Assembly (NCBI GenBank): GCA_030706635.1
Contig: JAUZOD010000008.1
Span: 43,670 to 107,669 of the forward strand
Origin: Bacteroidota bacterium
GTDB taxonomy: Bacteria; Bacteroidota; Bacteroidia; Chitinophagales; Chitinophagaceae
DNA length: 64,000 nt
Reading direction: 5' to 3'
Part shown: one piece after another, positions 1 to 64,000 of the stretch
Layout: the number at the start of each line of letters is the position of its first letter
Numbering within the stretch: position 1 is the first letter of the stretch
Position numbers and translations under genes: made by a program
Notes under the pieces: generated by a model
What the model saw: only the letters and a program-made list of their open reading frames with translations
The model's database searches: none
What the model was told of the DNA's origin: nothing

Positions 1-1
1 C

Positions 2-949
2 GTACGCAATCCGTTGCTGGAGACAAAATTTGCCGGATTATCGTTTAGGAACAGGGTTGGACTGGCCGCCGGGTTCGACAAAAATGCCCTTTATCTCCAA
101 AGCCTGGAGACACTGGGTTTTGGCTTCGTGGAAATCGGCACAGTAACCCCGCTTCCCCAGAAAGGAAATCCGGTACCAAGGCTGTTCCGTTTAAAAAAAG
201 ATCTGGCGCTCATCAACCGGATGGGCTTTAATAATCAGGGCGCCGACCGGGTGGCTCTGCACCTGAAAAAATGGAAAGAAAAAAAACAGAAATCCGGAAA
301 GCAAGCCCTGATCATCGGCGGAAATATCGGCAAAAACAAAATCACGCCCAATGAAGATGCGTGGAAGGATTACGAGATCTGTTTTCTTAAGCTTTTTCCC
401 TGGGTGGACTATTTTGTTGTGAATGTAAGTTCGCCCAATACGCCAGGTCACCGGGCATTGCAGGAAAAGGAATCCCTGCGGAAAATTCTCACCTGTTTAC
501 AACAAAGCGCCCCGCAGCTGGCGGCGCCCAAACCCATACTACTGAAAATTGCGCCCGATCTGGCTTCGGAACAGGTGGATGAGATACTGGATCTGGCAAT
601 GGAAATCAAACTCGACGGATTGGTGGTAAGCAACAGCAGTATTTCCAGGGAAAACCTGAACTGTCCGGCCGCGCAACTGGAAAAGATCGGAGTGGGAGGG
701 CTTACCGGTAAACCCCTGACGAAACGATCAACAGAACTGGTACAATATATTTCAACAAAAGCCAGGAATCAAATACCGATCATAGCATCCGGCGGGATTT
801 TTAATGCCACAGACGCTTTGGAAAAAATAAATGCAGGAGCAACCCTGGTGCAGGTATGGACAGGATTCATTTACGAAGGTCCGGCGATTGTAAAGAAAAT
901 CTTAAGCGGAATGGAGAAAATCAGCGGTAAAAATTCAAATCAGTTTTAG
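2..949 (+). CDS. pyrD: Dihydroorotate dehydrogenase (quinone), class 2, 5'-partial
   Basis: Oxidises dihydroorotate to orotate in pyrimidine synthesis, using FMN and passing electrons to quinone at the inner membrane. The reading frame is open from base 2, so the TTG start at base 14 in the ORF track is artificial and the first few dozen codons lie outside the window. Visible class 2 motifs in order are AAGFDKNA, EIGTVTPLPQKGNPVPR, GGNIGKNK, VNVSSPNTPG (with the catalytic serine of class 2 enzymes), LLKIAPDL, SNSSISR, GGLTGKPL and the phosphate-binding IIASGGIF. The gene converges on rsmE and overlaps its 3' end by 15 bases. Confidence 0.95.
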   Translation, partial: VRNPLLETKFAGLSFRNRVGLAAGFDKNALYLQSLETLGFGFVEIGTVTPLPQKGNPVPRLFRLKKDLALINRMGFNNQGADRVALHLKKWKEKKQKSGKQALIIGGNIGKNKITPNEDAWKDYEICFLKLFPWVDYFVVNVSSPNTPGHRALQEKESLRKILTCLQQSAPQLAAPKPILLKIAPDLASEQVDEILDLAMEIKLDGLVVSNSSISRENLNCPAAQLEKIGVGGLTGKPLTKRSTELVQYISTKARNQIPIIASGGIFNATDALEKINAGATLVQVWTGFIYEGPAIVKKILSGMEKISGKNSNQF

Positions 950-1642
950 CAGGGACGCTGCCGCCACAGCAGCTGTTTCTGATCTTAGCCTGTGATCCCC
1001 GAGATGCACGGCAACAAATCCCGCCCGGAAAGCCATATTGATTTCTTCGTCTGTAAAATCCCCTTCGGGACCAACCAGGATCAGCTGGGAAGAAAGACTG
1101 ATATCGATCATTCCGCTCAGCTGCCTTTTTTCCCCGCTCCCGCAATGGGCGATGAATTTCTGATCAGAGACGGCATTCTCGACAAACTCCAAAAAATGTG
1201 CTGGCTCCTGCAATACGGGCATCCAGGACTGCTGCGACTGGATCAGTGCACTCTCCATAATGGATTGCATTCTGTCCATCCGGAATTGCTGCTTTTCTGT
1301 GCGGCTGCATTTTAACGGAATGACTTCCGAAATACCCAGTTCCGTTGCTTTCTCGAGAAACCATTCAAACCGGTTGGTATTTTTTAACAGGGAAAGTGCG
1401 ATGGTCACGCGATTCGCATCAGACTTCTGAAATTTCCTCTCCGATAGCCTTACGCGGCAGCGTTTCTTATGAGCGTCCAGGATGCTGGCCTTTGCCCGCA
1501 AACCCCTGCCATCAGTAAGTATCAGGTGCTCCCCATCCTGCATGCGAAGCACCTGTACAATATGGCGGGAAGCAGCTTCGTCCAATAGGAATTCCTCTGC
1601 AACATGGCTCAGAGAGGCTAAATAAAAATAGGCGCCGGGCAT
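935..1642 (-). CDS. rsmE: 16S rRNA m3U1498 methyltransferase
   Basis: SPOUT-class methyltransferase that methylates N3 of U1498 in 16S rRNA using SAM. The protein is 235 aa, the usual family length, with an N-terminal PUA-like region (RHIVQVLRMQDGE). Near the C-terminus are the two signature SAM-binding knot motifs, GPEGDFTDEEI (about 191-201) and LGDHRLRSETA (about 214-224). An ATG start is present. The gene lies 33 bp downstream of dnaB on the same strand, so co-transcription is likely. Its last codons overlap the end of the convergent pyrD. Confidence 0.95.
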   Translation of the reverse strand: MPGAYFYLASLSHVAEEFLLDEAASRHIVQVLRMQDGEHLILTDGRGLRAKASILDAHKKRCRVRLSERKFQKSDANRVTIALSLLKNTNRFEWFLEKATELGISEVIPLKCSRTEKQQFRMDRMQSIMESALIQSQQSWMPVLQEPAHFLEFVENAVSDQKFIAHCGSGEKRQLSGMIDISLSSQLILVGPEGDFTDEEINMAFRAGFVAVHLGDHRLRSETAAVAAASLLKLI

Positions 1643-1675
1643 ATCTGTGAATATAACAAGAGGGAAGCAGCGGTA

Positions 1676-3244
1676 TCAGAACGGGTTTTCTTCCTCATCA
1701 TTAAAAGGAATGTCATTCATTTTACTCCCTGCCTGAATATACAATTTGGGTCCGCCCTGGCCGCCCTGATCACCCTGCACAGGCTTCCAGTTGCCGCCCG
1801 GCGGGAGCTGGTCGAATCCGCCGGCACCGTCATCATCCATGAATTTCTGAATATGCAACAGCGCTTTGAGCTTGATGGTTTCCAGTGATCCGTTCCTGTG
1901 CTTGGCGATGCGAACATGGGTTTCCCCTTTATTGCTTTCGCCAAATTCATTGGCTGTAATATCGTAGTATTCGGGACGGTAAAGGAACATCACCATGTCG
2001 GCATCCTGTTCAATGGCGCCCGATTCGCGAAGATCACTCAGCTGCGGCATTTTATTGCCTTCTTTTCTTTTTTCCACCTCGCGGCTCAATTGGGAAAGTG
2101 CAACGATAGGCACCTGGAGTTCTTTGGCCAGTCCCTTCAGGTCCCTGGAAATCCGGCTGATTTCCTGCTCGCGGTTCCCATTCCGGTTTTCTCCTGTGCC
2201 GCTCATCAGCTGCAAATAATCTATAATGATCAGTCCGACATCATGTTTATTCTTCAGCCTCCGGCATTTGGCCCGAAGCTCGAAAATATTTAACGCTGCA
2301 GAATCATCAATGAAGATGGGAGCCTGGGCGAGACGCTGGATGCCTTTGGCATAGAGTTGTTTCATCTCATGTTCTTCCAATTTCCCCCGGGCAATTTTTT
2401 CCAGCCAGATCTCACTTTCAGCGGAAAGAATACGCTGTACCAACTGGCTGGCGCTCATTTCCAGGCTGAAAATGGCTACCGGGGTAGACTTGGTAGGGTG
2501 CAAAGCCGCATTACGGGCCAGATTAAGGGCGAAAGCCGTTTTACCAACCGAAGGGCGTGCTGCCAGGATGATCAGATCTGTTGGCTGCCAGCCATAGGTG
2601 ATCCGGTCGAGCGAAGCAAAACCGGAAGGCACTCCCGATATTTCTTCATTTTTGTTTCTCAGATCTTCAATGCGCTGAATGGTCTTCACCAGCACGGTAT
2701 CTATACTGTCAAAATTCTTGCGTAAGTGATTGTTGGTGATCTCAAAAAGTTTGGTTTCCGCGTCATCCAGCAGATCGAATACATCGGTGCTGTCTTCGTA
2801 AGCATCTCCGATGATTTCCCCCGAAATGCGGATCAATTCCCTTTGAATGAATTTCTGGAGGATAATGCGCGAATGGGCATCAATATTGGCCGCAGAAACC
2901 ACCGAATTGGTTAGGCGGGTAATATAATACGGGCCTCCGGTCATCTCAAGTTCTTCCCTGAATTTAAGCTCTTCTACAACGGTGAGCATATCAATCGGCT
3001 GACTTTTCTGCGCCAGGGATTGCATAGCACGGTAAATCCGCTGGTGGCTTTCCACATAAAAGCATTCCGGTTTCAGAATTTCAATCACGGTATCAAAAGC
3101 TGCTTTTTCCAGCATGATGGCCCCCAGAACCGCCTCCTCCAACTCACGGGCCTGCGGGGGCACTTTGCCGTACATCATGGTGCTGACATCTACCGGCGAC
3201 TTCCGTCGCAGTTTCCGGTCTGTATTCAAATTAGTGAGCTCCAT
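1676..3244 (-). CDS. dnaB: Replicative DNA helicase DnaB
   Basis: Hexameric 5'-3' helicase that unwinds DNA at the replication fork. The 522-aa protein has the N-terminal DnaB domain (PQARELEEAVLGAIMLE) and a RecA-like ATPase domain with Walker A (ARPSVGKTAFALNLA), Walker B (LIIIDYLQLMSG) and the late motif SDLRESGAIEQDADMVMFLYRP. No intein interrupts it, although inteins are common in this family. The glycine/proline-rich C-terminal tail is probably disordered. The start is an ATG. The 416-bp upstream region holds TTATGCACA boxes (listed separately), consistent with DnaA-linked control. Confidence 0.97.
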   Translation of the reverse strand: MELTNLNTDRKLRRKSPVDVSTMMYGKVPPQARELEEAVLGAIMLEKAAFDTVIEILKPECFYVESHQRIYRAMQSLAQKSQPIDMLTVVEELKFREELEMTGGPYYITRLTNSVVSAANIDAHSRIILQKFIQRELIRISGEIIGDAYEDSTDVFDLLDDAETKLFEITNNHLRKNFDSIDTVLVKTIQRIEDLRNKNEEISGVPSGFASLDRITYGWQPTDLIILAARPSVGKTAFALNLARNAALHPTKSTPVAIFSLEMSASQLVQRILSAESEIWLEKIARGKLEEHEMKQLYAKGIQRLAQAPIFIDDSAALNIFELRAKCRRLKNKHDVGLIIIDYLQLMSGTGENRNGNREQEISRISRDLKGLAKELQVPIVALSQLSREVEKRKEGNKMPQLSDLRESGAIEQDADMVMFLYRPEYYDITANEFGESNKGETHVRIAKHRNGSLETIKLKALLHIQKFMDDDGAGGFDQLPPGGNWKPVQGDQGGQGGPKLYIQAGSKMNDIPFNDEEENPF

Positions 3245-3660
3245 GTATCCGCTTGATTTTTTGCAGTTCGGAAAGGGGTGGCAATCTATATTAGGGAATG
3301 GTTAATCTATGATGATCCAAATGTTACCAAAAGAGATCAGGAAGGCGAATATAAACCCCCTTGATTCCTCCAAAGAAAAATTTCATTTTTTTAATTTATC
3401 CAGCATACATACACGGGGTTATTAACAGGTATTGCCGAGTTATGCACAAATAACTATCGTCTATTCACAATTTAAAAAAGTTTTCCGCTTTCTGAAGAAA
3501 GAAATTCACACTTGTTGTGCATAAAGATTTCCGACCGAATATTTTGCAAAACAAGAATCCCTGAATTGTTTAAAATCAACTGTCCTGCGCCGGAGACCCC
3601 ATAATAAACCCCGGCCGGTTTACACGGCCGGGGTTTATTTTAAAAAAAGGGATTGTTATT
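3245..3660. other. 416-bp intergenic region upstream of dnaB with DnaA-box-like sites
   Basis: No open reading frame is credible here. The region is AT-rich (for example TTTCATTTTTTTAATTTATC near 3390). It holds two exact TTATGCACA sequences in opposite orientation (3440-3448 plus, 3516-3524 minus) and a near-match CTATTCACA (3461-3469). These match the DnaA-box consensus TTATNCACA. The region separates dnaB from a lipoprotein gene whose terminator occupies the right-hand end. It could be a DnaA-responsive promoter region for dnaB or part of a replication origin; the sequence alone does not decide. Confidence 0.5.
3603..3639 (-). terminator. 15-bp perfect hairpin terminator after the lipoprotein gene
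   Basis: Arms AATAAACCCCGGCCG and CGGCCGGGGTTTATT are perfectly complementary with a 7-nt loop. The hairpin lies about 20 bp past the stop codon of the minus-strand lipoprotein gene. A T-rich flank is present on both strands, better on the plus strand, so it could act in both directions. Confidence 0.8.
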
Positions 3661-5094
3661 TTAATTCGCTCGTCTTGTTGCCGGTCTTTCTGTTTTTTTG
3701 TCGTCTGGTTTTGGCGGATTACGGTTCACGGGTTGAGGCTGAACCTGCCTTGGCGCCTGCCGTGCAGACTGCGGATTCTGTGCAGGCGCTGCCGGTCTCA
3801 AGTGCATCTGCTGACGATTTGCCGGCGATGGCTGGGGAAGGCTCTGCTGCTGCGCCGGGACGGGGTTTCCGCCTCTTTGATTGAAACGGGAATCCGACGG
3901 CCGGCCGGTTACTGCAGGACTTGGATTCGCCTGCGCAGGTTGCAAAACCGGTGCTGATACCGGTCTGTTACTGTTATTCGGTGTCTGAACGGATGGTTGC
4001 GGCACACGTCTATTGTTGTAGCTGGGATTTTGCAAAGCGGGCTGTGTTGCCGGCCGGTTACTGTTCGGATTCTGAACAGCAGGTTGGGCAACCGGTCTGT
4101 TGTTATAGTTCGGGTTCTGTAAGGCTGGCCGCGTTTCAGGCCTGTTATTATTATTCGGATTCGGTGCGGCAGGTTGGGGTGCAGGCCTGTAATTATTATT
4201 TGGATTCGGTACGACAGGTTGAGGTGCAGGTCTGTTATTATCACCCTGGTTTTGCAGCTGGGGGCGAACATCCCTTAAGGTTTGTACACGCGCGGGTGCG
4301 GGCCTTGATGCTCCCTCCGGGCGGTTGGACGGCGTCGCGTCTATGCGTGGCCGGTAGATGTTGTACTGATTTCCGGAAACCCGGCTTCCCGGGGTATTGG
4401 CTTCCCGGATTTGCACTGGCCGGATGTTCGCGCCGCTGACCCTTCTGACTTCAGCAGGATCAGGACCCGGTGCATAAGCATACCGCGCCCGGTTTGTTCC
4501 ACTGTAATTATTGATGATGGTGGTATTATTGATGATGGTTACATTACGGGACTGATCCACATGATACTGTTGCCAGCGGGGATTTCCCATATAACGGCGG
4601 GGCACAAAATTCCAGTAGTTCATGGGTGGATTATAAGAACCCAGGGCCACATCAACGGAAACATTCGGCCCGAGGGGCGCCCAACCGTAATAATCATTTC
4701 CGCCTCTCCAGCTTACCCAGGCAGGAGCCCATTCATTTCCCGGCACCCACATCCATCCATAACCCCCTTCATAAAACCAACGGCCGTAATGAAAGGTTGC
4801 CCATCCCCAGTTGTAATCTGAAGCCCAGGTCCATCCCGCGTCTGTATAGATCCAATTGCCGTTGGTGCTGTAAGGCATGAAGTCCGGGCCGGCATTCGGC
4901 ATCCATACATAGCCATAACCGGGATGATTGATCCAGGTGCCATAGGGAGAGAGATCATCATAAAAAGACTGATAAGAAACTGCGGGCGCGGGCTCAGGAG
5001 CAGCCTCATAGCTTTCCGTCTGAACAACCTGAACGGGACCGCAGGATGCAATGAGGAACATGCCTGAAATAAGGCATAACATAATATTTTTCAT
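3661..5094 (-). CDS. DUF6600-like lipoprotein with Asn/Pro/Gln-rich repeat tail
   Basis: Function unknown. The signal peptide ends in a lipobox (LIASC, cysteine at about 19), so it is probably an outer-membrane or surface lipoprotein. Residues 40-170 are Trp/Tyr/Gly-rich with spaced motifs (FYDDLSPYGTWINHPGYG, GWTWASDYNWGWATFHYGRW, WVPGNEWAPAWVSWR) that I recognise as DUF6600-type. From about residue 270 the protein becomes imperfect tandem repeats of about 16-19 residues resembling NNNRPxxQPAxQNPN, then a PQ-rich tail ending in basic residues. The tail is probably disordered or wall-spanning. A small hairpin (CGGACT/AGTCCG, 5109-5125) lies in the leader. Start is ATG. DUF assignment is from memory of the motif pattern. 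Confidence 0.7.
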   Translation of the reverse strand: MKNIMLCLISGMFLIASCGPVQVVQTESYEAAPEPAPAVSYQSFYDDLSPYGTWINHPGYGYVWMPNAGPDFMPYSTNGNWIYTDAGWTWASDYNWGWATFHYGRWFYEGGYGWMWVPGNEWAPAWVSWRGGNDYYGWAPLGPNVSVDVALGSYNPPMNYWNFVPRRYMGNPRWQQYHVDQSRNVTIINNTTIINNYSGTNRARYAYAPGPDPAEVRRVSGANIRPVQIREANTPGSRVSGNQYNIYRPRIDATPSNRPEGASRPAPARVQTLRDVRPQLQNQGDNNRPAPQPVVPNPNNNYRPAPQPAAPNPNNNNRPETRPALQNPNYNNRPVAQPAVQNPNSNRPATQPALQNPSYNNRRVPQPSVQTPNNSNRPVSAPVLQPAQANPSPAVTGRPSDSRFNQRGGNPVPAQQQSLPQPSPANRQQMHLRPAAPAQNPQSARQAPRQVQPQPVNRNPPKPDDKKTERPATRRAN

Positions 5095-5308
5095 GGTTAC
5101 AACTTTAGCGGACTAAACCAGTCCGGTTATTTGATCATAGAACGAGTAGAAAGTACAATTATTTACGATTGATTAACAAAAAATTAAAGTTAAGTGCTTC
5201 CATCTAAAATCCTGCCATACATCATGTAAGGCTTCTTTTTGTTGGTTTAAAGCCGCAGAAACCCCATAAAAACTATCTTTACCGTTCTAAAAAAGAGAAA
5301 ACCTTTTC

Positions 5309-7744
5309 ATGACCATCAGCTATAACTGGCTTTGCGACTATCTTCCGGACAATCTTAAAGTAAAACCCACCCCTGAACAGCTTTCCCGAATGCTCACTTC
5401 CGTTGGGCTCGAGGTGGAGGGCATGACAAAATATGAATCGATCAAAGGCCTCCTGGAAGGATTGGTTGTGGGAGAAGTATTGACCTGTGAGCCACATCCC
5501 AACGCTGACAAGCTGAAAGTGACCCGGGTAAATATTGGCGGACCGGAAACCTTACAAATTGTTTGTGGCGCATCCAATGTAGCTGTGGGGCAGAAAGTGG
5601 TGGTGGCTACCCCGGGTTCCACGTTGCATCCCGAAACAGGCCCCCCATTCAGTATTAAAGCGACAAAGATCCGCTCTGTGGAAAGCGAGGGAATGCTTTG
5701 TGCAGAAGATGAAATTGGCCTGGGGAAAAACCACGCCGGAATTCTTGTACTTGCGCAGAATCTTCGCCCGGGTTCCCCGGTTGCTGATTACCTGAAGCCC
5801 TATTCAGATCATATATACGAAATTGGGCTTACGCCCAACCATATGGATGCCATGAGCCATATCGGGGTGGCCAGGGATATCTGCGCTTATCTATCGCAAC
5901 AGGACAAAAAAGAATTCAGGGTAAAATGGCCTGTTTTACCGCATTTCACAACTGATAACCGCAACCCACCCATAGCCGTGCATATCGAAAACCGAAAAGC
6001 CTGTGGCCGGTATTCCGGCGTAAGCATAAAGGGGCTTAGCATCCAGGATTCTCCCCAGTGGATGCAGAACAGACTCCGGTCTATTGGCGTGAGGCCGATC
6101 AATAACGTGGTAGATATCACCAATTTTGTATTGCATGAAATGGGACAGCCCCTGCATGCATATGATTCTTCCCGGATTAAAGGAAATCAAATCATTGCTA
6201 AGAACCTGCCTGCCGGAACTTCTTTCATTACGCTGGATGGAAAAGAAAGAAAGCTTGACGCTGAAGATCTGATGATCTGCGACGCTGAAGCACCGCTTTG
6301 CATTGCCGGGGTCTTTGGCGGATTAAACAGCGGTATAACCAGTTCCAGCAGCGGCCTTTTCCTGGAAAGCGCCTGGTTCAATCCAACAGGTATCAGAAGA
6401 ACTTCTTTTCGTCATGGCCTCCGGACGGATGCGGCGACCCATTTCGAAAAAGGCATGGACATCAGCGGAACCGTGGCGGCACTCAAAAGAGCCGCCGCAC
6501 TGATCCGGGAATATGCAGGCGGACAAATAGATACCGATATCACGGATGTTTATCCGGAGCCATATCCCAGGGATCAGATCCTGCTTAAGTATCATTACCT
6601 GAAAAAACTGAGCGGCAAAAATTACCACTCGGAAGCGGTTAAGAATATTTTGCTTTCCCTGGGCTTCGATATCCTGCGGGAAGGCATGGACGATCTGCTG
6701 GTTGCGGCTCCCCATCATAAACCGGATATCCAATTACCTGCTGACGTGGTGGAGGAGATCATGCGCATCGACGGATATGACAATATTGAGATACCTGTTT
6801 CCATAACCATCTCTCCTTCGGTGGAAACGGACCGGGACGGTACAGCCCTCCGGGAAAAGATTGCCGGTTATCTTACAGGTTCGGGGTTCAGTGAGATCTT
6901 CACCAATTCCATTACCAACAGCGCCTATTTCAGCGCCGCAGAACTGGATACTGCAGTGCACATGATCAACAGCCTGAGCGCAGAACTCAATATCATGCGA
7001 CCCTCTCTTCTGGAAACAGGATTGGAAAGTATCGCCTGGAACATTAACCGCAAAAACAACGCCCTCCGGTTTTTTGAAGTTGGAAAATCATATCATACGC
7101 ATCAAGCAGGCAATTATCAGGAAATCAACCATTGCTGCCTGTATCTGACCGGCAGTCTGCAACCGGATAGCTGGAAGGGAAAATCTGCAGCAGCAGATTT
7201 TTTCTACCTGAAGGGGATATGCGAAAACATACTGAAACTCGTAAACATTCAGGGAACAGCCGATTTGATGTCTCATCCGAAACTAAGCGCCGGGATGGAA
7301 ATGATTTATGGGAAATATACCCTGCTTCAAGCTGGTCTGGTAAATAATTCCCTCCTGGCCAGATTCGATATCCGTCAACCGGTTTATTATGCTGATCTGA
7401 ACTGGGACAATCTGGTGCTACTGTCTTCCCAGAAACCGGTCCTTTTTACAGAGCTGCCCCGGCAGGTTCCGGTAAGCCGCGATCTGGCTTTGGTGGTTGA
7501 AAAATCCCTACCTTTTGAATCAGTAAAGAAGACGCTGCAGGGAATCGGGCTGGAAAAATTACAACAAGTACAACTATTTGATATTTTTGAAAGCGGGAAA
7601 CTGGGAACAGACAAAAAATCTCTGGCTGTCAGTTTTACTTTCCTCGATCCGGAAAAGACCCTGACCGATAAGGAAATTGACGGGATGATGAGCAGGATCA
7701 TGAAAGCAGCGGAAGAGGAGCTAAAAGCAGAGATCAGGAAATAA
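5309..7744 (+). CDS. pheT: Phenylalanine-tRNA ligase beta subunit
   Basis: Large subunit of the alpha2-beta2 enzyme that charges tRNA-Phe. It carries the editing and tRNA-binding modules. The 811-aa length is typical. Visible regions are the N-terminal MTISYNWLCDYLP, an EMAP/OB tRNA-binding domain (PHPNADKLKVTRVN at about 68), the B3/B4 editing domain (about 215-395), the B5 domain (VVEEIMRIDGYDNI at about 480) and the C-terminal FDX-ACB domain (ELPRQVPVSRDLALVV at about 716). The ATG at 5309 gives the expected N-terminus. A TATCTTTA box lies at 5274-5281 in the 214-bp upstream gap, without a clear -33 partner. The pheS partner is not in the window. Confidence 0.97.
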   Translation: MTISYNWLCDYLPDNLKVKPTPEQLSRMLTSVGLEVEGMTKYESIKGLLEGLVVGEVLTCEPHPNADKLKVTRVNIGGPETLQIVCGASNVAVGQKVVVATPGSTLHPETGPPFSIKATKIRSVESEGMLCAEDEIGLGKNHAGILVLAQNLRPGSPVADYLKPYSDHIYEIGLTPNHMDAMSHIGVARDICAYLSQQDKKEFRVKWPVLPHFTTDNRNPPIAVHIENRKACGRYSGVSIKGLSIQDSPQWMQNRLRSIGVRPINNVVDITNFVLHEMGQPLHAYDSSRIKGNQIIAKNLPAGTSFITLDGKERKLDAEDLMICDAEAPLCIAGVFGGLNSGITSSSSGLFLESAWFNPTGIRRTSFRHGLRTDAATHFEKGMDISGTVAALKRAAALIREYAGGQIDTDITDVYPEPYPRDQILLKYHYLKKLSGKNYHSEAVKNILLSLGFDILREGMDDLLVAAPHHKPDIQLPADVVEEIMRIDGYDNIEIPVSITISPSVETDRDGTALREKIAGYLTGSGFSEIFTNSITNSAYFSAAELDTAVHMINSLSAELNIMRPSLLETGLESIAWNINRKNNALRFFEVGKSYHTHQAGNYQEINHCCLYLTGSLQPDSWKGKSAAADFFYLKGICENILKLVNIQGTADLMSHPKLSAGMEMIYGKYTLLQAGLVNNSLLARFDIRQPVYYADLNWDNLVLLSSQKPVLFTELPRQVPVSRDLALVVEKSLPFESVKKTLQGIGLEKLQQVQLFDIFESGKLGTDKKSLAVSFTFLDPEKTLTDKEIDGMMSRIMKAAEEELKAEIRK

Positions 7745-7787
7745 TCCGGAAAAAATCAATTCTCATTTATTAGCAAAAGAATCACTC

Positions 7788-8075
7788 ATGACGAATCCTG
7801 AAATTCAGCTTAAAAGAGTGTATGAAAAGTTTCAGCAACTGGCAAAACTGCACCAGGGTCTGCAGAAGGAAAATGAAAGGTTGAAGGCTGATTTCAAAAA
7901 GATGAGTGTACGTTGTGAGGAGCTTGCCCAGGAAGCAGAAAAATTCCGTCAGCAGACAGAAATCCTGAAATTATCAGGAACTGATATGAACGAAAAGGAA
8001 AAAAAGGACCTTGAGAAAAGGCTAAGCCAGTACGTCAGGGAAATAGATCGCTGCATCGCCCTGCTGAACGAATAG
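7788..8075 (+). CDS. Small coiled-coil protein upstream of zapA
   Basis: A 95-aa, highly charged protein that is almost entirely heptad-like coiled coil (KFQQLAKLHQGLQKENERL). No signal peptide or membrane segment. It follows pheT by 43 bp and precedes zapA on the same strand, with one opposite-strand gene between. Position and shape suggest a ZapB-like or ZapA-associated divisome protein, but short coiled coils do not allow firm homology calls. The function is therefore an inference from context. Confidence 0.75.
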   Translation: MTNPEIQLKRVYEKFQQLAKLHQGLQKENERLKADFKKMSVRCEELAQEAEKFRQQTEILKLSGTDMNEKEKKDLEKRLSQYVREIDRCIALLNE

Positions 8076-8098
8076 AAAAAGGAAAAGGGGTTTAAATT

Positions 8099-8431
8099 TC
8101 AGATACGCTTCACACAACGCATCTTCATTTCGTCGTCACCCTGGGACACTTCGAGTGTGTACACGCCATAGGGTAGCTCATTGAGGCCGTCCCAGTCAAG
8201 CAATTGCCTGCCGAAGCCACCCAGTTCTTTACTGAGTTCACTGCAGATACTGCCGTGATCATCTTTCAAGACTGCTTTTAATAAGGAATTGTGTGTTTGA
8301 TTGATCTCGAAACTGAGTCGGTCAATGAAATTCGGAGATTTGATTTTCAGAAACATGATACTGGATTTGGATACTGGATTAAATTTCCCCGTTATGGATT
8401 CTTCAGAAGAACTTAGCTTAACTTCGAACAA
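8099..8431 (-). CDS. Orphan T9SS-CTD-like beta-sandwich protein
   Basis: Not recognised as a named family. The C-terminal half (LLDWDGLNELPYGVYTLEVS, then KMRCVKRI) resembles a type IX secretion C-terminal sorting domain or the related FlgD-like fold, including the conserved 'LPxGVYxLEV...K' ending. It has no secreted passenger domain and no clear signal peptide. The ORF opens at a TTG (8431) just after an in-frame TAA; the first ATG is 25 codons later (MFLKIKSP), so the start is uncertain. It lies on the opposite strand between two divisome-type genes. Confidence 0.5.
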   Translation of the reverse strand: MFEVKLSSSEESITGKFNPVSKSSIMFLKIKSPNFIDRLSFEINQTHNSLLKAVLKDDHGSICSELSKELGGFGRQLLDWDGLNELPYGVYTLEVSQGDDEMKMRCVKRI

Positions 8432-8478
8432 TCGTTATCCGGCGGATTTGAAAACAAGTTAAAACAAGAATTCCAGAG

Positions 8479-8763
8479 ATGCAAGAGCTGATTCCAATAA
8501 ATATTGTGATTGGGGATCGTCCGTTCCGGATCAAGATCAAACCGGAGGATGAAGGGACCGTCCGAAGCACGCTTAAAACCATCAACGACAAGATCATCGA
8601 GTTTAAAACCCAGTTTGCCGGGAAAGATATGCAGGACTATGTTTCCATGGTTGTGCTTTGGTACGCGACGCAGTCCGGCCTGAATGAAAGCGGTTCTATT
8701 TCAGCCGACTTTTCGGGCTCCTTGAGTAAATTGGAAGAACAATTGGATAAGATCCTGTCCTGA
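8479..8763 (+). CDS. zapA: Cell division protein ZapA
   Basis: Positive regulator of FtsZ filament bundling at the division ring. The 94-aa length is normal for the family. The N-terminal globular head (IPINIVIGDRPFRIKIKPED) is followed by the helical coiled-coil segment (YVSMVVLWYATQSGL, then SLSKLEEQLDKIL). It lies between the small coiled-coil gene and rny, a frequent arrangement in Bacteroidota as far as I recall. Start is ATG. Confidence 0.9.
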   Translation: MQELIPINIVIGDRPFRIKIKPEDEGTVRSTLKTINDKIIEFKTQFAGKDMQDYVSMVVLWYATQSGLNESGSISADFSGSLSKLEEQLDKILS

Positions 8764-8869
8764 AGGCAGTTCGACTCCGGCCTTCCCAAAATCCCTTATC
8801 TTCGCTCACCATTCCCATTTCCTTCCGAATGGTAAAAATTTGATTATCAACATTTTAAATTAGGACTAC

Positions 8870-10434
8870 ATGGATGCCAACGTTATATATATCATAATTG
8901 CCGTCGTCGGCGTCATCGCAGGCGTGCTGGTGGGCAAGATGATCTTTTCCAGAAATACCAAAAAACAGATTGAAGAGGCAGACCAGCAAAGCCAGAAAAT
9001 TCTTGCGGATGCCCAGCTTTCCGCCGAAAACCTGAAAAGGAGAAGCTGCTGGAAGCCAAAGAGCGGTTTGTTCAGTTAAAGTCAGAACACGATAAGGAGG
9101 TGCTGGACAGAAACCGTAAACTCAGCGATTCCGAACTTCGGATTAAACAAAAAGAGCAGGGAATCAACCAGCGGATGGATTCCCTGGATAAGCAGGGCAA
9201 GGAAAATGAGGCCATCAAGGAAAACCTGAACCGTCAGATAGAAGTGGTTAATCAGAAACGCACCGAATTGGAAAAACACCAGGAAGAGCATATCCGCCGT
9301 TTGGAAAAAATTTCTGCCCTTACGGCGGAAGAGGCTAAAAACCAGCTGATAGAAAGCCTGAAGAGTGAAGCTCATACCCAGGCGCTTGCCCTCCAGCAGG
9401 AGATCATTGATGATGCCCGTCAAAAAGCCAATAAAGAAGCCCGTAAAATTATTATTCAAAGCATCCAGCGTACCGCTGCAGAACAGGCCATAGAGAATTC
9501 CATAACGGTCTTTAACCTGGAAAGTGATGAAATCAAGGGTCAGATCATCGGACGGGAAGGCCGCAATATCCGGGCCCTGGAAGCAGCTACCGGAGTGGAC
9601 CTGATCGTGGACGATACCCCGGAAGCCATCGTGCTTTCTTCTTTTGATCCGCTTCGCCGCGAAATTGCCAGGCTTGCCCTGCAGCGGCTGGTTGCGGACG
9701 GACGCATCCACCCGGCACGTATTGAAGAAGTGGTGGAGAAAACCCGCCGGCAGATTGAAGAACAGGTTGTAGAGATCGGGGAAAGAACGGTGATTGAACT
9801 GGGAATACACGGTCTTCACAAAGAACTCGTCAGGATTGTAGGTAAGATGCGCTTCCGCTCTTCTTACGGACAAAATCTCCTGATGCACAGCCGGGAAGTG
9901 GCTAATCTCTGTGCCATCATGGCTTCGGAGCTGGGCATGAATCCGAAACTGGCCAAACGCGCGGGATTATTGCACGATATTGGCAAAGTTCCGGACGAAG
10001 AAACAGAACTCAGCCATGCCTTGCTGGGAATGAAGATTGCGGAAAAATACGGCGAAAATCCCGCTGTGGTCAACGCCATCGGGGCGCATCACGACGAAGT
10101 GGAGATGCAATATGTAATTGCTCCCATCATCCAGGCCTGCGATGCCATCAGCGGGGCCAGGCCAGGAGCAAGGCGTGAGATCATGCAGCAGTATATTCAG
10201 CGGATCAAGGATCTGGAAAACCTGGCCCTCACCTATCCGGGCGTTGAAAAAGCCTATGCCATCCAGGCCGGACGGGAATTGCGGGTTATTGTGGAATCCG
10301 ATCGCGTCTCGGATAGTGACAGCGATAAACTGAGCTTCGAAATCGCTCAGAAAATCCAAACCGAGATGACTTATCCGGGGCAGATTAAGGTAACAGTAAT
10401 CCGCGAAAAGAGAGCAGTCAACGTTGCCCGGTAA
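8870..10434 (+). pseudogene. rny: Ribonuclease Y, interrupted by a 1-nt frameshift
   Basis: Membrane-anchored endoribonuclease that initiates mRNA decay. The first ORF (8870-9079) encodes the N-terminal membrane helix (VIYIIIAVVGVIAGVLVG) and the start of the coiled coil. The second ORF (from about 9040; GTG at 9100 in the track) holds the rest of the coiled coil, the KH domain ([21 protein letters not shown]) and the HD domain ([13 protein letters not shown]). At the A4 run 9035-9038 one base is missing. Reading CTG AAA AAG GAG instead of CTG AAA AGG AGA restores a continuous protein of about 521 aa (normal length) with [15 protein letters not shown] at the join. A -1 ribosomal slip would also restore the frame. 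An assembly or read error in the homopolymer is the simplest explanation, because everything downstream is intact. Confidence 0.88.
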
Positions 10435-10449
10435 CGGACAGCAATAGTT

Positions 10450-10480
10450 TTTGAATTTACCAGAAACCTTGTTAGCTTTG
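10450..10480 (+). promoter_or_regulatory. Bacteroidota-type promoter of rplS
   Basis: TTTG (10450-10453), a 19-nt spacer, then TAGCTTTG (10473-10480). This is an exact match to the Bacteroidota consensus TTTG-N19-TAnnTTTG. The ATG of rplS follows 19 nt later, so the predicted leader is very short. Confidence 0.8.
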
Positions 10481-10499
10481 CATCCCCAAAAATCATGTT

Positions 10500-10856
10500 A
10501 TGAGCACGGCAGTAGCATATATCCACGAACAGTTAACGATAAAAAAAGAACTCCCCAAATTCAAAGCGGGGGATAATATTACCGTTAACTATAAAATCAT
10601 TGAAGGCAACAAGGAACGTATCCAGAGTTTTAAAGGAGACGTAATTAAACGCCAGGGGGTCGGCCAAACTGCGACTTTTACCGTGCGCAAGATTTCCGAT
10701 GCCATAGGCGTTGAAAGAACATTTCCCTTATTTTCACCCCATATTGAGTCCGTATCGGTGAACAAAGTAGGCCGGGTCCGCCGCGCTAAACTTTATTTCC
10801 AACGGGAAAGAAGCGGGAAAAGCGCCCGCATCAAGGAAAAGAGAATCGTTTCCTGA
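10500..10856 (+). CDS. rplS: 50S ribosomal protein L19
   Basis: Component of the large ribosomal subunit near the 30S interface. The 118-aa length and motifs are typical: KFKAGDNITVNYKIIEGNKERIQSFKGDVI, RKISDAIGVERTFPLFSPHIESV, and the basic C-terminus GRVRRAKLYF. It stands alone with its own consensus promoter and terminator, not in a trmD-rplS operon. An upstream ATG-TTA-TGA mini-frame (10495-10503) overlaps its ATG, and there is no Shine-Dalgarno sequence. Confidence 0.97.
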   Translation: MSTAVAYIHEQLTIKKELPKFKAGDNITVNYKIIEGNKERIQSFKGDVIKRQGVGQTATFTVRKISDAIGVERTFPLFSPHIESVSVNKVGRVRRAKLYFQRERSGKSARIKEKRIVS

Positions 10857-10886
10857 TTTTTTTATAAATCAACTGTTAATGATCTG

Positions 10887-10913
10887 GCGGAAGTACAATC
10901 CTTCCGCTTTTTT
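10887..10913 (+). terminator. Intrinsic terminator of rplS
   Basis: Perfect 7-bp stem GCGGAAG/CTTCCGC (10887-10893 with 10901-10907), a 7-nt loop and an immediate T6 run. It starts about 30 bp after the rplS stop. Confidence 0.9.
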
Positions 10914-10954
10914 ATTTTCAAAGGATTATCTTTGGGGTCTTAAAAGATAAGACT

Positions 10955-11236
10955 ATGTTCAGCCATTTCCTGCAGAGTTTATTCCTGTTGTCGGCACCCG
11001 GCGGATCAGAATGGATTCTGATTATCCTTGCGGTACTGATCCTTTTCGGAGGAAGAAAAATTCCTGAATTCATGCGTGGACTCGGCCGCGGGATGCGCGA
11101 ATTCAACGATGCCAAGAACAACGTGAAAAAAGAATTTGAGGATGGAATGAATGAGCCGAGGGAATCAACGCCACCTGTAACGTCAACACCAACGTCTTCA
11201 GCTACCCAAACTTCTGCTAACAACTCAGCGAACTGA
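10955..11236 (+). CDS. tatA: Sec-independent translocase TatA/E family
   Basis: Pore-forming subunit of the twin-arginine pathway, which exports folded proteins. The 93-aa protein has a single N-terminal membrane helix (EWILIILAVLILFGG), the short hinge and FGGRKIPEFMRGLGRGMREF amphipathic helix, then a Ser/Thr/Pro-rich soluble tail. A TATCTTTG box at 10927-10934 fits a -7 element, but no matching -33 is obvious. No tatC or tatB gene is beside it; gatA follows after 58 bp. Confidence 0.92.
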   Translation: MFSHFLQSLFLLSAPGGSEWILIILAVLILFGGRKIPEFMRGLGRGMREFNDAKNNVKKEFEDGMNEPRESTPPVTSTPTSSATQTSANNSAN

Positions 11237-11294
11237 TAAACCCGGCTGAACCTGCCGGTCTTTGTACGTTTCGCTGATTGTGTAGTCACCACGC

Positions 11295-12752
11295 TTGTTT
11301 ACCTTCTCCTCCATATGTGAATACCATCAGGCTCTGTTCGCAGGGTCCATTTCCTGCCGGGAAGCAGTTTCTTATTATCTGGAACGGATTCATCGCCTAA
11401 GCCATTTAAACGCCTTTGTATCATTGTACGAAGCGGAGGCATTTTCCGCTGCCGACCGGCTCGACGAGGACAGAAGGTCCGGGCGTCAGCCTGGAAAGCT
11501 CCATGGGGTGGTGATTGGCATTAAGGATGTGCTCTGTTACAAAGATCATCTGGTAACTGCCTCTTCTAAAATTCTCGAAGGTTTTAATCCGCTTTACAAT
11601 GCCACCGCCGTAGAACGGCTGCTGAAGGAAGGGGCTATTTTAATAGGTCACCTGAACTGTGATGAATTCGCCATGGGTTCGAGCAATGAGAATTCCGTTT
11701 ATGGCCGGGTAAAAAACGCCCTGGATCCGGACCTGGTGGCCGGGGGATCCTCGGGCGGATCAGCGGTAGCCGTTCAGGCCGGCCTTTGTATGGCTTCCCT
11801 GGGCAGCGATACCGGAGGCTCTGTCCGTCAGCCGGCCGATTTTTGCGGCGTCATTGGGCTGAAACCGACTTATGGGCGGGTTTCCCGGTACGGCCTGATC
11901 GCTTATGCTTCCTCCTTTGACCAAATCGGGATTTTTGGCAGAACCATTGCCGATACCGCTCTCGTGCTGGAAGTGATATCCGGATTTGATGGCCGGGACA
12001 GTACTTCTTCCCGCCAGCCCGTTCCGGCATTTGCGGCAGGTTTAAAGGATCCTGTTTCCAGGTACCGGATTGCCGTGCTGAAAGAGGCGCTACAGCACCC
12101 GTCATTGGATCCGGAAATCCGGGATCAGCTCACCGGGTTTATTGGCGAACTGAAGAATGCGGGTCATCTGGTGGAAGAAATATCATTCGATCTGCTCGAC
12201 TTCATCGTACCCGCCTATTATATATTGACCACGGCCGAAGCTTCTTCCAATTTATCCCGTTTTGATGGGGTGCGTTATGGAATAAGAACCGGGGATAAGG
12301 AAGCCCGATATCCTGATTTTTACCGGAAAACCAGATCCGAAGGCTTTGGCAAAGAAGTAAAAAGAAGGATTCTCCTCGGAACCTTTGTTTTGAGTTCCGG
12401 ATATTATGAAGCCTATTTTACCAGGGCGCAACAGGTAAGAAAAATTTTAACAGATAGAACGAGATTGATATTCAATCAGTTCGACATAATTCTCACTCCC
12501 ACAGTCCCAACCACCGCTTTTCGCGCCGGAGACAAAATTACCGATCCGGTTGCGATGTATCTCGCTGATTTATATACAGTTTATGCAAATCTGGTGGGCA
12601 TTCCGGGCATTTCTTTACCCCTTTTTCATCATTCAAATGGCATGCCTTTTGGGGTGCAGGCTATGACAAACCAATTTCAGGAATTATCTTTACTCCAGTT
12701 CTCCTGCGAACTGATTCAACAATATAAGTCCTACGAAATTCCGACTTTATGA
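11295..12752 (+). CDS. gatA: Asp-tRNA(Asn)/Glu-tRNA(Gln) amidotransferase subunit A
   Basis: Amidase subunit of GatCAB, which converts misacylated Glu-tRNA(Gln) to Gln-tRNA(Gln). The amidase-signature core is intact: catalytic Lys in GVVIGIKDVLC, the Ser-rich GGSSGGSAVAVQAG and the nucleophile region GSDTGGSVRQPADFCGVIGLKPTYGR. Its 485 aa match the usual GatA length. The start is a TTG at 11295; an in-frame TAG at 11283 rules out an upstream start, and the N-terminus (YHQALFAGSISCREAVSYYLERI) is GatA-like. gatB and gatC are not nearby. Confidence 0.93.
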   Translation: MFTFSSICEYHQALFAGSISCREAVSYYLERIHRLSHLNAFVSLYEAEAFSAADRLDEDRRSGRQPGKLHGVVIGIKDVLCYKDHLVTASSKILEGFNPLYNATAVERLLKEGAILIGHLNCDEFAMGSSNENSVYGRVKNALDPDLVAGGSSGGSAVAVQAGLCMASLGSDTGGSVRQPADFCGVIGLKPTYGRVSRYGLIAYASSFDQIGIFGRTIADTALVLEVISGFDGRDSTSSRQPVPAFAAGLKDPVSRYRIAVLKEALQHPSLDPEIRDQLTGFIGELKNAGHLVEEISFDLLDFIVPAYYILTTAEASSNLSRFDGVRYGIRTGDKEARYPDFYRKTRSEGFGKEVKRRILLGTFVLSSGYYEAYFTRAQQVRKILTDRTRLIFNQFDIILTPTVPTTAFRAGDKITDPVAMYLADLYTVYANLVGIPGISLPLFHHSNGMPFGVQAMTNQFQELSLLQFSCELIQQYKSYEIPTL

Positions 12753-12812
12753 AAACCGGATCAACGAGCTACAATTTCCGGTAACTACAATCCGCAATCC
12801 ATCCCTTGAAAA

Positions 12813-12843
12813 ATTTATAAGCCGCATTTTCCGGTTTATAAAT
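12813..12843 (+). promoter_or_regulatory. Hairpin in the leader of the lytic transglycosylase gene
   Basis: Inverted repeat ATTTATAAGCCG/CGGTTTATAAAT: 12 bp with one G-T pair and a 7-nt loop. It ends 16 nt before the ATG and is followed by a CTTTAAG direct repeat (12844-12857). There is no T-run, so it is not a standard terminator for gatA. It could be a leader structure affecting translation, or a palindromic operator. Confidence 0.45.
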
Positions 12844-12859
12844 CTTTAAGCTTTAAGAG

Positions 12860-13924
12860 ATGAAAAGACTTTTATTGTTGGGCTTTGCATTCATTGCCCT
12901 TGTGCTGAATTCCCGTGCAGATGCCTTAAAGAGAGACAAAACTTCCGTTTCACTTTGTTTACCCATCGACACCAGCGACCTCAGTAACGGCTTGGATAAT
13001 CTGTTTCTGGCCTCGGTCAGGGGCAGCAACGGAGCCCTGCTGAATCCCCGTGCGATAAACTATGTGAAGGATTTCATGGCCAAGAACAGGAAAGATCTCG
13101 AGGAAATCCAGTCTGCCGGACGCTCTTATTTAAGACTGATTGACGGTATTTTAAGCCAATACGGGCTTCCCAGCCAGCTTAAATACCTGGCCATGATTGA
13201 ATCCGAACTCAAACCTACGGCAGTTTCCTGCGTTGGGGCAGCGGGTCCCTGGCAATTAATGCCGGCCACAGCCCGCATTTTGGGCCTTAAGGTGAACCGC
13301 AGGGTGGATGAAAGGAAAAACTACCGGAAGAGCACCCAGGCAGCGGCCGCTTACCTGAAAGACCTGTATGCCGAATTCGGCGATTGGCTACTGGTGATTG
13401 CAGCCTATAATGGCGGGGACGGCAATGTTTACCGGGCGATGAAGAGAAGCCATAGCACCAATTTCTGGAATCTTGAGTATTATTTACCCAGGGAATCCAG
13501 GAACCATGTAAAAAAATTCATTGGCACCCAGTATACGCTGGAAGGTCAGGGTAGTGTAACCACCCTTACCAAAAAAGAAGCAGCCGAACAGCTTTCCGGA
13601 TCATCCATGTATGTTTTTACCAGAAAAATAAATAAGGACGAGGATGCAAATGCAAAAACACTTACTGTTTCCGGCAAATATAATGCAACGGCCATTTCCA
13701 AATATGTCCTCATGGATATGGGAGACTTTAACCGTTATAATCCGGATTTCGACAAGGTGATGGCCAGTGATAATAATAGCTATGACCTGAAGCTGCCTGC
13801 TGATAAAATGGATCTTTTTGTATCAGACAAATACCAGATCCTGAATGAGTCCGTGCAGCAGTTGATGATGGAAGAAAATATAGAGGAAAATAACAAGACT
13901 ATTGCAGGAATTGTCCGTAAATAA
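12860..13924 (+). CDS. Secreted lytic transglycosylase (SLT domain, MltD-like)
   Basis: Cleaves peptidoglycan glycan strands in the periplasm. The signal peptide (MKRLLLLGFAFIALVLNSRA) precedes a lysozyme-like SLT domain at about 100-230. The probable catalytic Glu is in YLAMIESELKP (about 114), followed by AAGPWQLMPATARILGL and the family motif VIAAYNGGDGNV. MltD proteins usually carry LysM repeats at the C-terminus. Here the last 130 residues contain a LysM-length segment (KYVLMDMGDFNRYNPDF) but no clear LysM signature. Start is ATG. Confidence 0.9.
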   Translation: MKRLLLLGFAFIALVLNSRADALKRDKTSVSLCLPIDTSDLSNGLDNLFLASVRGSNGALLNPRAINYVKDFMAKNRKDLEEIQSAGRSYLRLIDGILSQYGLPSQLKYLAMIESELKPTAVSCVGAAGPWQLMPATARILGLKVNRRVDERKNYRKSTQAAAAYLKDLYAEFGDWLLVIAAYNGGDGNVYRAMKRSHSTNFWNLEYYLPRESRNHVKKFIGTQYTLEGQGSVTTLTKKEAAEQLSGSSMYVFTRKINKDEDANAKTLTVSGKYNATAISKYVLMDMGDFNRYNPDFDKVMASDNNSYDLKLPADKMDLFVSDKYQILNESVQQLMMEENIEENNKTIAGIVRK

Positions 13925-13950
13925 ATAACAAGGTCGCTTTCATTAACCGT

Positions 13951-13985
13951 ACCCCTGGCCTTCACCTTCAGGCAGGGGTTTTTAG
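13951..13985. terminator. Bidirectional terminator between convergent genes
   Basis: ACCCCTG(G)CC pairs with GGCAGGGGT with one bulged G, followed by TTTTT on the plus strand. The right arm also encodes the last residues of pabB (KTPA-stop), so the transglycosylase and pabB share it. Confidence 0.75.
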
Positions 13986-15269
13986 TATTTCTTCCATTGC
14001 GGAGATCTTCATCAGGCATTCTTCATATTCTTTTTCCGGATCACTGCCGGAAGTAATGCCCGAGCCGGCAAAATAAGCGAGATAATGGTTATGCTGGTTA
14101 TACAGCAGACTTCTGATGACCACATTGAAATCAAAATCCTGATTGGGTTTCACATAACCAACAGCGCCTGAAAATAATCCGCGTTTTGTTTTTTCATATT
14201 GCTCAATTAATTCCAGTACCCGTTTCTTGGGCGCCCCGGTCATGGACCCCATGGGAAAGGTAGACGAGATCATCTCCGTCCAGTGCAACCCCGGTTTCAA
14301 CCTGCCTTGTATTGTAGAAATCATCTGATGAACCTGGGGGAAACTATAAATGCCAAAAAGCTCTTCCACTTTTACCGTATCCGGCTTACAAATACGGGAA
14401 AGGTCGTTGCGTACCAGATCAACCACCATTACATTTTCGGCACGGTCTTTTTCGCTGTTCAGCAAACTCTGCCTCAATTCTTCATCCTGCTGTTTGTTCT
14501 GCAGGTCCCTGGGGGCTGTGCCCTTGATGGGTTGTGAGACAATCAGGTCGCCCCTCCTTTTCAGGTATCTTTCAGGGCTGGCGCAGAGTAAAAATTTTCC
14601 TGCCAGAGTATAATAGGCCGAAAAAGGGGATGGAGAAATCCGGTTCAGCGCCTGGAACAGCGGCATCGGATCTATGATTGCCTGTTCTGCATAAAACTCC
14701 TGACAGAAATTAATTTCGTAACAATCCCCGCGTAAAATATGTTCCTTCAACCGCTCAACAATGTGAATATATTCCGCTTTCTGCAAACGTTGACGGATAA
14801 CGGTTTCCGGCAATTGTTCTTTAACTTCTACATGCGCGGAAGCCGCCTGGATTTCACTTAATATCCTGTCATGCTGGTCCTGAAACGATCCGATACTTAA
14901 GCGGTCATGGTTTAACAGGATGATGGTTTCCGGAATAAAAAAGAAAAGGTCGGGAAAGCCGATGGCATCCGGCAGATGAGCAGGAACCGATTCCGTTTCG
15001 GATTTCAGGTCAAACGAGAGATGACCAAAAAGCCAGTCATTCTGTTGTGAAGAAAAATGTTTGAGTTGATTGAAAGCATCGCCTGCCCGAGCCTCCACAC
15101 GGGATCTTTCTCCAACGGCAGCAATACACTCGAAAGAGTGTGTGCTGGATTTGTATTGCTGGTTATCCAAAAAACAACAGGTATTAAACCGGGCTGACCA
15201 ATTTAATACCTGTTGTTTTACTTTATACAGATCGTGTACGGGAAAAGAAACAAAAGCGCGGCTAGCCAT
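13968..15269 (-). CDS. pabB: Aminodeoxychorismate synthase component I
   Basis: Converts chorismate with ammonia to 4-amino-4-deoxychorismate for folate synthesis. The 433-aa protein has the chorismate-binding domain at about 165-430: PSPFSAYYTLAGKFLLCASPE, QPIKGTAPR, GSMTGAPKKRVLELIEQYE and GLFSGAVGYV. The PIKGT motif, with the catalytic lysine of PabB enzymes, favours PabB over TrpE (PIAGT). No glutamine amidotransferase or lyase gene is adjacent. Start is ATG. It ends inside the shared terminator with the lytic transglycosylase. Confidence 0.92.
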   Translation of the reverse strand: MASRAFVSFPVHDLYKVKQQVLNWSARFNTCCFLDNQQYKSSTHSFECIAAVGERSRVEARAGDAFNQLKHFSSQQNDWLFGHLSFDLKSETESVPAHLPDAIGFPDLFFFIPETIILLNHDRLSIGSFQDQHDRILSEIQAASAHVEVKEQLPETVIRQRLQKAEYIHIVERLKEHILRGDCYEINFCQEFYAEQAIIDPMPLFQALNRISPSPFSAYYTLAGKFLLCASPERYLKRRGDLIVSQPIKGTAPRDLQNKQQDEELRQSLLNSEKDRAENVMVVDLVRNDLSRICKPDTVKVEELFGIYSFPQVHQMISTIQGRLKPGLHWTEMISSTFPMGSMTGAPKKRVLELIEQYEKTKRGLFSGAVGYVKPNQDFDFNVVIRSLLYNQHNHYLAYFAGSGITSGSDPEKEYEECLMKISAMEEILKTPA

Positions 15270-15283
15270 GGAGGTTACTCCGG

Positions 15284-15751
15284 TTAAAAATCATCCTCTT
15301 CTTCTTCAAAGCCATTGTCATTAAAGAGATCCAGGTTTTTGAATTCATCATCCAGCCCCAGATCATCTTCGTCGCTTCCCTTGGCCGTCTTTTTCCCGGG
15401 AACGGCCGTGCCCCCTTTCTTGGCTTTGGAACGGGGAATATCAAATTCATCAAAATCAGGATCCCATTCCTCATCCTCTTCCACCTTATCCCATTCATCC
15501 ACTTCATCTTCTTCAGAGGCGTCGTCATCGTCGTCTTCGTCCTCATCATCTCCTTTCTTTTTTGATTTTGGAGAAGATGTCTTAGCCGTCTTTTTTGATA
15601 ACGTTTTCGGAGTTTCAACCTCGTCATCATCGTCATCCTCGTCGTCGTCTTCCTTTACTTTTTTTGAGGAAGGTTTCGCGGCAGTTGGCTTCGATGGTGC
15701 AGGTGCGGATTTTTTTGAATCCTTTTTCTCCTTATCAGATTTTGATGCCAT
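15284..15751 (-). CDS. Highly acidic low-complexity protein with Lys/Ala/Pro N-terminus
   Basis: Family not recognised. The first 35 residues are basic and Ala/Pro-rich (KKSAPAPSKPTAAKPSSKK), like a histone-H1-type tail. Two long Asp/Glu tracts follow, separated by a second Lys/Ser patch. The C-terminal 40 residues (DLGLDDEFKNLDLFNDNGF) may be the only part that folds. There is no signal peptide, so it is cytoplasmic. It lies between purA and pabB, 14 bp from pabB. The alternating basic and acidic blocks suggest a nucleic-acid or histone-like binding or chaperone role, but that is a guess. The Ser-rich plus-strand ORF here is a codon shadow. Confidence 0.75.
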   Translation of the reverse strand: MASKSDKEKKDSKKSAPAPSKPTAAKPSSKKVKEDDDEDDDDDEVETPKTLSKKTAKTSSPKSKKKGDDEDEDDDDDASEEDEVDEWDKVEEDEEWDPDFDEFDIPRSKAKKGGTAVPGKKTAKGSDEDDLGLDDEFKNLDLFNDNGFEEEEDDF

Positions 15752-15840
15752 ATTCCAATAAGATTAGATTGTAAAATTTCAGCGAAGTTTTTAAACCTCC
15801 AAATTTTTTTAAAAAGATTTTTTGGGTTCGCCGGTCCGGG

Positions 15841-17106
15841 TCAGATATTTTCTATCAGTTGGTTACGACCCGGGCCATTGGATATATAGGAAACTTTAAC
15901 TTTCAGGTATTTATCTATGAAAGAAATATATGCTCTCATCGGTCCGGGCAGCTCTCCGTAGCTCCGGATGGCGGTAATATCCGATTTCCAGCCGGCAAAA
16001 GAGGACAGGATGGGTTTTATGCTATGCTGGAGCATCTGGAAAGGAACCTCAGCAGTCTCTTTTCCATCGATCTGGTATTTGCAGCACACTTCCAGTTTTT
16101 CAAAATCATCCAGCACGTCGGCCTTGGTCATCACCAGGTTGGTAACCCCGTTGAGCATGCAGGCATACCGAAGGGCCACCAGATCAATCCAGCCACAGCG
16201 CCGTGGCCGCCCGGTAGTAGCTCCGAATTCGGCACCGGCCTTGCGGATACGATCGCCCGTTTCGTCAGAAAGCTCAGTAGGAAAAGGACCACTCCCCACA
16301 CGCGTGCAGTAGGCCTTGGTCACGCCAATAACATCCCGGATCTTCTGGGGAGCGATACCAAGCCCGGTACAAACGCCCGCCGAAATGGTGTTGGAAGATG
16401 TAACAAAGGGAAAAGTGCCAAAATCAACATCCAGCATGCTTCCCTGCGCCCCTTCAGCGAGAACAGTCTGGCCCTGACTGATCTTATCGTTGATGAAATA
16501 TTCCCCGGGTACAATTTTAAATTGCCGCATGAATTCCAATGCCTCAAAAAATTCTTCTTCCCAGGCAGAAACATCCTCCTGAAAATGAAGACCGTCCAAC
16601 AATTTCTGATGTTTTAGCCGGAGCCTGATGTATTGTGTCGTGAAACTTTTATCCAGCAGGTCGCCTACCCGCAGCCCGTTCCGACCCGTTTTATCCATAT
16701 AGGCCGGCCCGATCCCCTTTAAGGTGGACCCGATCTTTTCATTTCCTTTTGAAAGTTCGGAAGCTTTATCGAGGGCCCGGTGGGTGGGAAGAATGATGTG
16801 CGCCCGCTGCGCGATGTACAGATTCTTCCGGTAATCGATGCCAAATGATTTTACCGATTCACATTCTCTTTTCAGGGTAACAGGGTCGAGCACTACCCCA
16901 TTACCGATCAGGTTAACGGTATTTTCGTGGAAGATGCCGGATGGTATCTGATGAAGAACGATCTTTTGATCATTCACATAAAGCGTATGCCCGGCATTGG
17001 GCCCACCCTGGAACCGGGCAATAACATCGTATCGGGGTGCGAAATAATCCACAATCTTGCCCTTACCCTCATCGCCCCATTGCAGGCCTAAAATAACATC
17101 AACCAT
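15841..17106 (-). CDS. purA: Adenylosuccinate synthetase
   Basis: GTP-dependent first step from IMP to AMP, joining aspartate to IMP. The 421-aa protein is full length, with the N-terminal GLQWGDEGKGKIVD loop (catalytic Asp), NAGHTLYV (catalytic His), the IMP-binding QRAHIILPTHRALD region and AYCTRVGSGPFPTEL. The GTP-recognition end KADVLDDFEKLEVC is present. ATG start. It lies between relA/spoT and the acidic protein gene on the same strand. Confidence 0.97.
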   Translation of the reverse strand: MVDVILGLQWGDEGKGKIVDYFAPRYDVIARFQGGPNAGHTLYVNDQKIVLHQIPSGIFHENTVNLIGNGVVLDPVTLKRECESVKSFGIDYRKNLYIAQRAHIILPTHRALDKASELSKGNEKIGSTLKGIGPAYMDKTGRNGLRVGDLLDKSFTTQYIRLRLKHQKLLDGLHFQEDVSAWEEEFFEALEFMRQFKIVPGEYFINDKISQGQTVLAEGAQGSMLDVDFGTFPFVTSSNTISAGVCTGLGIAPQKIRDVIGVTKAYCTRVGSGPFPTELSDETGDRIRKAGAEFGATTGRPRRCGWIDLVALRYACMLNGVTNLVMTKADVLDDFEKLEVCCKYQIDGKETAEVPFQMLQHSIKPILSSFAGWKSDITAIRSYGELPGPMRAYISFIDKYLKVKVSYISNGPGRNQLIENI

Positions 17107-17184
17107 CAGTAGTGATTTGCAGTTTACCGGAAAGCCGCAAAAATAAGTGAATGGAAATCAATGAGAAATTATTTTCATTTTTCA

Positions 17185-19422
17185 TCAGCCGTTTTCCGTG
17201 TCAAACCGGTCAACTGAATGTATTCCACTGAGTTGTTTCAGCCGCCGGACGGCATCGTCCAGTTCTTCCTTATCGTGAACGTAAACTTTGATACTGCCTT
17301 CAAACAATCCTTCTTTGGCTTCTACGGTGAGCGCATTGATGTTGATTCTCAGCTCTCCGGAGATCAGATTGGTAATCTTATTGATCACGCCGACATCGTC
17401 TATCCCCACGATGCGGATACCGGTGAGGAAAGAAATCTCTTTATTCTTGGCCCATTTGGTTTTTACCACCCGGTGGCCATAACTGGAGAGCAGCCTCGTC
17501 GCATTCGGACAATTGGTTCGATGGATCGTCAATCCCTTTCCGGTGGTCACAAATCCGAATACATCGTCACCGGGGATAGGCTTACAGCAATTCGCAAGCG
17601 TATAAACGATCTTATCGCTGCTTTCCCCGAAAATAATCAGCTCGGTATCTTTTCTTTGAGCAGGCGATAAATTGGATTCTGGCCTGGATTCAACCAGGGG
17701 CTTCACCGGTTTCGGTGGCTCCAGCCGGTCTCCCAAAAGCTGAAATTCCTTCAGTTCCTTCAGGTCAATATTTTTAACAGCTGCCTGATAATAAAGATCA
17801 AGTGATGAGCTGAGTTTATAAAAGGTCATCAACGCATCTATATTATGCTGATTGTATGCAGCCCCAAAGTTTTCCAGCTTTTTTTGTATGATGTATTTGC
17901 CTTCATCCGCGATCTTTCGCTTCTCGTCTTTCAGGGAATCCTTTATTTTGCTTTTCGCTTTGGCCGTTACTGCAAAGTTGAGCCAGTCTTCCGTGGGATG
18001 CTGTTTGCTGGAGGTTATAATTTCCACCTGGTCGCCGCTTCTCAGCTTATGACTGATGGGCACCAGTTTATGATTTACTTTGGCGCCGATGCACTGCTCT
18101 CCAATGGCGCTGTGGATGGAAAAAGCAAAATCCAGGGCCGTGGACCCGATAGGCATCATTTTCACATCCCCTTTCGGTGTATAAACGTAAATTTCCTCAG
18201 CGAGAAAACTCATTTTGAAATCCTGAAGAAAGTTGATGGAGTCATTGTCTTCCATGTTCAATACTTCCCGGATCTGTTGGAACCATTTGTCAAACCGGCT
18301 TTCATCACTTGCCCCTTCTTTGTATTTCCAATGGGCGGCAAGTCCTTTTTCTGCGATCTCATTCATGCGTTTGGAACGGATCTGGATCTCCACCCATTTA
18401 CCCTGCGGGCCCATGACGGTGGTGTGGAGGGCTTCATATCCGTTGGACTTGGGATTACTGAGCCAGTCCCGCAGTCTTTCCGGTGAAGGCGAATACTCAT
18501 CCGTGATCATGGAATATACTTTCCAGCAATCCGCTTTTTCCTGCTCAGGCGGGGAATTAATAATGATGCGGATGGCAAACAGGTCGTAAACTTCTTCGAA
18601 ACTGACCCCCTTCTTGCGCATTTTGGTCCAGATAGAATGAATGCTTTTTGGACGGCCGTGAATTTCAAAATCAAAATCAGCCCGTTCCATATTTTCACGA
18701 AGGGGTTTGATAAACTCATTGATATACCTTGACCGTTCGCGCTTGGTTTCCGCCAGTTTGCGCGCGATCTCCCTGTACTCTTCCGGCTCCAGGTATTTCA
18801 TGGCAAGGTCCTCCAGCTCGGTCTTGATATTATAAAGACCCATGCGATGCGCCAGGGGAGCAAACACATAAACCGTTTCCGAAGAAACCTTGAGCTGCTT
18901 GTCCCGCTTCATACTGTCCAGCGTACGCATATTATGCAGCCGGTCTGCCAGTTTAATCAGGATCACCCGGGGATCGTCCGTAAGCGTAAGCAGGATTTTT
19001 TTGAAATTTTCTGCCTGTTGGGAACCGTTCACGTCTATCACATTGGATATCTTGGTCAGGCCGTCCACAATCCGGGCGATCTCACTGCCAAAATCGCGTT
19101 CGATGTCATCCAGGCTGATGTCGGTATCTTCCACCACGTCGTGAAGCAGGGCACAGATGGTGGATCTGACGCCAAGACCGATTTCTTCCACACAGATCCG
19201 GCTAACGGCCAGCGGATGAAGAATATACGGTTCTCCGCTTTTGCGGCGCATGGTCTTGTGTGCCTCTGCAGCAAGCTCAAAAGCGTCCCGGACATGCTCT
19301 TTATCCCCAGCTTTCAATTTCGGTTTCAATGAGCGCAAAAGGGCCCGGTATTCTCTTAAAATCAATCTTTTTTCCTGTTCTTCCGTCAGATTATATTTCG
19401 GAAGGGCCGCGACAGTCTCCAT
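17185..19422 (-). CDS. Bifunctional (p)ppGpp synthetase/hydrolase, RelA/SpoT long form
   Basis: Makes and degrades the stringent-response alarmone (p)ppGpp. All long-form domains are visible in 745 aa: the HD hydrolase with HD and ED residues intact (ALLHDVVEDTDISLDD, about 90), the synthetase domain (GRPKSIHSIWTKMRKKG; YDLFAIRII; SNGYEALHTTV), TGS (EEIYVYTPKGDVKMM), the Cys-containing region (TLANCCKPIPGDDVFGF) and a C-terminal ACT domain (GIRIVGIDDVGVINKI). Both active sites look intact, so a dual-function Rel is likely. ATG start. Repeat A1 lies 45 bp upstream of the start. Confidence 0.96.
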   Translation of the reverse strand: METVAALPKYNLTEEQEKRLILREYRALLRSLKPKLKAGDKEHVRDAFELAAEAHKTMRRKSGEPYILHPLAVSRICVEEIGLGVRSTICALLHDVVEDTDISLDDIERDFGSEIARIVDGLTKISNVIDVNGSQQAENFKKILLTLTDDPRVILIKLADRLHNMRTLDSMKRDKQLKVSSETVYVFAPLAHRMGLYNIKTELEDLAMKYLEPEEYREIARKLAETKRERSRYINEFIKPLRENMERADFDFEIHGRPKSIHSIWTKMRKKGVSFEEVYDLFAIRIIINSPPEQEKADCWKVYSMITDEYSPSPERLRDWLSNPKSNGYEALHTTVMGPQGKWVEIQIRSKRMNEIAEKGLAAHWKYKEGASDESRFDKWFQQIREVLNMEDNDSINFLQDFKMSFLAEEIYVYTPKGDVKMMPIGSTALDFAFSIHSAIGEQCIGAKVNHKLVPISHKLRSGDQVEIITSSKQHPTEDWLNFAVTAKAKSKIKDSLKDEKRKIADEGKYIIQKKLENFGAAYNQHNIDALMTFYKLSSSLDLYYQAAVKNIDLKELKEFQLLGDRLEPPKPVKPLVESRPESNLSPAQRKDTELIIFGESSDKIVYTLANCCKPIPGDDVFGFVTTGKGLTIHRTNCPNATRLLSSYGHRVVKTKWAKNKEISFLTGIRIVGIDDVGVINKITNLISGELRININALTVEAKEGLFEGSIKVYVHDKEELDDAVRRLKQLSGIHSVDRFDTENG

Positions 19423-19466
19423 TATTACGAATTTACGAAAATTACGGTACTTTTGCCGCCTTCGGG

Positions 19467-19574
19467 AGTTGACAGTTGACAGTTGACAGTTGACAGTTGA
19501 CGGATGACGGATGACCGATCTCAGGCTCGAATCCGCAATTAAAGTCGGTCAACCGTCATCCGTCAACCGTCAAC
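19467..19574. repeat. Family A palindromic element A1
   Basis: The left arm starts with tandem GTTGACA modules, then GGATGACGGATGACCGA. The right arm TCGGTCAACCGTCATCCGTC is its reverse complement. About 28 of 30 positions pair. The loop carries the conserved core (19521-19544, TCAGGCTCGAATCCGCAATT). It lies between the divergent relA/spoT and tRNA-Leu, one of two elements not at a gene 3' end. Confidence 0.85.
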
Positions 19575-19606
19575 CTGAAATTCAAGCTCTTATTCCCTCA
19601 GGCAAA

Positions 19607-19688
19607 GCGGGTGTGGCGAAATTGGCAGACGTATCAGACTTAGGATCTGACGCCGCGAGGCATGTGGGTTCGAGTCCCTCCACCCGCA
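19607..19688 (+). tRNA. tRNA-Leu (anticodon TAG)
   Basis: Acceptor stem GCGGGTG (19607-19613) pairs with CACCCGC (19681-19687), with discriminator A. The anticodon stem TCAGA/TCTGA flanks loop CTTAGGA, giving anticodon TAG (19641-19643), which reads CUN leucine codons. A long variable arm (class II) and a TTCGAGT T-loop are present; the T-stem has one T-T mismatch. CCA is not encoded. Confidence 0.97.
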
Positions 19689-19701
19689 CTTTCAAAAGAG
19701 A

Positions 19702-19734
19702 GGCCGTCCCAAATTAGTTGTGGCGGCCTTTTTT
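19702..19734 (+). terminator. Terminator of tRNA-Leu
   Basis: GGCCGTC pairs with GGCGGCC (7 bp, one G-T pair) followed by T6 and a second T-run. It begins 14 nt after the tRNA. Confidence 0.85.
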
Positions 19735-19785
19735 GTTTTGGTAGTCATGGTGGTTACCACAATTCACTGCAATTGACCCTATTCC

Positions 19786-20083
19786 ATGCAGCAAAATAGT
19801 CACAGTTTTCCCTGGTCAATTATGAAAATTCCCATACTTCTTTATCCCAATCCAGTTACAGCAACGATTTTTGCGCAGTTGCCTTCAACTGAAACCAGAT
19901 TTACGATACTGGTCGTGAATATCAATGGGAGAACCATCCGGACGTATAATGGTATTATCGGCGGCCATATTGTTCGCCTCGATGTTTCTTCATTTGACCG
20001 TGGTCATTATATCTTATATAGTTGAAGTAAACAACGCAACAAGCAAGGCTTTGATTGCAAAATTTAAAATGCAAAAACTATAA
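19786..20083 (+). pseudogene. Frameshifted orphan T9SS C-terminal sorting domain
   Basis: The ORF contains only a sorting-domain fold: LLYPNPVTATIFAQLPS, then FTILVVNINGRTIRTYNG and LDVSSFDRGHYILY. It stops at TGA (20023-20025). One extra base at about 20020 explains this: the next frame continues as VEVNNATSKALIAKFKMQKL to TAA at 20083, exactly the expected last two strands of the domain. No passenger protein precedes it (in-frame TGA at 19774). It is most likely the remnant of a larger secreted protein, truncated at the 5' end and frameshifted, or a sequencing error in a very short gene. Confidence 0.7.
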
Positions 20084-20266
20084 AAGCAGCAGCCAGGCCG
20101 TATAAAAGATCGGGCAGGGCGCCTAAAATTTTAGCCTCAGCTGGTTGGAAACGAAATAATAGACGGAGCGGCCGTTAATGTAAAAGAATAACCGGGACAG
20201 ATACATTACATATCCATCCCGGTCAGGGGGCATCCGGAGATGCCAAAAGCTTTATTCAGACTAAGC

Positions 20267-20566
20267 TTATTTGCTGACTTTGTCAACTTCTATCGCATCG
20301 CCGGTCATGGTGCCTGAAATCGTTACTTTCTGACCCAGATACTTAGAAACTTTTTTGGGATCAGTGATGGAATAGACTTTACCGTCTACGACAAACACAG
20401 CCACAGAACCTTCTTTGATGCATTTCTTGGCGCAGGCTACATGTCCTTCCTTGGCGCCATCCGCTCCGCAATGGGAATCACTGATGTATCCGGTCCAGGT
20501 GCCTTTATCAGCAGCAAAAACAGCGACAGAAAAAAACAATACAATCGGCAATAAAAACTTTTTCAT
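20267..20566 (-). CDS. Small secreted protein with OB-like core
   Basis: Function unknown. A 99-aa precursor with a clear signal peptide (LLPIVLFFSVAVFAADK). The mature part contains GTWTGYISDSHCGADG and HVACAKKCIKEGS, then a small beta-rich region ending in VTISGTMTGDAIEVDKV. Three cysteines and a histidine near the N-terminus could bind metal or form disulfides. Similar short 'WTGYISDSxCG' proteins occur in Bacteroidota and Acidobacteriota, without known function. A TAAATTTG -7-like box lies only 5 nt upstream of the ATG, so the mRNA may be nearly leaderless. A hairpin with a 19-nt loop (ACCGGGA/TCCCGGT, 20191-20223) lies beyond the stop. Confidence 0.75.
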   Translation of the reverse strand: MKKFLLPIVLFFSVAVFAADKGTWTGYISDSHCGADGAKEGHVACAKKCIKEGSVAVFVVDGKVYSITDPKKVSKYLGQKVTISGTMTGDAIEVDKVSK

Positions 20567-20768
20567 ATCGGCAAATTTAAATGTTGAATAATTTTATTTA
20601 ATAAATCCAAATTACGGATTATTCCAGATATGACCAATTCACTTTTTCTGCATAAACCCCGGTCGCTCGCTTTTCTCTTTGTTCGCCGGCTGTCCACTCC
20701 CTGATTCGGGTAAATTTAACAGATGTTCTGTCAAGGGCAGTTTTCTCTTTTTTATTCCTGGATTTTCT

Positions 20769-20821
20769 TAATTTTGCAGCCCGTTTCGAGCCGGTGGCGC
20801 TGCCTTTCCGGAGGAACGGGC
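20769..20821 (+). promoter_or_regulatory. tig promoter -7 box and leader hairpin
   Basis: TAATTTTG (20769-20776) matches the Bacteroidota -7 box; the -33 box is degenerate. Immediately downstream, GCCCGTT (20779-20785) pairs with AACGGGC (20815-20821) around a GC-rich interior. The mRNA would therefore start at or in a stem-loop that ends 16 nt before the tig ATG. Confidence 0.5.
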
Positions 20822-20837
20822 ATAAAAAAATTACTAT

Positions 20838-22286
20838 ATGGGTACCGTTACGAGAGAACATATCGGTCTGTTAAACGATAAGATTACCGTTAAGATCGAG
20901 AAAAGCGACTATCTCCCCTCTTTTGAAAAAGCCCTGAAAGAATATGGCAAAAAAGCTAATATCCCAGGGTTCCGGAAGGGTATGGTGCCCACCAGCCTGA
21001 TCAAAAAAATGTATGGCAGTTCTGTTTTCACGGATGAGGTATTGAAAAGTGTGGAGAAAAAACTCACCGATTACATGAGCACCGAGCAACTGGATATTTT
21101 CGCGCAGCCGCTTCCATTGCCGGAGAACGATGCCCGGCAGATCAATATGGGCCAGCCGGATGATTACTCCTTTGCTTTTGAAGTCGGGCTGAAACCCGCA
21201 TTCCAATTACCTGATCTGGCTTCGCTTACGCCAACCCGCTACCAAATCCTGGTAACAGACGAAATGCTGAATAACGAGATTGACCGGCTTCAGGTAAAGA
21301 ACGGAACCATGACCGAACCTGAATCGGTGAGCAGCGACGAGAATGTGTTGAATCTGACTTTCCAGGAAACAGATTCCGAAGGCAATGCGGTAGAAGGATC
21401 TCAGCCAAAGGAGAATTCTTTACTGGTCAAATACTTTTCGGAATCTTTCAGGCCACAACTTCTGGGTAAAAAGAAAACAGACGAAATCGTAGTTCAACCA
21501 GCCAAAGTTTTTGATGACAAGGAAAGAGCCTGGGTACTCCAGGATCTCGGCCTGGATAAGGAAAGCAATACGGACGCCGATAAATATTTCAAACTCACCA
21601 TCACCAAAGTGGGCCTGGTTGAAAAAGCGGCCCTGGACGAGACTTTCTTTAAAAAAATATTCCCTTCCAAAGAAATTAATACAGCCGAAGATTTTCGTGA
21701 TGCGGTGAAGGAAGATATGGCGTCCCAATGGAAAGTACAAACCAGCAGTCAATTACACCACACGCTGTACCATGAATTGCTTGATAAAACCCAGGTGGAA
21801 TTCCCGGAATCCTTCCTGAAACGCTGGCTGCTTAACGGTGGCGATAAACCGAAAACAGCGGAAGAAGTGGAGCACGAGTTCCCTGCCTTCGTAAACGCCC
21901 TGAAATGGAGCCTGATCACGGAAAAAATCAATGCCGACAATGTCTTTGAAGTGGGCGTGGAGGACGTGCGCGGCGCTGCCCGTCAGCAGCTTTTCTCTTA
22001 CCTGGGCGGACTTCCCCAGGGAGGTGATCAGCCCTGGGTGGAAGATTATGTAAATAAAATGATGCAGGATCGGCGGTTTGTGGATGAAACCTATCAACGC
22101 CTCAAAACGGATAAAATGCTGGTTTGGCTGGAATCCCAGGTAAAACCGGTGGATCAGGAGATTTCTGCCGAAGACTTCAATAAGCTTCAGCAGGAACACC
22201 AGCATCTGCATGCCGAAGAACACGTCCACGAAGAACACGGAGAAGGACATGAACACGGAGAGCATGAACACCAGCATCATGACTGA
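20838..22286 (+). CDS. tig: Trigger factor with His-rich C-terminal tail
   Basis: Ribosome-associated chaperone at the polypeptide exit tunnel. The N-terminal ribosome-binding domain has the signature IPGFRKGMVPTSLIKKMYG. The middle domain (about 150-260) replaces a clear FKBP signature with a divergent sequence, as is common in Bacteroidota, and the helical C-terminal domain follows. The last 30 residues are His/Glu-rich (HEEHGEGHEHGEHEHQHHD), 11 His in those 19 residues, resembling metal-binding tails of SlyD-type chaperones. ATG start. It heads the tig-clpP-clpP-clpX cluster but has its own terminator. Confidence 0.93.
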   Translation: MGTVTREHIGLLNDKITVKIEKSDYLPSFEKALKEYGKKANIPGFRKGMVPTSLIKKMYGSSVFTDEVLKSVEKKLTDYMSTEQLDIFAQPLPLPENDARQINMGQPDDYSFAFEVGLKPAFQLPDLASLTPTRYQILVTDEMLNNEIDRLQVKNGTMTEPESVSSDENVLNLTFQETDSEGNAVEGSQPKENSLLVKYFSESFRPQLLGKKKTDEIVVQPAKVFDDKERAWVLQDLGLDKESNTDADKYFKLTITKVGLVEKAALDETFFKKIFPSKEINTAEDFRDAVKEDMASQWKVQTSSQLHHTLYHELLDKTQVEFPESFLKRWLLNGGDKPKTAEEVEHEFPAFVNALKWSLITEKINADNVFEVGVEDVRGAARQQLFSYLGGLPQGGDQPWVEDYVNKMMQDRRFVDETYQRLKTDKMLVWLESQVKPVDQEISAEDFNKLQQEHQHLHAEEHVHEEHGEGHEHGEHEHQHHD

Positions 22287-22296
22287 TAAAATCCTT

Positions 22297-22324
22297 AAAA
22301 ATCCTGCAGATAAGCAGGATTTTT
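22297..22324 (+). terminator. Intrinsic terminator of tig
   Basis: Perfect 11-bp stem AAAAATCCTGC/GCAGGATTTTT with a 6-nt loop, 10 bp after the tig stop. It separates tig from the clp genes transcriptionally. Confidence 0.9.
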
Positions 22325-22436
22325 AATTACTCCTGCAACTCTGTCAGTTTTTTGGAAGTTTAGAAGTTTGGACGGAGATTTGAACGGTAAACCCCTGTTA
22401 CTGCCAATCCATCCTCAAGAAAAAATTAAATTTATT

Positions 22437-23132
22437 ATGCATTTAGGATCCGAGTTTGAAAAATATGCCGTAAAACACCTAGGCATTTCAAGTAATACAC
22501 TGGACAGTTACGGGAAACACCAGGTGACCGGTCTAACACCCAATATCATCGAAGAACGCCCCATGAATGTTGCGGTGATGGATGTTTACAGTCGTCTGAT
22601 GATGGACAGGATCATTTTCCTGGGTTATCCGATCAACGATGAGGTAGCGAATATCGTAACGGCCCAGCTTCTTTTCCTGGACAGTACCGACCGCCATCGC
22701 GATATTCAGATGTACATCAACAGCCCCGGCGGAAGCGTGTATTCCGGATTGGGCGTTTACGACACCATGCAATATGTAACGCCAGACGTAGCCACCATCT
22801 GCATCGGTATGGCAGCTTCCATGGGCGCTACCCTGATGTGCGCCGGCACCAAGGGAAAAAGAACGGCCCTGAAACACAGCCGCGTAATGATGCATCAGCC
22901 CAGCGGCAGCATTGGCGGGCAGGCCAGCGATATAGAAATCACGGTAAATGAGATCCGCAAATTGAAGAAGGAGCTTTATGAGATTTACTCCGTTCACACG
23001 GGAAAGACGGTTAAACAGATAGAGAAGGATTCCGACCGCGACTACTGGCTTACCGCCATTGAAGCCAAGGAATATGGTCTGGTTGACGAGGTGCTGGTGA
23101 TCAATCCACGGAAAGAGAAAAAAGAAAATTAA
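22437..23132 (+). CDS. clpP: ATP-dependent Clp protease proteolytic subunit (copy 1)
   Basis: Serine protease subunit that forms the barrel used by ClpX. I choose the ATG at 22437 (MHLGSEFEKYAVKHLGI), which gives 231 aa and a normal propeptide. The ORF-track TTG at 22368 adds 23 unlikely residues. The catalytic triad is intact: Ser in GMAASMGATLM (about 128), His in MMHQPSG (about 153) and Asp in RDYWLTAIEAKEYGLVD (about 202). It lies 21 bp upstream of a second clpP, then clpX. Confidence 0.96.
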   Translation: MHLGSEFEKYAVKHLGISSNTLDSYGKHQVTGLTPNIIEERPMNVAVMDVYSRLMMDRIIFLGYPINDEVANIVTAQLLFLDSTDRHRDIQMYINSPGGSVYSGLGVYDTMQYVTPDVATICIGMAASMGATLMCAGTKGKRTALKHSRVMMHQPSGSIGGQASDIEITVNEIRKLKKELYEIYSVHTGKTVKQIEKDSDRDYWLTAIEAKEYGLVDEVLVINPRKEKKEN

Positions 23133-23153
23133 ATCCATCTTAAAGAACAAACA

Positions 23154-23792
23154 ATGAAGTATTCTAATAAATATCCGGTTCAACCTCTTCGAATGGACGA
23201 TGAACCGGAAGAAGAAAAGGAAGAGAAACCGCAAACGGATCCCGGCATGCTGATGAAGAAGCTGGAGAAGTATTTCTTTGAAACCCGTACCGTTCAGCTC
23301 TGGGGCCCCGTAGACGATCGCTCTGCCAAAGACATCATCAATAAGTTCTTTTTACTCGATTCAGATAAACCGGGAACGGAAATCCGCTTCCTGATCAATA
23401 GCCCGGGTGGCATGGTCACCAGCGGTATGGCCATTTACGATGTGATGAAGATGCTGAAAAGCCCGGTCAGTACCGTATGCATCGGATTGGCTGCATCCAT
23501 GGGATCCATTCTGCTCAGCGGAGGCAACAAGGGGAGCAGATATATTTACCCGCACGGCGAAGTGATGATCCACCAACCCAGTTTGGGTGGTTATATCCAG
23601 GGCGTGAGTGTTGACCTGGAAATACAGGCCAAACAAACCAAAAGGGTAAAAGAGATAGCCGCCAGGATTCTGGCCGAAAACTGCGGTAAAAAATATGAGC
23701 AGATCATAAAAGATTTCGACCGTGATTACTGGATGGATGCCAAAGAATCCCTGGATTATGGGATTGTGGACCACATCAGCACCACTTTATAA
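23154..23792 (+). CDS. clpP: ATP-dependent Clp protease proteolytic subunit (copy 2)
   Basis: Paralogue of the preceding gene, 212 aa, with Ser in GLAASMGSILLSGG (about 115), His in VMIHQPSLGG (about 140) and Asp in FDRDYWMDAKESLDYGIVD (about 191), so it is probably catalytic. The N-terminus is different: an acidic stretch (DDEPEEEKEEKPQTDPG) replaces the usual propeptide, and the axial-loop region may differ. The two copies may form mixed ClpP1P2 barrels, as known in some other bacteria; here that is an inference. The 21-bp spacing implies co-transcription. Confidence 0.95.
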   Translation: MKYSNKYPVQPLRMDDEPEEEKEEKPQTDPGMLMKKLEKYFFETRTVQLWGPVDDRSAKDIINKFFLLDSDKPGTEIRFLINSPGGMVTSGMAIYDVMKMLKSPVSTVCIGLAASMGSILLSGGNKGSRYIYPHGEVMIHQPSLGGYIQGVSVDLEIQAKQTKRVKEIAARILAENCGKKYEQIIKDFDRDYWMDAKESLDYGIVDHISTTL

Positions 23793-23906
23793 TCAACCGG
23801 ATCACGGGACTGGGCCCTTTTCCGGAAACGGGACAGGCTCAGTTTTTGCCGATTTCATTGGGATTTGGCGTATAAGTTGATTAATTTTACCTTTTATTTA
23901 AAGTAA

Positions 23907-25142
23907 ATGGCAAAAAACTCACTTCATTGTTCCTTCTGTGGCCGCAGCCGCGACGAAGTCAAGATTCTGATTGCAGGTCAGGAAGGACATATCTGTGAAA
24001 ACTGCGTGGAACATGCCCAGGAGATCATTCAGCAGGAACTGATCGTGAGAGAGGATGCCACGCCGAATTCACAGTTCAAACTCACTGTTAAAAAACCGAT
24101 TGAGATCAAACGGTTTTTGGATGAATACGTGATCGGACAGGATGACGCAAAAAAAGTGCTGGCCGTAGCCGTTTACAATCATTATAAACGTCTCCAGCAG
24201 AAAGTTGCCGACAATGATGTGGAAATTGAAAAAAGCAATATTATTATGGTCGGCGAAACCGGAACGGGTAAAACCTTACTGGCAAAGACCATTGCCAAAT
24301 TGCTGAACGTTCCTTTTGCCATCGTGGATGCAACGGTATTTACTGAAGCCGGTTATGTGGGTGAGGATGTAGAGAGTATTCTGACCCGCCTGCTGCAGGT
24401 ATGTAATTATGACGTAGTCAGTGCAGAGCGGGGAATAGTATACATCGATGAAATTGACAAGATCGCCCGCAAAGGAGATAACCCTTCAATAACCCGCGAT
24501 GTGAGCGGTGAAGGTGTTCAGCAGGGTCTGCTTAAACTTCTGGAAGGAACTGATGTACTGGTACCTCCCCAGGGCGGCAGAAAGCATCCTGAGCAAAAAC
24601 TCATCAAGATCAACACACAGAATATTCTGTTCATCTGCGGCGGGGCTTTCGACGGCGTGGATAAGATCATCGCGAGAAGGATCAACACCAACTCCATTGG
24701 ATTTAATGTAAATAAAGAATTGCAGGATTTTACGAGGAAGAACCTGTTGCAGCACATCAATGCCCCGGATCTTAAATCATTCGGACTGATCCCGGAACTG
24801 CTTGGTCGTTTACCCGTAGTTACCCACCTGAATCCCCTGGATAGTGTTACGCTCCGGTCTATCCTGACCGAACCAAAAAACTCGTTGATCCGGCAATACA
24901 AGAGACTGTTTGAACTGGAAGGTATTCAGTTGAGCATTGACAACGACGTGCTGGAGTTTATGGTGGAAAAGGCAGTGGAATACAAACTCGGAGCACGCGG
25001 ACTTCGCAGTATCTGCGAAAGCATACTTACGGACGCCATGTTTGAACTGCCTTCTTCAAAGGAAAATAAATTCCATCTGGACCTGGAATATGCCCGGAAG
25101 AAATTTGACACCAGTAAGATGAGCTTGTTGAAAGTTGCGTGA
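23907..25142 (+). CDS. clpX: ClpX unfoldase, ATPase subunit of ClpXP
   Basis: AAA+ unfoldase that selects and threads substrates into ClpP. The 411-aa protein has the N-terminal C4 zinc finger (CSFCGRS...CENC, residues about 8-35), Walker [17 protein letters not shown], pore loop GYVGEDVES, Walker [12 protein letters not shown], sensor 1 and the ClpP-binding IGF-type loop region ([11 protein letters not shown]). ATG start. It follows the two clpP genes after 114 bp, so it may share their transcript or have its own promoter. Confidence 0.97.
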
Positions 25143-25215
25143 CCGGGTCCACATAATCATAACCCTTCGATTCCAGAATCCCTCTTTTAAAAAAATTTTC
25201 ATACCATAAAAGCAT

Positions 25216-25389
25216 ATGAAAGAACTCATTGAAAAATTAAAGGCTGAGGGGCTGACGGAAGAGCAGGCCTTCAAGGCTGTGGAGATCATGAAGAATTTTG
25301 CCAAATCCAAATTCCCTTTGTTTGGAGGCGCTATTGACAAGTTGTTTGACAAATACAGCAAGCAGCAGGAAGAAGATTTTATGCCTTAA
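25216..25389 (+). CDS. 57-aa helical small protein downstream of clpX
   Basis: Too short for the supplied ORF track. It reads MKELIEKLKAEGLTEEQAFK with a second helix AVEIMKNFAKSKFPLFGGAI and an acidic end. Codon use and the amphipathic pattern look like a real gene. The 'LTEEQAxKAVEIMKxFAKSKFP' pattern with a Gly-Gly hinge resembles small helical proteins that are widespread in Bacteroidota, but I cannot name the family. It starts 73 bp after clpX and could be co-transcribed. No signal peptide. Confidence 0.7.
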   Translation: MKELIEKLKAEGLTEEQAFKAVEIMKNFAKSKFPLFGGAIDKLFDKYSKQQEEDFMP

Positions 25390-25443
25390 TGTTGCCGGAT
25401 AGGTAACTTACTTTTTTGGATGGGTTTTGAATGAAAAAAAATC

Positions 25444-26583
25444 TCATCGCAGTACTTCCCTGGCAATCACGATCTTCTGGATCTCCGACGTGCCTTCCCC
25501 GATGGTGCATAATTTACTGTCACGATAAAATTTTTCCACCGGAAAATCTTTGGTATAACCATAGCCACCAAAAACCTGAACTGCATCAGTAGCCGTTTTC
25601 ACAGCGATTTCGCTTGAATAATATTTTGCCATCGCAGCTTCCTTGGATACGCTAAGTCCCTTATTTTTCCGGTCGCCGGCCTGGAGGGTCAGCAACTCTG
25701 CTGCCATGATTTCAGTGGCCATATCCGCCAGTTTAAACGAAATTCCCTGGAAAGCAGAAATGGGTTTGTCAAACTGATGTCTTTCCTTTGAATATTGCAC
25801 TGCCGCCTCATAAGCCCCTTTGGCAATACCAACACCCAGAGCAGCAATAGAAATCCTACCGCCATCGAGTACTTTTAACGACTGTTTAAATCCCGCGCCC
25901 ACTTCACCCAGGCGGCAGCTATCCGAAATACGGCAGTTGTCAAAGATCATCTCGGCCGTTTCACTTGCGCGCATGCCCAGTTTGTTTTCCTTTTTTCCGC
26001 CTTTGAACCCCGGGGTCCCACGCAACACAACAAAGGCCGTTGCATTATTCTTTTCCCTGGGCGCACCCGTTCTGGCAACAACCACGGTGATATTGCTGCT
26101 GATGCCATGGGTGATCCAGTTCTTTGTGCCATTCAGAATCCATTCCCTGCCATCAGGAGTTGCCGTACATTGCATATTCGCCGCGTCACTCCCTGTATTG
26201 GCTTCGGTAAGACCCCAGGATCCGATCCATTCCCCTGACGCCAGCTTAGGCAGATATTCCTTCTTTTGCTGTTCATTACCAAAGGCCAGGATGTGCCCGG
26301 TACAGAGGGAATTGTGGGCAGCCAGACTGAGCCCTATGGAGCCGCAAACCCTGGCTATTTCTTCAATGATGAGAATGTATTCGATATAACCCATTCCCGC
26401 CCCTCCGTATTCTTCCGGCACCACAACACCCATCAGTCCCAGTTTTCCCATGGCATGCATGACCTCTGAAGGGAAATGCTGAGCTTCATCCCATTCCATT
26501 ACATGCGGTTTAATATATTGCAGGGCAAAATCTCTGGCCGTAGCGGCAGCCTGCCGGGAGAGTTCATCAATTTCAAAATCCAT
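25444..26583 (-). CDS. Acyl-CoA dehydrogenase
   Basis: FAD enzyme of beta-oxidation or branched-chain amino acid breakdown. I start at the ATG MDFEIDELSRQ; the ORF-track start adds 36 unlikely residues. The 379-aa protein has VVPEEYGGAGMGYIEY, the FAD/substrate motif LTEANTGSDAANMQ, GGRISIAALGVGIAKGAYE and C-terminal IGEGTSEIQKIVIARE, whose Glu is the catalytic base in short-chain-type enzymes. Substrate range cannot be fixed from sequence. An ACTAAC-N4-GTTAGT palindrome lies 125 bp upstream. Confidence 0.92.
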   Translation of the reverse strand: MDFEIDELSRQAAATARDFALQYIKPHVMEWDEAQHFPSEVMHAMGKLGLMGVVVPEEYGGAGMGYIEYILIIEEIARVCGSIGLSLAAHNSLCTGHILAFGNEQQKKEYLPKLASGEWIGSWGLTEANTGSDAANMQCTATPDGREWILNGTKNWITHGISSNITVVVARTGAPREKNNATAFVVLRGTPGFKGGKKENKLGMRASETAEMIFDNCRISDSCRLGEVGAGFKQSLKVLDGGRISIAALGVGIAKGAYEAAVQYSKERHQFDKPISAFQGISFKLADMATEIMAAELLTLQAGDRKNKGLSVSKEAAMAKYYSSEIAVKTATDAVQVFGGYGYTKDFPVEKFYRDSKLCTIGEGTSEIQKIVIAREVLR

Positions 26584-26707
26584 AAGTAAGCATTCAGAAT
26601 GAAAAAGGCAACAACCGGAGTTGCTGCCCTGAAACAGCAAACAATCGTTAACTCTGTTTACAAGATTTTGTAAACCTGACCTAAGGTACATTTTTTTTAA
26701 AAAATAT

Positions 26708-26723
26708 ACTAACGAATGTTAGT
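26708..26723. promoter_or_regulatory. Candidate operator palindrome upstream of acyl-CoA dehydrogenase
   Basis: ACTAAC-GAAT-GTTAGT, two 6-bp arms around 4 nt, in the only long gap upstream of the dehydrogenase. Its size and symmetry fit TetR-type repressor sites, which often control fatty-acid oxidation genes. No such regulator is encoded in the window. It could also be a weak terminator for pirin. Confidence 0.35.
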
Positions 26724-26730
26724 TTTTCTT

Positions 26731-27600
26731 TTAGTCCAGCACACCAAACTTACCCGCCTGAAAATCCTTCATGGCTTCATATATTTCATCCTGCGTGTTC
26801 ATTACAAAGGGGCCATAACTGGCTATGGGTTCATTGATCGGTTCACCGCTTAAAAGCAATACAACCGCTTTTTCGGTCGCCCTGATCGTGATTTCTTCGC
26901 CATCGTTATTAAACAATACGAAGCTGTGCTCTTCCGCTTTTTTACCATTCACTTCTATGCTTCCGTTGATCACGAGCAGGGATGCATTTTGCTCTGCAGG
27001 AATGGTTGTGGTCAATTCGCCGTCCTGATTCAATCTTATGTCAAACAAATTAACAGGAGAATAAGTATAGGCAGGTCCCTTCACCCCGTTAAATACGCCC
27101 GCAATTACGTTGACCAAACCACCGTTGCCGGGAAGCTCTGCTTTCCCCATTTGCGAAGCGGTAATAGCCTGGTAGTGCGCCGGTGTTGATTTATCCTTTT
27201 TGGGAAGATTAACCCAAAGCTGCACCATTTCGAACGGACCGCCCTTTTTAGAAAATTCCTTTTCATGAAATTCCTTATGCAGGATGCCCGCGCCTGCCGT
27301 CATCCACTGCACATCACCTGGATTGATGACGCCCCGGCTACCCGCGCTGTCATAATGTTCCACGCTTCCTTTATAGGCAATGGTGACCGTTTCAAACCCT
27401 TTATGCGGATGCACGTCCACACCTCTTATCTTTTCGGACGGGCCGAAATCAAATTCAGCGTTAAAATCCAGCAACAGGAAGGGACTGATTCTCCGCTGTG
27501 AGATATTCGCCCCCGGTATAAAATTGAATACTCTGAATCCGTCCCCAACCATGCCAGGTCTGGCAGGTCGCGGGGTTATTTTTTCTATTGATCTTTTCAT
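26731..27600 (-). CDS. Pirin family protein
   Basis: Cupin-fold iron protein; some members have quercetinase activity and others act as transcription cofactors. The ATG at 27600 (MKRSIEKITPRPARPG) gives 289 aa. The four metal ligands of pirins are recognisable: His-x-His in VDVHPHKGFETVTI, then His and Glu in ILHKEFHEKE. The second cupin half is present (FDIRLNQDGELTTTIPAEQNA). It lies on the same strand between the acyl-CoA dehydrogenase and a receiver-like gene. Confidence 0.9.
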   Translation of the reverse strand: MKRSIEKITPRPARPGMVGDGFRVFNFIPGANISQRRISPFLLLDFNAEFDFGPSEKIRGVDVHPHKGFETVTIAYKGSVEHYDSAGSRGVINPGDVQWMTAGAGILHKEFHEKEFSKKGGPFEMVQLWVNLPKKDKSTPAHYQAITASQMGKAELPGNGGLVNVIAGVFNGVKGPAYTYSPVNLFDIRLNQDGELTTTIPAEQNASLLVINGSIEVNGKKAEEHSFVLFNNDGEEITIRATEKAVVLLLSGEPINEPIASYGPFVMNTQDEIYEAMKDFQAGKFGVLD

Positions 27601-27667
27601 TGTTATTACTTTTTTGCCTGTCTTAAAACGGTGATTCAACCATGTTGTGCTCTAAATGTTTCGCCCT

Positions 27668-28048
27668 TTACTGAACAATAATGTTCAGCCCCGCATTTGT
27701 CAACGCGTCATCCACAAACGAAACCGTGGGTTTGTTTTCTTTACTGCGCTTGTTCAATGCTTCCCGTATTTGGTCATGCAATAAGTCCCTGGGCCCGTCC
27801 TCATGCCGAATAATAATTATATCGGGATGCTGATGCTTAAAGATTTTCGTTAGTTTCCGCTCTTCTTCATCCCGGATGCCGTTGATAAAAAGCGCTACGT
27901 CCACAGGGTAGAGGTGAAATTTTTCGATTGCTTCTTCGTCAGTTGATGCAGCAACAACTTCCCAATCCGCATTGCTATGCGCAAGTTCCTTTGCGATTTG
28001 CTGCATCCCTTCGTTGCGGCCAATAGTGAGTATTGTTATTTTGTCCAT
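27668..28048 (-). CDS. Degenerate receiver-like protein
   Basis: A 126-aa alpha/beta protein whose secondary-structure order resembles a CheY-type receiver (ITILTIGRN..., then DVALFINGIRDEEE, then IIIIRHEDG). The usual acidic pair and phospho-acceptor Asp are missing: the acceptor strand reads ALFINGI. It is therefore probably not phosphorylated by the normal mechanism. I choose the ATG MDKITIL with AAAGGAA upstream (a real Shine-Dalgarno, rare here). A -7 box TACTTTTG (28070-28077, minus) precedes it. Function unknown; it is next to pirin. Confidence 0.7.
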   Translation of the reverse strand: MDKITILTIGRNEGMQQIAKELAHSNADWEVVAASTDEEAIEKFHLYPVDVALFINGIRDEEERKLTKIFKHQHPDIIIIRHEDGPRDLLHDQIREALNKRSKENKPTVSFVDDALTNAGLNIIVQ

Positions 28049-28069
28049 ACTGTTTCCTTTAAGGTGAAC

Positions 28070-28100
28070 CAAAAGTACATTTTGGGACAGTGCATAACAA
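28070..28100 (-). promoter_or_regulatory. Promoter of the receiver-like gene
   Basis: Read on the minus strand: a TTG element, a spacer of about 20 nt, then TACTTTTG, matching the Bacteroidota -33/-7 layout. It lies about 20 nt upstream of the ATG. Confidence 0.4.
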
Positions 28101-28190
28101 TGATATAGGATAAGGAAATGACTTGATGTAGATTAAACGGAGGGAAACCCGGCTGAAGCGTGTTAGTCATGGAAAACCCTGGAGCACCAT

Positions 28191-29213
28191 TTATTTCACT
28201 TCGAGGTAAGGCTCCAGTTTTTGAAACTTCCCCGAATCCATTTGAGCGAGTTGTTGTAACTCGCCAACCGATTTAAATCCGCCATGCTGTTCCCTGTACT
28301 GGATGATCCCTTTGGCCAACCTCCAACGGATATAGGGATGTGCCTGTAAGGATTCCTGCGCGGCCGAATTCAGGTCAATTTTCTTCAGGTTCGCTGACCG
28401 GATATGTAAGAAAGGTCTGATATTCTCAAAAGTTGAATCCGCCAAACCAAAGGTTTCACGCAACTGATCAACATCGTAAAAACCACCCAGCTTTTCTCTG
28501 AAATGTATGATCCGGGACGCCAGCTTTATGCCTATTCCCGGAAGTTGGCGCCACACAGAAGAATCTGCCTGGTTGATATCCAGGTCTTCCGGTTTTTTTC
28601 TGTCGAAAGCATAGGAGAAATAATTTGACGCATGTTCTGCGCCTGTGTTCTGCTGCTTCCACTGAGCCCCGCTTTTCTGCCCGTGCGGCTGAACTTTGAT
28701 CCGTTGTTCACGAATAGCAGCCGGTTGTTCAGCGATCCTCACATAGGGAAACAGTCTTTCATAGTCCTCGCTTTTCAGACCATATAATTTTCTCAGATCC
28801 GAAGCACTCCGGAAACGGCCTCCCCTTTGAATATAATGCATTATCGTAAACACCAGTTTGTCCTGCAATCCCAAACGATGCCAGTCTGCTCCGGAGATCC
28901 TGTTGGGATCAAAATAAAATGGGGTTGGTTTGTTTTCCATTTCACCGGATACAATATTTTCCCGGGGGCCATAATGTATTGAATCACCGGGCGATCCGGC
29001 TTGCGCGCCGTAGCGCGGTTCTGCTGCTTCGGCAGACCGGAATTTCCGGATACCTTCTCCATATTTCTGATAAGCTTTCTCATCCCGTGAGCCGATGGGG
29101 GGTTGAACAAAATAGGGAACTACGAACAAAATCATAATAACAGCCAGCAATACCAGAATACCCAGACGCTCCTTTCGCGTAAATGTCAAATACGCATAAA
29201 TCTTTTCCCACAT
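28191..29213 (-). CDS. Membrane-anchored helix-hairpin-helix protein (ComEA-like)
   Basis: One N-terminal membrane helix (LGILVLLAVIMILFVVPYFV), a linker, then three helix-hairpin-helix domains. The clearest are DINQADSSVWRQLPGIGIKLA...IIHFREKLGGF and DLNSAAQESLQAHPYIRWRLA...IIQYREQHGGF; a divergent first one lies at about 135-180. Such domains bind DNA without sequence preference, and ComEA uses one in DNA uptake. The arrangement of three domains on one anchor differs from single-domain ComEA, so the role is inferred. The ATG MWEKIYAYL gives 340 aa. No competence genes are adjacent. Confidence 0.85.
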   Translation of the reverse strand: MWEKIYAYLTFTRKERLGILVLLAVIMILFVVPYFVQPPIGSRDEKAYQKYGEGIRKFRSAEAAEPRYGAQAGSPGDSIHYGPRENIVSGEMENKPTPFYFDPNRISGADWHRLGLQDKLVFTIMHYIQRGGRFRSASDLRKLYGLKSEDYERLFPYVRIAEQPAAIREQRIKVQPHGQKSGAQWKQQNTGAEHASNYFSYAFDRKKPEDLDINQADSSVWRQLPGIGIKLASRIIHFREKLGGFYDVDQLRETFGLADSTFENIRPFLHIRSANLKKIDLNSAAQESLQAHPYIRWRLAKGIIQYREQHGGFKSVGELQQLAQMDSGKFQKLEPYLEVK

Positions 29214-29315
29214 ATTCTTTTTATTAAAGATAAATGGGCATTGCGCCAGGCGCAATACCCATTTAGTGGAAAAATAACCACCGTCCTCAATCCGATTGCA
29301 TCCGGCTAACCGGAA

Positions 29316-30026
29316 CTAATAATAATAATATCTGCGTGGACGCGGCGCATGCCTCCGCTGTCTTTCAGTGCGTCTGTACTCGGGCAGGGCGTGTCCTAAC
29401 CCGATAATCAGCCCGGCATTAAGTCCAAATTGATAAATAGAAGGGTTGGAATAATACCCGTTGTGACTTTCCCCAAAACTTCCCAAATAATATCCCGATC
29501 CCTGGTCGGGTGCCGTGCCTGACAGTAATCTCGCGCTTATTCTCAAGCCTACTCTTCTGGTAAAATATATGTTCGCGCCGGTTTGAAGACCCCAGGCTAA
29601 GCCGGCGTTGCTGGAAAGGTCATCCGGTCCGGGCGTGTAAACAGCGGCTCCCAGCAATACACCAAAGAATAAATGAACAGGCGATCCCGGAACCTGTACG
29701 GTTGAAACGGGGCCAAGCATGATATAGTTGATCCCCGCCTGCGTTTGATAGAATGGCGCCCTGTTAATGGGGCTGCCGTAATCATACATCTTTGCTGTTG
29801 CATCAACCCGGTCATACATCAATTCCAAACCAAAATGCCGGTTAAAATTAAACTGGAAAGAACCTCCCAGGTTGATGGCATCACCCAGGCGGCCATAAGA
29901 ATCATTGAAATTGAGTTTCTCGGGAAATGTGTAACCTGCCATCGGGATGAATTCAATGGATGACTGGCCAAAGGAAAGGCCCAGTAGTCCAAACAGGAAA
30001 CAGGTTAACCAGATCGTTTTTTTCAT
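29316..30026 (-). CDS. Outer-membrane beta-barrel protein with Arg-rich/YYYY tail
   Basis: A 236-aa precursor with a signal peptide (FLFGLLGLSFGQ). It has alternating hydrophobic beta strands typical of small 8-stranded porin-like barrels (FQFNFNRHFGLELMYDRV; RRVGLRISARLLSG; YQFGLNAGLIIGLG). After the last strand an unusual tail, PEYRRTERQRRHAPRPRRYYYY, is strongly basic and ends in four tyrosines from a TATTATTATTAT run. Function unknown. Start ATG. Repeat A2 lies 81 bp upstream. Confidence 0.8.
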   Translation of the reverse strand: MKKTIWLTCFLFGLLGLSFGQSSIEFIPMAGYTFPEKLNFNDSYGRLGDAINLGGSFQFNFNRHFGLELMYDRVDATAKMYDYGSPINRAPFYQTQAGINYIMLGPVSTVQVPGSPVHLFFGVLLGAAVYTPGPDDLSSNAGLAWGLQTGANIYFTRRVGLRISARLLSGTAPDQGSGYYLGSFGESHNGYYSNPSIYQFGLNAGLIIGLGHALPEYRRTERQRRHAPRPRRYYYY

Positions 30027-30107
30027 AAAGTTTGTTTTGAATCTGCATTGAGACCTGGTATTAACGCAGATGTTTAAGTTTAGTATTGTTAAACCCTTGC
30101 AAAAAGA

Positions 30108-30192
30108 GTTGACGGTTTACGGATGACGGTTGACCGTCTTCAGGTGCGGATTTCCGCCTAAATTCGGTCAACCGTCATCCGTCAACCGTCAT
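30108..30192. repeat. Family A palindromic element A2
   Basis: GTTGACGGTTTACGGATGACGGTTGACCG pairs with the right arm CGGTCAACCGTCATCCGTCA. The loop core TCAGGTGCGGATTTCCGC starts at 30140. The right arm contains the TGA stop of the neighbouring MBL gene (30182-30184) and encodes its last residues. Confidence 0.88.
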
Positions 30193-30964
30193 CCCTTATT
30201 TCCAGTCCATCATATGCAAGCTCCATGCCATCCGGTAATTCCGCCTGCACATCGACATGTTTTCCCAACTGATGGCTGATGTGTGTAAAATAGGCTTTTG
30301 GTATCTGAAGTTCCTGAACAAGGCTAATCGCTTGATCCAGGTTAAAATGGGAGATGTGTTTTTCCCTTCTGAGGGCATTCAGCACCAGCACGTCACTGCC
30401 AAGGATTTTTTTCTTTTCAGATTCCTCTATCCGGTTCGCATCGGTGATGTAAGTAAAATGGCCGAAGCGAAACGCAAGCACCGGCATTTTCAAATGCCAA
30501 ACCTGCACCGGGATCACCTCAATGTCGCCCACCCAAAAAGGCTCTGTCGTCATGGTGTTCAACCGGATCTCCGGAACACCCGGATAACGAAAATCGGTAA
30601 AGGCATAAGGAAATTCGCGGATAATCACTTCCTGCGTCATTTCATTGGCATAGACATCCATCGGCTTTCCGGAGAAATAATTGAATGCGCGGATATCGTC
30701 CAACCCGGCAATATGGTCCTTATGCGGATGCGTAAACAAAACGGCATCCAGCCGGGTAACAGATGCCCGGAGCATCTGGCAGCGGAAATCGGGGGTGGTG
30801 TCTACCACAAGCCGCGTTGTTTCCGATTCAACCAGTATGCTTGAACGCAGCCGTTTGTCTTTTTCGTCTGAAGAGTGGCAGACCGGGCAGGGGCACGCGA
30901 TCATGGGAACACCGCTGCTGGTACCGCTTCCGAGGAAGGTGACTTTTAAAGAGGGATGATTCAC
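30182..30964 (-). CDS. Metallo-beta-lactamase-fold hydrolase, PhnP-like
   Basis: Metal-dependent phosphodiesterase of the PhnP/RNase Z-like branch. The N-terminal FLGSGTSSGVPMIACPCPVC (Gly-rich loop plus Cys cluster) and the metal motif THPHKDHIAGLDDIR are visible. Further ligands are in THISHQLG and the D of ITDAN. 260 aa, GTG start (MNHPSLKV). The same fold includes cyclic phosphodiesterases and lipoate-related LipB partners, so substrate is open. The 3' end lies in repeat A2: the last two residues and the stop come from a GATGACGGTTGA module. Confidence 0.88.
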   Translation of the reverse strand: MNHPSLKVTFLGSGTSSGVPMIACPCPVCHSSDEKDKRLRSSILVESETTRLVVDTTPDFRCQMLRASVTRLDAVLFTHPHKDHIAGLDDIRAFNYFSGKPMDVYANEMTQEVIIREFPYAFTDFRYPGVPEIRLNTMTTEPFWVGDIEVIPVQVWHLKMPVLAFRFGHFTYITDANRIEESEKKKILGSDVLVLNALRREKHISHFNLDQAISLVQELQIPKAYFTHISHQLGKHVDVQAELPDGMELAYDGLEIRDDG

Positions 30965-31105
30965 ACACCGAAAATACTTAAAAACTTTCAGGAGAAAGTC
31001 AAACGGGATTTACTCCATGACTAGTGCCGGTCCCACCTTTATAAGAACGCTCAAAGGTTCTGTGTATGGGTTTTATGCATGACCACCCGGCCGTGCAAAG
31101 AAAAA

Positions 31106-31372
31106 TCAAGCCTGCGGTTTAAGAAGATTCTCCAATAACTTTCTGCTTTCCGGGGGCAACTCGTCTGCTTCTATTTTCAACTGGGGAATGATGTCAATCA
31201 GGGTATTGATGCGCCCCTCAAGCGGCAGAAACTTATTGAGTACAAGCACTTTCTTTTCTTCCAGGATGCAATAACCGCTTTGAAAATTGCCTCTTTCATA
31301 CCTGACTACATACCCGGTTTCATGCATGAGTTTTTCAATTTTTTCCAGCGTGCCGGTATTGTATTTCATCAT
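31106..31372 (-). CDS. Conserved small protein downstream of porX
   Basis: An 88-aa protein with KYNTGTLEKIEKLMHETGYVVRYERGNFQSGYCILEEKK, then a helical C-terminus. I recognise the 'VRYExGNFQSGYCxLE' pattern as common in Bacteroidota, with no function I can name. I choose the ATG-ATG at 31372/31369, preceded by AGGAA at about 9 nt; the track start adds 16 residues. It begins just downstream of the porX stop (31422) on the same strand, so it is likely translated from the porX transcript and may be linked to PorX function. Confidence 0.7.
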   Translation of the reverse strand: MMKYNTGTLEKIEKLMHETGYVVRYERGNFQSGYCILEEKKVLVLNKFLPLEGRINTLIDIIPQLKIEADELPPESRKLLENLLKPQA

Positions 31373-31421
31373 GCAAAGTTCCTGTTTCAGTTGCATTTGG
31401 AAATGATAGTTTATCCACAAA

Positions 31422-32981
31422 TTACCCTTTCCCCGACATCTTAATCACCGGCACAATCATCTCTTCCATGCTTACGCCCCCATGTTGAAAGCTGTTCCTG
31501 TAATAGTTCGCGTAATAATTATAGTTGTTGGGATAACACAGAAATCCATCGCCTCTGGCAAATATGAAGGACGAATTGATGGTTGGCGCAGGAAGTCCTG
31601 CTTCTTTGGGATCCCGGAAGGCCAGCACTTCTTTTGCTTCATAATTCAAATTCCGCCCGTGCTTATAGCGAAGGTTGGTTGTCGTTTGTTTATCGCCGAT
31701 CACTTTATAGGGCGTTTTTACCCGTACACTGCCATGATCGGTAGCCAGTACAATCGTTATTTTTTTATCCGCAATCTTCTTCAGGGCCTGATGGAGCGGA
31801 GAATGTTCGAACCAGCTGCTGGTGATGCTACGGTAACTCGCCTCATCGCTGGCGAGTTCTTTCAACACTTCCATCTCCGTTCGTGCATGACTGAGCATAT
31901 CCACAAAATTATAAACGATCACATTCAGGTCGTTGCTCATGAGGTTATGCATATTGTTAACCAGATCCTGACCCGCCTGATGGTTCAGCACTTTGGTATA
32001 AGATGTTTTGAGGTGATCCATTTTCAAGCGCTTCAGCTGACTACGGAAAAATTCTTCTTCTGAAAGATTCTTCCCGCCTTCATCTTCATCGTTTTTCCAC
32101 AGCGTCGGAAAGAGGGCATTTATTTCGACCGGCAGAAGCCCCGCGAATATGGCATTGCGGCAATACTGCGTCGCTGTTGGCAGAATACTATAAAAAGTTT
32201 CTTCCGACTGGATCCTGAAATTCCGGGCAAATACCGGCTGTATGGCTTTCCACTGATCAAAGCGCAGGTTGTCAATCAGCACAAAAAACATCGGCACACC
32301 TTTTTCCAGGTTCGGAAAAACTTTACTGCGCAACAGGGTATGGGACATAACAGGCGCGTCGGTGTGTTTTGGATTTACCCATCTGACATACTGCTTCGAA
32401 ATAAATTTAAAAAATTCTGTATTGGCCTCCTGTTTCTGGGTTTGAAATACTTCCTGCATTTCGGGACTGTTGCTTTTCTCCATTTCCAGTTCCCAGTACA
32501 CCAGCTTTTTATACAGATCCATCCATTCGTTGTAATCCGGATTGTCGTTCAGTGTCATAAACAGTTCGCGGAACTGCTGTTGGTATGCTGTAGTGGTGGT
32601 TTCTCCAACCAGTCTTTTGTTATCTATGATTTTTTTCAGGCTCAGCAGCACCTGGTTCGGATTCACGGGCTTAATCAGGTAATCGGTGATCTGACGGCCA
32701 ATGGCCTCGTCCATCAGATTCTCCGTCTCATTCTTGGTAATCAGCACCACCGGTATCTGCTGGTTGGCTTCTTTGATTTTGGCCAGTGTTTCCAGTCCGC
32801 TGATGCCGGGCATCGTTTCGTCCAGCAACACCACATCCACCGGATTTTCCTTCACAAAGTCTATTGCATCCAGGCCATTGGTGATTGCCGTCACTTCATA
32901 TCCCTTATTTTTCAAAAAAAGAATATGCGATTGCAGGCTCTCGATCTCATCGTCCACCCAAAGTATCGTTCCTAATGCCAT
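31422..32981 (-). CDS. porX: PorX: response regulator with PglZ domain, T9SS regulator
   Basis: Cytoplasmic regulator of the type IX secretion system. The N-terminal receiver is intact (acidic pair at 10-11, phospho-acceptor Asp in VVLLDETMPG at about 54, Thr at 82, Lys in YLIKPVNP at about 104). The C-terminal PglZ domain, of the alkaline phosphatase superfamily, shows metal-site motifs FVLIDNLRFDQW, SILPTATQY and LATDHGSVRV. Known work on PorX reports PglZ phosphodiesterase activity on short oligoadenylates, and partnership with kinase PorY and sigma factor SigP. PorY and SigP are not in the window. A TACCTTTA box lies at 33002-33009 (minus), back to back with the HD gene's promoter. Confidence 0.93.
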   Translation of the reverse strand: MALGTILWVDDEIESLQSHILFLKNKGYEVTAITNGLDAIDFVKENPVDVVLLDETMPGISGLETLAKIKEANQQIPVVLITKNETENLMDEAIGRQITDYLIKPVNPNQVLLSLKKIIDNKRLVGETTTTAYQQQFRELFMTLNDNPDYNEWMDLYKKLVYWELEMEKSNSPEMQEVFQTQKQEANTEFFKFISKQYVRWVNPKHTDAPVMSHTLLRSKVFPNLEKGVPMFFVLIDNLRFDQWKAIQPVFARNFRIQSEETFYSILPTATQYCRNAIFAGLLPVEINALFPTLWKNDEDEGGKNLSEEEFFRSQLKRLKMDHLKTSYTKVLNHQAGQDLVNNMHNLMSNDLNVIVYNFVDMLSHARTEMEVLKELASDEASYRSITSSWFEHSPLHQALKKIADKKITIVLATDHGSVRVKTPYKVIGDKQTTTNLRYKHGRNLNYEAKEVLAFRDPKEAGLPAPTINSSFIFARGDGFLCYPNNYNYYANYYRNSFQHGGVSMEEMIVPVIKMSGKG

Positions 32982-33076
32982 GGTATTGTATTTCGTAATT
33001 CTAAAGGTAGTTTATCAGCCAGTCATTCCTAAATTTGGGTCTGGATTTGATTTCTTTTAACAAAACCAAATGAGCA

Positions 33077-34285
33077 ATGGGCGCAGGTTCTCAGAAAATC
33101 ATCAATGATCCGGTTTATGGTTTCATCACCATCGACTCTCCGCTGATCCTGGAGCTGATCCGGCACCCTTTTTTCCAGCGGCTTCGGCGCATTCAGCAAA
33201 TGGGTTTCGCTCATTTAGTTTACCCGGGCGCTGTTCATACCCGCCTGCATCATGCGCTTGGCGCTTATCACCTGATGGGGAATGCGCTGAACACGCTGAA
33301 AACGAAGGGTATTGAGATCAGTGAATCCGAATCGCTGGGCGCCAGGGCAGCCATTCTGCTGCACGACGCCGGGCATAGTCCTTTTTCCCATTCCCTTGAA
33401 AACAAACTGATCGACATACAGCATGAAACAGTTTCTCTCCAGATCATGCAACAGCTCAATAAAGAACTGGATGGTCAGCTGACAACAGCCATTAATATTT
33501 TCACCGACCGATATCCCAAACGATTTTTGCATCAGTTGGTTTCCGGTCAGCTGGATGTGGACAGAATGGATTATCTCAACCGGGACAGTTTTTTTACCGG
33601 TGTATCCGAGGGAGTTATCGGGTATGACCGCATACTGCATATGCTAACGGTTCATCATGGGGAATTAATGGTTCAGGAAAAAGGAATTTATTCTATTGAA
33701 AAATTTCTGGTCGCGCGACGACTGATGTACTGGCAGGTTTACCTGCACAAAACGGTAGTCAGTGCGGAAAGCATGCTGGTAAAGATAATTCAGCGTGCAA
33801 AAGAGCGGATCGCATTTGGTGAACACCTGTATTCGGGATCTTCAGCACTGGATTATTTTCTTTCGCATTCTCCAAAGGATCCGCTGGAATACCTGGAACT
33901 TTTTGGCCTGCTTGATGATTACGATGTTATGGGCGCTTTAAAATTATGGATGAATCACGAGGATAAAGTATTGTCGATACTCAGCAGTATGCTCATCAAC
34001 CGTCGCCTGCTCAAAGTAAGATTACAGGCCGAACCATTCGATGAAAAAATGCTGGAATTCCACCGGGCCCATGCGATGCGGACACTAAACCTGAATGCCG
34101 GAGAAGCAGCCTATTTTGTTTTTAACGGAGAACATGCCAACACCACCTATAACCCCGAGGACGAAAAAATAAACATTCTTTTCAAAGACAATTCGATACG
34201 GGACATCTCCCAGGTTGACAATGCCCTGATCAGCCGGAGTCTGGCAACAGCCGTGAAAAAATTCTATATTTGTTATGTTGCCTGA
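33077..34285 (+). CDS. HD-domain phosphohydrolase (SAMHD1/dGTPase-like)
   Basis: Metal-dependent nucleotide phosphohydrolase. The 402-aa protein has the full H...HD...D set: HTRLHHALGAYH (about 54), ILLHDAGHSPFSHSLE (HD at about 96-97) and GQLDVDRMDYLNRDS (about 158-170). Bacterial relatives (YdhJ/dGTPase-like) and SAMHD1 hydrolyse dNTPs, so nucleotide pool or signal turnover is likely; substrate is unproven. It is divergent from porX, with facing -7 boxes TAAATTTG (33030-33037, plus) and TACCTTTA (minus) in a 95-bp gap. lpxD follows 38 bp downstream, so the two are probably co-transcribed. Confidence 0.9.
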   Translation: MGAGSQKIINDPVYGFITIDSPLILELIRHPFFQRLRRIQQMGFAHLVYPGAVHTRLHHALGAYHLMGNALNTLKTKGIEISESESLGARAAILLHDAGHSPFSHSLENKLIDIQHETVSLQIMQQLNKELDGQLTTAINIFTDRYPKRFLHQLVSGQLDVDRMDYLNRDSFFTGVSEGVIGYDRILHMLTVHHGELMVQEKGIYSIEKFLVARRLMYWQVYLHKTVVSAESMLVKIIQRAKERIAFGEHLYSGSSALDYFLSHSPKDPLEYLELFGLLDDYDVMGALKLWMNHEDKVLSILSSMLINRRLLKVRLQAEPFDEKMLEFHRAHAMRTLNLNAGEAAYFVFNGEHANTTYNPEDEKINILFKDNSIRDISQVDNALISRSLATAVKKFYICYVA

Positions 34286-34323
34286 GAACTCAGGCAGGAC
34301 CGTTTTATTCCAAATAAATCATT

Positions 34324-35385
34324 ATGCAATTTTCTGCTGAGCAGATCGCGGCGCTGATAAATGGCAAAGTAGAAGGAGATCCGAATATTTCTGTGGATTC
34401 CTTTGGAAAGATCGAAGAAGCAAGGCAGGGACAGCTCGCGTTTCTGGCGAATCCAAAGTATGAAGATCATCTCTATACAACGAAGGCATCGGTGATCCTG
34501 GTGAATGACAGCCAGGCGCTCAGGGAAAAAATATCGTCCACGTTGATCCGGGTACCGGATGCTTATCTTGCCTTTGCCGCTTTACTTTCGAAGTACCAGG
34601 AAATGATGAAACAGCAACTCACCGGCATTCAGGAACCTTCCTATATTTCCAAATCAGCCATACTCGGTGAGCATATTTTTGTCGGCGCGTTTGCGTTTAT
34701 CGGCGAGCAGGTGAAGATTGGAAATAATGTAAAGATCTACCCTCAGGTTTATCTGGGCGACCGGGTAACCATCGGGGATGATACCATCATTCTACCCGGT
34801 GCGAAGATCTATTCTGATTGTGTGATCGGAAAAGAAGTGCTGATCCACGGCGGCTGCGTGATCGGCAGTGACGGATTCGGCTTTGCCCCGCAGCCGGATG
34901 GCAGTTTCAAAAAGATCCCGCAGATGGGCAATGTGGTGGTAGAAGATTTTGTGGAAATCGGCGCCAATACAACAATTGACCGCGCCACCATTGGGTCCAC
35001 TTTAATTCACACGGGCGCCAAACTGGACAATCTCATCCAGATTGCGCACAATGTGGAAATAGGCAATAATACCGTTATCGCTGCACAGGCGGGCGTTTCC
35101 GGAAGTACTAAACTCGGAAAGAATGTGATGGTTGGGGGCCAGGCGGGCATCGTGGGTCACATCCATATTGCTGATGGCAGCAAGATCAATGCACAGAGCG
35201 GCGTCACAAAATCCTTGAAGACACCCAACAGTGCCGTAACAGGAAGTCCCGCTTACGATTATACCAGTGCTCTGAGAAGCCAGGTGGCTAACCGCCATTT
35301 ACCGGATTTCGAAAAACGTATCCAGGAGTTGGAGAAAAAGCTGCAGGTATTACTGGATAGTGGACAGTTGACAATAGACAGTTGA
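34324..35385 (+). CDS. lpxD: UDP-3-O-acylglucosamine N-acyltransferase
   Basis: Adds the N-linked hydroxyacyl chain in lipid A synthesis, using acyl-ACP. The protein has the N-terminal uridine-binding domain ([20 protein letters not shown]) and left-handed parallel beta-helix hexapeptide repeats, with catalytic His in [14 protein letters not shown]. The C-terminal helix [16 protein letters not shown] is the usual end. Here the ORF runs on into [11 protein letters not shown], which is encoded by a half family A repeat that also supplies TGA. lpxA, lpxC and fabZ are not adjacent. Confidence 0.95.
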
Positions 35386-35393
35386 CAATGGAC
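35359..35393 (+). repeat. Family A half-element A6 in the 3' end of lpxD
   Basis: GGACAGTTGACAATAGACAG then TTGACAATGGACG: degenerate TTGACA modules with no matching right arm and no core. It encodes the last residues and stop of lpxD. Confidence 0.6.
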
Positions 35394-35473
35394 GATGCAG
35401 CGCTGAGCGTGGGGAAGCTGAGCATTGTGCCGGGAGTTTTTTTATTTTTTTTACTTTTAATTTAATCACCCTT

Positions 35474-37024
35474 ATGTCTGATCAGACCAGCTTCTTAAAC
35501 ATCGTAAAAAATGGTTACAGCTTCCAGAGTGAATCGGTGAAGATCGGCATCGGCATGCTCGATGGAAAGCCCGTTTCGGGGGCAAACATCAATCTGCCGC
35601 TGAAAACGATGAACCGTCATGGGCTGATCGCGGGCGCCACCGGTACCGGTAAAACGAAAACGCTGCAAATGATTACGGAAGCGCTGAGCAATGCCAGCGT
35701 TCCGGTACTGGTCATGGATATCAAGGGCGATCTCAGCGGCCTCGGCGCAGCCGGCACGGCCAATGACAAAATCAACAGCCGCTGCCAAAGCATGGGAATA
35801 ACTTTTAAGCCCCAGGCTTTCCCCGTAGAATTCATGACCCTGAGCCAGGAGAAGGGCGTTCGTTTACGCGCAACCGTGAGCGAGTTCGGACCGATCCTGC
35901 TGTCCAGAATACTGGAACTTAATGACACACAGGAGGGGCTGGTGGCCATGATCTTTAAATACTGCGACGATAACAAGTTGCCCCTGCTGGATCTCAAAGA
36001 CTTCATCAAGGTGCTTCAATACATTACCAACGAGGGCAAGGCCGAAATACAGCAGGCCTATGGTTCCATCGCCACCACATCCACCGGAACGATTCTGCGG
36101 AAAGTGATCGGCCTGCAGCAGCAGGGCGCAGATACTTTTTTTGGGGAGAAAAGCTTTGAAGTCGGCGACCTGATGCGTATTGCTGACGATGGTCGCGGCA
36201 TGGTGAATGTGTTGCGGGTAACGGATCTTCAGGACAAGCCGAAATTGTTTTCCACTTTCATGCTCCAGCTGTTGGCAGAATTATACGGATCCTGTCCCGA
36301 AGAAGGCGATCCTGACAAACCCAAACTGGTGATGTTCATTGATGAGGCACATCTGGTATTCGAAGAAGCCAGCGATGCCTTATTGAAGCAGATCGAGACC
36401 ATCATTAAACTGATCCGCTCCAAAGGGATTGGCATCTTTTTCTGTACACAAAATCCTACGGATGTGCCTTCCGGCATTCTGGCTCAGCTTGGATTAAAAG
36501 TGCAGCATGCTTTACGCGCCTTTACCGCCAATGACCGCAAGGCCATCAAACAGGCGGCAGAGAATTACCCGACGACTGCCTTCTATAAAACGGAGGACCT
36601 TATTACCCAACTGGGTATCGGGGAAGCCCTGGTAACGATGCTGGATGAAAAAGGTGTTCCCACACCCCTGGTTCATTGCATGATGGCTCCGCCTGAGAGC
36701 CGAATGGATATTCTTGCGCCAGCAGAAATTGACGCAATTGTGTCAAAATCCAAACTCGTTCCAAAATACAACCAGGTGATTGACAATGAAAGCGCCTACG
36801 AAATCCTGACGCAGAAACTGCAGGATGCGGCAAACAAAGGACAAACGGATCCGGCCAAACCCCAGCCTGGCGGAGCGAAACCGCAACCCTCCACCCTGGA
36901 AAAGATCCTCAGCAGCGGAGCGGCAAGGCAGGTGGAAAGAACTGCGGCCAGCGTAATCACCCGCGGATTGCTCGGCGCGTTGGGACTGGGCGGAAGAAGC
37001 AGTTCAAAGAAGGGTTGGTTTTAG
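35474..37024 (+). CDS. HerA-like ATPase, DUF853 family
   Basis: FtsK/HerA-superfamily ATPase of the YjgR/DUF853 type. Walker A GATGTGKT at about 54-61, Walker B LVMFIDEAHLVFEE (about 275-290) and the motif FFCTQNPTDVPSGILAQLGLKVQHALRA are visible. It has a Pro/Gly-rich linker and a basic end (GGRSSSKKGW). Function is undetermined; related HerA proteins translocate on DNA. No NurA-like nuclease is adjacent, so no defence role is indicated. ATG start. It lies 88 bp after lpxD. Confidence 0.9.
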   Translation: MSDQTSFLNIVKNGYSFQSESVKIGIGMLDGKPVSGANINLPLKTMNRHGLIAGATGTGKTKTLQMITEALSNASVPVLVMDIKGDLSGLGAAGTANDKINSRCQSMGITFKPQAFPVEFMTLSQEKGVRLRATVSEFGPILLSRILELNDTQEGLVAMIFKYCDDNKLPLLDLKDFIKVLQYITNEGKAEIQQAYGSIATTSTGTILRKVIGLQQQGADTFFGEKSFEVGDLMRIADDGRGMVNVLRVTDLQDKPKLFSTFMLQLLAELYGSCPEEGDPDKPKLVMFIDEAHLVFEEASDALLKQIETIIKLIRSKGIGIFFCTQNPTDVPSGILAQLGLKVQHALRAFTANDRKAIKQAAENYPTTAFYKTEDLITQLGIGEALVTMLDEKGVPTPLVHCMMAPPESRMDILAPAEIDAIVSKSKLVPKYNQVIDNESAYEILTQKLQDAANKGQTDPAKPQPGGAKPQPSTLEKILSSGAARQVERTAASVITRGLLGALGLGGRSSSKKGWF

Positions 37025-37032
37025 CAGGCCGG

Positions 37033-37272
37033 ATGAAAGAGTATAATTTAAGGATTAGTGAAGAACGCGATTACAACCCGAACTTACAGCGCTATGTGGA
37101 CACTTTGAGCAGGAAAGCACCATCGATCTAAAAAAATAGCCAGAGAATTAACGTCTAAGGCATTTAATAAAAATTTGATGCCAATCGAAAGATTGCTGAC
37201 GCTCAATTAGCAGGTAAACAGGATTTGGAAGAGTTTGAACGATTGGAACAACAAATCAAATCACAGAAGTAA
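37033..37272 (+). pseudogene. Decayed small gene between the HerA-like ATPase gene and fumC
   Basis: Three consecutive coding-like pieces in different frames: MKEYNLRISEERDYNPNLQR...KAPSI-stop, then KIARELTSKAFNKN, then DANRKIADAQLAGKQDLEEF...KSQK-stop. Two frame changes would join them into about 75 residues rich in charged helix. No family is recognised; it may have been a small antitoxin-like or recombination-associated gene. No second gene partner is seen. It is more A/T-rich than its neighbours, which suggests foreign origin or decay. Confidence 0.4.
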
Positions 37273-37304
37273 GATGATCTTAAGAAATAAAGACTCAACC
37301 TCTA

Positions 37305-37334
37305 TTTGGGTGTTCCAATTTGTGGCTAATTTTG
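37305..37334 (+). promoter_or_regulatory. Promoter of fumC
   Basis: TTTG (37305-37308), an 18-nt spacer, TAATTTTG (37327-37334). The ORF-track start at 37320 lies inside this promoter, so the ATG at 37356 is the real start. Confidence 0.7.
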
Positions 37335-37355
37335 GATTTTAAAATAATAATTCAC

Positions 37356-38753
37356 ATGGATTTCCGGATAGAAAAAGATACGATGGGCGAGGTAAAAGTA
37401 CCGGCTGACGCCTATTACGGCGCACAGACCCAGCGCAGTATAGATAACTTCAGGATCGCACAGGATATCAACCGGATGCCCAGGGAGATTATCTATGCTT
37501 TTGCTTACCTCAAAAAAGCAGCCGCGCTGACTAATCTGCAAGCCGGCGTGCTTACAAAAGACAAGGCGGAACTGATTGGGAAAGTGTGTGACGAGATCCT
37601 GGAAGGCAAGCTGGATGCGTATTTCCCGCTGGTGGTATGGCAAACAGGAAGCGGAACGCAAAGCAATATGAACGTGAATGAAGTAATTGCTTACCGGGCG
37701 CATGTGCTTCAGGGCGGCAGACTTTCCGACAAGGAAAAGTACCTGCATCCCAATGATGATGTAAACAAATCCCAATCTTCCAACGACACGTTTCCGACAG
37801 CCATGCATATTTCAGCATATAAAATACTCGCGGAAACTACGATACCCGGTATCGAAAAACTACGGGATACGCTCGCCGAAAAAAGCAGGAAATACATGCA
37901 GGTCGTTAAAATCGGCCGCACCCATTTCATGGATGCCACCCCGCTGACCGTCGGTCAGGAATTCAGCGGCTATGCATCACAGTTAACGCACGGACTGAAA
38001 GCCATCAGGAATACCCTGCCCCACCTGGCCGAACTGGCCCTGGGCGGCACAGCCGTAGGCACAGGCATCAACACGCCGGAGAACTATTCCGGGCAGGTTG
38101 CCGCCCAGATAGCCCGGCTCACCGGACTTCCTTTTGTTACTGCCGAAAATAAATTTGAGGCCCTCGCGGCGCACGACGCGATAGTGGAAACCCATGGCGC
38201 ATTAAAAACCGTGGCCGTAAGCCTGATGAAAATTGCCAATGACATTCGCATGCTGGCTTCCGGCCCGCGCAGCGGAATCGGGGAATTGCATATTCCTGAT
38301 AACGAACCCGGATCATCCATTATGCCTGGCAAGGTGAACCCTACCCAGTGCGAGGCCCTGACTATGATCTGCGCGCAGGTGATGGGCAATGATGTGGCGA
38401 TTAATATCGGCGGGGCAACGGGCCATTTTGAGCTGAATGTTTTTAAACCAGTGATCATCTATAATTTCCTGCACAGCGCACGGCTGATCGGCGACGGATG
38501 TGTAAGCTTTAATGATAAATGTGCCGTGGGCATAGAACCTATTGAAGCCAATATTCAAAAGCATGTGAACAATTCTTTGATGCTGGTGACCGCGCTAAAT
38601 ACAAAAATCGGTTACTATAAATCTGCCGAGATTGCCCAGAAGGCTCATCAGCAGGGAACCACCCTGAAAGAGATGGCGGTTAAGCTCGGCTATCTCACGC
38701 CGGAACAATTCGACGAATGGGTGGACCCGCGGAAGATGGTGGGGAAGATATGA
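37356..38753 (+). CDS. fumC: Class II fumarate hydratase
   Basis: Oxygen-stable fumarase of the TCA cycle. The 465-aa protein ([28 protein letters not shown]) has all family motifs: [52 protein letters not shown] and the signature [16 protein letters not shown]. Start chosen from the promoter position and family alignment. The stop TGA abuts repeat A3, which separates it from a convergent gene. Confidence 0.96.
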
Positions 38754-38823
38754 GATGGATGACGGTTGACCGATTTCAGGTGCGGATTCGCACGTAAAGG
38801 CCGTCAACCGTCATCCGTCATCT
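38754..38823. repeat. Family A palindromic element A3 between convergent genes
   Basis: GGATGACGGTTGAC pairs with GTCAACCGTCATCC. Core TCAGGTGCGGATTCGCAC (from 38776) can itself form a 5-bp hairpin, GTGCG-GATT-CGCAC. The right arm encodes the stop of the sugar-dehydrogenase-like gene; fumC stops 1 bp before the left arm. A stem this long may act as a bidirectional terminator. Confidence 0.88.
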
Positions 38824-40620
38824 GCTGATCACCAGGATTTTCTTGATAATCACCAGCGTTCCCTGGGCGTCAAACAAACGGAATACATATAATCCTTCAC
38901 GGATGTTTTGCAAAGGCACGTCAAAATTATTTGCAAAAAATGTTTGTGTCAGCACGTTTCTTCCCGACATATCAAACATCTGTACATGGAAGGGAGCTTG
39001 TAAAAAATCCCTGCAGAGTACATGAATGTGATCCGTCGCCGGGTTCGGAAATACCAGGGTGGTATTTATCTTCTCCGGCTTCGGAGCAGGTGGAAGTTTT
39101 GCCCCTTCGGGAAGGATAGTCAGGTAGATCATCCGCAAAATATACCCGGGTGTTTTGGTTGCTATGGTAGTTCCGGTGAACCCCCCTGTAGGTCCCGAGG
39201 TAGAGCCGCTGCTGTCAATCGCCAGAAAAAGAGTATCTCCTGTTGGCGCAATGGCCAGGTCCCGTATCCGGTATTCGTGCAGGTAGGGAATGGTGTCCGT
39301 TATCTGAGCCGTACTGGAGCTATCCACCGAACTCCCGTCAGTCTTGAGTTTCAACCGGTACATGCCCAGTTTGAGCGAAGTCACCAGCAGGGAGTTATTC
39401 CAGCCGGGAATATAGAACTTATCATAATAATCAATGCTGGAAGGAGCAATTGTGGGCCAGGTATAATTGGAAGAACCACTGGATGGGACTGCTGATCCGT
39501 TGACATTGAAGAAGGAAAACAAGGGCTCAGCGATATTATTTGCCGAGCAAAAACTGCGTTCATTGTGAATGGTCTGATTCGCCAGTTTATCGTTGTTCGG
39601 ATTTGCATCGGTGTCATTATAATTATCATCGCACATCCCCGCCACTTTGGGCCAGCCATAATTTCCGCCGGCCCGGATCACATTCACTTCATCATCTGAC
39701 TTATCGCCGTGTTCCGAATTAAATAAAACAAACTGTGACCCTATGTGTGCCCATACGAGGCCCTGGGCATTCCGGTGACCATAGGAGTACACCGCATTTA
39801 TTTTTCCACTCACTGAATTCTGAACGGGATTGTCGTTGGGGATCCATTGACTAAATGCCCCGTCGTCCGAATCGCCGTCAGTTTCTGTATTCAGCCGCAA
39901 TACTTTTCCTTCATATACATCTTTGTTTTGAGCGTTGTTCGTTCTCAATCCATTATTGAACTGACCGGCACCCTGATCGCCGATCGTATAGTACAAATGA
40001 TATTTCCCGTCGCTTTCCGGAACGGGGCTTATTTTGAGTCTTCCGGAATTGTGATCATTGCTTCCCATCAGATTATCCATCACAATAGTGGGTGACCCAA
40101 GACTGTGCGAGACGAGATCATAAGTGTACCGGATGATCTTGGTTTTGTAATAACATGGATTATTCGTTACGGAACCACTCCCGCTGCAATAGCTGTTGTT
40201 GGGCGTGCCGGTTGTCGGATAAACATCGTATACCATGGCAACATAAACATAAGGCTTTCCGGAAAGCAGGAGCGGGTGAAGGGCAAGACCCATGAGTCCT
40301 CCCTGCGGTGCAGGATACCCGTTCGGCGGATTATAATAATTAAAGGTAGTAAAGCTGCTCAGATCCAGCAATACCCGGTTGCCTTTGTTACCCGGATGAA
40401 TTTTCCATATCCTGTACCGGTGCGCCTCGGTAATCCAAAGTGAATCATCCGGACCATACGTGATCTCCCAGGGGAAACTGAGTCCTTTATTATGGGATGG
40501 GATATCGTATAACGGATAAAGGGTATCTATCTTAAAATATTCCCCGTTAAAAGAAACGATTTGTCCGTAACCGATAATTGATAATAGTATAAATGAAAGA
40601 ACCGTAAGGCACTTTTTCAT
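38818..40620 (-). CDS. Secreted glucose/sorbosone dehydrogenase-like protein with T9SS sorting domain
   Basis: Probably PQQ-dependent soluble aldose/sorbosone dehydrogenase family (six-bladed beta-propeller). Signal peptide FILLSIIGYGQ, then propeller motifs FPWEITYGPDDSLWITEAHR, GLMGLALHP, YSYGHRNAQGLVW and GGNYGWPKVAG. The last 80 residues are a T9SS sorting domain (VFPNPATDHIHVL, MFDMSGRNVL, GLYVFRLFDAQG...KKILVIS), so it is exported across the outer membrane. 600 aa. Stop is inside repeat A3. Enzyme activity and cofactor are inferred. Confidence 0.88.
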   Translation of the reverse strand: MKKCLTVLSFILLSIIGYGQIVSFNGEYFKIDTLYPLYDIPSHNKGLSFPWEITYGPDDSLWITEAHRYRIWKIHPGNKGNRVLLDLSSFTTFNYYNPPNGYPAPQGGLMGLALHPLLLSGKPYVYVAMVYDVYPTTGTPNNSYCSGSGSVTNNPCYYKTKIIRYTYDLVSHSLGSPTIVMDNLMGSNDHNSGRLKISPVPESDGKYHLYYTIGDQGAGQFNNGLRTNNAQNKDVYEGKVLRLNTETDGDSDDGAFSQWIPNDNPVQNSVSGKINAVYSYGHRNAQGLVWAHIGSQFVLFNSEHGDKSDDEVNVIRAGGNYGWPKVAGMCDDNYNDTDANPNNDKLANQTIHNERSFCSANNIAEPLFSFFNVNGSAVPSSGSSNYTWPTIAPSSIDYYDKFYIPGWNNSLLVTSLKLGMYRLKLKTDGSSVDSSSTAQITDTIPYLHEYRIRDLAIAPTGDTLFLAIDSSGSTSGPTGGFTGTTIATKTPGYILRMIYLTILPEGAKLPPAPKPEKINTTLVFPNPATDHIHVLCRDFLQAPFHVQMFDMSGRNVLTQTFFANNFDVPLQNIREGLYVFRLFDAQGTLVIIKKILVISR

Positions 40621-40685
40621 CGGGTAAAGGATTTTCGAAAATGCCTGAAGCCAGGCCAGACGGATAATCCCTAAACATACGAAAT

Positions 40686-40725
40686 CCGGCTGGCAGCCGG
40701 AATAGAAAAACCCCCTTCGGGGAAC
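40686..40725 (-). terminator. Hairpins downstream of lspA
   Basis: Read on the minus strand: CCCC-GAA-GGGG followed by GTTTTTC (40709-40724), a compact intrinsic terminator, then CCGGCTG/CAGCCGG (40686-40700). They lie about 115 bp after the lspA stop and are the only terminator candidates for the lspA strand. Confidence 0.65.
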
Positions 40726-40840
40726 CGTAATTTAACGTAGAAAATGTGAATATAAGTTATTGATATATAATCCGTTAAGAATTGAGCAGCGACGATTGCC
40801 AACTAGTTGTCTTTTCGGGATGAATACGCACTCGGTACCA

Positions 40841-41545
40841 TCAACTCTCAACTGAACTGGGTGTTAGTCTTTCAGCCCGATCCGTTTCCGGATGATTTTT
40901 TTTTACAAATCGTTTCTGGAAAAGAAAAAGGGCAATCACCCCCACGGAAATCGAAGCATCGGCAATATTAAAAACGGGACTGAAAAATTCAAACTCATCG
41001 CCGCCAACAAAAGGAATCCAGTGGGGGTAGTGACTTTTAATGAGCGGAAAATAAAGCATATCCACAACCCGTCCGTGAAGGAAACCGGCATAACCATGTG
41101 CCGGAAATAATTTAGCCACGTGGTCGTAGGTACTTTCTTCAAAAATGAGGCCGTAGAACATACTGTCGATCAGATTTCCGAGTGCACCGGCAAAAATTAA
41201 ACCTGCGCAGATAATATACCCGTTGTGATAATTTTTCTTAATGAGCGTCCGGATATAATACACGCCAAAAATAACCGCGGCAAGCCGGAACAGGGTAAGA
41301 AACATCTTTCCGAAATTCCCGCCAAACTTCCAGCCCCAGGCCATGCCTTCATTCTCTACAAAAAACAACTGAAATTTTTTACCGAGTACCTGGATACCGC
41401 TTTCATAAGGAGAAACCGGCAAACGGTAATAGGCTTCCCAGGTATGGCTTAAAGGCATATGTGTTTTGATCCAGATTTTCAACACCTGATCCGCCACGAT
41501 GATCAGCAGTACAATAAAAATGATCTTTCTTTCTTTAATATTCAT
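40841..41545 (-). CDS. lspA: Lipoprotein signal peptidase
   Basis: Inner-membrane aspartic peptidase that cleaves prolipoprotein signal peptides; clients here include the DUF6600-like lipoprotein. ATG MNIKERKIIFIVLLI chosen over the track's TTG (12 bases upstream). Four membrane helices are visible. Conserved motifs are VENEGMAWG, GALGNLIDSMFYG, GRVVDMLYFP (catalytic Asp) and VFNIADASISVG (catalytic Asp). The 234 aa are longer than the usual 160-170 because of an extended loop (ESTYDHVAKLFPAHGYAGFL) and a hydrophilic tail; long forms are common in Bacteroidota as far as I recall. Confidence 0.93.
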   Translation of the reverse strand: MNIKERKIIFIVLLIIVADQVLKIWIKTHMPLSHTWEAYYRLPVSPYESGIQVLGKKFQLFFVENEGMAWGWKFGGNFGKMFLTLFRLAAVIFGVYYIRTLIKKNYHNGYIICAGLIFAGALGNLIDSMFYGLIFEESTYDHVAKLFPAHGYAGFLHGRVVDMLYFPLIKSHYPHWIPFVGGDEFEFFSPVFNIADASISVGVIALFLFQKRFVKKNHPETDRAERLTPSSVES

Positions 41546-41599
41546 AATGAGCCGCAAATATAATAAACGTCCGCTTAAGCTTTTGCTAAAGCGAAATTA

Positions 41600-41679
41600 G
41601 TCGACGGTTGACCGTTGACGGACTTCAGGCGCGGACTCGCAATAGAAGTTGGTCAACCATCAACGGTCAACCGTCAACT
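41600..41679. repeat. Family A palindromic element A4
   Basis: GTCGACGGTTGACCGTTGAC pairs with the right arm of the same module type (about 21 of 23 pairs). The core, TCAGGCGCGGACTCGCAA, starts at 41624. It lies between lspA and murF-alr, with the TAA of murF-alr directly adjoining the right arm. Confidence 0.85.
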
Positions 41680-44156
41680 TATTCATAATAAACCCTTTTC
41701 ACCCGCTGGGAAATGCCCGCCAGCAGTTCATAGGGGATCGTTCCTGCCCAATGGGCCACCTGTTCAACCGGAAGTTCGGGTCCGAATACAATCAGTTCAT
41801 CCCCTTCCCTGGCCCCTTCAATGCCCGTAATATCCATCATGCTCATATCCATACAAAGACTGCCGATGGTTGGAACAAGCTTCCCCCTGTACCACATTTT
41901 ACCTACTCCGCTTCCCAGTGTCCGCGGATAACCATCGGCATACCCCAGCCTCACGGTAGCGATTTGCATGGAACGGTCTGCCACGCCCCTGCGGTTATAT
42001 CCTACTGTTTCTCCTGCGGCGATGGATTTAATTTGTGCAATCGTAGTCCTTAATGTTCCAACCGGTTTCAAATCCAGCAGATGAGAAGCAGCAGGATCAA
42101 TCCCGTATAGGCCAATACCCAGCCTCACCATATCCAGTTGTAAGGCAGGACTTCTGACCACGGCGGCAGAATTGGAAATATGTTTCAGGAAAGGATGCGG
42201 CAAGCGGCGCCCGAGTTGCTCCACCATAATATTGTATTGCTGAAACTGTTTCTGTGTAAACGCATCCTGCTGCAATTCCTCGCTGGCGGCGAGGTGACTG
42301 AAAACTGACTGCACATGAAAGCTTGAAAGGGAAAGGCTTTCCAGCAGCTCCGGAATCTCTCCGGCTGCAAAACCCAGGCGATTCATGCCAGTTTCCAGTT
42401 CAATATGAACGGGAAACATACTGATGGCTTCACGTTTCAGTCGTTTTGCCATAGCGCGCAGTATGGGAAAAGAATACAGCACAGGCTCCAACTGATGTTC
42501 CACCAGGGCATCCAATGCGGATTCCTCGGTATTCATAACGAGGATCGGTAACCGAATTCCACGTTGACGCAGCGCAACGCCCTCATCCGCGTATGCAACG
42601 GCCAGATAGTCTACTTTATGAAATTCCAGCAACCGGGCAATTTCAAATCCACCGCTTCCATAGGAAAAAGCCTTCACCATCGCCATAATGCGGGTGGAAG
42701 GCTTAAGCAATTGCTGATACTGTTTCAGATTATGCGCCATGGCCTCAAGGTTCACTTCAAGCGTGGTTTCATGAACCTGCAGGGAAAGCAGCCGGTCTAT
42801 ACGCTCGAAGCCGAATACCCTGGCGCCTTTCAGCAGAATGGCTTCATTCCGGAATCCATAAGATTGAAAGGACGAAATAAATGCGTCTGTGGAAGTATGG
42901 AATTCCTGGTCTTTTACAGAATCGTTGTCAAACAGACGACGATTTTCCGAAATCTGACTGCCGATGGCGATCAGCCGGTCCACTTTATATTTTTTCATCA
43001 GCATCGCGACCTCCCCATAAAGGTTTTCCGGCGAACGACCGCTCTCCAGAATATCCGACAAGATCAGGGTGCGTTTAGGGTGCTGTTGCTGCAGGGACAA
43101 AAACTCCAGTGCCATGTTCAGTGAACTGATGTCTGCGCTGTAACTATCATTGATAACTGAACAATGATTAATGCCGGTCTGGATTTCCATACGCATGGCC
43201 ACCGGGCTAAGCCGAAGCAATCTCGCAGGCAGCTCCGAAACGGATATGCCAAGATATAAAAGAACGGTTACCACCGTCAGCGTATTCTGCAGGGCAGCAT
43301 CATGCACAGAATTGATGCTGAGCGGCCATTGCTTTCCTTCATAAGAAAGCAATAGCTCCGTGGAATTAATTTCTTTCTGCAGGGAAAGCACCTGCAGAGC
43401 AGAACCTTTCTTCCCGAACGAAAAAAGTTTCACACGGGGATATCCAATTCGCCAGGTCTGTATCGTGTCGTTGAGCAATACATCATCCGCAGGGTAGATT
43501 AACGCTGCCGAATCTTCAAACAAACGGAGCTTTTCAAGGATTTTGGATTCCGTATTTTCAAATCCCTCATCATGGGCCCGGCCAATATTGGTAAATATCC
43601 CCAGGGACGGCCGGATGATCTGTGCCAATGTCTGCATCTCTCCCGCTCTGGAAATGCCAGCCTCGATTAATGCCAGTTCATGGGTCGATTGCATCTGCCA
43701 CACGCTCAGGGGTACGCCGATCCTGGAATTATAGCTTCTCGGACTACGCACGACGCGATATTTATCCTCGAGCAACTGGTTCAGCCATTCCTTCACGATC
43801 GTCTTTCCATTGCTGCCCGTAATGCCGATCACCGGGTAATCAAATTGCTGCCGGTGAGCGGCCGCGAGCCGCTGCAATGCCTCCAGACTGTCTTTCACTA
43901 AAATAATATTGGCTTCAGGAAATTCTTCCAGATCCACCGACTGATAAACTATAAAATTCCGCACTCCGCGACGGTAGAGATCATGTATAAAAGCATGGCC
44001 GTCTCTCCGGGGGCCAAACAAGGCAAAGAATAAAGAAGTTTCCGGAAATACCAGGCGCCGGCTATCGGTCAGCAATTGTTCAATTACATCATCCTGCCGG
44101 AATTGCAGCAGCGACCCATTCACAAGAGAAGCGATATGCCGGATGGTATAACCCAA
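41679..44156 (-). CDS. Bifunctional MurF ligase / alanine racemase fusion
   Basis: Two peptidoglycan enzymes in one 825-aa chain. The N-terminal half is MurF (adds D-Ala-D-Ala to UDP-MurNAc-tripeptide): DSRRLVFPETSLFFALFG, ATP loop GITGSNGKTIVKEWL, ALIEAGISRAGEM and NIGRAHDEGF. The C-terminal half, from about residue 460 (TTLEVNLEAMAHNL), is PLP alanine racemase: AMVKAFSYGSGG (PLP Lys), TVGYNRRG (catalytic Tyr) and LCMDMSMMDITG. A murF-alr fusion is known in Bacteroidota and would make and use D-Ala in one protein. ATG start. Confidence 0.95.
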   Translation of the reverse strand: MGYTIRHIASLVNGSLLQFRQDDVIEQLLTDSRRLVFPETSLFFALFGPRRDGHAFIHDLYRRGVRNFIVYQSVDLEEFPEANIILVKDSLEALQRLAAAHRQQFDYPVIGITGSNGKTIVKEWLNQLLEDKYRVVRSPRSYNSRIGVPLSVWQMQSTHELALIEAGISRAGEMQTLAQIIRPSLGIFTNIGRAHDEGFENTESKILEKLRLFEDSAALIYPADDVLLNDTIQTWRIGYPRVKLFSFGKKGSALQVLSLQKEINSTELLLSYEGKQWPLSINSVHDAALQNTLTVVTVLLYLGISVSELPARLLRLSPVAMRMEIQTGINHCSVINDSYSADISSLNMALEFLSLQQQHPKRTLILSDILESGRSPENLYGEVAMLMKKYKVDRLIAIGSQISENRRLFDNDSVKDQEFHTSTDAFISSFQSYGFRNEAILLKGARVFGFERIDRLLSLQVHETTLEVNLEAMAHNLKQYQQLLKPSTRIMAMVKAFSYGSGGFEIARLLEFHKVDYLAVAYADEGVALRQRGIRLPILVMNTEESALDALVEHQLEPVLYSFPILRAMAKRLKREAISMFPVHIELETGMNRLGFAAGEIPELLESLSLSSFHVQSVFSHLAASEELQQDAFTQKQFQQYNIMVEQLGRRLPHPFLKHISNSAAVVRSPALQLDMVRLGIGLYGIDPAASHLLDLKPVGTLRTTIAQIKSIAAGETVGYNRRGVADRSMQIATVRLGYADGYPRTLGSGVGKMWYRGKLVPTIGSLCMDMSMMDITGIEGAREGDELIVFGPELPVEQVAHWAGTIPYELLAGISQRVKRVYYE

Positions 44157-44170
44157 TGTTGAATATAATT

Positions 44171-45106
44171 TTAGGAAGAAGGATGTTTTTTATTCCAAAC
44201 CAGAGAAATCAGGATAGAGCTGAGAATGCACACCAGAATCACCACCAGCGAAACGGCAACCGATATTTTTATGTGTACCAGCTCACTCAGCATTTTCAGT
44301 CCGATGAACACCAGCACGGTAGCAATTCCCTGTTGCAGGAAACGGAATTTATGCACAGCACCGCGCAAAAGAAAAAACAAAGAGCGGAGACCCAGCACAG
44401 CAAAAATATTGGAAGTGTAAATCACCAGCCTGTTCTGGGTTATCCCGAATACAGCCGGAATGGAATCCAGTGCAAATATGATGTCTGTCGTAGCCAGCAA
44501 AACAATAACGACAAACAGGGAAGTATAAAATTTCCTGCCCTCTATCCTCAGGGTCAGTCTGCCATCTCCATCGGAGGAAGTCAGTGGCAAAAACCGTTTC
44601 AGAAAACGATAAACCTTATTTCCCTCCAGGTTAACTTCCTGCTCTTTTTTGGCAAAGAACATCGTGAGTCCCGTGTACAGGAGTATCGCTCCAAAAATAT
44701 AGAGCAACCAACTAAACTCCTGCACCAATGCAATACCGGCTGTGATAAAAATGATCCGGAAAAAAACAGCCAGCAAAATACCGATCAGCAGTATGCGGGA
44801 AAAATGAGTCTCCTTTACGCCAAAAAAGGTGAAAATAAGAATGAAAACAAAAATATTATCAATACTGAGACTCCACTCCATCAAATAGGCGCTGAGATAT
44901 TCGAAGGCCACATGCCTGTCTTCATCAAACCATAAAAATAAAAAGAAGGCCAGGGCGAGCACAACCCAGAATGCGGTCAACAGCAAGGCCCTTCTGATGG
45001 TAATGACAGAGCCTTTTTTACTGAGCAAGCCCAGGTCAAAAACCAGGGCCAGCACAAGCACGATGCCGAATATGAGATAGGCCAGTTGAGAATGATTCAA
45101 AACCAA
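44171..45106 (-). CDS. TerC/Alx family membrane protein
   Basis: Inner-membrane protein of about nine helices in the TerC/Alx family, members of which export manganese or metallate exported proteins. The signature is two acidic-containing helices, EWSLSIDNIFVFILIF (about 77) and ATTDIIFALDSIPAVFGIT (about 205). 311 aa. The start is a TTG at 45106; an in-frame TAA at 45113 rules out an upstream one. It lies 19 bp after gldG and 14 bp before murF-alr, so this minus-strand run may be one transcript. No yybP-ykoY-type riboswitch is visible upstream. Confidence 0.9.
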   Translation of the reverse strand: MVLNHSQLAYLIFGIVLVLALVFDLGLLSKKGSVITIRRALLLTAFWVVLALAFFLFLWFDEDRHVAFEYLSAYLMEWSLSIDNIFVFILIFTFFGVKETHFSRILLIGILLAVFFRIIFITAGIALVQEFSWLLYIFGAILLYTGLTMFFAKKEQEVNLEGNKVYRFLKRFLPLTSSDGDGRLTLRIEGRKFYTSLFVVIVLLATTDIIFALDSIPAVFGITQNRLVIYTSNIFAVLGLRSLFFLLRGAVHKFRFLQQGIATVLVFIGLKMLSELVHIKISVAVSLVVILVCILSSILISLVWNKKHPSS

Positions 45107-45125
45107 TAAAATTTAATACTCTTTA

Positions 45126-46838
45126 TTATCCGATGCTGTATTTCCTTTTTCTTATGAATTGAAAGATAACACCACAAAGCAGGATAACCAACAAAGGACC
45201 GGCAATGTTGACCATCTGCCAGAATGTTTTGTTTTCCTCTGTTTTCTCCGGATCCAGAAGTCGCAGGGTATAGTTTTTGGACCTTGCTTCCAGTATGCCG
45301 GACGGGCTTACGCAATAATCCAGGCAATTCTCCAGAAAATCTGTATTCGCGAAAGTATAATTAATATCCTTGCTAAATCCAAGTGGCAGCGGGCCGCGTT
45401 CACTCAGTTCATTCATCACCACGTCGGCGTCCGCGCAAACAATAACCCGGGCGGTTTTTTCTCCGGATCTTAAAAATGGCTGGTGAAAGATCCTGGCCAG
45501 ACTGTCTTCTGTTGCAGCTGAAATCCTGTTGGCATACAGGGAACTGAACTTCCCTTCCAGTAAAACAGCGACGGGAATGTTTTGTTTGTCAAAAGTTCTG
45601 GGATCACCTGCTGTTTTAATACTTTCCAGCGTGATCATGGCGGGCGTGGAGATGGTTCGCGCATTCGGGGAGCTCTGTAAAAGAATAGATTTCCGGATGC
45701 CGGGCGCATTTACCGTATCCACGGAGTTGGCGAACCGCGAAAAAACAGGATCCAGGTTTTTTGAAATGGAACTGGATGGGTTTCCGTCAAGTAACGGATA
45801 GTAGGGCCAGGGCATTAACTGAAGCTGCGGTTTTCCACCCTGGGAACCCACCACGAGGTTGATGCTTGCATTCTGCATATCTTCCACCAGATCCTGGTTG
45901 ATGCGCACGCCGTAGTGGAACAGCAGGTCGTCCAGATTTAGCCCACGGTCATAGGCAATCACTTCTTTACTGGCCTTCAGGCTGTCTGATTCAGCATATA
46001 AGTTATCAATCATGCAGACCAGACTTCCTCCCCGCATGACAAACTGATCCAGCTTGCGTTTTTCCCCATCCGAAAATTTGAGGGATGGCTTAACCATGAT
46101 GAGTGCATTTAGCTGATCCGGAATTACCGGAACACTATCTAAACGCACAATGCCAAACCGGAAATTTCCGCGCAGGTAGTTTATCAGAGCATACACGCGG
46201 AAGTCGAGCGGCTCGCCATTCCCCATCAGGTAACCAACAAACGGAAGAGAATCTCTCACCAGTTTATCAATGGCATTCGCAAATTTATATTCAAGCAGGG
46301 TTTCCGCATTCAGGTAAAGTTGCTCAGGAGATTGCCCCTCACGGCTTCGCTGAACACCCTTGAGCAGATCTACCGGGAAAACCTTATTCTTATATTTTAC
46401 CATGGCTGCCGGGATTACAATCCGCTGGCTTTGCTCTTCGCCTTTTTTTGCCTGGGCAACCACCGTCATTGGCTGGATGCCCATCCGGCTGAGGGAATCC
46501 AGGATCATCGCGCGGGTGGTATCATCTCCTCCTGCCACCGGATCCACGAAACGATAGTGGATATTCCCGTCAGCATAATCATTGAAGTCCTGCAAGACGG
46601 CCTCTGTACTGTTCCGAAGCTTACGCAGGCCAGACTTCAGATTACCCTGGAGATAAATATCAATGTTCACTTCATCGTGCACATTCCTGAGCATTTGTTT
46701 TACCGGAGCACTCAGGGTATATTTTCTCTCACTGCTCAGATCGAAACGCAAAGACCAGAAGGACGCACCGATATTAATGACCAGCAACACGATCAGCAGA
46801 TAGAACCAGCCTGATTTGGAAGAGAATATCTTTTGCAT
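45126..46838 (-). CDS. gldG: Gliding motility ABC transporter-associated protein GldG
   Basis: Part of the GldAFG complex required for gliding in Flavobacterium-type cells. 570 aa, N-terminal membrane helix (WFYLLIVLLVINIGASFWSL), a long periplasmic domain of the GldG/DUF7088 type (LSAPVKQMLRNVHDEVNIDIYL; DQLNALIMVKPSLKFSD; RGGSLVCMIDN), and a C-terminal helix (IAGPLLVILLCGVIFQFIRKRK). It follows gldF by 8 bp, so translation is likely coupled. gldA is not in the window. ATG start. Confidence 0.93.
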   Translation of the reverse strand: MQKIFSSKSGWFYLLIVLLVINIGASFWSLRFDLSSERKYTLSAPVKQMLRNVHDEVNIDIYLQGNLKSGLRKLRNSTEAVLQDFNDYADGNIHYRFVDPVAGGDDTTRAMILDSLSRMGIQPMTVVAQAKKGEEQSQRIVIPAAMVKYKNKVFPVDLLKGVQRSREGQSPEQLYLNAETLLEYKFANAIDKLVRDSLPFVGYLMGNGEPLDFRVYALINYLRGNFRFGIVRLDSVPVIPDQLNALIMVKPSLKFSDGEKRKLDQFVMRGGSLVCMIDNLYAESDSLKASKEVIAYDRGLNLDDLLFHYGVRINQDLVEDMQNASINLVVGSQGGKPQLQLMPWPYYPLLDGNPSSSISKNLDPVFSRFANSVDTVNAPGIRKSILLQSSPNARTISTPAMITLESIKTAGDPRTFDKQNIPVAVLLEGKFSSLYANRISAATEDSLARIFHQPFLRSGEKTARVIVCADADVVMNELSERGPLPLGFSKDINYTFANTDFLENCLDYCVSPSGILEARSKNYTLRLLDPEKTEENKTFWQMVNIAGPLLVILLCGVIFQFIRKRKYSIG

Positions 46839-46846
46839 GTTTCAGG

Positions 46847-47569
46847 CTATCTATTAAACAAATTATTTCTGGTAAGCGTTAGAAAAAACAGGATCACACT
46901 CAGGAAATAAATCAGATCCCGCATGGTGATCAGACCACGGCTCATGTTACGATAATGGAAATCGATGCCGAGCATATCAATATAATAGTCGGCTCCTGCA
47001 GGAAAAGAAGAAATGCCGCTGATGGCATGAAAGCCCGTATAGATCAGAAAGCACGCAAATCCGGATGTGATAAAGGCAACGATGGCATTGCTGGTAAAAC
47101 TGCTGCAGCAAAGGGCTATCGCAGCAAAAACTGCGGTCAGCAGGAACAGGCCGATGTATGCGCCACAGGTTGCGCCCATGTCCATCCCGGATTGTGCAGC
47201 CAGTTGCTGAACAGAAAAAAAATAAATCCAGGTCGGTATCAGGGCGATTCCAATCACCAACAGGGCAGCCAGGTACTTACCATTTACAATCTGCCAAAGC
47301 GTAAGCGGCCTGGATTGAAGGATTTCAAAAGTTCCACTTCTGAACTCTTCTGAAAAACTGCGCATGCTGATGGCGGGAATTAAAAGTAAAAGCACCCAGG
47401 GAGCCAGATCGAAAAATTTTTCAAGACTGGCATAGCCAAAATCCAGGATGCTGCTGTCGGGAAAAACGAAGAGAAGAAGACCTGTAACGAGCAAAAAAAC
47501 GATGATGGCGATGTAGCCGGTTAAACTGCTGAAAAACTGCCTGAATTCCTTTTTGCAAACGGCCCACAT
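46847..47569 (-). CDS. gldF: Gliding motility ABC transporter permease GldF
   Basis: Integral membrane ABC-2-type permease of the GldAFG complex. 240 aa with six predicted helices. Motifs include CKKEFRQFFSSLTGYIAII at the N-terminus, SMRSFSEEFRSGTFEILQSR (the typical cytoplasmic loop), and a C-terminal LTRNNLF. It precedes gldG. The ATG lies 274 bp from the next gene upstream, whose gap holds repeat A5 and a hairpin. The ABC ATPase partner must be encoded elsewhere. Confidence 0.93.
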   Translation of the reverse strand: MWAVCKKEFRQFFSSLTGYIAIIVFLLVTGLLLFVFPDSSILDFGYASLEKFFDLAPWVLLLLIPAISMRSFSEEFRSGTFEILQSRPLTLWQIVNGKYLAALLVIGIALIPTWIYFFSVQQLAAQSGMDMGATCGAYIGLFLLTAVFAAIALCCSSFTSNAIVAFITSGFACFLIYTGFHAISGISSFPAGADYYIDMLGIDFHYRNMSRGLITMRDLIYFLSVILFFLTLTRNNLFNR

Positions 47570-47634
47570 AACACGAAAATAACGAGGGAAAGACTGAATT
47601 GGTAAATAATTTTTTTTAACAAATCATTTTCTTC

Positions 47635-47745
47635 TATATTCGCCCCGCATTAAAAAACAACCTGGAAGAATAATTTTAAAAACCCTGGCTATAGCTTATA
47701 ACCATCCCTACTTGCTTAAAAATCCCGCTTCGGCGGGATTTTATT
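47635..47745 (+). ncRNA. Candidate small RNA with strong terminator (unconfirmed)
   Basis: TATATTCG (47635-47642) resembles a -7 box, and about 75-100 nt downstream stands a 10-bp TTCG-loop hairpin with T-run. Between them there is no ORF, and a short hairpin GGCTATA/TATAACC (47692-47708) is present. The unit could be a small RNA on the plus strand. The -33 box is poor, and the hairpin alone could simply be a terminator for the upstream surface-protein gene. Confidence 0.3.
47719..47742. terminator. TTCG-loop terminator, bidirectional
   Basis: AAAATCCCGC-TTCG-GCGGGATTTT, 10 bp, flanked by A- and T-runs on both sides. It lies just past the 3' end of the minus-strand surface-protein gene (after element A5), so it probably ends that transcript. 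Confidence 0.8.
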
Positions 47746-47749
47746 TTTT

Positions 47750-47828
47750 GTTGACAGTTGACGGTTGACCGATCTCAGGTGCGGATTCAAACCTAAAGTC
47801 CGTCAACTGTCAACTGTCAACCGTCAAC
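47750..47828. repeat. Family A palindromic element A5
   Basis: GTTGACAGTTGACGGTTGAC pairs with GTCAACTGTCAACTGTCAAC-type right arm. Core TCAGGTGCGGATTCAAAC starts at 47775. It lies between the gldF side and the surface-protein 3' end; the stop codon of the latter is 14 bp away. Confidence 0.85.
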
Positions 47829-47842
47829 AAAAATATATCGGG

Positions 47843-50164
47843 CTATTCTACCTTCTTAATAAGCTGCTTTGTAATCATCTGATCTTTATAAAGCACCTGC
47901 AATACGTACATACCGCTCTGCAGATTGCTCAAACTGCTGAGGTCATAGTGATTCAGTCCTTTATAGGCGGCATGGGATGTTTTTGTCAGCAGTCTGCCGT
48001 AAGCGTCATACAGGCTTATGGTCATATCATGATCTTCAGGCGCAGTCATATTGAATGAAATCGAACTGCTGAAGGGATTCAGGAGACCGCTTATTTCCAG
48101 CGGAATATCGCGATTACTCAACAGAATGACCTTACTATAGGCCTGAAACTGCTGATCATTGATACGGATGCGGTACAGCACCTGGCCAACCATGGATTGC
48201 GGGTCCTGAAACTGGTACACGGCCCCATTTCCACCGAACGCCTTACCCGGAACGGTTCCGATAGTGCTGTAATGCATGCCCTGGTCGTCACTTCGCTCAA
48301 CACTATATACGATGTTTTCTGTTTCCTGGGAACTGATCCACTGCAATTGCGCAAATCCATTGCTGACATTCCCCTTTAATGTTACTACGGTGGGGAGCAC
48401 GATCAGGCAATTTACAGTGTACACATACTTAGGGGAAGATGTAATGTATCTGCAATTGGGATCATTCAGACTGCCTGTAGTAGATGCGAGTATGAGCCGG
48501 TAAATAACAATTGGATCCACATTGTTCAGCCTGTAATAACGGGTCACAAGATACTCATACAGGGATGTCACGGGATTGTAGACCGGTATGGAAGAACCGG
48601 AGGCTGCATTTCCCAGGGTATCCAATCCGGGAGAAGTCCAGGTAACGCCGCCATCCACACTTTTTTCAAGCCGCCATTCAGTATAATTATTGAAAAAAGC
48701 GGAGACCTTAAAGCGCACGGTGTCATCGGAACCCTGGCAAAGTGTATCCGGCTTATCGGGGGTCAGGGAGATATTCGGCGTACAGGTTGCTACTCCGATG
48801 TCGTCAATAGCCCAGTCATTCCCGCCGCCACCAGGTGCATTGTTGCGGATATAAATAATCATACTGGTTTGTGTAGGCCCGGTTAAATACGTAAACCCCT
48901 TCCGAATCCACTGCCCGGTATATAAAAGATCGCCTGTCGTATAATAATCGTATCCGTTCACATTGAATGTAAGATTGGGATGAACTCCGGAGGAATCGCC
49001 CGGGCCTGTTGGTTTATAGCCTGTTTTATCAGGAGAATTCCCATTCGAATCGCAGGCGCAACGGGAACAGATATTCCTGAACCAGGCATAATATTGATAA
49101 TAGGTGTTCGGACAAAGATTATTTATCGTATCCATAAAAGCAATCCCTGTTCTGTACGAAGAGTTAATGACAGCCATATATCCTCCCGTACTGTTAACGG
49201 TATCAGCAGCCGGGTTTCCCAGTAAAGGATTGGTTGCTCCCGTATGGTCGCCGATAATATCCCAGATGCCGAATACGCGGTGTGTTTGGGTGGTAGGCGG
49301 AATATTCACATCCGGAATGGGCCAGGTATTCAACGTGGTGTAACCTACGCCGCCCGTACTTGTATTGTTGGAAATATTATAATAATAGTCCTGGGGAGAA
49401 TTCGGTCCAAACAGGTTATATATGTAGTTGCCTGAATTGTCCACTTTTGCGGAAGGGGTTCTATTCTTTGCTTTACCCGAACCGAAAGTCCCGCCGAATT
49501 CGGAAAGAATGGAATTGGTTCCGGATGTATTGGTGCAAATGCCGAGATTTTTGAAGATCATTACATTGTCCATTGCAAATGTATTAGTCAATACACCAAT
49601 GGTTGTAGAAGCATTGGGTCTGTAAGTGATGGATCCGCCGCCCAGGCTGACGGTGTTTCCGTAGGCGCCGGTAACGGTTACGCGGTAACTCGCGATCATA
49701 ATACAGGTGCTTCCGTAAAAAGATGGCTTATCATTGTATGAGACCCGTCCGCGAACAAATGCGGTGGCCCGGGGAGCCGTTTTAAATCCCAGGTTAATCC
49801 TGACATTGCTGCCACTGACATAACCCGCGTCGTCGCCTGTAGCATCGGTAAAACTTTTATATATCTTGCCTTCATTCGTGAGGACGGCCAGTGACCCGGT
49901 AACGTAAGAGGTATTGGCCGGAATAACATCAAAATATCCGCAGCTGTCGGCAAATCCGGTTCCCCCGACCACAAATGTGGCACGGATTTCCAAAACATCA
50001 CCGGGTTCGATGGTTCCTCCAGTCACACCCTTGGTGACATTGACATAACTCTTTCCGAAATCAAAATTTGGAATTTGGGCCTGGGCAGAATAAGCACAAA
50101 ATGCAGGGAGCATCAGGATGCTTAAGATCCGCGAAGTAATCATACTGCGGGTACAGGTTTTCAT
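47843..50164 (-). CDS. Large T9SS-secreted surface protein
   Basis: A 773-aa secreted protein. Signal peptide ending AYSAQAQ. The N-terminal region (about 30-190) is a beta-rich domain with repeated VxxGxxEPGDVLEI-type motifs (DUF11-like conserved repeat). A middle region carries a lectin- or jelly-roll-like segment (WAIDDIGVATC), then an Ig-like segment (TLCQGSDDTVRFKVSAFFNNYTEW). The last 90 residues are the T9SS sorting domain (NPFSSSISFNMTA, LYDAYGRLL, GMYVLQVLYKDQMITKQLIKK). Passenger function unknown, possibly adhesin. ATG start. Confidence 0.85.
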   Translation of the reverse strand: MKTCTRSMITSRILSILMLPAFCAYSAQAQIPNFDFGKSYVNVTKGVTGGTIEPGDVLEIRATFVVGGTGFADSCGYFDVIPANTSYVTGSLAVLTNEGKIYKSFTDATGDDAGYVSGSNVRINLGFKTAPRATAFVRGRVSYNDKPSFYGSTCIMIASYRVTVTGAYGNTVSLGGGSITYRPNASTTIGVLTNTFAMDNVMIFKNLGICTNTSGTNSILSEFGGTFGSGKAKNRTPSAKVDNSGNYIYNLFGPNSPQDYYYNISNNTSTGGVGYTTLNTWPIPDVNIPPTTQTHRVFGIWDIIGDHTGATNPLLGNPAADTVNSTGGYMAVINSSYRTGIAFMDTINNLCPNTYYQYYAWFRNICSRCACDSNGNSPDKTGYKPTGPGDSSGVHPNLTFNVNGYDYYTTGDLLYTGQWIRKGFTYLTGPTQTSMIIYIRNNAPGGGGNDWAIDDIGVATCTPNISLTPDKPDTLCQGSDDTVRFKVSAFFNNYTEWRLEKSVDGGVTWTSPGLDTLGNAASGSSIPVYNPVTSLYEYLVTRYYRLNNVDPIVIYRLILASTTGSLNDPNCRYITSSPKYVYTVNCLIVLPTVVTLKGNVSNGFAQLQWISSQETENIVYSVERSDDQGMHYSTIGTVPGKAFGGNGAVYQFQDPQSMVGQVLYRIRINDQQFQAYSKVILLSNRDIPLEISGLLNPFSSSISFNMTAPEDHDMTISLYDAYGRLLTKTSHAAYKGLNHYDLSSLSNLQSGMYVLQVLYKDQMITKQLIKKVE

Positions 50165-50488
50165 GGTATCGGACTTTTCTGGTTTATCAATACACCAGAA
50201 TGGGTTTAGTCAGTCTAAAAGTAGTGACTCGGCCCGCCAATTCAAATCGTAAATCTACCTTTTGGGGATAACTAGAGCAGGATTAGTGCCATCCATCGAA
50301 AAAATTTGCCTGTCGAAATGCTTAAGTGAAGACATTAGTATTAGAAAATCAGGGACCTATAGAACAGGTGTTCAAGGCAGCCCGCAGAATACACTGGAAG
50401 TCAGCGAAATAGCGATATTCCGGGAATCAAAAGGCTGATACGTCAACCCTCGTGCAGCCAAAACGACCGGATCATTCCGGGTTCCGCG
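50165..50488. other. 324-bp intergenic region between the surface protein and iscA-like gene
   Basis: No ORF on either strand looks real. Next to the surface-protein start is a TTCTGGT/ACCAGAA hairpin (about 50176-50200), probably in its leader. At the other end CCGGA-TCAT-TCCGG (50467-50480) with a minus-strand T-run may terminate the iscA-like gene. I see nothing else in the region. Confidence 0.5.
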
Positions 50489-50821
50489 TCAAACTGCAAA
50501 ACTTTCCCCGCAGGCGCAGGACCTGCTGGCATTGGGATTACTGAAGAAAAACCCTTTTCCGCTTAACCCCTCGGAAAAATCAAGGGTGGTGTTTACGAGA
50601 TACAAAAAGCTTTTCAGATCGGTTACCACCTTCACGCCATTGTCCTCAAATTCCTGATCCATGGGCTTTTTTTCCTTATCGAAATCCATCTTATAACTTA
50701 GCCCCGAGCAGCCGCCACTCACTACAGATACCCGCAGAAAATATTCCGGTTTATCCGCAATAGCGGCTTCCTCCATGAGGCGCTTTACTTTTTCCTTTGC
50801 TTTTTCAGATACGTATATCAT
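50489..50821 (-). CDS. HesB/IscA-family iron-sulfur carrier
   Basis: A-type carrier that delivers Fe-S clusters to target enzymes. 110 aa with the three conserved cysteines: VSGGCSGLSYKM (about 38) and SRSCACGESF (CxC near the C-terminus). ErpA, IscA and SufA subtypes are not separable from this sequence. ATG start. It is downstream of nifS/iscS (cysteine desulfurase) on the same strand, separated by repeat B3; the pair fits a cluster-assembly function. Confidence 0.93.
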   Translation of the reverse strand: MIYVSEKAKEKVKRLMEEAAIADKPEYFLRVSVVSGGCSGLSYKMDFDKEKKPMDQEFEDNGVKVVTDLKSFLYLVNTTLDFSEGLSGKGFFFSNPNASRSCACGESFAV

Positions 50822-50844
50822 GGTGATAATGTAAAGTAATGATC

Positions 50845-50943
50845 AATGTGCTTATGTGAAAATGTGTAAATGCCCCGAGTTACTCCCTCTGAAAATGAAT
50901 TGTCCTCCATTTTCACATGAGCATATTTCCACTTTTACACATT
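50845..50943. repeat. Family B element B3
   Basis: AATGTGCTTATGTGAAAATG followed by TGTAAATG on the left; the right arm ends TTTTCACATGAGCATATTTCC and TTTACACATT. Modules of the form NNNATGTG. The nifS stop TAA (50935-50937) lies inside the right arm. Less regular than B1. Confidence 0.65.
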
Positions 50944-52101
50944 ATTTATCTCTTCCCTCAAACGCTTTACCATCCCCGTAACTTGTTCGATGGTAAAGTT
51001 TATTTCTTCCTCGCTCGTATATTTCCCGAGACCAAACCGTAAAGAACTGTGGGCCAGTCCGTCTTCTATTCCCATTGCCTTCAAAACATAACTGGGTTCG
51101 GGCGAAGCCGAGGTACAGGCAGAACCGGATGATACAGCAATTTCTTTACTCAAACCCATCATCAGCCTGTTGTCATCCACATATTTGAACGAAATATTGC
51201 TAACCTGGGGAAGCCTGGATCCGGTGTTTCCATTTACCTGCGTTTCTTCAATATTTAACAAAGCAACCTCCAGTTTGTTGCGCAGAGCTTTTATCCGGAG
51301 ATTATCCCCCTCCATCTCGTTCATACAGATTTCACAAGCCCTTCCAAATCCCACGATGCCCGGAACATTCAGTGTGCCGCTGCGCCTGCCGTCTTCGTGG
51401 CCGCCCCCGTCCATTTGGGCAGAAAGACGGACACGCGGATTTTTCCGGCGCACATACAATGCTCCCGTCCCCTTTGGACCATAAATTTTATGTGCGCTAA
51501 AGGCCATGAGGTCAATCCCGTCGCGAATCACATCAACCGGCACTTTTCCAACCGCCTGGGTTGCATCAGAAAAGAAAAGGATACCGTGCTTTTTTGCGAT
51601 CCTGCTGATTTCCTGAATCGGTTGCAGAACGCCAATTTCATTGTTGGCATACATCACTGCTATCAATATCGTTTCCGGCCTGATGGCTGACTGCAATTCT
51701 TCCAGATCAAGGAGACCATCCTGCTTAACTCCAAGAAAACTAACGTCTGCGCCCAATTTTTCAACGTGTTTACAGGTATCCAGCACAGCCTTATGTTCGG
51801 TAGCGACTGTAATAATGTGATTTCCTTTTGCCGCATACATCTCGAATACCCCCTTGATGGCAAGGTTGTCGGCCTCCGTGGCACCAGACGTAAAAACAAT
51901 TTCCTCCGGCAGCGCATGGATCAGCGCGGCCACCTGTTCCCTCGCCCATTTTACGGCTTCTTCTGCCTGCCAGCCAAAAAAATGATTGCGGCTGGCTGCA
52001 TTTCCAAACTTTTCGGTGAAATAGGGCAACATAATGTCCAATACCCGCGGGTCACAGGGCGTGGTAGCGTTATAGTCCAGATATACCGGCAGTTTGAGCA
52101 T
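50935..52101 (-). CDS. Cysteine desulfurase, NifS/IscS type
   Basis: PLP enzyme that takes sulfur from cysteine for Fe-S clusters and thio-modifications. The true start is the ATG MLKLPVYLDYNATTPCDPR; the track's longer N-terminus is encoded by repeat B4 and is not real. 388 aa with LDYNATTPCDPRV, TSGATEADNLAIKG, PLP Lys in AFSAHKIYGPKGTG, and the catalytic Cys loop SSGSACTSASPEPS near the C-terminus (IscS-type long loop). The stop comes from a family B module. Confidence 0.94.
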   Translation of the reverse strand: MLKLPVYLDYNATTPCDPRVLDIMLPYFTEKFGNAASRNHFFGWQAEEAVKWAREQVAALIHALPEEIVFTSGATEADNLAIKGVFEMYAAKGNHIITVATEHKAVLDTCKHVEKLGADVSFLGVKQDGLLDLEELQSAIRPETILIAVMYANNEIGVLQPIQEISRIAKKHGILFFSDATQAVGKVPVDVIRDGIDLMAFSAHKIYGPKGTGALYVRRKNPRVRLSAQMDGGGHEDGRRSGTLNVPGIVGFGRACEICMNEMEGDNLRIKALRNKLEVALLNIEETQVNGNTGSRLPQVSNISFKYVDDNRLMMGLSKEIAVSSGSACTSASPEPSYVLKAMGIEDGLAHSSLRFGLGKYTSEEEINFTIEQVTGMVKRLREEINNV

Positions 52102-52116
52102 GTACAAAATTACTGA

Positions 52117-52194
52117 GAAAATGGAGGAATGCGGAAATGTGCTGATGTGGAAATCCTTTGCCTGCCGAAGCCTGGCGAAGGCAGATGAAAATGC
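52117..52194. repeat. Family B element B4 between nifS and mce
   Basis: GAAATGTGCTGATGTGGAAA followed by the 27-nt GC-rich core that starts CTTTGCCTGCCGAAGCC (52156-52182). The core is identical, in reverse complement, to one in B2. This element lies between divergent starts and creates false N-terminal ORF extensions. Confidence 0.75.
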
Positions 52195-52256
52195 CCCCCC
52201 GGAAGCCGATCCACCACCTCTTAAAAATCGTTCGTTCTTTTTCCTCAACTTTGGGA

Positions 52257-52664
52257 ATGCAAAAAATTGATCACATAGGCATTGCCGTTAAAAACCTGGC
52301 CAGTTCAATTCTTCTCTTCGAGAAATTACTGAACAGGTCCTGTTATAAGATTGAAACCGTGGAATCAGAAGCGGTAAAAACGGCTTTTTTTGCATTGGGT
52401 AACGATAAACTGGAACTGCTCGAAAGCACGGACCCTGACGGAATCATTGCCAAATACATCGCAAAACACGGAGAAGGCGTGCACCATATAGCACTAGCCG
52501 TGACAGATATTGAAGCGGAGATGAAAAGACTTGCCGAAGATGGATTTCAGCTTTTACAGGACCGGCCCAGGCCAGGCGCAGATCATAAACTGGTTTGCTT
52601 CCTGCATCCGAAATCAACGAATGGGGTGCTGATTGAACTATGTATGGAGAAGGTCGACGGTTGA
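52257..52664 (+). CDS. mce: Methylmalonyl-CoA epimerase
   Basis: VOC-fold metalloenzyme that interconverts the (R)- and (S)-methylmalonyl-CoA epimers, linking propionyl-CoA and succinyl-CoA. ATG MQKIDHIGIAV chosen; the upstream track extension is repeat sequence. 135 aa, the family length. Metal-binding residues are His in DHIGIAV, His in VHHIALAV and Glu in VLIELC. The last residues and stop (KVDG) run into a short family A palindrome that also holds the stop of convergent rnc. Confidence 0.9.
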   Translation: MQKIDHIGIAVKNLASSILLFEKLLNRSCYKIETVESEAVKTAFFALGNDKLELLESTDPDGIIAKYIAKHGEGVHHIALAVTDIEAEMKRLAEDGFQLLQDRPRPGADHKLVCFLHPKSTNGVLIELCMEKVDG

Positions 52665-52673
52665 CTGTCAACC
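52659..52673. repeat. Minimal family A palindrome shared by the mce and rnc 3' ends
   Basis: GGTTGAC-T-GTCAACC, a perfect 7-bp inverted repeat. It contains the mce stop TGA (52662-52664) and the rnc stop (52668-52670, minus). No loop core. It looks like a reduced family A remnant; chance is also possible. Confidence 0.5.
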
Positions 52674-53402
52674 CTCCTCTCCCTCCATCTTATTCAGACC
52701 GAGCTTTTCCATGGCCTGCTGGGCCGCTATCTGGCTGGCATCTTTTTTATTATAGGCGCGGCCCTGGGCGATCAGTTCTCCGTTCACTACGGCACCAACG
52801 GTAAACAGCCGGCGTCCACCCTCCATATGTTCATCCAGAGTTTCAAATTCCAGGTTTTTCCCATTCTTATTCGCCCAGCCGTAGAGCTTATTCTTGTGGT
52901 TGATCTCCAGATTTTCCAGATCCTCCATAAAAAGGTAAGGCTGTATAATTCGCTCCATGATCCATTGGCGGCATTTATCATATCCCTTATCGAGGTAAAT
53001 AGCGCCCACCACAGCCTCCAGTGTATTTCCAAAGATCTGGCTCATTTTCAGGGAGCCATCAAACTTGTTGAAGTAGCTGATTTTGCGGAGACCCATTTTC
53101 ACAGCAATATCATTTAACTGCACGCGGTTCACCATTTTGCTGCGCATTTCCGTAAGAAAGCCTTCTTCCTTATATGGATATTTTTTAAAAAGAAAATCGG
53201 CAATTACAGCGCTGAGAATAGCATCTCCGAGATACTCCAGTCTTTCGTTGTTCTGATCTGAGCTTTCTTTTACCGAGCGATGGGTAAGGGCCGTTTTATA
53301 TAACACCGCATTCCCGGGCACAAAACCCAGAATGTTTCGCAGTTGTTTACGGAAAGAAACAATAGACGAGTCTCCCTTGAAAAGCCTATCTAAGAATCCC
53401 AC
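52668..53402 (-). CDS. rnc: Ribonuclease III
   Basis: Double-strand-specific endoribonuclease for rRNA processing and structured RNA decay. 244 aa: RIII domain with signature NERLEYLGDAILSAV (catalytic Glu and Asp) and LEAVVGAIYLDKG, then a dsRNA-binding domain (NKLYGWANKNGKNLEFETLDE...AAQQAME). The start is a GTG (MGFLDRLFKG). It sits between fabF and mce and is flanked by two palindromic repeats, whose transcripts would be its natural type of substrate. Confidence 0.95.
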   Translation of the reverse strand: MGFLDRLFKGDSSIVSFRKQLRNILGFVPGNAVLYKTALTHRSVKESSDQNNERLEYLGDAILSAVIADFLFKKYPYKEEGFLTEMRSKMVNRVQLNDIAVKMGLRKISYFNKFDGSLKMSQIFGNTLEAVVGAIYLDKGYDKCRQWIMERIIQPYLFMEDLENLEINHKNKLYGWANKNGKNLEFETLDEHMEGGRRLFTVGAVVNGELIAQGRAYNKKDASQIAAQQAMEKLGLNKMEGEEG

Positions 53403-53422
53403 AGAGTCAAAAATACTTATTC

Positions 53423-53604
53423 TAATGTGAAAATGTGGAAGAGAATGTGTAAATGTGCTGATGTGCTAATGTGAAAATAGCTGAAAAACGTGAATTAAGT
53501 GTCTGATGAGTGTAAATCATCGGCCGTCATTTACACCCGCCTTCGCCAGGCTTCGGCAGGCAAAGCATTTTCACATTAGCACATTTTCACATCAGCACAT
53601 TTAC
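53423..53604. repeat. Family B element B2
   Basis: AATGTGAAAATGTGGAAGAG then TGTAAATGTGCTGATGTG on the left; the right arm is TTTTCACATTAGCACATTTT and CACATCAGCACATTTACCC. The core between the arms includes CCTTCGCCAGGCTTCGGCAG (53540-53559), the reverse complement of the B4 core. The fabF stop TAA (53601-53603) comes from a TAAATGTG module. Confidence 0.8.
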
Positions 53605-54860
53605 CCATTGGCCTCAAATTTTTTAACGATCACACAAGCATTATGCCCCCCGAAACCGAAGGTGTTGCTCAGTGCAGCGTTAACTGGTCTTTTTTGAGAC
53701 TTGAGAAAAGTAAAATTCAGGCGGGGATCCAGATCGGGATCATCGGTAAAGTGATTGATGGTAGGGGGAACGATATCGTGTACCACACTCATGATACAGG
53801 CGATAGCTTCCACTACGCCGGCAGCGCCAAGACAATGACCGGTCATGGATTTGGTAGAGCTGATATTGATTTTGAGCGCATGTTCTCCAAATACATCCAT
53901 GATGGCCCTTATTTCGGAAATATCCCCGAGTGGTGTTGAGGTGCCGTGGGTATTGATATAGTCAATATCAGCCGCCGTCATACGGGCATCCCGCAAAGCG
54001 GCATTCATTACATTCTTCGCGCCCAGGCCCTCAGGATGTGGCGCTGTGATATGGTGCGCATCGGCGGTAGCACCACATCCGGCGATCTCGCAATATATTC
54101 TGGCGCCCCTGGCCCGTGCATGTTCGAGCTCCTCCAGGATAACGGCTCCGGCGCCCTCCCCCATAACAAATCCATCCCGGTCTTTATCGTAAGGCCGGCT
54201 GGCCGTTTTAGGGCTGTCATTTCTTTCACTTAAGGCCTTCATGGCGTTAAATCCTCCAACACCCGCTTCACTAATCACACTTTCTGCCCCTCCCGCCAAA
54301 ATAATGTCGGCCATACCCAAACGGATCAGGTTGAAAGACTCCATAATGGCATTCGTGGATGAGGCGCAGGCGCTGACCACTGCAAAATTGGGTCCCCGGA
54401 AACCATGACGCATGGAGATTTGCCCTGCCGCAATGTCCAAAATCATTTTCGGAATGAAAAAAGGATTATAGCGCGGCGTACCGTCTCCTTTTGCAAAATG
54501 CACCACTTCCTCCTGAAAGGTGATCAGACCGCCGATACCGCTGGCGAATACGACGCCCACCCGGTCGGGGTCCACATTTTGTTTATTGATTCCGGCATCA
54601 GCTACCGCCTGATCGCTAACACCTACCGCCGTCTGGGCAAAACGGTCCAGTTTGCGTGATTCCTTTTTTTCGAGAAAACTGAGCGGATCAAAATTTTTCA
54701 GTTCGCAGGCAAAACGGGTTTTGAATTTGGTTGCATCGAAGAGGGTTATGAAATCAGCGCCGGAAACACCCTGTAGCAGGGCATTCCAATAATCATTCAA
54801 ATTATTACCCAGAGGAGTGAGCGCTCCAATTCCAGTAACTACAACTCTTTTCAATTCCAT
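53601..54860 (-). CDS. fabF: 3-oxoacyl-ACP synthase II
   Basis: Condensing enzyme that elongates fatty acids on ACP. The 419-aa protein has the Cys-His-His triad: VVSACASSTNAI (Cys at about 165), NTHGTSTPLGD and GHCLGAAGVVEAI. ATG start. It lies 101 bp downstream of acpP on the same strand, as in most genomes. A hairpin AATCCGC/GCGGATT (54895-54934) lies in the gap without a T-run. The stop codon sits in repeat B2. Confidence 0.96.
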   Translation of the reverse strand: MELKRVVVTGIGALTPLGNNLNDYWNALLQGVSGADFITLFDATKFKTRFACELKNFDPLSFLEKKESRKLDRFAQTAVGVSDQAVADAGINKQNVDPDRVGVVFASGIGGLITFQEEVVHFAKGDGTPRYNPFFIPKMILDIAAGQISMRHGFRGPNFAVVSACASSTNAIMESFNLIRLGMADIILAGGAESVISEAGVGGFNAMKALSERNDSPKTASRPYDKDRDGFVMGEGAGAVILEELEHARARGARIYCEIAGCGATADAHHITAPHPEGLGAKNVMNAALRDARMTAADIDYINTHGTSTPLGDISEIRAIMDVFGEHALKINISSTKSMTGHCLGAAGVVEAIACIMSVVHDIVPPTINHFTDDPDLDPRLNFTFLKSQKRPVNAALSNTFGFGGHNACVIVKKFEANG

Positions 54861-54961
54861 AATTCGTATTGCGCGGAAAATAAATAATGTGATAAATCCG
54901 CCTTCTCGGACTTAACGCCTTCGAAAAGCGGATTAACTAACATGCGCAGCACAAGACTTGC

Positions 54962-55198
54962 CTATTTGGCGTGTTCCTCCAGGTATGCAATCGCCTGCCC
55001 GACGGTAGTAATAGTTTCTGCCTGTTCATCGGGAATTGAAATATTGAATTCCTTTTCGAACTCCATAATTAATTCCACCGTGTCAAGCGAATCGGCGCCC
55101 AGATCGTTCGTAAAAGACGCCTCATTGGTTACCTCAGCTTCTTCTACTCCTAACTTATCCACTATAATTTTTTTGACTCGTGTAGCGATGTCTGACAT
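54962..55198 (-). CDS. acpP: Acyl carrier protein
   Basis: Carries fatty acyl chains on a 4'-phosphopantetheine arm. The 78-aa acidic protein has the attachment motif [15 protein letters not shown] (Ser at about 37). ATG start. fabF follows on the same strand. A promoter with a TATTTTTG -7 box (55223-55230, minus) and a GTTG element with an 18-nt spacer lies about 25 nt upstream. Confidence 0.97.
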
Positions 55199-55222
55199 TT
55201 TTGTAAAGTTTAGTTACGGGTG

Positions 55223-55252
55223 CAAAAATATAATTTTTGAACTAAACACAAC
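55223..55252 (-). promoter_or_regulatory. Promoter of acpP
   Basis: Minus strand: GTTG, an 18-nt spacer, TATTTTTG, giving a short leader of about 25 nt before the acpP ATG. A moderately good match to TTTG-N19-TAnnTTTG. Confidence 0.55.
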
Positions 55253-55345
55253 CAACAAGGCAATCCAATTTTATTTTTTGATTTGGATTATATACCGGAA
55301 TTTGCAATTTCCACTGTAAGATAGCAAAAATCAACCCATTACCGC

Positions 55346-55774
55346 ATGGCGCTCAGGCTAATTGATTACGGCTCTCCGGAGTATGAACAAATGGTTCGTT
55401 TACGGTACGAAATGCTGAGAAAGCCGCTGGGCCTGAGTTTCAAAGAGGATGAACTGGAAAAGGAAAAGGGGGATGTGCTCATGGGCGCCTTCGAAGATGA
55501 CCGCATTCTGGGATGCTGCCTCCTTACCCCGGAGGGTTCCGGAACCCTCCGCCTCCGCCAGATGGCTGTGCCCAATAATCTCCAGGGTAAAGGAATCGGC
55601 CGCGCATTGATGATTTTTGCCGAAAATATAGCCCGGGACATGGGTTATCGCACCCTGATGATGCATGCCCGTATTACTGCCATCGGATTCTACGAGAAAC
55701 TGGGATATGTTAAAAAAGACGGAGAATTCACGGAACTGACTATTCAGCACGTGATCATGGAAAAAAAACTCTAA
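55346..55774 (+). CDS. GNAT family acetyltransferase
   Basis: Small N-acetyltransferase of the ElaA-like type. 142 aa. The acetyl-CoA motif A is visible: LRQMAVPNNLQGKGIGRALM (Q-x-x-G-x-G), followed by the GFYEKLGYVKKDGEF end. Substrate unknown. It is divergent from acpP and ends exactly where mfd ends (stop codons abut with no gap). ATG start. Confidence 0.88.
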   Translation: MALRLIDYGSPEYEQMVRLRYEMLRKPLGLSFKEDELEKEKGDVLMGAFEDDRILGCCLLTPEGSGTLRLRQMAVPNNLQGKGIGRALMIFAENIARDMGYRTLMMHARITAIGFYEKLGYVKKDGEFTELTIQHVIMEKKL

Positions 55775-58700
55775 CTACTCTCCAACAGCCACGCTGGCTT
55801 TTAGCTCACCCGTAAGTTTTACCGCCCGGTGCATGTGCTGCATGAACTCCAGCAATTTTTTCATGCCATCCATATCACTCACCATGAGCATGAACAGTTT
55901 TCCATTCTGTTTTAACCTCGCCTTTCTGGTCTGCTCCTGAATGAAGCGCAGCAGATTCCGGAATATATCCGACTCAAAATATTTTGAATCGGGGCGATTG
56001 ATAAAATAAAGACGCACTCCTTTATCTTTAAAGATCAGCTTCTCAAAACCCATATCCACAGCCAGTTTGCGGATGCGCACCGCATCAAACAGATCATTCA
56101 CTTCTTCGGGAACCGGGCCAAACCGGTCCTGTAATTCCTGGTGAAATGCAATCAGTTCTTCTTCCGTTTCACAATTGTCTAACCGGGTATAAAGTGACAG
56201 GCGTTCCGTAATACTTTCCACATAACTATCCGGAATGAGTATCTCCAGGTCTGTATCGATGCTGCAATCCTGCGCCTGCTCCTCCTGCCGCGCAATCTCT
56301 TCCTTAAATAAATCTTTAAACGACGTTCTCTTCAATTCCCGGATTGCCTCATCCAGTATTTTCTGATACATTTCAAACCCCATTTCCACCATAAAACCGC
56401 TTTGCTCACCCCCCAGCATATTCCCCGCCCCACGAATATCCAGATCACGCATGGCGATCTGAAAACCACTCCCCAGATCGCTGTGTTGTTCCAGGGTCTG
56501 GAGCCTTTTCCGGGCATCTGCGGGCAAACTGGCCATGGATGGCGCCAGCAGGTAGCAAAAGGCCTTACGGTTGCTCCTGCCCACCCTTCCGCGCAGCTGG
56601 TGCAGATCACTCAGTCCGAACTGATGCGCGTTATTTACGATAATGGTGTTCACATTCGGAATATCCACGCCACTTTCCACAATATTGGTACAAACCAGCA
56701 CATCGTATTTTTTATCTATAAAATTCATGATCCGTTGTTCGAGGTCATGCCCTTCCATTTGCCCATGGGCATAACCGATGCTCAGATCCGGGCAAAGTTC
56801 CTGCAACAGGCCGGTGATTTCTTTCAGACCCTGGATCCGGTTATAGATGAAGAAGACCTGACCACCCCGTTCCACTTCGTAGTAAATGGCCTCGCGAATA
56901 ACATCTTCATTATATACCTGCACTTCCGTTTGGATGGGCTGCCGGTTTGGCGGCGGCGTATTGATGATGCTCAGATCTCTTGCTCCCATGAGACTGAACT
57001 GCAGGGTTCTGGGAATCGGCGTTGCCGTCAGCGTGAGGCAATCCACATTCGTTCGCAGGGTTTTTATCTTTTCCTTGTGTGCAACCCCAAATTTTTGTTC
57101 TTCGTCAATCACCAGCAAGCCAAGGTCTTTAAATTTCACCTCTTTACCCAGGATGGAATGGGTGCCGATGATGATGTCGATCCTGCCTTCCGCCAGCCGC
57201 TGATAAGTTTCCTTTTTCTCCCTGGCCGATTTAAACCGGTTCACATAATCGACGGTCACCGGGAACTCTTTGAGTCTTTCTCCAAAAGTTTTGAAATGCT
57301 GAAAGGCGAGAATGGTGGTGGGAACAAGTACTGCCGCCTGTTTCCCATCCAGACAAGCCTTAAATGCCGCCCGGATGGCTACTTCCGTTTTTCCAAATCC
57401 TACATCTCCGCAAACAAGGCGGTCCATGGGAGAAGCAGATTCCATATCCTTTTTTACATCCGCGGTGGACTTGCTCTGGTCAGGCGTATCCTCATAAATA
57501 AAAGACGCTTCCAGCTCCGTCTGCATATAATTGTCCGGCGAAAAGGCAAAGCCCTGCTGGGCTTTGCGGGCTGCATACAGTTTGATGAGATCGAAAGCGA
57601 TCTCCTTGACGCGGGTCTTCGTTTTTTCCTTAAGTTTCTGCCAGGCGTCACTGCCCAGCTTACTTACTTTGGGTGAGCTGCCCTCTTTCCCGGTATATTT
57701 TGAAATCTTATGGAGCGAATTGATGTTTACATACAGAATATCGCTGTCCTTATACAAAATCCTTACGGCTTCCTGCAACCGGCCATTCACTTCCATCTTC
57801 TGGAGACCGCTGAATATACCCACACCATGGTCAATATGCGTAACATAGTCACCGGGCTGCAATTCACGCAGCGTACGGAGGGTTATGGCCTTGCTTTTGT
57901 TATAGGCCTGTTTGATCTTATACTTGTGATAGCGTTGAAATATCTGATGATCCGTATAGCATACAATCTTCAGATCCTCGTCAATAAATCCTTCGTGAAT
58001 CGATGTGGCGACAGGATCGAACACGATGCCGGATTTCAGGTCGTCAAAAATAGTATGCAGTCTCTCCAGCTGCTTGGGATTCTCCGCAAAAAGAAATATC
58101 CTGAACTTTTTAGATTCCCAACTCTCCAGGTCGCGGATCAGCCGGTCAAATTGCCGGTTAAATACAGGCTGCGGCCGGGTGTGGAACTCAATGGAAAAGG
58201 ATCCGGGATCCGGCGACTGTGGATATCCGAATTCAATGAGGTGTTTGGATACCGTGGCTTCCTTCAGGGAATCCGCAGAAATGAAGTCCTCTGCAGATAT
58301 TGATTTTCTTAAAAGCCCCCCTTCAGCAGCATCAGTTTCTTTTCCTGATTGCGATTCAAGATATTCTTTTAGTTCCCGGGTCTGAATCTCCAGTTTTTCA
58401 AGGACAAAGCGGCGGTCATGCATCCAGATTACCGTGTTCGCCGGCAGGAATTCAAAGAGGGATATTTTTTCCTCCGTCTCAAATTGCGTTTCAATATTGG
58501 GAATAATATTTACCAGGAGAAGTCTGCGCTCACTCAATTGGGATTCGGGATCAAAAATGCGGATTGAATCCACTTCATTTCCGAAAAGTTCAATCCGGTA
58601 AGGTTTTTCATTTCCAAAAGAATAGATATCCAGAATTCCTCCCCTTAAAGCAAACTGACCCGGTTCATAAACAAAGTCAGTCCTTTCAAAGCCATAGCCC

Positions 58701-59194
58701 ACCAGGGATTCCATGAGCCCCTCCGGATCAATGGTTTCTCCGGATTTCAGGCGGATCCTGTTCCCTTCAAGGGTTTCGGGAAGCACCACTTTTTCAAACA
58801 GTGCTTCCGGATAGGTCACCATCATCTTCTTATTACCCCCACCGCTCCAGCGGGTCAGGGCTTCGGTGCGAAGCATCACATGACTGCTGTTGATTTCATG
58901 ATAGGTTTTGCTATTCTTAAAGGAAGAAGGGAAATAGAAGATATCCAGGCCTTTGCTGAGGTTTTCTATCGAATTATGCAGATAAGCCGCAGCTTCCGCA
59001 TCTTCACAAACCACCAGATGGTTGAGCTGGCTGGCCGTTTCCAGATTAAAGATGCCGGCAAGAATAAAAGCAGGGGCGCTTCCGTGGAGATTCTTCAGCA
59101 GGATGTGCTGGGGGCTGGACATGGTAATCCTGTCCCCCAATTGAAAAAGGCGGGATGAATTTTCATACAAGTTCAATAACACCTCATTGCTCAT
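55775..59194 (-). CDS. mfd: Transcription-repair coupling factor
   Basis: SF2 translocase that removes stalled RNA polymerase and recruits UvrA. The true start is the ATG MSNEVLLNLYENSSRLF; the track's longer ORF crosses repeat B1. 1139 aa with the UvrB-like N-terminus, the RNAP-interacting domain (LQPGDYVTHIDHGVGIFSGL), Walker A CGDVGFGKTEVAIRAA, DEEQKFGV, RGRVGRSNRKAFCYLL, and the C-terminal TRCF domain (DTDLEILIPDSYVESI). Full length. Confidence 0.96.
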   Translation of the reverse strand: MSNEVLLNLYENSSRLFQLGDRITMSSPQHILLKNLHGSAPAFILAGIFNLETASQLNHLVVCEDAEAAAYLHNSIENLSKGLDIFYFPSSFKNSKTYHEINSSHVMLRTEALTRWSGGGNKKMMVTYPEALFEKVVLPETLEGNRIRLKSGETIDPEGLMESLVGYGFERTDFVYEPGQFALRGGILDIYSFGNEKPYRIELFGNEVDSIRIFDPESQLSERRLLLVNIIPNIETQFETEEKISLFEFLPANTVIWMHDRRFVLEKLEIQTRELKEYLESQSGKETDAAEGGLLRKSISAEDFISADSLKEATVSKHLIEFGYPQSPDPGSFSIEFHTRPQPVFNRQFDRLIRDLESWESKKFRIFLFAENPKQLERLHTIFDDLKSGIVFDPVATSIHEGFIDEDLKIVCYTDHQIFQRYHKYKIKQAYNKSKAITLRTLRELQPGDYVTHIDHGVGIFSGLQKMEVNGRLQEAVRILYKDSDILYVNINSLHKISKYTGKEGSSPKVSKLGSDAWQKLKEKTKTRVKEIAFDLIKLYAARKAQQGFAFSPDNYMQTELEASFIYEDTPDQSKSTADVKKDMESASPMDRLVCGDVGFGKTEVAIRAAFKACLDGKQAAVLVPTTILAFQHFKTFGERLKEFPVTVDYVNRFKSAREKKETYQRLAEGRIDIIIGTHSILGKEVKFKDLGLLVIDEEQKFGVAHKEKIKTLRTNVDCLTLTATPIPRTLQFSLMGARDLSIINTPPPNRQPIQTEVQVYNEDVIREAIYYEVERGGQVFFIYNRIQGLKEITGLLQELCPDLSIGYAHGQMEGHDLEQRIMNFIDKKYDVLVCTNIVESGVDIPNVNTIIVNNAHQFGLSDLHQLRGRVGRSNRKAFCYLLAPSMASLPADARKRLQTLEQHSDLGSGFQIAMRDLDIRGAGNMLGGEQSGFMVEMGFEMYQKILDEAIRELKRTSFKDLFKEEIARQEEQAQDCSIDTDLEILIPDSYVESITERLSLYTRLDNCETEEELIAFHQELQDRFGPVPEEVNDLFDAVRIRKLAVDMGFEKLIFKDKGVRLYFINRPDSKYFESDIFRNLLRFIQEQTRKARLKQNGKLFMLMVSDMDGMKKLLEFMQHMHRAVKLTGELKASVAVGE

Positions 59195-59240
59195 CCGGCC
59201 TGCAAAGGTAAGCAACCGGGGGCTTAGTTTTGGAGTATAG

Positions 59241-59336
59241 ATTAATGTGAAAATGTGCTGATGTGGAAATGTGTAAATGGAAGACGCCGGTTTCCCCATT
59301 TACACATCAGCACATTTCCACATCAGCACATTAATA
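59241..59336. repeat. Family B element B1 (most regular)
   Basis: Left arm AATGTGAAAATGTGCTGATG then TGGAAATGTGTAAATGG; right arm CCATTTACACATCAGCACAT then TTCCACATCAGCACATTAAT. Arms pair over about 40 bp. All modules are NNNATGTG with NNN = AAA, CTG, GAA or TAA. Loop about 16 nt, no core. The stop TAA of the small secreted protein (59331-59333) lies in the right arm. Confidence 0.85.
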
Positions 59337-59786
59337 CGTCGCGGCATAGTCCACATTCACATTAACCTGTGTGACTTTGCCAGGAATTACCTTAACAGGC
59401 GCCACGTTATTCTGACCGTCAAAATAATTGGCATAGAATAAGGCGTCTTTTTTGGTGAAAAGGGAATATTGACCGGGGGGAAGCGACACCGAGAAATAAC
59501 CACTGGTATCTGATTCTGTGGTTCGAACGAGCCGGGTTTTGATACCGCTGTAAAAAGCAGACTCGTCAACGCGGGTCAGCTGGTTGAGGTTGGTCAGTTC
59601 GTAAATATATAATGTGGCCTGGATGCCCTTGGGGGGACTGAGTTTAACGTCAGGAGACGGCATCCGGTTGCCGGAAACCCAGAAGATATATCCTTCGATG
59701 CCTGTTTTTTTCGCCTGTTTGAATGCCGGAAACAGCAGAATGGGCAGCCATACGACCACAAGCATCATATGTTTTTTAGGTAGCAT
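59331..59786 (-). CDS. Small secreted carboxypeptidase-regulatory-like protein
   Basis: A 151-aa precursor with an N-terminal signal or anchor helix (MMLVVVWLPILLFPAF). The rest is a single beta-sandwich that resembles a CarboxypepD_reg/peptidase-associated domain (GIEGYIFWVSGNRMPSPDVKLSPPKG..., SGYFSVSLPPGQYSLFTKKD). Function unknown. It lies between mfd and the divergently oriented protease gene. The C-terminal codons and stop fall in repeat B1. Confidence 0.72.
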   Translation of the reverse strand: MLPKKHMMLVVVWLPILLFPAFKQAKKTGIEGYIFWVSGNRMPSPDVKLSPPKGIQATLYIYELTNLNQLTRVDESAFYSGIKTRLVRTTESDTSGYFSVSLPPGQYSLFTKKDALFYANYFDGQNNVAPVKVIPGKVTQVNVNVDYAATY

Positions 59787-59873
59787 TATGCTGATATCTA
59801 ATGAAATGGAAGGTAAATCAAAAAAGCGGGCGCTGGTTAAAAATCAGTAATTTTAAACGGTATTTATCATTTA

Positions 59874-62800
59874 ATGGACCCCATGATCCAAAAGAAGCTA
59901 ACCCCCCTTGTCCTGGTCGCGCTGTTCGTTTTTTCCAGAGTTCCTGCTCAGGTTAAAACCAATGTTGCGGAATTAAGACGGGCCGCTATTCAATCTTCTG
60001 CCAGATATCAGGAGATGGCTGCACGCCTGCTCCGCCTTTCCAAACAGAATGGATGGCCACTATTTATCTCCATGAAGGGAGGGAACCGGGCCGTATTATA
60101 CGGTATCGACCCCCGCGGTCTGCCCCTCTACGTGGCCACTAACGATAATATTATTTCGGCGGCGACCATCGGCACCAGCAAGTTATGGCCGGGCGGCAGT
60201 ACCGGACTAAATCTCAGCGGCTCGTCACCGGGTCTTAAAGGAAAAATCGCGCTCTGGGACGGCGGTAAGGTGAGGGACACCCACCAGGAATTAACGGGAA
60301 GGGTGGTTCAGAAGGACGGAGCAAGTGTTTTGAATGACCATTCCACCCATGTTTCCGGAACCCTGATTGCTTCGGGTGTTAACCCGGCGGCAAAAGGTAT
60401 GAGCTTCGGCGCTCAGCAATTACTGGCATACGATTTTAACAATGACATCACCGAAATGCTCACGGAAGCGCCAAACCTGCTGATTTCCAATCATTCTTAT
60501 GGAACCATCGCGGGCTGGAATCTCAATACAGACAACAATCACTGGGAATTTATGGGAAACCCGGGGGACACGGTGGACTATAAATTCGGATATTATAATG
60601 ATCAGGCGCAAGCCTGGGACTCAATAGCCTATAATGCCCCCTATTATCTGATCGTAAAATCTGTTGGTAATAACCGGGATGTCAACGGCCCTGCAGTAGG
60701 GCAGCCTTATTACCGGCCCAATGCCGCCGGAGTTCTGATTTCTGCCGGGAACAGACCTGCCGGCATCAGTAACAACGATGGATATGATATTATACCCACC
60801 TACGGGAATGCGAAGAATATTATGGCCATCGGGGCAGTCAATCCCATCCCCGGCGGCTATAGCCAGCCCGGTGACGTAGTACTGGCCGAATTCAGCAGCT
60901 GGGGACCTACCGATGACGGAAGAATTAAACCCGACCTGGTAGCGGATGGCATCAATGTATTATCCAGCGTCAGCACTTCGGATAACGCCTATGCTATTTA
61001 CAGCGGCACTTCCATGTCTTCTCCTGCGGCGGCCGGTTCTTCTTTCCTGCTTCAGGAATATTACGCCAAACTCCATGGAGGGGCTTTCATGCGGTCTGCA
61101 ACCCTAAAGGGCATCCTGATCCATACGGCTGACGAAGCCGGTCCCGCAGACGGCCCTGATTATCAATATGGGTACGGACTCATTGATATGCCTAAAGCCG
61201 CTTCCGTGATAACCTCAAATAATACTGATCAGTTAATTCTGGAAAATAATTTAACCAATGGAAGCAGTTTTTCCCTGCCTGTAATAGCATCAGGGAAAGG
61301 TCCCCTGGTGGTAACCCTGAGCTGGACAGATCCGGCAGGAAAAGTGGACGAAGTGAACCTGCTGAATAATCCGGCGCGTAAACTGGTCAATGATCTCGAT
61401 CTGCGGGTAATTGGTAACAGCACCACCTATACGCCGTGGATCCTGAATCGCAAAAATCCCGGCAATGCAGCCACCAACGGGGACGATACCCTGAATAACC
61501 TGGAAAAAATACAGATCAGCAACGCTATTCCCGGTAAAACATATACCCTCCAGGTAACCCATAAAGGCACACTCCAAAAGGGCGCGCAGGCTTACTCTCT
61601 CATTGCTAGTGGCGTGGGCGGACAGAATTACTGCAGCTCCGCAGCGACCAGCAGTGCCGGCACACGGATAGACCAGGTCATAATTGACAATGACAGCAAT
61701 ATTGTGACCAATCCTCCGGGCTGCACCACTTATACGGATTATACCAATAAAACCATCCATCTGCAATCTTCGCGGGCCGCATCATTCGCCGTTAAACTCA
61801 GCAGTTGTGATGCTTCCACGGCTCAGCGCGTTGTGAAGGTTTATATTGATTACAACAACAACGGCAGTTTTACAGATTCCGGAGAAATGGTTCTTGTCAG
61901 TCCCGTGCTCAGTGGCGGAAGTATTACTTATTCTTCCGGCGCCATCCCCGTTCCTGAGGGATTGAAAACCGGCAGCAGCACCCTTTTGCGGATCGTGGTG
62001 CAGGAAACCACGGATACATCGGCTGTGCATCCGTGCGGAAGTTACGGGAACGGCGAAACAGAAGACTACCGGGTACAATTTGTAGCGCCTTCCAATGATG
62101 TTGCATTGAGTGGTATTGTGGATCCGCTTCCTTCTTTCTGTCAGGCGGATTCCGAAAGAATTTCTGTCAGAATCAAAAATGCGGGAACCAGCGGTCAGGA
62201 GAATTTCCCGGTTTCGCTCAGGGTCAGCAGCGGAGGCATTACCCTCGTGGATGTATCCACCATTTATCCGGATACTGTTTTAGCCAACGGCAATTCGACT
62301 TACACCTTCCAGCCAACTTTTAACGCGGAGGCCGGGAAAACATATATTGTCACGGCCAGCACAAAACTCGCAAACGATCAGGATACGACCAACAATACCA
62401 TTACCGACACCTTGACCGTAGGTTCGGGCAGCGCAACATCGGTCACGGGCGATGCGGAGATCTGCAGTACCAATCCGCCGCAGGCGGGGTTGAAAGCAAA
62501 TGTCAGCGACAGCTCCGACGCCATATTGTGGTATGAAAGTCAAACTGCTACAACGCCCCTTGCAGCAGGCGTGCAGGCAACCACTTCTGTGATCCCCTCA
62601 GACAAAACCTATTATCTCGGGGTGAATGATCTCAATACTTCGGTCGGTCCAAAATCAAAAATGGAATTCGCCAGCGGGGGCTATAATTTCTTTCAGGGCA
62701 ATTTCATTCGTTTCAGCAACAAGGTTCCGCTCACCATTACTTCCTCGAGATTGTACGTGGGCAATGGCGGTAAGGTAACTTTTATAGTAGCAGACCTGGC

Positions 62801-63665
62801 CAGTTTTGATTCCTGTACGGGTGCTTACAGTTATTATCCCATTTCCAGTAACACCATAGATGTCTATCCCACCACACCCAATCCACAGGCCGGTGCGGTA
62901 ACTGGAAATTCAGCCAGCGATACGGGTGCAGTATTCCTTCTGAACTTATCCGTTCCGACACCAGGGAACCATGTCCTGATTATAGTAGCGGACAACGGCG
63001 CCACCTTATTCCGGAATAACAATATTACTTCGAACAACTATCCTTTCGGGATTCCTGGCGTGTTTTCCATAACCGGCAACAGCGCGATTGACCAGGCAAA
63101 TTGCAAGGACACTACATTCTATCAGAGTTATTATTATTTCTTATACGATCTGAGGCTGACCCTGAATAAATGTCCTTCCCCGCGCATTCCCGTGCTTGCA
63201 AAAACTCCAACAGCAGCCGTGATCACCCTGGCAGGAAATCTTTTATCCAGCAACTATTCATCCGGCAACCAATGGTACTTTAATGATACCCTGATTGCAG
63301 GCGCAACAGGCCCGACAGATTCCGCTTTTATTCCCGGAGTTTACAAGGATGTTGTGTTTGACAGCCTGGGCTGCTCGCTGGTCTCAAATGAAATTTCCTA
63401 TTCACTGGGAAGCGATATTGGCCTGAAAACAACACCCAATCCGAATAATGGAACCTTCCACCTTCAGTTCTATGTTGCCCAAAGTGCAAACACCGGAGTG
63501 AGCGTGGTGAATGCCCTGGGCCAGAAAATTTATGAGGCCGATTATCCCGCCTTCGGAGGCTTTTTCAGTAAAACCATTAGCCTAGGCCCTGTGAGTGCGG
63601 GCATGTATGTGCTGAAAGTACAGATTGGAGGGAAGAAGTATGTGAGGAAGATCATGGTTTATTAA
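59874..63665 (+). CDS. Secreted subtilisin-like protease with GEVED, Ig-like and T9SS domains
   Basis: S8 family peptidase exported by T9SS. 1263 aa. Signal peptide (LVLVALFVFSRVPAQ); subtilase domain with the triad Asp in IALWDGGKVRDTH (about 129), His in NDHSTHVSGTL (about 156) and Ser in SGTSMSSPAAAGSSF (about 380); a P-domain-like or jelly-roll segment (ILENNLTNGSSFSLPV); a GEVED domain (VYIDYNNNGSFTDSGE ... GETEDYRVQF); two Ig/CARDB-like domains; and a C-terminal sorting domain (TTPNPNNGTFHLQFYV, MYVLKVQIGGKKYVRKIMV). Such proteases digest extracellular protein. The subtilase His motif is HSTHV rather than HGTHV. Confidence 0.9.
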   Translation: MDPMIQKKLTPLVLVALFVFSRVPAQVKTNVAELRRAAIQSSARYQEMAARLLRLSKQNGWPLFISMKGGNRAVLYGIDPRGLPLYVATNDNIISAATIGTSKLWPGGSTGLNLSGSSPGLKGKIALWDGGKVRDTHQELTGRVVQKDGASVLNDHSTHVSGTLIASGVNPAAKGMSFGAQQLLAYDFNNDITEMLTEAPNLLISNHSYGTIAGWNLNTDNNHWEFMGNPGDTVDYKFGYYNDQAQAWDSIAYNAPYYLIVKSVGNNRDVNGPAVGQPYYRPNAAGVLISAGNRPAGISNNDGYDIIPTYGNAKNIMAIGAVNPIPGGYSQPGDVVLAEFSSWGPTDDGRIKPDLVADGINVLSSVSTSDNAYAIYSGTSMSSPAAAGSSFLLQEYYAKLHGGAFMRSATLKGILIHTADEAGPADGPDYQYGYGLIDMPKAASVITSNNTDQLILENNLTNGSSFSLPVIASGKGPLVVTLSWTDPAGKVDEVNLLNNPARKLVNDLDLRVIGNSTTYTPWILNRKNPGNAATNGDDTLNNLEKIQISNAIPGKTYTLQVTHKGTLQKGAQAYSLIASGVGGQNYCSSAATSSAGTRIDQVIIDNDSNIVTNPPGCTTYTDYTNKTIHLQSSRAASFAVKLSSCDASTAQRVVKVYIDYNNNGSFTDSGEMVLVSPVLSGGSITYSSGAIPVPEGLKTGSSTLLRIVVQETTDTSAVHPCGSYGNGETEDYRVQFVAPSNDVALSGIVDPLPSFCQADSERISVRIKNAGTSGQENFPVSLRVSSGGITLVDVSTIYPDTVLANGNSTYTFQPTFNAEAGKTYIVTASTKLANDQDTTNNTITDTLTVGSGSATSVTGDAEICSTNPPQAGLKANVSDSSDAILWYESQTATTPLAAGVQATTSVIPSDKTYYLGVNDLNTSVGPKSKMEFASGGYNFFQGNFIRFSNKVPLTITSSRLYVGNGGKVTFIVADLASFDSCTGAYSYYPISSNTIDVYPTTPNPQAGAVTGNSASDTGAVFLLNLSVPTPGNHVLIIVADNGATLFRNNNITSNNYPFGIPGVFSITGNSAIDQANCKDTTFYQSYYYFLYDLRLTLNKCPSPRIPVLAKTPTAAVITLAGNLLSSNYSSGNQWYFNDTLIAGATGPTDSAFIPGVYKDVVFDSLGCSLVSNEISYSLGSDIGLKTTPNPNNGTFHLQFYVAQSANTGVSVVNALGQKIYEADYPAFGGFFSKTISLGPVSAGMYVLKVQIGGKKYVRKIMVY

Positions 63666-63668
63666 GTG

Positions 63669-63832
63669 AGATGGTAATGATGTATCGTGGATGGTATATA
63701 GTTTATGGTGAATGGGCTTCATTGGCGTATCCGCACCTGATATCATCCACTATAATCATTAACATAGTATCGGGGTATTTCACCTGATATCCATCTGCCA
63801 TGAACGATATACCATCCACGATGCATCAACCA
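63669..63832. repeat. Family C palindromic element with family A core
   Basis: Left arm TGATGTATCGTGGATGGTAT pairs with right arm ATACCATCCACGATGCATCA; similarity extends to about 40 bp. Between them GGCGTATCCGCACCTGA (63724-63740) is the reverse complement of the family A core TCAGGTGCGGATNCGC, here in the opposite orientation. A partial second copy, CACCTGATAT, follows at 63781. The stop of the last gene (TGA, 63826-63828, minus) lies in the right arm. Confidence 0.8.
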
Positions 63833-64000
63833 TACAATTCAAGATGAATCGCCTTCTTATCATACCCCAGTGCCAGAATCCGCAATTTGGCTTCGTCGAT
63901 CATATTTTTCCATCCGCATAAATAGAATTGAGCCGGCTTTATATTTATAGATGAAGGGAGATCCGATAAAACAGGAGGAGTATTCCTTCTGCAAATTTCC
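63826..64000 (-). CDS. Ferredoxin/flavodoxin reductase-like NAD(P)-binding C-terminus, 3'-end partial
   Basis: Only the last 57 residues are in the window. The frame opens at the right edge and reads ...AQFYLCGWKNMIDEAKLRIL...IHLELYG-stop. The 'FYLCGxxxMIDEA' and terminal 'IHxExYG' patterns are typical of the NAD(P)-binding domain in ferredoxin-NADP reductase-type flavoproteins. The N-terminal FAD domain would be beyond the window. The stop TGA is supplied by repeat C. Confidence 0.7.
   Translation of the reverse strand, partial: EICRRNTPPVLSDLPSSINIKPAQFYLCGWKNMIDEAKLRILALGYDKKAIHLELYG

Follow-up and report, generated by a model that had tools for sequence, protein, structure and literature searches.

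Behind a subtilase gene in a soil bacterium of the family Chitinophagaceae lies a long palindrome, at positions 63669-63832 of the window (the whole analysed stretch of 64,000 nucleotides). This locus raises the question of how a palindrome with apparently unrelated arms can carry the core of another palindrome family. The initial annotation placed it in a family of its own (family C) and described its interior as the inverted core of family A, a group of palindromes in the same window. The element, here called E6, and its parts are as follows.

63669-63832, no strand assigned: E6, compound palindrome of family C, located between the end of the subtilase/T9SS gene and the contig end
63678-63715, no strand assigned: left arm, degenerate heptads ..CGTGGAT GGTATAT AGTTTAT GGTGAAT GGGC
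63708-63750, + strand: core with one flanking heptad per side, covariance model E = 2.2e-10
63756-63794, + strand: extension with a second, partial core (..AACATAGTATCGGGGTATTTCACCTGATATCC)
63791-63828, no strand assigned: right arm, CCATCTG CCATGAA CGATATA CCATCCA CGATGCA

Structure of the element at 63669-63832

The palindrome is real, with two arms of 38 nt that are 84% complementary, and its interior holds the inverted family A core as described, since the 17-nt sequence GGCGTATCCGCACCTGA occurs exactly at 63724-63740 (+). With three or fewer mismatches, this 17-mer has 2 occurrences in the window against 0.09 expected. A covariance model of 44 positions was built from 40 elements of three species, with the window element at 38.7 kb in the training set and E6 outside it. 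In the window, the model matched E6 on the + strand and the five family A elements on the - strand, the latter with E values from 9.8e-18 to 3.2e-10.

19489-19574, - strand: E1, GTTGACR heptads, core match 19510-19553
30108-30191, - strand: E2, core match 30129-30172
38754-38819, - strand: E3, core match 38765-38808
41595-41683, - strand: E4, core match 41614-41657
47745-47833, - strand: E5, core match 47764-47807

The arms of E6 had been described as having no similarity to the TTGACGG modules of family A, and this part of the annotation has to be given up. Family C arms are also composed of heptads (GTGGATG, GTATATG), and their register and distance from the core are identical to those of the GTTGACG arms. 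GTGGATG and GTTGACG differ at 2 of 7 positions, and GTTGATG is an abundant intermediate. E6 is a damaged, compound member of the family. Its core is followed by one heptad, then by a segment that contains another, incomplete core (CACCTGATATCC, near 63782-63794) and finally by the right arm; the long interior stretch recurs only on contig C120 of the same genome, near 13.54 kb (C120:13540). The upstream gene, a subtilase with a T9SS tail, ends at 63665, and E6 starts 4-13 nt past the stop codon. About 45 bp of the left flank of E6, up to the last bases of the subtilase gene, recurs beside another copy (L094), and this common flank suggests that copying may take flanking sequence along.

A one-sided core between heptad arms

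The genome of the window (G000, 4.58 Mb) was searched for the core with up to two mismatches, and the reversed pattern served as a control. The search returned 73 matches, compared with 2 for the control. Palindromic heptad arms, counted by eye, flank every one of the 30 matches with zero or one mismatch and 33 of the 43 with two. A core occurring at the chance rate and mostly without arms, which the initial annotation had named as evidence against a functional module, was looked for genome-wide and did not appear. The proposal of one core in different arms stands in so far as a conserved module is combined with several arm sequences far above chance, but these arm sequences are not unrelated.

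A hairpin finder placed families A and C and an intermediate type D in one scheme, in which all arms are tandem heptads in the single register GT-NN-A-Y-G. The canonical unit has 86 bp and consists of four heptads, GA, a core of about 26 nt (the 26-nt core), TC and four further heptads. The most frequent number of heptads per arm is four in each of the three species that carry the family (61/92, 18/36 and 13/22 arms). The heptad words in 53 aligned elements are GTTGATG (84), GTTGACG (54), GTATATG (28), GTGGATG (28) and minor variants. At most positions, the arms pair at about 90% or more, and the type changes on both sides; at one arm pair, T-A and C-G occur in a ratio of 22:17. The covariation score of the arms was 0.177 against 0.121 in shuffled alignments (reached in 0 of 500 shuffles), where only the exchange of pair types counts, as the aligned elements are hairpins by selection. 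Adjacent elements had the same arm type in 33 of 47 pairs among the matches listed, against 24 expected (p = 0.006). The ends of the elements have no strong flanking consensus, just a slight excess of AAAGG. At L098 / L148 (contig C133 of G000, near 14.0 kb), a C-type heptad pair continues directly into about ten perfect GTTGACG units; arm types mix inside one array there.

The core behaves differently from the arms. In the 53 aligned elements, one half of it, AATYCGCACCTGA, is strongly conserved and the other half much less so. Watson-Crick pairing within the core is weak (36-42% at distances 7-8 from the axis), and the core pairs poorly at positions of high sequence conservation. The core is therefore conserved as a one-sided sequence and the arms as a stem, because core pairing is weak while arm pairing is strong and covarying.

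In a sample of about 1 Mb, the elements with a readable core orientation divided 40:38. This orientation has no link to GC skew or to the coding strand, and no replication-strand bias was found. The inverted orientation of the core in E6 is thus a matter of chance and has no special meaning. Of 29 cases beside tandem genes, 13 have the conserved half in the sense direction of the adjoining gene and 16 do not. One-sided conservation together with random orientation is more in keeping with a site that acts as DNA than with one that acts as sense RNA, and a sense-RNA motif was rejected as a candidate on the grounds of this random orientation relative to genes.

The initial annotation proposed a protein- or RNA-binding site. 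In a DNA version of this explanation, a DNA-binding protein with a chromosome-organising or regulatory role would bind the core, which arms of convenience would present in cruciform shape. Such a site would agree with a core that is conserved on one side across several arm types and with genome-wide dispersal in random orientation. The same data show no strand polarity, the core is weak or lacking in about a quarter of the C/D elements (a core score <15 in 11/41), and occurrence in three species only would be odd for a housekeeping site. We consider this explanation very improbable.

Placement behind genes

Genes around 79 elements were called with our own ORF caller. Both neighbouring genes were found for 72 elements, with 45 in tandem, 24 in convergent and 3 in divergent settings; none was intragenic. 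For comparison, gaps of at least 60 nt in the window comprise 28 tandem, 2 convergent and 6 divergent cases. The median distances from the hairpin to the stop codon and to start codons are 7 nt and 66 nt, respectively, and E3 lies exactly between two converging stop codons. The stop codon is inside the element at 20/93 gene ends and is TGA in 70% of these, compared with 40% elsewhere.

This placement could equally mean an RNA function, which counts against a mobile element. A hairpin in the 3'-UTR may stabilise the mRNA 3' end, block read-through or be a target of RNase III, in which case the RNA stem would be under selection. Covarying arms, the short distance to the stop codon and the near absence of divergent settings are all in line with such a role. 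E5 lies between a stop codon and an ordinary terminator and so would be transcribed, and the Xanthomonas heptads, which have the same placement, are mostly transcribed (PMC4692102). However, the core is not readable as sense RNA, because its conserved half belongs to the mRNA strand in no more than 13 of the 29 tandem cases. There is also no T-run past the hairpin (T fraction of 0.23 in tandem and 0.31 in convergent settings in the next 10 nt), for which reason an intrinsic terminator was rejected. Finally, an RNA role leaves the spread to at least 100 sites and the empty orthologous sites unexplained. We regard an RNA-level hairpin as an alternative, but an unlikely one.

Distribution in the genus and the family

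The elements are dispersed, with the core at more than 100 unlinked sites in the soil bacterium of the window. The covariance model has at least 145 matches in this genome, at least 148 in G006 and 96 in G019, where 150 candidates were scored per genome and both strands of one place may each count. Among the 33 genomes of the genus, the family is confined to these three sister species; G005 and G017 have one model match each, and the remaining 28 have none. The best E value is 4.7e-10 in G017 and 2.6e-4 in G005, and the single copies in these two genomes are possibly founder copies. The core was not found in 199 other Chitinophagaceae genomes, which were searched with stricter filters. No exact core match was found in GTDB contigs, a set that may lack close relatives of the window. 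Phages and viral contigs gave no match, so spread by them was rejected. Plasmid matches were limited to short heptad runs, from cyanobacteria and Paenibacillus. An assembly artefact was also rejected, as independently assembled related species carry the family at the same sites; heptad hairpins in isolates, for example in Pinibacter and Niastella, further counter it.

Heptad hairpins at gene ends, with other words and mostly without the G000 core, seem to be widespread in Chitinophagaceae. At 80 loci in other members of this family, 14 of 18 periodic hairpins had a period of 7, and none was found in shuffled DNA or in 50 kb of E. coli. The words vary between species and inside genomes; they include AACGCNN, AATTAAT and GTTGTTA in Pinibacter, TTGACAG, GTGAGGT and AGAGCGA in SZAS-41, and yet others in Niastella and Flavihumibacter. 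The gene that precedes E4 has downstream hairpins with unrelated heptads in SZAS-41 and Pinibacter. No common core was seen in these hairpins of other Chitinophagaceae. As these hairpins seemingly also occur in culturable species, their function and spread can be tested.

Gain or loss and differing arms at orthologous sites

Elements are gained or lost at orthologous sites, and arm type differs at the same site between species. The E3 and E4 sites are empty in both G006 and G019; the relatives, at 75-80% identity, are too distant to read a target-site duplication, and none was seen. The E1 site also has hairpins in the other two species, of type A in the window's genome and G006 and of type D in G019, and the E5 site has type A arms in the window and D/C-type arms in G006. 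Similar differences were found at L060 (C, compared with A in G019), L036 (A and D), L146 (C and A), two L047 sites (C, compared with A/D and D) and the L064 site (D, compared with A/D and C/D). In addition, two unlike arms can be present in a single element, as in L245 of G019 (left arm A, right arm D), in L235 and at the E2 site in G006 (left arm C-type, right arm A-type). Two C-type arm pairs without a recognisable core, L170 4102-4242 (G019) and L171 4556-4717 (G006), occupy one orthologous site that corresponds to about 40742-40871 in the window. C heptads are therefore not unique to G000. Because sister species have different heptads at one and the same site, strain genomes can be used to trace how repeat arms turn over.

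The clearest single case is L245 and its G000 counterpart L002, in which the core is identical at 27/29 positions while the right arm is type A in one and type D in the other. Overall, cores at shared sites were not more alike than random pairs (p = 0.36), and neither were the arms. Vertical descent of cores at shared sites was accordingly not significant overall, with this one clear case. Because of the low likeness of shared-site cores, rewriting in place is not separable from re-insertion; insertions that recur at preferred sites would give the same picture, except at L002/L245. For the same reason, a kept core with rewritten arms is clear at single sites only.

Arm differences of this kind might also be a mutational by-product, in which slippage and template switching grow heptad palindromes and ectopic conversion spreads the sequence with no machinery and no function. 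Mixed arms, unequal arm lengths and long heptad arrays are expected from such processes, as are the many unrelated heptad words across Chitinophagaceae with their predominant period of 7. A possible collapsed copy points in the same direction: L043 of G000 holds only GTTGACCGTCAAC where G006 (L233) has a full element; this could be a copy that has collapsed or a target that is still vacant. In contrast, a 26-nt core at so many unlinked sites needs copying between loci, and an arm length of four units is too regular for free slippage. A mere by-product is improbable on this evidence.

Nature of the elements

Many copies, a shared core, heptad arms in a fixed register and placement past stop codons characterize these elements. 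The explanation that we prefer, and to which we give about even chances, is a clade-specific family of short dispersed palindromes that represents a non-autonomous REP/MITE-like DNA element. The family is most likely undescribed and so far unnamed, and unusual among bacterial repeats. Its members are most likely dispersed, non-autonomous DNA elements whose core serves for recognition and whose stem arms can be replaced; for these elements we infer spread, a partner enzyme and a function. They would spread at the DNA level because an enzyme or binding protein acting in trans reads the asymmetric core AATYCGCACCTGA when a hairpin or cruciform presents it at its tip. For the arms, the role would be that of a stem and not of a sequence tag; they could therefore drift, slip and be converted heptad by heptad, or even wholesale, if the two halves stay complementary. 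Insertion past stop codons would be tolerated because genes and promoters are spared. An element may itself close an overlapped gene, since the TGA of A/D heptads recurs every 7 nt and thus in all three frames. In such palindromes, the stem would be replaceable while site and core stay, which would separate the identity of the family (core) from its shape (arms).

MITEs are short, non-autonomous, dispersed elements with palindromic ends. In contrast to MITEs, the family in G000 yielded neither a target-site duplication nor a defined terminal repeat nor a parent transposon. The transposase search covered Y1_Tnp (PF01797) and found no such gene in the 99.9% complete genome, with control matches in 5/14 genomes; this counts against a mobile element, and mobilisation by a RAYT was rejected on this basis. 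No autonomous partner was seen. Lagging-strand insertion was also rejected, as there is no link to GC skew or the coding strand, unlike in IS200/IS605-type single-strand transposition.

A wider version of the mobile reading is that the heptad-armed hairpins of Chitinophagaceae form a mobile DNA class of their own, with the core as identity, overwritable arms and a putative core-reading enzyme that targets post-stop DNA. This extension is speculative and rather unlikely.

Comparison with described repeats

The nearest known systems are the GGGAATC heptads of Xanthomonas and the REP/REPIN elements. Rehm et al. 2015 describe GGGAATC heptads in Xanthomonas and GGGGAYT heptads in Nostoc, with a preference for four units (PMC4692102). 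In the same study, Xanthomonas has 70-75 inverted heptad pairs per genome, and 83% of the sites are common to relatives; the heptads overlap stop codons or lie at most 50 bp away, next to aligned or convergent genes and with no leading/lagging bias. The G000 family is thus similar in its 7-nt units, four-unit preference, inverted pairs and stop-codon placement. This likeness (four units, stop codons) suggests a common rule for bacterial 7-nt repeats. The systems differ in that Xanthomonas has a single G-rich heptad with G-quadruplex ability, whereas G000 has several heptads per genome; neither a common central core nor a change of heptad type per site is described in the portion of PMC4692102 considered. 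The arms of the G000 family form a long stem around a clade-specific core common to the copies. Its units read GTNNAYG, with GG at unit borders only and no G3 runs, instead of a GGGNATC unit with four G3 tracts.

REPs have 20-40 bp with GTAG or CGTC tags, and REPINs go with RAYTs (PMC3116915, PMC3733652). The G000 family resembles them in its high copy number and in being palindromic, intergenic, located at gene 3' ends, non-autonomous and species-specific, but REPs lack heptad arms (PMC3116915, PMC3733652), and no RAYT was found in G000. As in REPs and REPINs, the heptad elements are extragenic and mostly downstream of genes. CGTC occurs only within A heptads, there is no terminal unpaired tag, and C and D arms are free of CGTC. 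The TAACTGA heptamers (MacGregor 2015) are intergenic and occur in Beggiatoaceae, cyanobacteria and some Bacteroidetes (PMC4679880). They differ in being direct repeats without palindrome or core, and in Beggiatoaceae they are mostly located just upstream of start codons (PMC4679880). A literature search found no description of the present heptad arrays in this sense, and an Rfam search of the window gave no match except a tRNA.

Other repeats in the window and in relatives

Family B hairpins, which have 8-nt units (AATGTGNN) and lack the core of the heptad family, are located in the window at 50837-50945, 53430-53625 and 59236-59350. An octad hairpin in Longitalea (L272) resembles them. At 52116-52250, the window has an octad half-element, and the same site in G006 (L222) and G019 (L240) has a type A heptad element with a core. 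At 35346-35391, the heptad array GTGGACAGTTGACAATAGACAGTTGACAATGG spans the end of the ORF 34324-35385 and has no second arm to match. In SZAS-41, the interior of the TTGACAG hairpins often starts with CTTTAA, as in the G000 family. In L280 and L279 7504-7619, the hairpins of two species behind the same gene both contain GGTTCAT-N6-ATGAATC, but their six-base loops are inverted relative to each other.
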